From positions 1 to 22,112 of IMG/VR virus record IMGVR_UViG_3300009194_000053: a stretch of DNA of 22,112 nucleotides; one strand, written 5' to 3'. This document shows, piece by piece, positions 1 to 22,112 of the stretch. A program made the translations under genes and the position numbers. The notes beneath the pieces were generated by a model, which did no database searches, was not told the origin of the DNA, and saw only the letters and a program-made list of their open reading frames with translations. Position 1 is the stretch's first letter, and every line of letters begins with the position of its first letter. The stretch comes from a virus.

Positions 1-149
1 GCCTGATACAGTGGGTTCAGGCCAGCAAACTGCTGGGTGGGCAGCGCACTGGCCACCCCTTGAGCGTTTTGGAAGTTGGCTAAAAATGCTTGTTTGATGT
101 CTGGATCAACCGCATTGGTTGTCACATCTGGTGCGCCGCCTTTTGACAT
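1..149 (-). CDS. Virion-associated protein, 5' part only (cut by window edge)
   Basis: An open frame starts at ATG (149-147) and runs off the left edge, giving 49 visible residues beginning MSKGGAPDVTTNAVDPDIKQ. The upstream AAGGGGAC forms a plausible Shine-Dalgarno, and the gene begins 10 bases after the 421 aa virion protein ends. The visible part is polar, with a short hydrophobic stretch (QAFLANFQ). Its position at the end of the tail/virion module suggests an internal virion or tail protein. The visible part matches no named family that I can recognise, so the function is inferred from context only. Confidence 0.6.
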   Translation of the reverse strand, partial: MSKGGAPDVTTNAVDPDIKQAFLANFQNAQGVASALPTQQFAGLNPLYQ

Positions 150-159
150 ATCTGTCCCC

Positions 160-1425
160 TTAATCCAAAAGTGATTTGATTTTCTTGGCTGGAATCTTGC
201 CTTCGTTGATCATGTCCAGCAAGCCTTTGCCGTACTTGTTCACAGAAGATTTCTTCACCACATATTCGCCAACTTGCACATTGATCTGGCCATCATCAGG
301 GCCGCTGGGGTTTGCACCAGACACACGATCAATCAAGCCGCCCATGTACCAGCCAGCGCCCGTGCCTGGTCCAGTGCCCTCTCCAGAGGCTGCGGCTGCT
401 GCATCTGCTGCCGCCGCTGCGGCATCACCAGCCGCATCACCAGAGCCGCTGCTTGCGCCATCGCCCACGCCGCCTGGGCCATCGCCACCATCCATCCCTA
501 ATGGGACAGGCAAACCAGCCGCCTTCAATTCTGCGGCACGCTGCCGTACAAAATTCGACAACAGGTTAGGGTCGTAGATGCCTGGGTCATAGCCACCCAT
601 GGGCAGGCCAGCACGCGCTGTGGCGTATGGGTTACCGACAGGGCGCATTTGGGCCATGATCTGGCTGTAAGGCGACTGACCACCAGCAAACTGCGCACCT
701 GGGGCAATGGAGGTGTAATTGTTGAAGTCTTGCGTAAAGCCTTGTGTGGCGTTGGCAAAGGGCATGGTGCTGCTCAAAGCGTTGATGCGGTTTTCAACTT
801 CTGTGATAGGCACGCCAGTGATGTTTGATCCTTGCCGGTTGGTAATGCCAAGCCGACCCATCTCCGCAGTGATCTGCGCATCGGTCAGACCAGGGGTCAT
901 GAGAAATGCGCGGAAGATGTCTTCATTGGTGCGAGCCACAGGAGGGGTTTGCACGACAGGAGGACGCACCACAGGAGGGGTTTGCACGACAGGAGGACGC
1001 ACCACAGGAGGGGTCTGCACCACAGGGGGCAGCACCACAGGAGGGGTTTGCACGACAGGAGGACGCACCACAGGGGGCTGCACCACAGGAGGCTGCACCA
1101 CAGGCTGTGAGATCACCGCTGCATACCGGCTTTGCACCTCTGGTAAAGGCACTCCCGTGATGACTGAGCCGCGCTCTGGGGTAATGCCCAGCTTGTTCAT
1201 TTCGGCCACGATCTGCGCATCGGTCAAACTTGGAGCCATCAAGAAGTCCAAGAAGTTGGCCTCCTGAACTGCGCCCACACGGGCCGCAACGTCTGCCACA
1301 GGCGCACCCACAATTCGCGCCACATCAGCCGCAGTGACCCCATTGGCATTCATGGCAGCCACCACCTGCGCATCCGTCTTTGCGCCAGGTGTTGCCAAAA
1401 AGGCTTCAAAATCTCTGAGTGACAT
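160..1425 (-). CDS. Repeat-containing virion/tail-associated protein with Pro-Val linker
   Basis: A 421 aa protein. Three copies of a ~48-residue helical module (about residues 4-51, 57-104 and 167-215) share the pattern F-L-x-x-P-x-x-TDAQ-I-x-x-M-x-x-x-G-I-T, then ITGVP-x-x-E-V. Copies 2 and 3 are separated by ~58 residues of Pro/Val repeats (PPVVQTPPVVRPPVV type), encoded by an imperfect tandem DNA repeat near 940-1110. A Gly/Ala/Asp-rich low-complexity stretch follows, then a C-terminal domain with VGEYVV and a Lys-rich end (KIPAKKIKSLLD), a type common at the ends of phage internal virion or tail proteins. Two adjacent ATGs (1428 and 1425) follow GGAG; the second has the better 6-base spacing, so it is used here. 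The exact role is not known; a structural or ejection role is inferred from position. Confidence 0.75.
   Translation of the reverse strand: MSLRDFEAFLATPGAKTDAQVVAAMNANGVTAADVARIVGAPVADVAARVGAVQEANFLDFLMAPSLTDAQIVAEMNKLGITPERGSVITGVPLPEVQSRYAAVISQPVVQPPVVQPPVVRPPVVQTPPVVLPPVVQTPPVVRPPVVQTPPVVRPPVVQTPPVARTNEDIFRAFLMTPGLTDAQITAEMGRLGITNRQGSNITGVPITEVENRINALSSTMPFANATQGFTQDFNNYTSIAPGAQFAGGQSPYSQIMAQMRPVGNPYATARAGLPMGGYDPGIYDPNLLSNFVRQRAAELKAAGLPVPLGMDGGDGPGGVGDGASSGSGDAAGDAAAAAADAAAAASGEGTGPGTGAGWYMGGLIDRVSGANPSGPDDGQINVQVGEYVVKKSSVNKYGKGLLDMINEGKIPAKKIKSLLD
940..1110 (-). repeat. Tandem repeat coding for the Pro-Val linker
   Basis: Imperfect tandem copies of a roughly 33-base unit (minus strand CCTCCTGTCGTGCAAACCCC type, with shorter variants toward 1110) encode PPVVRPPVVQT-like blocks in the 421 aa virion protein. 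The high identity between units at the DNA level suggests recent expansion and length variability. Confidence 0.85.
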
Positions 1426-1434
1426 CATCTGCTC

Positions 1435-1803
1435 CTAAAGTTTCTTTGCCAATACAGTCCACTGTGGGCTGTACCCTTCATCTTTCAAAAATGTCTTGGC
1501 CCAGCCCCTTCGGCCTGCCAATGACACCCTGGTGCAGCCCAATGACTTGCCCCAGGATTCGATCATCGGTCGCATCCGTGAGAGTTCATCGAGGTCGCCA
1601 CCAGCCAAGAAGTAATGCAAATTCTTAAGCCTGGGATAGACAATGATCTCAGTTAGCACAATCGACTGCGTTGCAGGCCATACCTGCAACTGGTTCTTTT
1701 CGACCATCTCGAGGACATCCTCGAAATGGTGTGTGCCGCCAGAGTATTCTAATGCCGCCTCCACATGGTGGCGCAGTCGCTCTAGGTGTTCCCGGTCGCT
1801 CAT
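1435..1803 (-). CDS. GNAT-like conserved phage protein
   Basis: A 122 aa protein overlapping the end of the nozzle-like gene by 4 bases (ATGA). The order of elements (acidic N-terminal helix with SGGTHHFEDV, then VLTEIIVYPRLKNLHYFLAGG, then SWGKSLGCTRVSLAGRRGWAK) is that of a widespread phage family often labelled GNAT-type acetyltransferase and found beside tail genes. The central beta-strand pair and the GRRGW segment fit a GNAT-like fold, but the classic acetyl-CoA loop (Q/R-x-x-G-x-G/A) is not clearly present. It may therefore be a non-enzymatic structural relative, as proposed for small virion proteins with this fold. Family assignment is moderately sure; enzymatic activity is not. Confidence 0.7.
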   Translation of the reverse strand: MSDREHLERLRHHVEAALEYSGGTHHFEDVLEMVEKNQLQVWPATQSIVLTEIIVYPRLKNLHYFLAGGDLDELSRMRPMIESWGKSLGCTRVSLAGRRGWAKTFLKDEGYSPQWTVLAKKL

Positions 1804-3278
1804 CTCTTGCCAGAGGCCACAGCATCAAGGCGCATGACACCCACGCGCCAGTCAGCCAGGACAGCGCCCGTCACCTTCATATTGATCTGCCGACCAGAAA
1901 AGCGCACGCTTGTGGGGTTGGCTGCCGAATACGGGCCATAGGAGAATTCAGTCCCTGTGGGGTAATTTCTGGTGGTAAACGACACCACCGCATCACCCAA
2001 AGCCTGCTCATCAGGAATCACCTCGCGCACGCTCATGATGTTGTCACCGTTGCCGATCTGCACGGGTCCAGACTCGGCAAAGACAGACGCACCGTCATAG
2101 GCAAAGCCCACCTCATGCTCGTACACATAGCCATCCACCGACACCGCCATGGGGCGTGAGAACACACCCGAATCTGTGCCTGCTGTACGCGCCAGTGTTC
2201 CCACGTTCCAGTGGTTCTCACGGTAATTGAAAGTGACGTAGCTGTCATTCTCATTGCTGCCGCTGCTGGGGTAGTACCACCAGATTTCGCCATACTGGCT
2301 ATTGTGGACCGCATAGACCTTGCTGGCTTGGTTGAAGTTCATGTTGCCAAAGATGTAGTCACCCACATCACTTGGCAGTGGCTTAACGTAACCGTCATAA
2401 ATCCAAAAGCCCGACTTGCTCATCCAGATGGCAGCAGTGTCAATGGCCGCCACCGCTTGCGCCGAAATGAGACCGCAGCCACTGCCAGCCTTTTCAAAGC
2501 CGTAAACAAATGGCGCGCCCACATATTGCGCTGTGTGGACATCAACGTCAGTGAACAGTAAGTTAATGCCCTTGACCCGCTTGCCAGCCAGCAGCGTGCC
2601 GGGTGTTGCCAGTTCAAAGTCGCCAGCCAAGTTGTTGGTGGCAGGCGTCCAGGCCGTGTTGTTTTCTTGGTCGCACCACTGCACCTTGCGCGGGTTGCCA
2701 CCAGCGCCAAGGGCAAACAAGATACGCTCTGCTGTCACCAAAATGGCTTTGTTGCTGGTTGGCGCGTTGGCAATGGCAGCCGCAATGGTGGGCGTAGTAA
2801 AGCCAAGCTGCCATTCGTAGATTTTCCCGTCTGCGTTGGAGCAGGCCACCAGATACTCGCCCCATGTGTCCATGGACCATGTAGTGGCTGGCGTGATGGA
2901 GCCAAGGTCAGGCCGTGCCACACCGTAGCTGAATTTCCCGTAATCGCTGTAACCGTAGCCAGTTTTTACGATGGCATCGGCGCTGCCGGTGGTAAAGCCA
3001 GTGGGCGTGATGTCCTTGATCGTGCCGGATTCGCTCATGGCGTACAGCTTGGACTGTGTGCCAAGGCCAGTCCAGCGGGTGGCGCTGTTGTCCCGCCAGT
3101 TCAAAAAGCCTCGGCACAGACCTGTGATCTGCTGCGAGGATCGTTTGCGCCAGCCGCCGATGGGGCGCAATGTGTTCTCGTACCAGCGCACTAGGTTGGC
3201 GTCATACCACCGGCCAGCAGCTTGGTACTCTGTGCCATTTCGGTAAATGCCTGGTGGAAGTTTGATGGGGATGTACAT
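1800..3278 (-). CDS. Tail nozzle/tail-tip-like beta-propeller protein
   Basis: A 492 aa protein with a characteristic N-terminus (PPGIYRNGTEYQAAGRWYD, then ANLVRWYENTLRPIGGW) shared by a large family of podovirus proteins that sit below the adaptor and form the tail nozzle. The body is all-beta in character: repeated Gly/Trp/Tyr-rich strands such as WSMDTWGEYLVACSNADGKI and WMSKSGFWIYDGYVKPLP resemble propeller blades. A GTG at 3284 overlaps the upstream stop (GTGA), but the ATG at 3278 has a GGTG 5 bases upstream and gives the family-like start MYIPIKLPPG, so it is preferred. It is followed by the GNAT-like gene with a 4-base overlap. The nozzle role is family and context inference. Confidence 0.75.
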   Translation of the reverse strand: MYIPIKLPPGIYRNGTEYQAAGRWYDANLVRWYENTLRPIGGWRKRSSQQITGLCRGFLNWRDNSATRWTGLGTQSKLYAMSESGTIKDITPTGFTTGSADAIVKTGYGYSDYGKFSYGVARPDLGSITPATTWSMDTWGEYLVACSNADGKIYEWQLGFTTPTIAAAIANAPTSNKAILVTAERILFALGAGGNPRKVQWCDQENNTAWTPATNNLAGDFELATPGTLLAGKRVKGINLLFTDVDVHTAQYVGAPFVYGFEKAGSGCGLISAQAVAAIDTAAIWMSKSGFWIYDGYVKPLPSDVGDYIFGNMNFNQASKVYAVHNSQYGEIWWYYPSSGSNENDSYVTFNYRENHWNVGTLARTAGTDSGVFSRPMAVSVDGYVYEHEVGFAYDGASVFAESGPVQIGNGDNIMSVREVIPDEQALGDAVVSFTTRNYPTGTEFSYGPYSAANPTSVRFSGRQINMKVTGAVLADWRVGVMRLDAVASGKR

Positions 3279-3280
3279 GG

Positions 3281-3937
3281 TCACACCGTTGGTAAATTGG
3301 ACACAAAGGTCATGGTGGCAATGGCCGATGGCACTGCTGGCCGTGTGGGGCTGGTTCCGGCAGCGAATGCCTCCAGGCTCAAATCGGTGCTGGTCACGCA
3401 GCCGACAATTTCGATGTAATCACCAGCCACCATATCAACAAAGAAATTTAAAGACGCCACCAAATGGCTGGGGTCACCAGAAGATTTCCGCGCTGGAGCG
3501 TGAAACCGGCTGTTGGAGTTGGCAATGTTTGTGCCATTTTTGCGAAACCAAATGTCAAAGTCTTGGCCATCGTTGCTGACGTTTTTGATCTGCAAAGAAA
3601 ATTGCAGGTTCCACACGCCATCCACAGCCACTGTGATCCTTGAATCGCTGGCAATGGTGACACCGTTGGAAAAGTCTGTGTTGCCAAAAAATACAGGATA
3701 GGCTACCGTGGTGCTGGCAGCCACCTGATCAATGCTGCTGTGAAAAGCACCATGCGGATGGTTTAAGAACTTGCCGCCCTGTGGGCCAAACAGCGACCCA
3801 AAAATGCTGGTGACCTTGCGGAAGTAACCGTTCAAAGCCCCATAGTTTTCATTGAAGTGCCTGCGCTCGTACCCCTCTGGCGGGAATCCCAGACTTGGAA
3901 TAGATGGCGCTTCAAACTGTTGCTTGGCATTGGACAT
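3281..3937 (-). CDS. C1q/TNF-like beta-sandwich virion protein (putative receptor-binding or appendage protein)
   Basis: A 218 aa protein. The N-terminal ~60 residues (APSIPSLGFPPEGYERRHFN onward) look like an attachment segment. The C-terminal ~120 residues have the strand pattern of C1q-like jelly-roll domains in phage appendages: GVWNLQFSLQIKN, then DIWFRKNGTNIANS, then AGDYIEIVGCVTS. Such domains trimerise and bind receptors. The gene sits between the endolysin and the nozzle-like gene, the latter starting at its stop codon. The ATG at 3937 has GGTGGA about 12 bases upstream. It could be a receptor-binding protein or a decoration protein. Confidence 0.65.
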   Translation of the reverse strand: MSNAKQQFEAPSIPSLGFPPEGYERRHFNENYGALNGYFRKVTSIFGSLFGPQGGKFLNHPHGAFHSSIDQVAASTTVAYPVFFGNTDFSNGVTIASDSRITVAVDGVWNLQFSLQIKNVSNDGQDFDIWFRKNGTNIANSNSRFHAPARKSSGDPSHLVASLNFFVDMVAGDYIEIVGCVTSTDLSLEAFAAGTSPTRPAVPSAIATMTFVSNLPTV

Positions 3938-3955
3938 GGTGCAATTATTCCACCT

Positions 3956-4570
3956 TTACCCGCCCAACAATGCCAGCGCCTCGTTGGTGTGCTTGATCCG
4001 GTCATCCAGCCCAATCGTGCCGCCGTTGATCTTTTTGGTAAGTGCCAGGTGGTTGCCGGACTCGGCAATGGCATTTAGCTTTTGCGTGTCCCAAAACCAG
4101 CCAGCGGTCAGGGCGGCGTATTCAGGTGTTGCCACCAGGTCAGGCTCCATGATGAAGTCCACGCCGAGGGCTTTGCTTGCGTAATGGTAATTCGCCGCGC
4201 CGGTTAATTGCAAAATTCCTCTGCCCCTAAAACGAAAGCCATCCCCCGATGCCTCATCCCGGTTGTTCATGCGGTTGCCGTAAATGCGGTTGGCTATTCT
4301 TTTGGGCTGGCGCTCGTAGGCTGCGGCCTCTTCAGGCGTAAAGCCCCATGAACGCTTGGGCGTGCGCGGGAACAGCTTGAGCAGGGTGGCAGCCCGGTAA
4401 TTTAGATTCTCCTCCAGCACTCTGAAGTTGGCGCTCTCATGGCCGCATTGGCCAATGAATGCCGCCTGCTGGCGTGGGGTCAGGATGTTGAATCGCTCAA
4501 ACGTGGCATTGAGCGCATCGGCCCAATGTGGGGCAATGTGCAGTTGCTGGAGTTGGTCAGGGCGTACCAT
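3956..4570 (-). CDS. Endolysin, GH19 chitinase-like lysozyme
   Basis: A 204 aa glycoside hydrolase of family 19, which as a phage endolysin cleaves the glycan strands of peptidoglycan. The catalytic region is clear: FIGQCGHESANF with Glu45, followed by EENLNY with Glu54, and the substrate-binding segment GDGFRFRGRGILQLTG (residues 109-124) with NY after it. The C-terminal GGTIGLDDRI is also typical of the family. There is no signal peptide or anchor, so export depends on a holin. It overlaps the end of the i-spanin gene by 14 bases, as expected in a lysis cassette, and GAGG lies 10 bases before the ATG. Confidence 0.93.
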   Translation of the reverse strand: MVRPDQLQQLHIAPHWADALNATFERFNILTPRQQAAFIGQCGHESANFRVLEENLNYRAATLLKLFPRTPKRSWGFTPEEAAAYERQPKRIANRIYGNRMNNRDEASGDGFRFRGRGILQLTGAANYHYASKALGVDFIMEPDLVATPEYAALTAGWFWDTQKLNAIAESGNHLALTKKINGGTIGLDDRIKHTNEALALLGG

Positions 4571-5060
4571 TGATGATGTTCCTCATGTTGGCATATGCGT
4601 CAATGCAGGCGTTTAGCTGGACCGTGTTTCTGTCGCCTTGCGCCACTATTTCTGCGATGGCTTGGAGGGTGGATCGTTCGGCATCAGAAGCTGCGTCAGC
4701 CGGTCGGTCAGGTTCGCTTCTCGCTTGGTCGCTATTTCCAAGGGCAATGGCGGCACTTGGGGCGGCTTGTGGACAACTTGGGGCGGGGAGGCGCACCCTG
4801 CCAGCACGAATGGCAGAAGCCAGGTCAGTTTGCTTTTTGGTAATGACATCATTTGCCTTTCGCAGTTCCACTTCCTTATCAGCCACAGCCTTGGCCATCT
4901 CTTGCTCCTTGGCTCTGGCTTCCTCATTCTTTTTGGCGATCTCGATTTGCATCTCTGCATCTCGGTCGTTCCAGCCATTGTGGTGGCCATACTTGTAAAA
5001 CCCACCCATGGCCAGCAAGGCCACCAGCGCCAGCGATGGGTACAGGGTCAGCGGACTCAC
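4557..5060 (-). CDS. i-spanin (Rz-like inner-membrane spanin subunit)
   Basis: A 167 aa protein with a GTG start preceded by AAGGAG at 5-base spacing; the GTG overlaps the upstream TGA (GTGA). A single N-terminal membrane segment (about residues 7-20, LYPSLALVALLAMGG) is followed by a long charged coiled coil (about 34-82, rich in Glu/Lys/Ala) and a periplasmic tail with several prolines. This is the layout of Rz-type spanins, which with an outer-membrane lipoprotein disrupt the outer membrane in the last lysis step. It contains the o-spanin gene in another frame and is followed by the GH19 endolysin. Confidence 0.85.
   Translation of the reverse strand: MSPLTLYPSLALVALLAMGGFYKYGHHNGWNDRDAEMQIEIAKKNEEARAKEQEMAKAVADKEVELRKANDVITKKQTDLASAIRAGRVRLPAPSCPQAAPSAAIALGNSDQARSEPDRPADAASDAERSTLQAIAEIVAQGDRNTVQLNACIDAYANMRNIINGTP
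4646..4849 (-). CDS. o-spanin (Rz1-like outer-membrane lipoprotein), nested in the i-spanin gene
   Basis: A 67 aa frame lies entirely inside the i-spanin gene in another reading frame. It begins MSLPKSKLTWLLPFVLAGC: two lysines, a hydrophobic core and the lipobox Leu-Ala-Gly-Cys19 for signal peptidase II. The mature part is short and Pro-rich (ASPPQVVHKPPQVPPLPLE), the hallmark of Rz1 proteins. Two tandem ATGs (4852 and 4849) follow AAGG, and the second has the better 6-base spacing. With the i-spanin it would bridge the two membranes through the periplasm. A nested Rz1 is a known arrangement, as in lambda. This gene is easily missed because it is fully overlapped. Confidence 0.87.
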   Translation of the reverse strand: MSLPKSKLTWLLPFVLAGCASPPQVVHKPPQVPPLPLEIATKREANLTDRLTQLLMPNDPPSKPSQK

Positions 5061-5578
5061 GCCTGCTCCTTACGGGCTGCTGCAATCTCTGCACGCTCGT
5101 CATCAGGCTCTTGATGCTCTGGTGGCGTGGTCGGTGGTGGGCCAGGCGTCCATGACTCATCCAGTTCTGGATTCTTAAAGCCCATCCAGTTGAAGTCCGG
5201 CATGGCGTTGGAGGGCTGTGGCGTGTAGGCGTACTGAGGGGCATGGTTGTGGTGCAAGGGCGCATACTGCTGGCCATACTGCGGCCCAGAGGGTGGTGAC
5301 CGCATGGCATTGACCGCACCAGACACCGCACGCTTGCCAACAATGCCGCCGATGCCGCCCACGATCAGCAGCACGATGTCATTCAACATCTTGGTGTAAG
5401 CCTGGTCAATGGGGGCCATCGACTTGATGGGTTGCGTCACAAAGGTGACTGAATACAGCAGGGCAAAGACAATGCCAGCCAGAATCAGCGTGATCATGAT
5501 GACCACAAAGCCCCAGACCCTGACCTCCAATTCTTCAGCGGTTAGCTTCTGTGCTGGCTGGCTGTTTAGTTTGATCAA
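5057..5578 (-). CDS. Two-segment membrane protein, holin candidate
   Basis: A 173 aa protein with a TTG start (TTGATCAAACTAAAC) preceded by a strong GGAG at 7-base spacing, which decides the start; no in-frame ATG occurs before residue 28. Two membrane segments are visible, about 21-46 (VWGFVVIMITLILAGIVFAL) and 66-86 (NDIVLLIVGGIGGIVGKRAV). A hydrophilic, Pro/Gln/His/Tyr-rich C-terminal tail rich in Glu/Asp/Arg follows. Phage proteins with this N-terminal pattern (L-x-x-E-E-L-E-V-R-x-W) commonly sit beside spanins. Location directly before the spanin and endolysin genes makes it the best holin candidate here, but topology alone does not prove that. Confidence 0.65.
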   Translation of the reverse strand: MIKLNSQPAQKLTAEELEVRVWGFVVIMITLILAGIVFALLYSVTFVTQPIKSMAPIDQAYTKMLNDIVLLIVGGIGGIVGKRAVSGAVNAMRSPPSGPQYGQQYAPLHHNHAPQYAYTPQPSNAMPDFNWMGFKNPELDESWTPGPPPTTPPEHQEPDDERAEIAAARKEQA

Positions 5579-5756
5579 TTTGCTTCTCCAAAATTGGGGC
5601 CACTAAATACTCAGGGCATTGCTGGGTGAACAGACACTTGGGCTTTTGGCAGTCAGGCTTGTGAAAGTTGTCGGGATTCTGGCATGGGTATCTGTACCTA
5701 TCTTCAAGGCAACCAGACAGCGCCAGCATGGCCACGATCAATGCAATGATTTTCAT
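5535..5756 (-). CDS. Small Cys-rich lipoprotein of the lysis region
   Basis: A 73 aa protein. Residues 1-16 (MKIIALIVAMLALSGC) form a lipoprotein signal with the lipobox Leu-Ser-Gly-Cys16. The mature part has four more cysteines in a compact region (RYRYPCQNPDNF, then KPDCQKPKC and QQC), suggesting disulfides or a metal site in the periplasm. It overlaps the upstream 52 aa gene by 4 bases (ATGA) and the downstream TTG-started gene by 44 bases. Relatives with the YRYPCQ motif are common in environmental podoviruses. A second o-spanin-like role is possible but unproven, since a clear Rz1 is already present. Confidence 0.7.
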   Translation of the reverse strand: MKIIALIVAMLALSGCLEDRYRYPCQNPDNFHKPDCQKPKCLFTQQCPEYLVAPILEKQIDQTKQPASTEANR

Positions 5757-5911
5757 ATGCCTAGCTTCTCCAAGAACGCCTCGATGACTCGGTTGGCAAT
5801 GTCTGGGGGTAAGAACACCAGCACCTTGAAACCGACCCAAATGAAAGCCAGATAGCAGTTGATTTTGAGCCACTTGTCAAAACCATCTTTGGCCTCTTTC
5901 CACTTGTCCAT
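5753..5911 (-). CDS. Small membrane protein (52 aa)
   Basis: ATG at 5911 gives MDKWKEAKDGFDKWLK, an amphipathic charged N-terminus. One hydrophobic segment follows (about residues 17-34, INCYLAFIWVGFKVLVFL), then an amphipathic helix ending EAFLEKLGI. A longer TTG-initiated version from 5950 would overlap the upstream gene by 38 bases and has no clear SD, so the ATG is preferred. It ends in an ATGA overlap with the Cys-rich lipoprotein. It is part of a run of small membrane genes before the endolysin; a role in lysis is inferred from context only. Confidence 0.6.
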   Translation of the reverse strand: MDKWKEAKDGFDKWLKINCYLAFIWVGFKVLVFLPPDIANRVIEAFLEKLGI

Positions 5912-5912
5912 G

Positions 5913-6404
5913 TCATGACCCGCACCCGTAATCAGAACAATAAAAGACAATTTCCAGAATGCCCCAGAAGATGATGATGGCGATGACCGAGATCAGCGTG
6001 ATGGCAATGGTCAACTCGATCACCTCTTTGCGCCTCTTGGCAGCGTTGAGTTCTCTTGCCGCCTCTCTGCGCTGTTCTTCGCGGTCTTCTTTGTTCATCT
6101 CCATCACACGCTGCTGGATGGAGTTCCAAACGTCCATGTTGTTGGTGGAGAAGAACAGACCTTTAAGCTGCTCCTCGAAATCCTTTTGAGCCTTCAGCGC
6201 CAGTTCAATCTCAATGGCCTTGCCCATGTTGGACCCGCCAGCTTTCTTGGCTTGGCTGGCTGCTTTGGTGGCCGTGTGCTTGGCATCAAAATATTTGCCG
6301 ATCAGTGGGCCAAGACTTGAGACATCATCGACCGTCTTTGATGCCTTCTTGATCATGTTTACCGCTGCACTGACAGCGGCCATTGCACTCACCGGATCGA
6401 TCAC
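5913..6404 (-). CDS. Conserved phage protein with coiled coil and C-terminal membrane segment
   Basis: A 163 aa protein with a GTG start (GTGATCGATCCGG) that overlaps the upstream TGA and has AAGGGGG 5 bases upstream. The N-terminus DPVSAMAAVSAAVNMIKK is helical and Ala-rich. The middle is highly charged and probably coiled-coil (NKEDREEQRREAARELNA), and one membrane segment sits at about 131-155, followed by a short Cys-containing tail. It belongs to a family frequently seen in aquatic phage genomes near lysis or tail genes. Its function is unknown: membrane remodelling at lysis and an internal virion role are both possible. Confidence 0.72.
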   Translation of the reverse strand: MIDPVSAMAAVSAAVNMIKKASKTVDDVSSLGPLIGKYFDAKHTATKAASQAKKAGGSNMGKAIEIELALKAQKDFEEQLKGLFFSTNNMDVWNSIQQRVMEMNKEDREEQRREAARELNAAKRRKEVIELTIAITLISVIAIIIFWGILEIVFYCSDYGCGS

Positions 6405-6484
6405 GACAGCCCCCTTAATACAAACAAGGCGACCTGAAGGAGCCACCACACAGCAATTATGCCGATGGCAATTTTAAGTCTCAT
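6401..6484 (-). CDS. Membrane peptide, 27 aa
   Basis: A very short frame reads MRLKIAIGIIAVWWLLQVAL and continues FVLRGLS. It has two positive charges at the N-terminus and then one hydrophobic helix that spans nearly the whole peptide. It starts in an ATGA overlap with the 30 aa gene and ends in a GTGA overlap with the next gene, and its coding sequence contains that gene's SD (AAGGGGG). Its own SD is weak, so translation probably depends on coupling. Single-span peptides of this size beside spanins can be holin or antiholin-like; this is inference. Confidence 0.5.
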   Translation of the reverse strand: MRLKIAIGIIAVWWLLQVALFVLRGLS

Positions 6485-6573
6485 GACAGCGCCCAGATAA
6501 AGATTCTGGCGCACCAAATGACCATGCCGACAAGAAGGGCAGCCGCGATGAAGCTGACTGCCCAATCTTTCAT
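6481..6573 (-). CDS. Membrane peptide, 30 aa
   Basis: A short frame begins MKDWAVSFIAAALLVGMVIW and ends CARIFIWALS, a single hydrophobic helix after one Lys and one Asp. Both ends are ATGA overlaps with the neighbouring small membrane genes, which is the main support that it is real. There is no strong SD, so translational coupling to the 68 aa gene upstream is likely. The function is unknown; its place in the lysis region allows a holin or antiholin role. Confidence 0.5.
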   Translation of the reverse strand: MKDWAVSFIAAALLVGMVIWCARIFIWALS

Positions 6574-6776
6574 AACCCAAATATTTTCTTGACCATCTCG
6601 GCTGCAACACCTGGGCCAAGTAAGACAGCAGCGATCACAGCGTAAAGCAGATATTCGATCTTGGTCATCCGCTTTGAGCCGGACTCAAATGATTTTTGGA
6701 TGGCCTCATACCGATGGGCGCAAACTTGCTCATGGGTGGACAGACGGGCGTCTGTCGCATCAATCTGCTCTGGCAT
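6570..6776 (-). CDS. Small protein with C-terminal membrane segment (68 aa)
   Basis: The soluble N-terminal half (MPEQIDATDARLSTHEQVCA, then HRYEAIQKSFE) looks like a short coiled coil. A basic patch (KRMTK) and one membrane segment (about 41-60, EYLLYAVIAAVLLGPGVAAE) follow, and it ends KKIFGL. The H-E-x-x-C-x-x-R-Y signature followed by one membrane helix recurs in many phages beside lysis genes. The ATG has GGAG at 6-base spacing, three bases after the previous stop. It could be a holin partner or a membrane-anchored regulator; the function is not established. Confidence 0.68.
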   Translation of the reverse strand: MPEQIDATDARLSTHEQVCAHRYEAIQKSFESGSKRMTKIEYLLYAVIAAVLLGPGVAAEMVKKIFGL

Positions 6777-6779
6777 GGG

Positions 6780-6920
6780 TCACTCCGCTGGTGGGGCTTC
6801 TGCTGGCTTGGCCTGCTCTTGAATCTTGACGATCAAGGGCCATGCACCTGACTTGGATGGCAATTCACCCAAGACATTCAGAATGAATTGCACTTCGTTG
6901 GCGTCAAGACTCAAATTCAT
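6780..6920 (-). CDS. Conserved small phage protein (46 aa)
   Basis: The frame begins MNLSLDANEVQFILNVLGEL and continues PSKSGAWPLIVKIQEQAKPA. The pattern (helical N-terminus, V-L-G-E-L-P-S/T-K-S-G-A, then L-x-x-K-I-x-x-Q) is common among very small phage proteins. It overlaps the preceding gene by ATGA and carries the SD of the next gene in its last codons. It has no membrane segment. The function is unknown; the conserved GELP-x-KSGA core suggests a small helical binding protein. Confidence 0.7.
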   Translation of the reverse strand: MNLSLDANEVQFILNVLGELPSKSGAWPLIVKIQEQAKPAEAPPAE

Positions 6921-7222
6921 GCCGCGCTCCAGGGTGTGCCAGTGGCAACCACAGGATTCTTCTGCAAGGCGATCTGTGCAGCCAAAGCAGCTTCGGTGGC
7001 TGTCTTGTCAACGCCCGATGACCAGCACCAATCCAAAACCTCTTGCATGGTCACATCAGAATAAGGAATAGTGGGTGCAGCCTCGGCAAAGCTGCAAGTG
7101 GAATAGATGGAGGCTGTGTAGTCGCCATCAACAGCAGAGGCAGTCCAATGGGCGGTCGTGATGAAGCCGTTGGCGGTTTCGTAGTCGGTTTGGGTGATAA
7201 CCCAGTTGTATGCGATGGTCAT
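6917..7222 (-). CDS. Conserved phage protein, beta-rich (101 aa)
   Basis: The protein opens MTIAYNWVITQTDYETANGF, then ITTAHWTASAVDGDYTAS. An N-terminal beta-sandwich-like half is followed by a helical half containing TMQEVLDWCWSSGVDKTATE and ALAAQIALQKNPVV. This matches a frequent family encoded just after tail fibre genes (DUF7936 is my tentative label). AAAGGA precedes the ATG at 7-base spacing, in the only sizeable gap of the window. It may be a small virion or fibre-associated protein; the role is inferred from position only. Confidence 0.72.
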   Translation of the reverse strand: MTIAYNWVITQTDYETANGFITTAHWTASAVDGDYTASIYSTCSFAEAAPTIPYSDVTMQEVLDWCWSSGVDKTATEAALAAQIALQKNPVVATGTPWSAA

Positions 7223-7269
7223 GGTGATTTCCTTTCAGGGGGTTAAATTGAGTCAGAAATTAAATGGTG
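7223..7269 (-). other. Largest intergenic gap (47 bases)
   Basis: This gap between the tail fibre and the 101 aa gene holds the SD of the latter (AAAGGA). A 6-bp A/T-rich inverted repeat (AATGGT / ACCATT) overlaps the fibre stop codon. I see no convincing promoter or terminator. Confidence 0.5.
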
Positions 7270-9243
7270 TTAAGCAACCATTAAAGCGCCAGCCAGCACA
7301 TACAAGTCACCAGACGCAAGACCACTAGCTGATGTTGGAAGGTTTTGAATATTCATGCGGATTGTCGATGTTGCATTGTTCCATTTAACTGTTAATCCGT
7401 TTGTGGCCGAAGTGACCCCTGCTTGTATTAGGTTTCTGTCTGCGCCACCCGGAACAATTACTGAAAGTCTTGCAAAAGCGGTGGTAGTCCCCACCAGCAA
7501 GTCCCCCCCGCTGGTGATACGGGCGCGTTCGGTGTTGGAAGTCAAAAATGCTAAATAACCAGCGCCAGTAGTGCCAAGTTGGAAGCCACCGGTAGATGCG
7601 GAAAGCACGTTTGTAAAATCAGTTCCAGTAAAAGTCAGTTCATTCGTGGCGTTTGCGTTGTCAATAATGACTGTGCCAGCAACGTGAAGTTTTGCTCCCG
7701 GCGATGTAGTCCCAATACCCAAATTCCCACTCGCATCCAGCGTCATCGCCTGAGTAAAGCTAATAGCGTTACCTGCTGTGCCGGAGGGGGCGGTGAACCA
7801 GCGATGTGTTCCGTCTACCTGACCATACGCGGCGGCAAAGTCAGTGTTGATGTAACGATTATTTGAACCGTCAAAGTAATAGTTTGAACCAAGGAAGGTG
7901 TCGTTCGCCGTATTGTTGTAAAGCGCAGTTGAAAGAATTTGCAAAGCACGCGAAGAACCCCAAGCACTCGGAGTAACTCCCAAGCCGAGGTTGCCGGAAG
8001 CATTCAGTTGCATACTGTTGCTTGTACCAGCCGTAAATTGCAAAACAGAATCAAGTCCAGACCCATAGGAAGAACCATACGCAATGATGTATGCGGTGGA
8101 ATCTGAGTTTGAATAGATTGATCGACCTGTGGCGCTTGGGCCGTAAATCCATGCTGTGCCAGAAGTTCCGAGTTGAATGTTGCCGTTGACTGTTAGTTTC
8201 TCGGTAGGCGAACCCGTTCCAATACCCACGTTGCCAATACCATTAAGAAACAACTGGTGTGTGTTGTACGTGCCAACGGTTGCCGTACCTGTTTCAAAAG
8301 AAAGTAGGTTACTGGATGCGCTGGAAGAAATAGATGAGCGAATTCTGTTTTTCTGGACAGTGGCAAATGTTGTGTTGCCAAACAAAATGGCATCGCCTAA
8401 AGCGCTATCAATGCCCCCGCCGTTAAACTGAGCAGCGCCACCGCTGACTTCAAGTTTTTGCGAAGGCGAACTCGTCCCAATACCCAACCCTGTCGAGGTC
8501 AGGCGCATTTGTTCGGAGCCGCTGATGGCAAATTGAAATGATGTCGCTTGAAAATCGAGTGTGGAATTTGCACTCCCGGCATCGTTAATCACATTTAACA
8601 AAACACCACCAGAACCAAAAGTAGAGTTTTGCCAAAGCATATTCGCGTTGGCCTGTGGTCTTACTTGGAGAATTCCAAGAGAGCTTGCAACGCCTACTCC
8701 CAAACCTGTGCCGTTGTACGTCAGCGCACTCCCCGTAGTCAGGACTTTGCTGCCGTTGAGGTAGGCCACGCCGTTGGCTGTGCCGCCGGATAGGGTGACT
8801 GCACCAGAAGCAGACAGCGTGGTAAAAGCACCGGCTGCTGGTGTTGTAGCGCCAACAGTGCCGTTGATGTTGAAGTTGGCCGCTGTGCCTGTGATGTTCG
8901 TGCCGACCAGTGCCGATGGTGTTCCCAGGGCTGGCGTCACCAGTGTTGGCGAGGTGGCCAAGACATTGTTGCCTGTGCCAGTATTGGTCACCGAAACCAC
9001 GTTCTTGCTGGAGTCCAAGGCCAAGGCTGTCGAGGCAGTCAAGGCCGACAAGTTGGCCGTGCCACCCACCACCAAGGTCTTGCCGGAGCCAACATTCAGG
9101 CCCACCGATGTGCCTGTGCCGTTGGCAGCAAAGACCGCATCCACCGAATCCAAGTCGGTGTTGATCTTTGTGCCCCAGGTGTCAGTCGATGCACCGACCT
9201 CTGGTTTGGTCAGCAATAAATTCGTGGTGGTTGTATCAGCCAT
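7270..9243 (-). CDS. Tail fibre protein
   Basis: A 657 aa protein. The N-terminus [20 protein letters not shown] (7-26) is the usual virion-attachment motif of this fibre family. The shaft is rich in Gly, Thr, Ser and Asn with beta-helix character. The motif G-I-G-T-x-S-P-x-x-K-L-x-V recurs at about 254-266, 340-352 and 510-521, with degenerate copies near 419 and 583. There is no recognisable C-terminal intramolecular chaperone; the protein ends [18 protein letters not shown]. It probably trimerises and contacts the host surface. It lies 8 bases after the repeat protein and before the 47-base gap. Confidence 0.85.
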
Positions 9244-9251
9244 ATTTCACC

Positions 9252-10013
9252 TCATGCGGCAATTTGCCAGGTTTCACTATTGTCTGCGATAGGTGTCCAG
9301 CTTTCGCTGTTATCACTGACCGCAGACCAGGTTTCTGATGTGTCCGAAATCGGGGACCAGCTTTCGCTGGTGTCACTGATCGCAGACCACGTTTCGGATG
9401 TGTCGGATTCTGCTTCCCATTTTAGGCGACCATCCACCGCCATGGCAGACTGTGCAGCCATCACCAGCGCAAATGACTGCCGCCGAGTTGCCGCCACAGA
9501 CATGGAGGACGCAGCAGTAATCACCACCGACTGGTTGACGATCACGCTGGTGCTGACCGTCATCACCCCAAAGTCTTCAATCAATATCTGGATCAGCGGC
9601 ACGCGCACCGCATTCACGGCCATCGTGCTGGCATCCACAGCCGTGGCACTGGCAATAGCCACGCGCAGGGCCGCAGCAGAGACGCTAGAGGCCGATGCAG
9701 CCGTAGCCGCACCTATGGCATACCGAACACCCGCCACGGCCACGCTGCTGGCGCTGGAGGCCGTAGCAGACGCCAGCGCCACCCTTGTTGCCGACACCGA
9801 TGCGCCACTGGAGGCCGCAACAGTGAATGAGGCCGACTTGACCACATTGGCCGCAGCCGATACCGTGCTGGCAGCGGAAACAGAAAACGCACCCAGACAG
9901 ATGCGTTTTGCGTCCACAGCCACCGTGCTGGTGGCTGCAAAGGTGGCAGCCCCGAGGCTTACGCCATAGGAGTAATTGCCACCACCATATGGGCCAATGC
10001 CATATGCAGCCAT
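9252..10013 (-). CDS. Ala/Ser/Val-rich repeat protein with SETW decapeptide repeats (putative appendage protein)
   Basis: A 253 aa protein made of three parts. Residues 1-18 are Gly/Tyr-rich (MAAYGIGPYGGGNYSYGV). About residues 20-200 are irregular ~20-residue repeats of the form A-x-A-x-x-A-S-S-V-S-V-A-A-x-R-V, suggesting a stacked beta-structure. The last 51 residues are five decapeptides (SDTSETWSAI, SDTSESWSPI, SDTSETWSAV, SDNSESWTPI, ADNSETWQIA) encoded by an alternating 30/60-base DNA repeat. S-E-T/S-W repeats occur in other phage neck or fibre proteins. The gene lies between the Gp80-like gene and the tail fibre, so a structural role is likely but inferred. Confidence 0.7.
   Translation of the reverse strand: MAAYGIGPYGGGNYSYGVSLGAATFAATSTVAVDAKRICLGAFSVSAASTVSAAANVVKSASFTVAASSGASVSATRVALASATASSASSVAVAGVRYAIGAATAASASSVSAAALRVAIASATAVDASTMAVNAVRVPLIQILIEDFGVMTVSTSVIVNQSVVITAASSMSVAATRRQSFALVMAAQSAMAVDGRLKWEAESDTSETWSAISDTSESWSPISDTSETWSAVSDNSESWTPIADNSETWQIAA
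9255..9408 (-). repeat. 30/60-base tandem repeat coding for the SETW decapeptides
   Basis: Five consecutive 30-base units encode S/A-D-T/N-S-E-T/S-W-x-x-x. Odd and even units differ (SETW versus SESW), so the better DNA match is at 60-base spacing, pointing to duplication of a two-unit block. Confidence 0.8.
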
Positions 10014-10014
10014 G

Positions 10015-10413
10015 TCATGTCAATGTGACATCAAGGTCACCAGCAGGAATGCGCAGCACATCGCCATCGTTGATGGTGCGTGCTGTTGACAGCGCAGCCC
10101 AGGCGATCATGTTGCCGCCGGTGGATGCGTCAAAGATGGCAGCCCAGCCAATTGATCCCCAATTGCCGCCAGAGGCCGCAGCAAACTCGATGGCCGCAGC
10201 GTTGGTGGCCGTGGTGGGCGATGTGCCAGAAATGCTCATCGTGCCTGTGGCCACTCGGGCATATGCGTTGCCGGTCACCTCAGTGCCGCCACCCGTGTCA
10301 GAAGGCGCAGCCGTGAACAGGCCAACAAACCAAGCTGTCGGGCGAGTTGCTGTGCTATTGGTCAAAAGCCAAGTCAGCACCAGGCTTTCGGTGTGGTCGG
10401 TGAAAGATGACAT
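10015..10413 (-). CDS. Gp80-like virion/tail appendage protein
   Basis: A 132 aa protein. The order of motifs (TWLLTNSTATRPTAWFVGLF with TAAPSDTGGGTEV, then GNAYARVA, a Thr/Ala-rich beta region, GGNWGSIGWAAIFDASTGGN, and the terminal IPAGDLDVTLT) is that of a widespread small phage structural family (Gp80-like, a tentative label). These proteins are beta-sandwiches thought to decorate heads or fibres. One base separates its stop from the next start. Family membership is moderately sure; which part of the virion carries it is not. Confidence 0.75.
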   Translation of the reverse strand: MSSFTDHTESLVLTWLLTNSTATRPTAWFVGLFTAAPSDTGGGTEVTGNAYARVATGTMSISGTSPTTATNAAAIEFAAASGGNWGSIGWAAIFDASTGGNMIAWAALSTARTINDGDVLRIPAGDLDVTLT

Positions 10414-10424
10414 GGCTCAGTTCC

Positions 10425-11048
10425 TTATCCAAAAGTTTTTGCGCGGGTCAGCAGCGTGCCGCCCGATGATGCACCGCGATCATCCGCAGTCTGCAAATCA
10501 TTCAAGGCACGCTCATACAGCGTGGCCCATGTCTGGATTCTCGCATCGTCTTGCAAATATGGAGCAGCTTGCAACAGCGCACCATACAAATAAACGTCTG
10601 GGCTTGATGCCAAAAGCCAATTGCTGGTCACGCTATTTGATAACTTTGTCAACTTGGCGTAATAGGTCAACTCGGTCGTGTATGTCCCATCGGGCGTTGG
10701 CAAGATGCGAAATTGATTTCCCACCACGCCAAAGAACTTAGGCTTGCCACTGGCCGTGTAGCCAGATGACTGCTCATCCAGCAAATCAATCGTCAGGAAT
10801 TGCAAAGGCGTTGGCGGGTTGGTGCTGGTCAGCTTCAAGGATTTGGTCTCCAAGAAGTCAGCAGGCACAGCGCCATACTGCTGGTCAAAAGACGCATTGG
10901 CCCGAACAATCATTTGGCGGGTGCGCAGCGTGCGTTCAATCTGCGCCTCTGCCAAAGAAATGAAGTCGGGGATGGTGGCCGACAGGTCTGCCCTGTTTAG
11001 CCAGTCACCGATGGATGTCTTCAACTCTGCATATGTGCTAAGTGCCAT
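10425..11048 (-). CDS. SU10-type adaptor (head-tail connector) protein
   Basis: A 207 aa protein beginning MALSTYAELKTSIGDWLNRA, then IPDFISLAEAQIERTLRTRQM. This is the strongly conserved N-terminus of the adaptor family seen in SU10/phiEco32-like podoviruses, a ring that sits under the portal. The middle is beta-rich (LTIDLLDEQS, then TTELTYYAKLTKLS) and the C-terminal helix ends in basic residues. It overlaps the glycosyltransferase gene by 11 bases. The pairing with an SU10-type capsid gene supports the call. Confidence 0.85.
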   Translation of the reverse strand: MALSTYAELKTSIGDWLNRADLSATIPDFISLAEAQIERTLRTRQMIVRANASFDQQYGAVPADFLETKSLKLTSTNPPTPLQFLTIDLLDEQSSGYTASGKPKFFGVVGNQFRILPTPDGTYTTELTYYAKLTKLSNSVTSNWLLASSPDVYLYGALLQAAPYLQDDARIQTWATLYERALNDLQTADDRGASSGGTLLTRAKTFG

Positions 11049-11697
11049 TTTCAGCCTCTTTGTCCATTTCCTCCTTCACGATCCAGGTGTGGTCGTGCCG
11101 GAATTCAAACGTGCCGATGTGCCCAATCTCTTTCGACACATCGTGATCAATGTAAACCTTGTAGCCGAGTTCTTGCGCCTTCTTGCAGAAAAACACATCC
11201 TCGCCCATGTAGCCCCGTGTCGTTTGCCAAGGCATATCAAACCAAGGCTCTGACATCCCCTCAAACACCTCACGTTTGATCAGCATTATGCCCGTGCCAA
11301 TGCTGCCCACCTCTTGCAGACCTGTCGAATCTGGCATGGTGTAAATGGGGATGCGCTTGCCGTTCTCGTCATAGTCTTGCGCCGTTGGGCCAGTAGGCAT
11401 TCTGCGCCGTGCGCAGTTGGCAGCCACGATCTCTTTGTCGTGCGCCAAGAGCCTGCCCACCAAGTCTTGGGGAAACGTCATGTCGCTGTCGATGAACAGG
11501 ATATGGGTGCAGCCCTCACGCATGGCATCAAGGCACAGGTCGGCACGCTGATTCTGGATGATCGTGCCCTGCATCAATTTCAGACTGATGGCGTCTGAGG
11601 TGTTGAGCGTGTGGTACGCGACCATGTTGACAAGAGAATAGGTGTACTGCGTATGTACCTGATCTCGGGCTGGCGTGCAGACTGCGATGTAATTCAT
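11038..11697 (-). CDS. Glycosyltransferase, GT-A/GT2-like, inside the head module
   Basis: A 219 aa soluble protein. The fold signature is readable: the N-terminal strand MNYIAVCTPARDQVH, NQRADLCLDAMREG, then THILFIDSDMTFP containing the DxD metal/nucleotide-sugar motif (Asp70-Ser-Asp72). GTGIMLIKREVF and GEDVFFCKKAQELGYK follow, the latter being the usual acceptor-side E-D, and a C-terminal GHIG histidine. It overlaps the upstream gene by ATGA and the adaptor by 11 bases. The donor and acceptor are unknown. Position between the capsid and adaptor genes suggests virion or DNA sugar modification, or a host-surface target; all of these are inferred. Confidence 0.85.
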   Translation of the reverse strand: MNYIAVCTPARDQVHTQYTYSLVNMVAYHTLNTSDAISLKLMQGTIIQNQRADLCLDAMREGCTHILFIDSDMTFPQDLVGRLLAHDKEIVAANCARRRMPTGPTAQDYDENGKRIPIYTMPDSTGLQEVGSIGTGIMLIKREVFEGMSEPWFDMPWQTTRGYMGEDVFFCKKAQELGYKVYIDHDVSKEIGHIGTFEFRHDHTWIVKEEMDKEAENGT

Positions 11698-12011
11698 ACT
11701 TTTCCTGGTCGAGTTCTAAAAAATTGATTGTCAGAATCGTTGAGCCATTTCTTCATGTACTCCTGATCATCAATTTTTCCCTCGGCCTTCATCTTGTAAT
11801 ACAAGGCTTCCGGAATGCTTGCGACCAAGTGCCATTCCCCTGTCCAATTGGCTTTCTCGTCAACTGAATTGTAAATGGCTTTGTTGGCCTCGATGACATC
11901 TGTGACATCTTGCTGTGTCTGGATCGTCACCTCATCGGTGTCGGTGTTGTAGTGCCAGTGGCGGGTGATGCCTTGCTGGGCGTTTACATCAAACAGTTTT
12001 TTTTCAATCAT
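11694..12011 (-). CDS. Conserved protein of the head-completion region
   Basis: A 105 aa protein from ATG 12011: MIEKKLFDVNAQQGITRHWH, then YNTDTDEVTIQTQQDVTDVI, EWHLVASIPEALYYK, and the C-terminal WLNDSDNQFFRTRPGKV. This pattern is shared by proteins encoded just after capsid genes in many podoviruses; their function is not established. The start is odd: the ATG directly follows the U-tract of a strong terminator and has no proper SD, but the protein sequence clearly begins here. Longer in-frame versions would run back through the terminator and into the capsid gene. It ends in an ATGA overlap with the glycosyltransferase. Confidence 0.78.
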   Translation of the reverse strand: MIEKKLFDVNAQQGITRHWHYNTDTDEVTIQTQQDVTDVIEANKAIYNSVDEKANWTGEWHLVASIPEALYYKMKAEGKIDDQEYMKKWLNDSDNQFFRTRPGKV

Positions 12012-12042
12012 AAAAAAAAGGGCCAAGTTTCCTTGGCCCTTT
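12012..12042 (-). terminator. Rho-independent terminator after the major capsid gene
   Basis: On the minus strand an 11-bp perfect stem (AAAGGGCCAAG / CTTGGCCCTTT) with a GAAA tetraloop is followed by further T residues, 8 T in a row in total. It begins 10 bases after the capsid stop codon. The last T abuts the ATG of the next gene. This is a textbook intrinsic terminator. Downstream head and tail genes have no visible promoter, so it is probably leaky and lowers their level relative to the capsid, as the T7 terminator after gene 10 does. Confidence 0.93.
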
Positions 12043-12052
12043 CCGGTTTGGT

Positions 12053-13015
12053 TTAAGAAGTAACCAAGTCTGCGGCCAGGCCGTGGGCATTTTCTGCCAG
12101 CACTTTGTGACCCCATTCAACGATCAGCATACGCTTCTCGGCATCGCCTGTCTTGGCCAATTCGATCTGCTGGTAAGGACGCAGCACGGTCATCTTGGCG
12201 TAGTCAGGATCGATCACCCAGGCGTCACGCTCACGCTGGAAGCGGTTGGCGATGACTTGCACGTTGCCGAAATCGGAAACGTAGATGTCAACAGCGCCGA
12301 CCAGTGTTGCAGGCTTTGCACCACCATCGATGTTGAAACGGCTGGAGGCGATACCAGAGAAACCAGATACGCGCTGCTTGTTCACAGGACCGCACATCAG
12401 AATCTTTGGAGTGCCGCCAGCGGTCCACACCTTTTGGATGACGTTCTTCAGGATGGTTTCAGTGAAGGTACGCACGTTGCCATCGGTACGGGCGCTGTTT
12501 GGCAGCGTGGTGTACGATGGATCGACACCGTTGGTTTGCTTGTCGGTGTTGGTCTTGACGAAAGCACCCAGCGATGCAGTGGCGCGTGCAGTGGTGGAAT
12601 CACCAGCCACAGCGATAGCGCCGTTGAGCATAGAAAATTCCTGGTCACGCTTCATCTCAGCGCCACGCTTTGCGATCTGGTATGCCAGTTCGCTGCGGCG
12701 ACCAGCTTTGTTGACCACTTCTTCAGTGGCCGACAAGATGATGGTCTTGCGGCTGATCTGTGCGTAGTTTTGCAAACGCACAGTGGCAGTCACAGCATCA
12801 AAGCTGCCGACATCATCACCTTCCAATTGAGCATTGGCAGCGGCTGCGGCCAATGTGTCGGTTTGCCACTCAAATAAACTATTAGACACATTTTCGCGTC
12901 CAATATTACTCATATATGGCGTTTCTTCCGGTGCTATATTCGTTATAACATTGGAAAGATCTTCCCGAATGCCCTTGGCCGAATAGGTCAAGAATGTATT
13001 GCTAACAATAGCCAT
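12053..13015 (-). CDS. Major capsid protein, SU10 type
   Basis: A 320 aa protein with the family's typical start: FLTYSAKGIREDLSNVIT, NIAPEETPYMSNIGRENV, then FEWQTDTLAAA. This matches the SU10 major head protein family (formerly DUF5309), an HK97-fold capsid subunit. Later family features include QISRKTIILSATEEVVNKAG, KRGAEMKRDQEF, and the C-terminal DPDYAKMTVLRPYQQIELAK with a final VEWGHKVLAENAHGLA. GAGGT precedes the ATG at good spacing, so expression should be strong, and a terminator follows. The first ~55 codons are visibly richer in A/T (ATA, AGT, TTA, GGA, AAT) than the rest. Confidence 0.93.
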   Translation of the reverse strand: MAIVSNTFLTYSAKGIREDLSNVITNIAPEETPYMSNIGRENVSNSLFEWQTDTLAAAAANAQLEGDDVGSFDAVTATVRLQNYAQISRKTIILSATEEVVNKAGRRSELAYQIAKRGAEMKRDQEFSMLNGAIAVAGDSTTARATASLGAFVKTNTDKQTNGVDPSYTTLPNSARTDGNVRTFTETILKNVIQKVWTAGGTPKILMCGPVNKQRVSGFSGIASSRFNIDGGAKPATLVGAVDIYVSDFGNVQVIANRFQRERDAWVIDPDYAKMTVLRPYQQIELAKTGDAEKRMLIVEWGHKVLAENAHGLAADLVTS

Positions 13016-13020
13016 TTTGT

Positions 13021-14001
13021 TTACCTCAGTAAAAGTTCAATTGCAGAAGCCGCATCATCGACACGGCCAGTTTTTGCAAGACGCTGCTTTGCGCGGGTAC
13101 TCTCTGTTGTTGTCGAAACCCGACCTGCTGCACCAGGCTTGGCAGGTCGTGGGCCATTGTTCACCACGGGCTTGATGCCCTGTCGTTTGCTCACCATCTG
13201 GTCATAAAGCCCTGCTTTACGCAGAAGCAAAACCAGTCGGTGGTCGTAAACGCTTTTCAAGTCATCCTCAGAGAAACCTGCGGCCTTTGCAGATTCCACC
13301 ACCAGCGCCTTTTCGGCTTGCGCCTTCTTAGGATCTCGCCACTCGGGCAAGGCTGCCAGCAAGGCGTCCTTCTCTTTCGAGAGTTGTTCCTCCATGGCAC
13401 GCTGCTGCTCATATTGCGAAAGCTGAGATAACCGCTGCTGCTCGGCCTGAATAGCAAGGGCTTTCTCTTGTCTCTCGCGCATGACCTCTTTGGTCCTCAC
13501 CCATTCGATGGGGTCTTCGTTATAAAGACGGTCCATATCGACTTGTGGCTCGGTCGCTTGAAGTTGTGCTTGCAATGCTCCCAACAACTGAGCGTACTGT
13601 TGACGCTCGGCCCGAACTGCCTGCGTTTCTTGCTCGACTTGCTTGCGCACTTCGGCAATCTGCTGCGTTTTTCGGGTGTAGTCCTGTGTCCGCGAATAGC
13701 CGTTTTGGAGTTCCTCCAGAGTCACAGCCACTTCCTTGCCATCAACTTTGACGGTGAAAGTCTGCGTCTGTTCTTGCTCCTCTTGCCCTTCGCCTTCTTC
13801 GGACTGTTCCTCTGCTGTTTCTTCCTCTGGCGCGTCTTCCACACCAGAGTCATCCACATCAGAGGCCGCTGTCTCGGTGTCCTCCTCGGACTCCTCGACT
13901 TGCTGCGTCTCGTCAACTTCTGCTTGTCCCTGTTCGGGGGCTAACATTGCCGAGATAGCACTGGCCGCATCGGCCATGTTCATTGCTTGAGATTCTGACA
14001 T
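13021..14001 (-). CDS. Capsid scaffolding protein
   Basis: A 326 aa protein with the composition of phage scaffolds. An acidic, disordered N-terminal third is followed by a small folded segment (TFTVKVDGKEVAVTLEELQN, then GYSRTQDYTRKTQQIAE). A long Gln/Glu/Arg-rich coiled coil (roughly 110-225) and a basic C-terminus (TRAKQRLAKTGRVDD) follow. Basic C-termini of scaffolds typically contact the capsid protein, encoded 5 bases downstream. Two tandem ATGs (14004 and 14001) follow GAGGT; the second has the better spacing. The protein should be absent from mature virions. Confidence 0.87.
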   Translation of the reverse strand: MSESQAMNMADAASAISAMLAPEQGQAEVDETQQVEESEEDTETAASDVDDSGVEDAPEEETAEEQSEEGEGQEEQEQTQTFTVKVDGKEVAVTLEELQNGYSRTQDYTRKTQQIAEVRKQVEQETQAVRAERQQYAQLLGALQAQLQATEPQVDMDRLYNEDPIEWVRTKEVMRERQEKALAIQAEQQRLSQLSQYEQQRAMEEQLSKEKDALLAALPEWRDPKKAQAEKALVVESAKAAGFSEDDLKSVYDHRLVLLLRKAGLYDQMVSKRQGIKPVVNNGPRPAKPGAAGRVSTTTESTRAKQRLAKTGRVDDAASAIELLLR

Positions 14002-14009
14002 CATTTACC

Positions 14010-14270
14010 TCAAATTAGTGTCTGCGTGCGCCCGGCAGATTTCTGTGCAATCTTGCCGTTGTCCATGATCTTGATCAACTCTTGTCGCAGGCCATCAATG
14101 GCTTGCAACATGCACCAAGCGGTTTCCCGCTTGGCAGACTCTTCGGGTTTTGATGACCGAAAAATCCAAAGCTGATCATTCTCAAGTTTTGCAATCGCAG
14201 TGTTGAGCGTGTCATCCTCAAGAATCTGCTGGGCCTTGCGGCCCTTCCTAATTTGGTCTTCGTTGGTCAC
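14010..14270 (-). CDS. Conserved small protein between portal and scaffold (86 aa)
   Basis: The frame starts at GTG in a GTGA overlap with the portal stop. The protein is almost all helical: MTNEDQIRKGRKAQQILEDD, then AIAKLENDQLWIFRSSKPEE, SAKRETAWCMLQAIDGLRQE, and LIKIMDNGKIAQ. This helical, charged pattern (R-K-G-x-x-A-x-x-I-L, then R-E-x-x-W/A-x-x-L-x-A) occurs in many phages beside portal genes. It may be a portal- or scaffold-associated assembly factor; the exact role is unknown. Short coiled-coil pairing is likely. Confidence 0.75.
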   Translation of the reverse strand: MTNEDQIRKGRKAQQILEDDTLNTAIAKLENDQLWIFRSSKPEESAKRETAWCMLQAIDGLRQELIKIMDNGKIAQKSAGRTQTLI

Positions 14271-16483
14271 TGTGCCATTCCGTTAAAGGTTGATGGTGTC
14301 GCCATGGGGGCTGGTGGCTGCTGCTGCTCAATAAACTGAGCCGCTTGCTGCTGGGCCAATAGCGCCTGCTGGCGAATCGCTTCACGATCAATGTTTTGCG
14401 CAGCGTCAATTTCCGCTGTGCTGATCTGTGAGTTGTACTTTAACTCAATTTCATACTTCTTGAGATACAGGTCTTGGGCCATTTGGTCGCGTTTCAAATC
14501 ATCGTCCATGATCATTTGCTGGCGCTGGAGTTCCAAGTCTGCGGCTTTCTTCTGGATGTCGGCCTTGATGCTCTCGGCCTGCACCTGTGCCAAGATTTCC
14601 TCTGGACTTGGCTTTGGCTGTGGTGGCGCTGGTGGCTGGTAGTCGGCAGGGATGTCTTGGAAGTAGCTGGAGGCATCCTTAAAGCCCGACAGTTCCACCA
14701 CCTTGCGCAGCGTGTTGCTGAATTGCTGTGGGGTAACCAGCGGGTTGGTTGGGCCAAGCTGCTGCAAGATTTGCTCTTGCTTGGCCAGAATCATCATCAA
14801 AGCCTGCCGGCGCTCGTTGATGTCGCCCATGCCCAGCCCGATGTTGATGCTGGCATCCATGGTGGCATTCCAGTGGCGCGGGTCCATGGCCACCCACTCG
14901 TTGCGCATACGCACCATGCGTGCTTTGTCCTGATGCGTGGTGACCAAGAACAAGATGCCCTTAAACAGCTTCTTCATGCCCTCGGCCATCAGGCGTGCGG
15001 TCAACTCAATGCGGCCTTGGCTGGCGCTGATGGTGGCATTCACTGCCGCCTTGGTGCTGGACTGCAAGGCATCGGCATTCAGGCCCATGGCCGCTTTGCT
15101 CATGCCCGTGCGGTCCTCCTTGATCTGGTCCATGTATTCCATCATCGGGAATGCAGCTTGGCCGACAAATGGCGTGGACAGTGGCTGGACCATGCCAGGC
15201 GCACGCATCCGAATAATGGCGCCTGTCTCGTTGTTCAGCACATCATCAATGTTGACTTGGCCCTCGACAATCGCTGTGCGTGGGTGGATGGACTGCGCCA
15301 GGCTGTCCAGCGTGTTGCGGAGAATCTCGGACTTGATTTCTTGCAAGTCGCGGGTGATGTCAAAAATGGACATCGCCTCCAGTGGCGATGTGTGTGGCTC
15401 TGGGTCGCAAGGGAAATCAGCAAAGGGGATGTAAGAGGCTGGCAAGTTGCGCACCACTTTGTAGCCGCTGCCCATGCAGCAGACTTTGCGCAACTCGGCA
15501 ATGCCATCGCCATCAAAGTCCACACGCGAATACGCCTCCACATACAGCACCCGGCGCATCATCGGGTTGGCTGCGTCATCTGTGCCCATGGTGGTGGACA
15601 GCGGCTGGCGTGCCAGATACTCGTCATTGCTGTCGAGGTCAGTGGATGACAGGTTTTCTTCGATCTCGTCCTGGTCATACCCCATGGCGATCAGGTCGGC
15701 CACTGTGGCCATCTGGCGATGGGCGATGATGTTGCCATCGTCAAACGACCTGGCGCGTCTGCTCAAAATCAATTCCTCTGGAGGCACGGCCATGATCTTG
15801 ATGCGGCCATCCTTGGTGATGCGCTTGATCTGGACATCGTGCAGCATGGGCGCAGGCATGACAACAGGCACGCCCGTCATCGGGTCCACGGTGGTCATCT
15901 GCATCTCGTCAACGCTCGGGTCAGGGTAAGACACCACAATCTTGACCTCTGCGTCAGGCTCTTGCATCAGCATCTCAAGGGTCTGCTCGTCAAGGCCCGT
16001 GTACTCGTCAATGTGGACTCTCTCCTCATCTTCCCACCAGAATTTGGCAATGCCGCACTTGCGCACCAGCGAGTCTTTGAAGATGGCGTAACTGGTCAAA
16101 AAGCCGTTGTTGTCGTTTTGGAAGATGTAGTTAACGTAATCGGTCGCCTGCTGCGCAGATTTCACATCCTCTGGGCCGCGAGGCACAAACTCCACCACAT
16201 TCTCTGTGCTGAAGAAAACGCGCATCAGGCTTGGCAACATGGCGCTCACCGTGTCGCGCACCTCCATGGCCACCACTTTGCTGTTGCCATCCACCTCATT
16301 GCCAAACAGGTCGCCTCGGTAATATTCTGTCCCCTTGGCGCGTGTTGGCGAAATGTCGCTGTCGATGTAGCTGACCGCATCCACCAAGTCTTGCGAGATG
16401 ATGGCCTGCAATTCAGCATCATCCATGGGCGTAGTGGCCACAATGTCAGTGTTGATCGTGTTGGTGATGTCTTGCTCGTTCAT
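14267..16483 (-). CDS. Portal protein
   Basis: A 738 aa protein with features of podovirus portals: TRAKGTEYYRGDLFGNEVDG and AMEVRDTVSAMLPSLMRVFF, then ENVVEFVPRGPEDVKSAQQA, and RKCGIAKFWWEDE. Middle motifs include EAYSRVDFDGDGIAELRKVC and PFADFPCDPEPHTSPLEAMS, the typical stem-domain region. The last ~110 residues form a long Gln/Ala-rich helical tail (QKKAADLELQRQQMIMDD onward) that could make the barrel. It would form the dodecameric DNA-entry ring at one capsid vertex and dock TerL. It has ATGA/GTGA overlaps with the genes on both sides. Confidence 0.9.
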   Translation of the reverse strand: MNEQDITNTINTDIVATTPMDDAELQAIISQDLVDAVSYIDSDISPTRAKGTEYYRGDLFGNEVDGNSKVVAMEVRDTVSAMLPSLMRVFFSTENVVEFVPRGPEDVKSAQQATDYVNYIFQNDNNGFLTSYAIFKDSLVRKCGIAKFWWEDEERVHIDEYTGLDEQTLEMLMQEPDAEVKIVVSYPDPSVDEMQMTTVDPMTGVPVVMPAPMLHDVQIKRITKDGRIKIMAVPPEELILSRRARSFDDGNIIAHRQMATVADLIAMGYDQDEIEENLSSTDLDSNDEYLARQPLSTTMGTDDAANPMMRRVLYVEAYSRVDFDGDGIAELRKVCCMGSGYKVVRNLPASYIPFADFPCDPEPHTSPLEAMSIFDITRDLQEIKSEILRNTLDSLAQSIHPRTAIVEGQVNIDDVLNNETGAIIRMRAPGMVQPLSTPFVGQAAFPMMEYMDQIKEDRTGMSKAAMGLNADALQSSTKAAVNATISASQGRIELTARLMAEGMKKLFKGILFLVTTHQDKARMVRMRNEWVAMDPRHWNATMDASINIGLGMGDINERRQALMMILAKQEQILQQLGPTNPLVTPQQFSNTLRKVVELSGFKDASSYFQDIPADYQPPAPPQPKPSPEEILAQVQAESIKADIQKKAADLELQRQQMIMDDDLKRDQMAQDLYLKKYEIELKYNSQISTAEIDAAQNIDREAIRQQALLAQQQAAQFIEQQQPPAPMATPSTFNGMAQ

Positions 16484-17013
16484 GGTGAAACCTTTGTCAG
16501 AACCACATACATTGAATCCACAGCCCGTGGCGTGCGGAGGATTTCGTCTTGAGGCAATTTTAGTGCCTCACCGACTGCTGAAAGACGCATCTCCAGCCGT
16601 GTCAAGTCAAACCGATCAGGCCAGTTAAGATACCAATGCCAATCGGTGTAATAGCGCCAGGAATTCTCATTGAACGCCCGAACATGGGTTGGGTCTTGCC
16701 AAGCCCCAAGGCTCAAGTCATATGGCACATGAATCCGCATCTCCCCGCCAACTTTCAGCAGGTCTTTGCAGTTGGTCATGGCTGTGACTAAATCAGGGAT
16801 GTGTTCCAGCACATCGTTGGCCAGAATGACATCAAACATTCCGCGCTTGATTTCCAACTCGCCAAGCCTTGTGCGAATTGTCTCACCCCATGGCACTTTG
16901 GTGATGTCAAGCAGCCAATCTGGGTCTTTGCTGGCCTGAATGTCTGCGTTGAGACATTCCTCCAGCCAGTCCTTGCCCGACCCGAGATTAAGTATCAAAC
17001 CAGGCTTTTGCAT
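16480..17013 (-). CDS. Class I SAM-dependent methyltransferase
   Basis: A 177 aa soluble enzyme. The SAM-binding elements are visible: LILNLGSGKDW (motif I, residues 6-16), acidic Asp24 and Asp36 after strands 2 and 3, then FDVILANDVLEHIPD (60-74), and LLKVGGEMRIHVPYD. The segment WQDPTHVRAFNENSWRYYTD resembles methyltransferases linked to glycosyltransferases. It overlaps the glycosyltransferase gene by 26 bases and the portal by ATGA. The substrate is unknown; methylation of a sugar or glycan made by the neighbouring transferase is a reasonable inference. Confidence 0.87.
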   Translation of the reverse strand: MQKPGLILNLGSGKDWLEECLNADIQASKDPDWLLDITKVPWGETIRTRLGELEIKRGMFDVILANDVLEHIPDLVTAMTNCKDLLKVGGEMRIHVPYDLSLGAWQDPTHVRAFNENSWRYYTDWHWYLNWPDRFDLTRLEMRLSAVGEALKLPQDEILRTPRAVDSMYVVLTKVSP

Positions 17014-17677
17014 ATTCCGGCCTGTTCTCTAGCAGCCAAGGCAGCGCCTGGTCGTGCAGTTTCTTTGCATTAAAGCCAATTGTGTGGCTGCCAATGTGGT
17101 GGACATAGCTGGCGCTGACAAAGTGGCTGTAACCTCGCTCGATCAGGTCGCGGCAATGCACATCATCGCTGTACCAGTTCAGCGGAGGGAATCCCTCGCC
17201 AAAGGCATCCTTGGTGATGTAGGCAAAGATCGGGCTGACCTCCTCGACCATGCGGATAAAGTTCTCGGACGAAAACTTGTAAAAGTGCAGCCTCTCGCCT
17301 GGCTCACAAATCCTCACGTTTTGGCAGGGCCGCGCAGCATCACTTCTTGATGCAATCCAGCCGGGCTTTGCGCTGTGCATACTTTTGACGATCTGCACAT
17401 CTTCCATCAGCGTTTTCAAGCTGTCGGGCGTCAGCACGATGTCATCATTGGCCACGATGCAATCATTCCAGTCTTTGAGCGCCTCACCAATGACATGGTT
17501 GTAATCGTCACCAAAGTTGCTGGGCTGGCCGTAAATCTTGAGAAAAGCCTGATGGTTTTCAATCACCGACTCAGGGCCGCGCAGGTAAACAGGGCATTCT
17601 GGCGCGTACTGCTTGATCGACTCCAGCAGCACCGCCAAGCCCTTGCCATGCACAGTTGAGATACAAATTGGGATCAT
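16988..17677 (-). CDS. Glycosyltransferase, GT-A/GT2-like
   Basis: A 229 aa protein. The N-terminus MIPICISTVHGKGLAVLLES, then YLRGPES, is a GT-A nucleotide-sugar binding start. DCIVANDDIVLTPDSL (72-87) carries the Asp78-Asp79 DxD-like metal site, and NWYSDDVHCRDLIERGYSHF with the late VHHIGSHT (acidic pair and histidines) completes the site. The ATG overlaps the upstream TGA (ATGA), which decides the start over longer versions. It is coupled to the methyltransferase by a 26-base overlap. Its role could be virion, DNA or host-surface glycosylation; none can be chosen from sequence alone. Confidence 0.8.
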   Translation of the reverse strand: MIPICISTVHGKGLAVLLESIKQYAPECPVYLRGPESVIENHQAFLKIYGQPSNFGDDYNHVIGEALKDWNDCIVANDDIVLTPDSLKTLMEDVQIVKSMHSAKPGWIASRSDAARPCQNVRICEPGERLHFYKFSSENFIRMVEEVSPIFAYITKDAFGEGFPPLNWYSDDVHCRDLIERGYSHFVSASYVHHIGSHTIGFNAKKLHDQALPWLLENRPEYAKAWFDT

Positions 17678-17970
17678 TTTTTCGCTTTGTTTCGGGCCGA
17701 AATCGCCTTGGCCTTGGACCGCGCATCCTCTTTGGATGACGCGCCCCAAGCCTTAAGAGACAGCAGCAGCCGTGTTGGCTCGCCACCCTTCATCTCAGGG
17801 CCGGGCATATTGCCCATACGCGCCAAAAAGCTGGCACGCCTTGGGTTGTCACCCGACTTGACGGGTGCTTTCAAGTTCATGCCCTCGGCCTTGGCGCTGG
17901 CGCGGCCCTTGGCGTTCAAGCCGCCAGAGGTACTTTTGCCATCTGCGCGTTGCCATGCTGGCGTCTTCAT
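17674..17970 (-). CDS. Small basic phage protein, DUF6321-like (98 aa)
   Basis: The sequence begins MKTPAWQRADGKSTSGGLNA, then KGRASAKAEGMNLKAPVKSG and DNPRRASFLARMGNMPGPEM. The W-x-R-x-x-G-K-x-x-x-G-G-L-N-A-K-G core and the R-R-x-S-F-x-A-R-M-G-x-M segment are a well-spread phage family (DUF6321 is my tentative label). It is rich in Lys, Arg and Ala, with no membrane segment, and ends ARNKAKK. It is joined by ATGA overlaps on both sides, to the 51 aa basic protein and to the glycosyltransferase. The function is unknown; nucleic-acid binding is plausible from charge. Confidence 0.75.
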   Translation of the reverse strand: MKTPAWQRADGKSTSGGLNAKGRASAKAEGMNLKAPVKSGDNPRRASFLARMGNMPGPEMKGGEPTRLLLSLKAWGASSKEDARSKAKAISARNKAKK

Positions 17971-18122
17971 TTCTTCTTGACAGGCTTGGCTGTCTTGGCG
18001 GCTGCCTTGAAAGCCGCAGCAGTGGGCGCACCCTTCGTGCCAGGCTTGCGCATCTTCTCGCCAGAGCCTTCTTTGATGCGCTCACGTTTGGCGGCAATGT
18101 TGCTGTAAAGACCTTGTTTCAT
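17967..18122 (-). CDS. Small very basic conserved phage protein (51 aa)
   Basis: The frame begins MKQGLYSNIAAKRERIKEGS and continues GEKMRKPGTKGAPTAAAFKA, ending in a Lys/Ala-rich tail (KTAKPVKKK). The G-L-Y-x-N-I-x-A-K-R-x-R-I-x-x-G-S-G-E-K-M-R-K-P-G pattern is among the most frequent small phage proteins, usually near terminase or portal genes. ATGA overlaps at both ends show it is in the operon. The strong positive charge suggests DNA or RNA binding, or a packaged internal protein; this is not established. Confidence 0.8.
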   Translation of the reverse strand: MKQGLYSNIAAKRERIKEGSGEKMRKPGTKGAPTAAAFKAAAKTAKPVKKK

Positions 18123-18595
18123 GATTCGTCTTCCTCCTCATATTCTTCGCCTTCTTCACCCTCTTGCTCACCCGTGTTGGGACCACCCACCACCCACGCA
18201 TCGCAGGTGCGGCTGGCCGCGCATTTGAAATCAAAAATTTCGCAATAGCCGAGTTCTGCCAAGTCAATCGTGCCCCATGGGTCAGCATCAGTGCCGATGC
18301 CCTTGGCAATACATTCCTTGATGTCCTCAGACACATTGAATGCCGAGCAGTTGCCGCACAGGCTTTGCTTGGCGTCATCGGTGGAAACGTCCCACTCCTC
18401 GGCCTTCTTCGCCCAAAACGCTGTATTGGGCAACTTGGGGTTTTGCGGACCATAGGCCGCGCTGGTGATCGCCTTGGCGCGATTCTTCAGATTCAGCGTG
18501 ATGTCCTGTGTCGGCAATGGGCAGCTTTCGCCCTCGCCTTCCATCTCGTCCTCACGGTCCATGGCTTGCTCCATGGTGCGCTGCATAGTGGCCAT
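18119..18595 (-). CDS. Cys-rich putative metal-binding protein with acidic tail (158 aa)
   Basis: Seven cysteines: C25, then CGNC (80-83), C95, and the close set C118, C125 and C131 within LGYCEIFDFKCAASRTCDAW. The spacing suggests a zinc or iron-sulfur site similar to small phage proteins with C-x-x-C, C and C-x-x-x-x-W near the end. The C-terminus is a polyacidic tail (Glu/Asp from about 143), and the N-terminus is acidic with many Met. A TAATG one-base overlap links it to the DUF6496-like gene and an ATGA overlap to the basic 51 aa gene. Its function is unknown. Confidence 0.72.
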   Translation of the reverse strand: MATMQRTMEQAMDREDEMEGEGESCPLPTQDITLNLKNRAKAITSAAYGPQNPKLPNTAFWAKKAEEWDVSTDDAKQSLCGNCSAFNVSEDIKECIAKGIGTDADPWGTIDLAELGYCEIFDFKCAASRTCDAWVVGGPNTGEQEGEEGEEYEEEDES

Positions 18596-18780
18596 TATTT
18601 CTTGCTCCGGTTGGTTGCTGTGCGCTGGCCGCGCATGGGCATCTTGGCTTCACTCATGGCAATGGCAATGGCTTGCTTCGGATTTTTCACGACCTTGCCA
18701 GTGCCACCGCTGTGCAGTTTGCCCTTTTTAAATTCGCCCATCACAGTGCCAATTTTCTTGGCTGCTTTGCTCATTGGCAT
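18595..18780 (-). CDS. Small basic protein, DUF6496-like (61 aa)
   Basis: The sequence reads MPMSKAAKKIGTVMGEFKKG, then KLHSGGTGKVVKNPKQAIAI, AMSEAKM and a basic end (RGQRTATNRSKK). The K-x-x-x-V-M-x-E-F-K-x-G-x-L-x-S-G core followed by K-x-x-x-Q-A-I-A-I-A-x-S-E-A is the DUF6496 signature as I recall it. TGGAG precedes the first ATG at 6-base spacing; a second ATG at codon 3 is possible. It follows TerL by 25 bases. Small and very basic, it is possibly nucleic-acid binding, with no demonstrated role. Confidence 0.8.
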   Translation of the reverse strand: MPMSKAAKKIGTVMGEFKKGKLHSGGTGKVVKNPKQAIAIAMSEAKMPMRGQRTATNRSKK

Positions 18781-18805
18781 AGGATTCTCCAGTTAATGCC
18801 CCAGA

Positions 18806-20215
18806 TTATGCGACTCTTGACAGGTTTCGGCGCAGTGGCTGGCTCCACTTGCTGCTGGCCGCTGACCCGTACATCCCGGCAATGGCATCAGACGCAAAGG
18901 TCAAAACAAACGCATCGGCTTTGTCAGGACTCGGCAAACCCCGCTTTCTGATCTCGTCTTTACCCTCAATCTGAATCTTGCCGTTGCTGGTGAAGCTGTA
19001 CCGCACCGTGGCCAGTTCCGCAATCAGCACCTCATCTCTGGCCATCTTGCAGTCCCGCGCCTCCAGCCACGCTCTCGCCCGATACCAGAGTTCTGCCTTC
19101 AGATTTCTGTATGTCCCGCCCATGGCCGGACTCTCGGCCACGTTGATGCCCCTGGCCGGCAGGCCCAATTCCCGCAGGCGGTCAACCACGCCAGCCCCAA
19201 GGCCGATGCTGTCCACCAATATCTCTTGCGGACGTTGGCTTGGCGGCAGAGCGTTGTACTCAGCCACCACCGCCCCCGTCAGTTGCATCAGGTCCAGATT
19301 CTTCCATGTCTTGATGCTCTCGGTCACCGCATTGCCTTGGCGCTTGCACAGCGCCGACCTGTCACTGCCAAACCGCGCCACATCCAGCCCCCAAATCATG
19401 GGTGCGTGCTGGCTTGGGGCCACATCCCGATTGACCGCCTGCTCCAGCAAGTCCATGGCAATCACCGTATCGTCATCACCCTTGGGGAACTCGCCCACCA
19501 CTCGGATGCGGTAGACGTTGCTTTCCTCCCCATACCGGGTCTGCATCTCCTTGACGTACTCATCGCTGACCCGTGGCGAGTCCAAGCAACTGACCCGAAA
19601 CGTGGTCCACTCATTGGCCAGGCGTGTGTGGGTGTCGTAGAAAAAGCCGCTTGAGCGCACCGGGTTGCCCAGCAGCAGCGTGACAGCGTTGTGGCCGGAC
19701 ATACTGCCTGCCGCCGCCTCAAACACCTGCTCGGGCACGCCTGATGCCTCATCGGCCACCAGCATGACGTTCTCGGAGTGAATACCCTGCAAGGCTTCCG
19801 GCTGCTCGGCCCGGCTGGTCCGCGCCGAGATGAACATCTCAGTGGGCGCAGCGTTGAATTCAATACGCTCTTGCTTCACCGTGAGCAAACCTTGAAGTGG
19901 CACAGGCATCGCATTGATCCACCGCTTGAGTTCCGCAAACATCGCGTCATAAAGCTGGCTGCTGGTCGGCGCTGTCACCACCACCTTGACCGGACTGCGG
20001 GTCATGAAGTACCACAGCATGGCCCAGCTAGACGCCGTAGATTTCCCCACCCCGTGGCCGGACCTCACGCTGATCTTGCGATCCCCTCGGGCAATGGCCT
20101 GCAAGAATTCAATCTGCCAAGGGTCAGGGTCCACCCCCAACACCTCCTGGACAAACAGCACAGGGTTGGGGTGATACCTGTCCACCCACTGCTTGAATAC
20201 ATTGTCATTTGCCAT
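18806..20215 (-). CDS. Terminase large subunit (ATPase and nuclease)
   Basis: A 469 aa packaging motor. The ATPase has Walker A SGHGVGKS (residues 52-59), Walker B VMLVADEAS (150-158), and the coupling region LLLGNPVRSSGFFYD. The RNase H-like nuclease has WGLDVARFGSDRSA (Asp278), EILVDSIGLGAGVVD (Asp335), and the final DKADAFVLTF (Asp431/Asp434). It drives ATP-powered DNA translocation through the portal and cuts the concatemer. The ATG at 20215 is preferred; a TTG at 20224, right after the upstream stop and 5 bases after AAGG, would add three residues. No clear small subunit follows or precedes with certainty. Confidence 0.94.
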   Translation of the reverse strand: MANDNVFKQWVDRYHPNPVLFVQEVLGVDPDPWQIEFLQAIARGDRKISVRSGHGVGKSTASSWAMLWYFMTRSPVKVVVTAPTSSQLYDAMFAELKRWINAMPVPLQGLLTVKQERIEFNAAPTEMFISARTSRAEQPEALQGIHSENVMLVADEASGVPEQVFEAAAGSMSGHNAVTLLLGNPVRSSGFFYDTHTRLANEWTTFRVSCLDSPRVSDEYVKEMQTRYGEESNVYRIRVVGEFPKGDDDTVIAMDLLEQAVNRDVAPSQHAPMIWGLDVARFGSDRSALCKRQGNAVTESIKTWKNLDLMQLTGAVVAEYNALPPSQRPQEILVDSIGLGAGVVDRLRELGLPARGINVAESPAMGGTYRNLKAELWYRARAWLEARDCKMARDEVLIAELATVRYSFTSNGKIQIEGKDEIRKRGLPSPDKADAFVLTFASDAIAGMYGSAASSKWSQPLRRNLSRVA

Positions 20216-20224
20216 ATGAGGCAA

Positions 20225-20548
20225 TTATGCCTTGAGCGTTGCCAGCATAAACAGGATGCAGCACCCAGCGTGCGCCAGGTGCGGTAAGTTGGACTCAGGG
20301 TCATTGACCTCGCCATTTTGATGCGCCACCAAATGCCGAAACGCTGCGGCCATGTATCTGGCATCAGCGTTTTCAACTTTGCGCCAGTTGTCGCGGCTGT
20401 ACTTTTGCGCTCCGAACTCCAGCACCCTGATCACATCCTCCAGCCCATCCCATGGCACTAAGGTGTAATCCAGCTTGCCGCTGTCGTGCTTCATGCCCAC
20501 AGTCGGCTCATTTGAATCAATAGCCACTTCAATCATCTCAACATTCAT
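20225..20548 (-). CDS. DUF5664 protein, dATP/dGTP diphosphohydrolase N-terminal-like
   Basis: A 107 aa helical protein. The signature GMKHDSGKLDYTLVPWDGLE, then DVIRVLEFGAQKYSRDNWRK, RYMAAAFRHLVAHQNGE, and SNLPHLAHAGCCILFML is that of the DUF5664 family (Pfam name as I recall it: dATP/dGTP diphosphohydrolase, N-terminal). Metal-binding candidates are Asp/Glu in the first half and His72, His76, His90 and His93. It would hydrolyse purine dNTPs or otherwise act on the nucleotide pool. It overlaps the upstream gene by ATGA and ends just before TerL. The family call is firm; the reaction has not been shown for this branch. Confidence 0.82.
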   Translation of the reverse strand: MNVEMIEVAIDSNEPTVGMKHDSGKLDYTLVPWDGLEDVIRVLEFGAQKYSRDNWRKVENADARYMAAAFRHLVAHQNGEVNDPESNLPHLAHAGCCILFMLATLKA

Positions 20549-20937
20549 ACCTGTCCTTTCCTGATTTCTCTGATCGTGTCGCGTGTCATCGCCATGTTGA
20601 ACACGCTGTTCATTCGGTGCATCGCGTGGACCTGCTGGTCATATCTGCGCCTGTTGGCGGCAGGGTCGGCCTTGGGTTTTGGCTTATCCCGCTGATCGCC
20701 CAATGCGTAAACAGGCCTTGGATACCTCCGCGCCCCATCATGGCCATACGTCCAGTCAATGATGTGGATGCGCTTGTCGCCAGCCTTGGTCCGCTTATTC
20801 ATCCGCAGCAGCACCGCATGGGCGTCATACCTGGTGATGTCGGCCCAATCGGCAAACTCTTGCGCACTCATCCGGCCAAACTCTTGCAGTGCTGCCAGCA
20901 CCTTGATCACGTTCGGCCCAGTGTTCAGTGTTGTCAT
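20545..20937 (-). CDS. Winged-helix-like DNA-binding protein (TerS or regulator candidate)
   Basis: A 130 aa protein from ATG 20937. The N-terminal part (VIKVLAALQEFGRMSAQEFA, then DWADITRYDAHAVLLRMNKR) has the helix-turn-helix spacing of winged-helix domains, followed by a wing-like segment DKRIHIIDWTYGHDGARRYP. A basic linker (RDKPKPKADPAANRRR) and a helical C-terminus follow. The ATGA overlap with the 151 aa gene decides the start; longer versions lack support. It lies two genes before TerL, so it may be the small terminase, or a regulator of the operon. Confidence 0.72.
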   Translation of the reverse strand: MTTLNTGPNVIKVLAALQEFGRMSAQEFADWADITRYDAHAVLLRMNKRTKAGDKRIHIIDWTYGHDGARRYPRPVYALGDQRDKPKPKADPAANRRRYDQQVHAMHRMNSVFNMAMTRDTIREIRKGQV

Positions 20938-21389
20938 GTCTGCTCTTTCTTCTTTTGTGATACCACCAGCTTGATGGCTTTCTCCATCTCTTGGACCGTG
21001 CATTCGTCAAGCTGCTCGATATGCACCGTCATGCCCAGCTTGACCGCCTGCATCTCTGGGCCGGTGAACAAAAACCTGCCTGTCGCCTCACCACGGTCGT
21101 GCATCGCATAAGCCGCATCTTTGGCCGCCTGCAACTCTTGGGTCCAGTCGGCTCCCAGCTTGGGGTTGACCTTGACCAAACACAGCGCCATGTCAAACGC
21201 CTCACGCATGGTGTGCGAGTCCACCCCCTGACCTTGCCCCTTGATCAACGCCTCCAGCGCCTCCAAGTTGCCCAGCTTCAGATGCACTCCAGCCTTCGGC
21301 ACACTGCCCACCGCCTTGAACCCAGCCCTCACCCAACTCATGTTGTCCAGCCTCACGCCCTTGGGCCTGTAACTGCTCTTTTTCCTCAT
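20934..21389 (-). CDS. Conserved phage protein of unknown function (151 aa)
   Basis: A 151 aa protein beginning with a very basic segment (MRKKSSYRPKGVRLDNMSWV). A helical middle (HLKLGNLEALEALIKGQGQG, then HTMREAFDMALCLVKVNPKL) follows, then GRFLFTGPEMQAVKLGMTVH and a charged helical end (VQEMEKAIKLVVSQKKKEQT). It has no membrane segment. The R-K-x-S-x-Y-R-P-K-x-V-x-x-D start occurs in many phages near terminase genes. ATGA overlaps join it to the 39 aa membrane gene and to the winged-helix gene. It could be a nucleic-acid-associated or packaging-related protein; the function is not known. Confidence 0.72.
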   Translation of the reverse strand: MRKKSSYRPKGVRLDNMSWVRAGFKAVGSVPKAGVHLKLGNLEALEALIKGQGQGVDSHTMREAFDMALCLVKVNPKLGADWTQELQAAKDAAYAMHDRGEATGRFLFTGPEMQAVKLGMTVHIEQLDECTVQEMEKAIKLVVSQKKKEQT

Positions 21390-21505
21390 TCATCCATCTC
21401 CCGATTCGGCTTTCGGCTGTCACGCCAGATGGCCCAGCCGCACAGTAGGCCGTGCGACCATGAAACCAGAATGATCAGCAAGGTGTTGAGGTCGATCTCT
21501 CTCAT
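21386..21505 (-). CDS. Membrane peptide, 39 aa
   Basis: A short frame reads MREIDLNTLLIILVSWSHGL, then LCGWAIWRDSRKPNREMDE. One membrane segment spans about residues 8-27, with an acidic N-terminus and a charged C-terminal tail, so N-out/C-in is plausible. It starts with a good SD (AGGAG, 6-7 bases from the ATG) in an ATGA overlap with the 99 aa gene and ends in an ATGA overlap with the 151 aa gene. It is well supported as a real gene despite its size. The function is unknown; it lies far from the lysis region. Confidence 0.68.
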   Translation of the reverse strand: MREIDLNTLLIILVSWSHGLLCGWAIWRDSRKPNREMDE

Positions 21506-21801
21506 GTGTTGCTCCTGGCTCGGATGGCGGCTGCGTAGGTCTTTCCGTAAAAGTCTGTTGCTGTTGGCCCTAATCGTTCCTCACACACCTTTGCACACGC
21601 CTCACGCTCGGCATGAATCAGACCTTTAATGTGTTCATCCAGCGCCTTGATGACGTATTGCGCTGCTTCGTCCATAGGAAAGTCTGGGTTGACCTTTACA
21701 CCATTCTTATCAATCCTCATAGCCTCTTTGCTTGAGTTGGTCAGAAAAGTGATGTTTGGCTCAACTGTTCCTTGAATGCCTAAAGTAAAGTTGTTGTTCA
21801 T
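21502..21801 (-). CDS. Conserved phage protein with Ea22-like C-terminus (99 aa)
   Basis: ATG at 21801 with GGGAGAAA upstream gives MNNNFTLGIQGTVEPNITFL. The middle (KEAMRIDKNGVKVNPDFPMD, then EAAQYVIKALDEHIKGLI) resembles a small phage domain that follows the pattern R-x-D/K-x-x-G-x-x-V. The end (AEREACAKVCEERLGPTATD, then YGKTYAAAIRARSNT) is the Cys-containing E-R-E-A-C-A-x-V-C-E, A-A-A-I-R-A-R motif common to Ead/Ea22-like proteins. It could be a fusion of two short modules. Its last codons coincide with the repeated SD junction. The function is unknown. Confidence 0.7.
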   Translation of the reverse strand: MNNNFTLGIQGTVEPNITFLTNSSKEAMRIDKNGVKVNPDFPMDEAAQYVIKALDEHIKGLIHAEREACAKVCEERLGPTATDFYGKTYAAAIRARSNT

Positions 21802-21830
21802 GTTTTCTCCCATCGGTGTTGGCAAATCAT
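21798..21830 (-). CDS. Possible 10-codon coupling ORF
   Basis: Between the 55 aa and 99 aa genes an ATG (21830) overlaps the upstream TGA and opens MICQHRWEKT, whose TGA overlaps the ATG of the 99 aa gene. It has the same strong SD (AAGGAG at 6 bases) as its neighbours and encodes the next gene's SD. It could be a leader that carries ribosomes to the 99 aa gene, a remnant of a lost gene, or chance. The encoded peptide has no recognisable feature. Confidence 0.3.
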   Translation of the reverse strand: MICQHRWEKT

Positions 21831-21994
21831 GTGTTGCTCCTTGCTCGGATGGCAGGGTTTGCACCGTTTAGCCCTGTTGGTTTATGCCATTGCATTCGAC
21901 CGGGAACATTTGGCCTCCATGCGCCGCATCGGTAGCACCAAACAATGTGACCACCAGCAATAAGCCAAATTGACTGTCGATGATCGTGCTTCAT
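21827..21994 (-). CDS. Conserved small phage protein (55 aa)
   Basis: ATG at 21994, preceded by AAGGAG at 6 bases and in an ATGA overlap with the upstream gene. The sequence begins MKHDHRQSIWLIAGGHIVWC and continues YRCGAWRPNVPGRMQWHKPT. The W-C-Y-x-C-G-A-W-R motif with G-x-x-W-x-x-P-T-G and G-x-N-P near the end is a recurring small phage protein; the C-x-x-C could bind a metal or be redox active. It ends AIRARSNT, the same last residues as the 99 aa protein, because both genes end in the same repeat. Confidence 0.65.
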   Translation of the reverse strand: MKHDHRQSIWLIAGGHIVWCYRCGAWRPNVPGRMQWHKPTGLNGANPAIRARSNT

Positions 21995-22112
21995 GTGTTG
22001 CTCCTTGCGTTCAGCCATGCACCAAACTTTGCAATCTCTGGATAGTTCTTAAACCAATCTTTTGCCGCTTGCTCGTTAAGAGATTTCACGCCATGTTCAA
22101 GGTCAGACTGAA
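21991..22112 (-). CDS. Partial gene, 3' end only (cut by window edge)
   Basis: The last 39 codons of a gene enter from the right edge: QSDLEHGVKSLNEQAAKDWF, then KNYPEIAKFGAWLNARSNT. It is helical and mildly charged, with no recognisable domain. It ends in an ATGA overlap with the 55 aa gene, and its final NARSNT is encoded by the same SD-containing repeat. What it does cannot be told from this fragment. Confidence 0.55.
   Translation of the reverse strand, partial: QSDLEHGVKSLNEQAAKDWFKNYPEIAKFGAWLNARSNT

Follow-up and report, generated by a model that had tools for sequence, protein, structure and literature searches.

The window analysed here is the whole of a 22,112-base virus contig, IMG/VR record IMGVR_UViG_3300009194_000053, which is a fragment. 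It carries an array of small genes on the minus strand, upstream of a gene with a dATP/dGTP diphosphohydrolase N-terminal domain and of the terminase large subunit gene. The best matches to the window terminase are IMG/VR contigs; among annotated phage records, the closest terminase is 74% identical and derives from a sample of spring water. The diphosphohydrolase-domain gene (20225–20548, 107 aa, PF18909) adjoins the terminase gene; protein similarity to it was found in only three of the compared relatives, and another gene occupies its position in the others. In many relatives, small genes linked by ATGA overlaps form a chain upstream of terminase, often starting at a conserved 54-aa gene, and their turnover is very high. 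The array is a hypervariable small-gene region of uncultured freshwater tailed phages. Its features are listed below, with L numbers denoting compared loci.

21991–22110, minus strand: partial gene of which 39 codons remain, running off the contig end.
21991–22005, minus strand: junction copy 1, an exact repeat that forms the end of the partial gene (..NARSNT and stop) and the SD and ATG of the 55-aa gene.
21827–21994, minus strand: 55-aa gene, with a body HDHRQS..WCYRCGAW and a tail AIRARSNT distinguished by homologue comparison.
21849–21856, minus strand: approximate fusion point CCTGC/CATCCGAGC, from DNA alignment with seven homologues.
21827–21853, minus strand: junction copy 2, the 27-nt block GCCATCCGAGCAAGGAGCAACACATGA, exact in L038, L188, L136, L342, L453 and others.
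21798–21830, minus strand (read from 21830 to 21798): 10-codon ORF MICQHRWEKT and stop, apparent remnant of a CxHRWE..CxxCGAF gene.
21502–21801, minus strand: 99-aa gene, starting MNNNFTLG, placed in the ERE family by family comparison.
21610–21801, minus strand: N-module of the 99-aa gene, like that of L108/L109.
21583–21609, minus strand: intragenic core block GAGCGTGAGGCGTGTGCAAAGGTGTGT (EREACAKVC), at whose edges breakpoints cluster.
21529–21582, minus strand: C-module LGPTATDFYGKTY of the 99-aa gene, common to L110 and L112 on unrelated N-modules.
21502–21528, minus strand: junction copy 3, the end of the 99-aa gene and the SD and ATG of the 39-aa gene, with a private A>C change.
21386–21505, minus strand: 39-aa gene (MREIDLNTLL), with homologues in other loci.
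20934–21389, minus strand: 151-aa gene, 91% DNA identity with L040.

The sequence AGGAGCAACACATGA occurs in three exact minus-strand copies (21502–21516, 21827–21841 and 21991–22005) and nowhere else in the 22,112-base record. When up to three mismatches were allowed, five sites were found against a shuffle mean of 1.03, and five sites were reached in none of 100 shuffles. Each copy reads AGG AGC AAC ACA TGA (R S N T stop) and overlaps the ATGA of the next frame, so that the junction block holds an SD and a start codon in the ATGA overlap, with a 6-nt spacer. An earlier note on this DNA had described the repeat as both gene end and next translation start, and these three SD/ATGA copies bear it out. 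It was also correct in assigning about 27 common bases to two of the copies: copies 2 and 3 are identical at 26 of 27 positions (GCCATCCGAGC[A/C]AGGAGCAACACATGA), and copies 1 and 2 have 18 bases in common. The shuffles rule out chance similarity between SD sequences as the cause of the repeat, and so does the conserved sequence upstream of the SD. The copy at 21830 serves as the start of the 10-codon ORF, and not directly of the 99-aa gene; this ORF in turn ends in a second SD/ATGA overlap, GGGAGAAAACATGA, that supplies the SD and start (21801) of the 99-aa gene.

Sequence comparison places the AAAIRARSNT tail and its junction in one small-gene family, with the consensus MxRxDIIRMAREAG–LERFAALVAAAEREACAKVCE–CAxAIRARG and no match in Pfam or PHROGs. 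The 99-aa protein had been called Ea22-like; Pfam lends this no support, since Ea22 matched neither the window protein (E ≤ 0.1) nor any of five family members (E ≤ 1), and the protein belongs instead to this unnamed family. A 66-aa member was modelled with a mean pLDDT of 85, giving three helices at residues 3–12, 23–46 and 53–65. The DNA-conserved blocks are about 24–30 nt long, and comprise the core (middle helix) and the 3' block (last helix plus the next SD/ATG). In this model the helices are encoded by the conserved blocks and the links by the variable segments; exchange would alter the links while the scaffold is kept. A fold search gave no PDB match better than E 4.3, and its close viral matches were only uncharacterised proteins of uncultured phages. 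More conserved islands were seen in the family (e.g. L110:268-558 and L172:5899-6096), namely a start block ATGAGAGACACGATAGACATGGCC (MRDTIDMA) and AAAGCCTTTGAAGCCCTTGTCCGT (KAFEALVR), which suggests further exchange blocks. A DNA island with unrelated flanks, CTCTACACCACCCCACCCGCAGCA (LYTTPPAA), was found in L028-L203 and possibly marks another small-gene family built from blocks.

The partial gene resembles the C-terminal part of an ERE family variant (tblastn of its body; the L141 homologue has AEREA upstream), and its homologues in L141 and L316 end in NERGNT and EARGQS. For the 55-aa protein, no match was found among annotated phages, and homologues turned up in the IMG/VR scan. Those of L439 and L440 are 88% and 86% identical over residues 1–50, and end in NPAMKEVKP and stop with their own SD/ATGA; the remaining homologues diverge after NPA or NPG, and NP-AIRARSNT occurs in the window alone. 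Alignment with these homologues shows the window gene to be a 55-aa body joined in frame to the 3' block of the family. In L439, the 55-aa homologue is followed by a family gene ending in AIRARSKHD and then by a CxHRW gene; in L440, it is followed by a family gene ending in AIRARGNT, a 35-aa gene and the CxHRW gene. The window differs in that its 55-aa body leads directly into the AIRARSNT tail, and the 10-codon CxHRW remnant follows. An in-frame deletion likely took out a family gene that lay between the 55-aa and CxHRW genes.

The earlier note had proposed exchange at the 27-base homology, with the 99-aa copy as the possible source of the shared tail. For the 55-aa fusion itself this does not apply, as the join (CCTGC/CATCC) has only about 2–5 bp of microhomology. 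The proposed source is probably wrong as well: copies 1 and 2 carry the family consensus GCAAGG and copy 3 a private GCCAGG, and because of this A>C change copy 3 is unlikely to have given rise to copy 2. The deleted family gene, in an order still seen in L439, is the likelier source. A similar event can be read from the 10-codon ORF, whose 5' sequence TGCCAACACCGATGGGAG is the same as in the complete genes of L039, L040 and L439, and whose 3' end GGAGAAAACATGA is the same as in L196. Complete CxHRW genes read TGCCAACACCGATGGGAGCC.., the L196 gene ends TTTTGGAGAAAACATGA and the window has TGCCAACACCGATGGGAGAAAACATGA; the MICQHRWEKT ORF therefore looks like the product of an in-frame deletion joined at GGAG/GGGAG. 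The description of the three gene products as unrelated proteins is true of their present bodies; even so, the 99-aa protein belongs to the family, the partial gene resembles a variant of the family and the 55-aa gene is a fusion to a family tail. We take the shared ending of the three neighbouring genes to be a visible scar of gene-piece shuffling.

The 99-aa gene is itself composite. Its N-module has 76% DNA identity over 150 nt with that of L108/L109, where the C-module is unrelated (27%), whereas its C-module has 67–69% identity over 45 nt with that of L110/L112, where the N-modules are at 22–28%. By these alignments, the gene is a mosaic joined at the core. Further along the array, homologues of the 39-aa gene, whose product is probably a small membrane protein judging from a hydrophobic stretch, lie behind the same block in L148, L372 and L373 and behind other junctions in L037 and L038. 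Identity between the 151-aa gene and L040 starts at the ATG and is absent just upstream, which sets a breakpoint at window position 21390.

In all, 229 distinct core-bearing genes from 195 loci were compared. A C-module with 80% DNA identity or more was common to 129 pairs, only 12 of which shared the N-module too, and the downstream DNA was unrelated in 117 of the 129. Conversely, 55 pairs had an N-module in common, and the C-module was also shared in 12 of them. In pairs sharing one side only, the left end of identity fell at core position 0 or -1 in 52 of 98 cases and the right end most often at position 29 (20 of 41). Where the same C-module preceded different downstream genes, identity stopped in 51 cases at 0 to +2 nt, counted from where the ATGA ends, and otherwise within the SD and spacer. 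One C-module, EDKNTLLAWPTYA, was found on six unrelated N-modules. When terminase anchors were treated alike, the split pattern appeared in 0 of 17,020 pairs, in a terminase set that is less diverged. These results show, at the level of sequence comparison, that the assortment of N-modules, C-modules and downstream genes is nearly independent and that breakpoints lie on the block edges. Exchange also reaches into genes, the core of the 99-aa gene being no less active than the junction. A literature search on such intragenic shuffling returned nothing specific.

The junction blocks recur in a similar way. Searched in other contigs with 0–1 mismatch, the 27-nt block has about 20 contexts, in which the upstream gene nearly always belongs to the same family and the downstream gene is of at least 10 kinds; this is the search that the earlier note had called for, and the outcome agrees with its expectation. 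A related 18-mer, AAGGAGAAGAACACATGA, is present in at least 120 stretches of IMG/VR; it forms an ATGA stop/start junction at 133 of 143 sites, with 28 upstream and 77 downstream clusters. The 3' block is carried by one upstream family at 105 of the 133 sites, so simple inheritance of a conserved C-terminus accounts for some of this recurrence. Right ends of similarity fell within 0–10 nt after the ATGA in 109 of 512 cases, about ninefold over random, and left ends between relatives fell at the start codon and again 20–40 nt upstream. In a small set of junctions, similarity within a genome was only slightly above that between genomes, which indicates that the block is common to these phages and not private to one. 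The idea that the repeats act as exchange points is largely right, in that the block recurs and similarity stops there, though the setting and the mechanism of the fusion differ from those proposed. Relatives with gene turnover do carry the repeat, and the 39-aa gene sits behind different junctions.

Repeats of other kinds were also seen. In L118 (312-1472), consecutive genes end in GCCATCCGCGCAAGGAGCAAGAAATGA or a variant, unlike the repeat of the window; the type of repeat can therefore vary between phages yet agree within one. L018, a different phage, has a repeated SD/ATGA junction of 25 nt, ..GCTAGAAGAGGAGCAAGAAGATGA, on the reverse strand near 6994 and 7300, hinting that repeated junctions occur outside this phage group.

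In an unbiased scan, we looked for 17-mers occurring with unrelated flanks in 177 sequences (1.66 Mb), which had been picked by relatedness to the terminase, 99-aa or 54-aa protein and not by the repeat. The top 17-mers all came from three blocks: GCCGCCATCCGAGCAAGG.. (the AAIRAR.. tail and junction), AAGCCAAACTCAAGGAGAAGAACACATGA (an EAKLKEKNT tail and junction) and the EREACAKVC core inside the 99-aa family. Contigs were compared across 566 loci for exact matches of 24 nt or more; since both strands are counted and related contigs pair up repeatedly, the proportions matter and not the absolute numbers. Ordinary matches (n = 114,322) had both flanks homologous in 89% of cases and neither in 2.1%. 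For core matches the values were 0.7% and 84%, and for tail/junction matches 14% and 78%. Codon usage pointed the same way: in sequences with unrelated upstream DNA, the Arg codon of AIRAR was CGA in 33 of 52 (9% in long ORFs) and the Ala codon of the block was GCA in 48 of 52 (21% in long ORFs), and the core Ala codon was GCG in 50 of 60 (24% in long ORFs). The blocks keep synonymous positions although the neighbouring DNA is unrelated. Only the final codons of the junction block can be put down to SD function, which accounts for nothing in the core. The core was absent from all 369 genomes searched as a bacterial reservoir, those of the class to which a terminase-bearing MAG belongs.

Taken together, these data make it probable that the repeats are both scars and sites of a recurrent exchange of gene pieces, by short-homology recombination and by microhomology deletions. 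The alternative that fares best, and that we regard as a tenable if less favoured account, is illegitimate recombination plus selection alone, in which joins occur anywhere, survivors are those that keep frame and ribosome-binding site, and the blocks are the conserved ends of a successful family. The window fusion and the CxHRW deletion, with only about 2–5 bp of homology at the join, fit this account, as do the one family that carries most 3' blocks and the failure to find a classic phage recombinase in 17 relatives; it leaves unexplained the pile-up of left ends 20–40 nt upstream of starts, the breakpoints at both edges of a 27–29-nt intragenic block and the synonymous-site conservation. 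It is unlikely that the blocks are translation or regulatory elements needed by every gene, comparable to the SAS repeats that set a precedent, with recombination incidental. The SD, spacer and start in the ATGA overlap are what such elements would contain, but the strongest island is the core, inside a gene and away from starts; the junction block continues for 10–15 nt beyond the SD on its upstream side; no block gave a stable RNA structure; and the flanking modules assort independently.

That one ancestral gene was duplicated in tandem and its copies diverged, with no exchange between phages, seems improbable to us: tandem family members with the same tail do exist in L056 and L118, yet different phages combine C-modules of 80–100% DNA identity with N-modules that are unrelated, and homologues of the 55-aa body have another native tail. 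Nearly all the data are metagenome contigs, and repeats of 24–30 nt can mislead assemblers at low coverage, but chimeric joining of different phages at the repeats is improbable, given that six recombinant combinations recur in at least two loci (one of them in four), that frames remain open, that divergence of the modules goes beyond identity, and that OR003940, a GenBank phage genome from a lake sample annotated as complete and circular, carries the 27-nt block and a mosaic in which an L561-like N-module is combined with a C-module like that of L505.

Recurrent exchange at the blocks would be driven by homologous annealing during infection, with microhomology deletions as a second route. Every 3' block supplies an SD and start in the ATGA overlap, and a swapped-in gene would be translated at once while its neighbour stays translated, which is why such joins would survive selection. 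Candidate enzymes in the relatives are a gp2.5-type single-stranded-DNA-binding protein (SSB) and a PDDEXK exonuclease: PF10991 (Enc34-type SSB) and PF12705 (PDDEXK exonuclease) were each found in 17 of 20 relative records. In most relatives (G001–G014 and G017), the Enc34/gp2.5-type SSB gene lies a few kb from the exonuclease gene. A search of 17 relatives for the ERF, RecT and Rad52 families found none, and AAA_24 matches were below cut-off. The Enc34 SSB has the T7 gp2.5 fold (PMC5686142), and Gp2.5-like proteins are one of the phage recombinase superfamilies (PMC3945230). By analogy of fold class, the SSB may thus act in annealing, and the two proteins possibly form an annealing pair, a suggestive arrangement. 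The minimal pairing length is 23–27 bp for Red-beta and 31–34 bp for RecA (PMC3945230); at 24–30 nt, the blocks are close to the former and below the latter.

More tentatively, the blocks may be maintained as addresses, at which annealing would mix N-modules, C-terminal links and downstream genes between co-infecting phages, with the three-helix scaffold and translational coupling preserved. If so, this would be a phage diversity-generating system that works on coding-block homology and not on a reverse transcriptase or site-specific recombinase. The array also hints at a way in which phages go on producing new small proteins with immediate translation. It is still debated whether mosaicism in phages reflects targeting by short homology or joins made at random and then selected (PMC3233612, PMC3945230), and a system with many natural breakpoints mapped to a few bases would make the question testable.

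Among known systems, a diversity-generating retroelement target is argued against by the variable segments, which are replacements of whole modules, shared at 80–100% DNA identity. PeSLs, the mobile regulatory cassettes of T4-type phages, consist of a promoter and a stem-loop in intergenic DNA. They resemble our blocks as repeated short elements between small genes that are tied to modular shuffling, but the blocks are coding and have no stable fold. In 1982, Kroger and Hobom reportedly described lambda ninR as a chain of ATGA-overlapping small genes. The window array has in common with ninR its interlinked small genes, stop/start overlaps and an SD inside the upstream gene; it differs in genes and position, in its repeated long junction blocks and in combinatorial exchange.

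The SAS of cluster K mycobacteriophages, 13 bp with the consensus GGGATAGGAGCCC, lie upstream of starts and are proposed initiation or binding elements (PMC3203893). Like our blocks, they are AGGAG-containing repeats at the starts of small non-structural genes of different families. By inspection, AGGAG is all that the blocks have in common with the SAS consensus, and unlike SAS the block extends across the stop/start overlap, its conservation reaches further upstream, and recombination breakpoints coincide with it. The closest comparison is with the boundary (linker) sequences of lambdoid phages (Susskind and Botstein 1978; Clark et al. 2001, as cited in PMC3233612), proposed targets of homologous recombination (PMC3233612). 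In both cases, short conserved sequences stand at module boundaries with non-homologous flanks. Lambdoid boundary sequences lie between genes, whereas our junction block, a coding end plus the next SD/ATG that may recur several times per genome, is coding, and the core, an equally active block that swaps gene halves, is intragenic. Phage mosaicism at boundary sequences is already known; its intragenic, combinatorial extension is the unusual part and one that should surprise the specialist.
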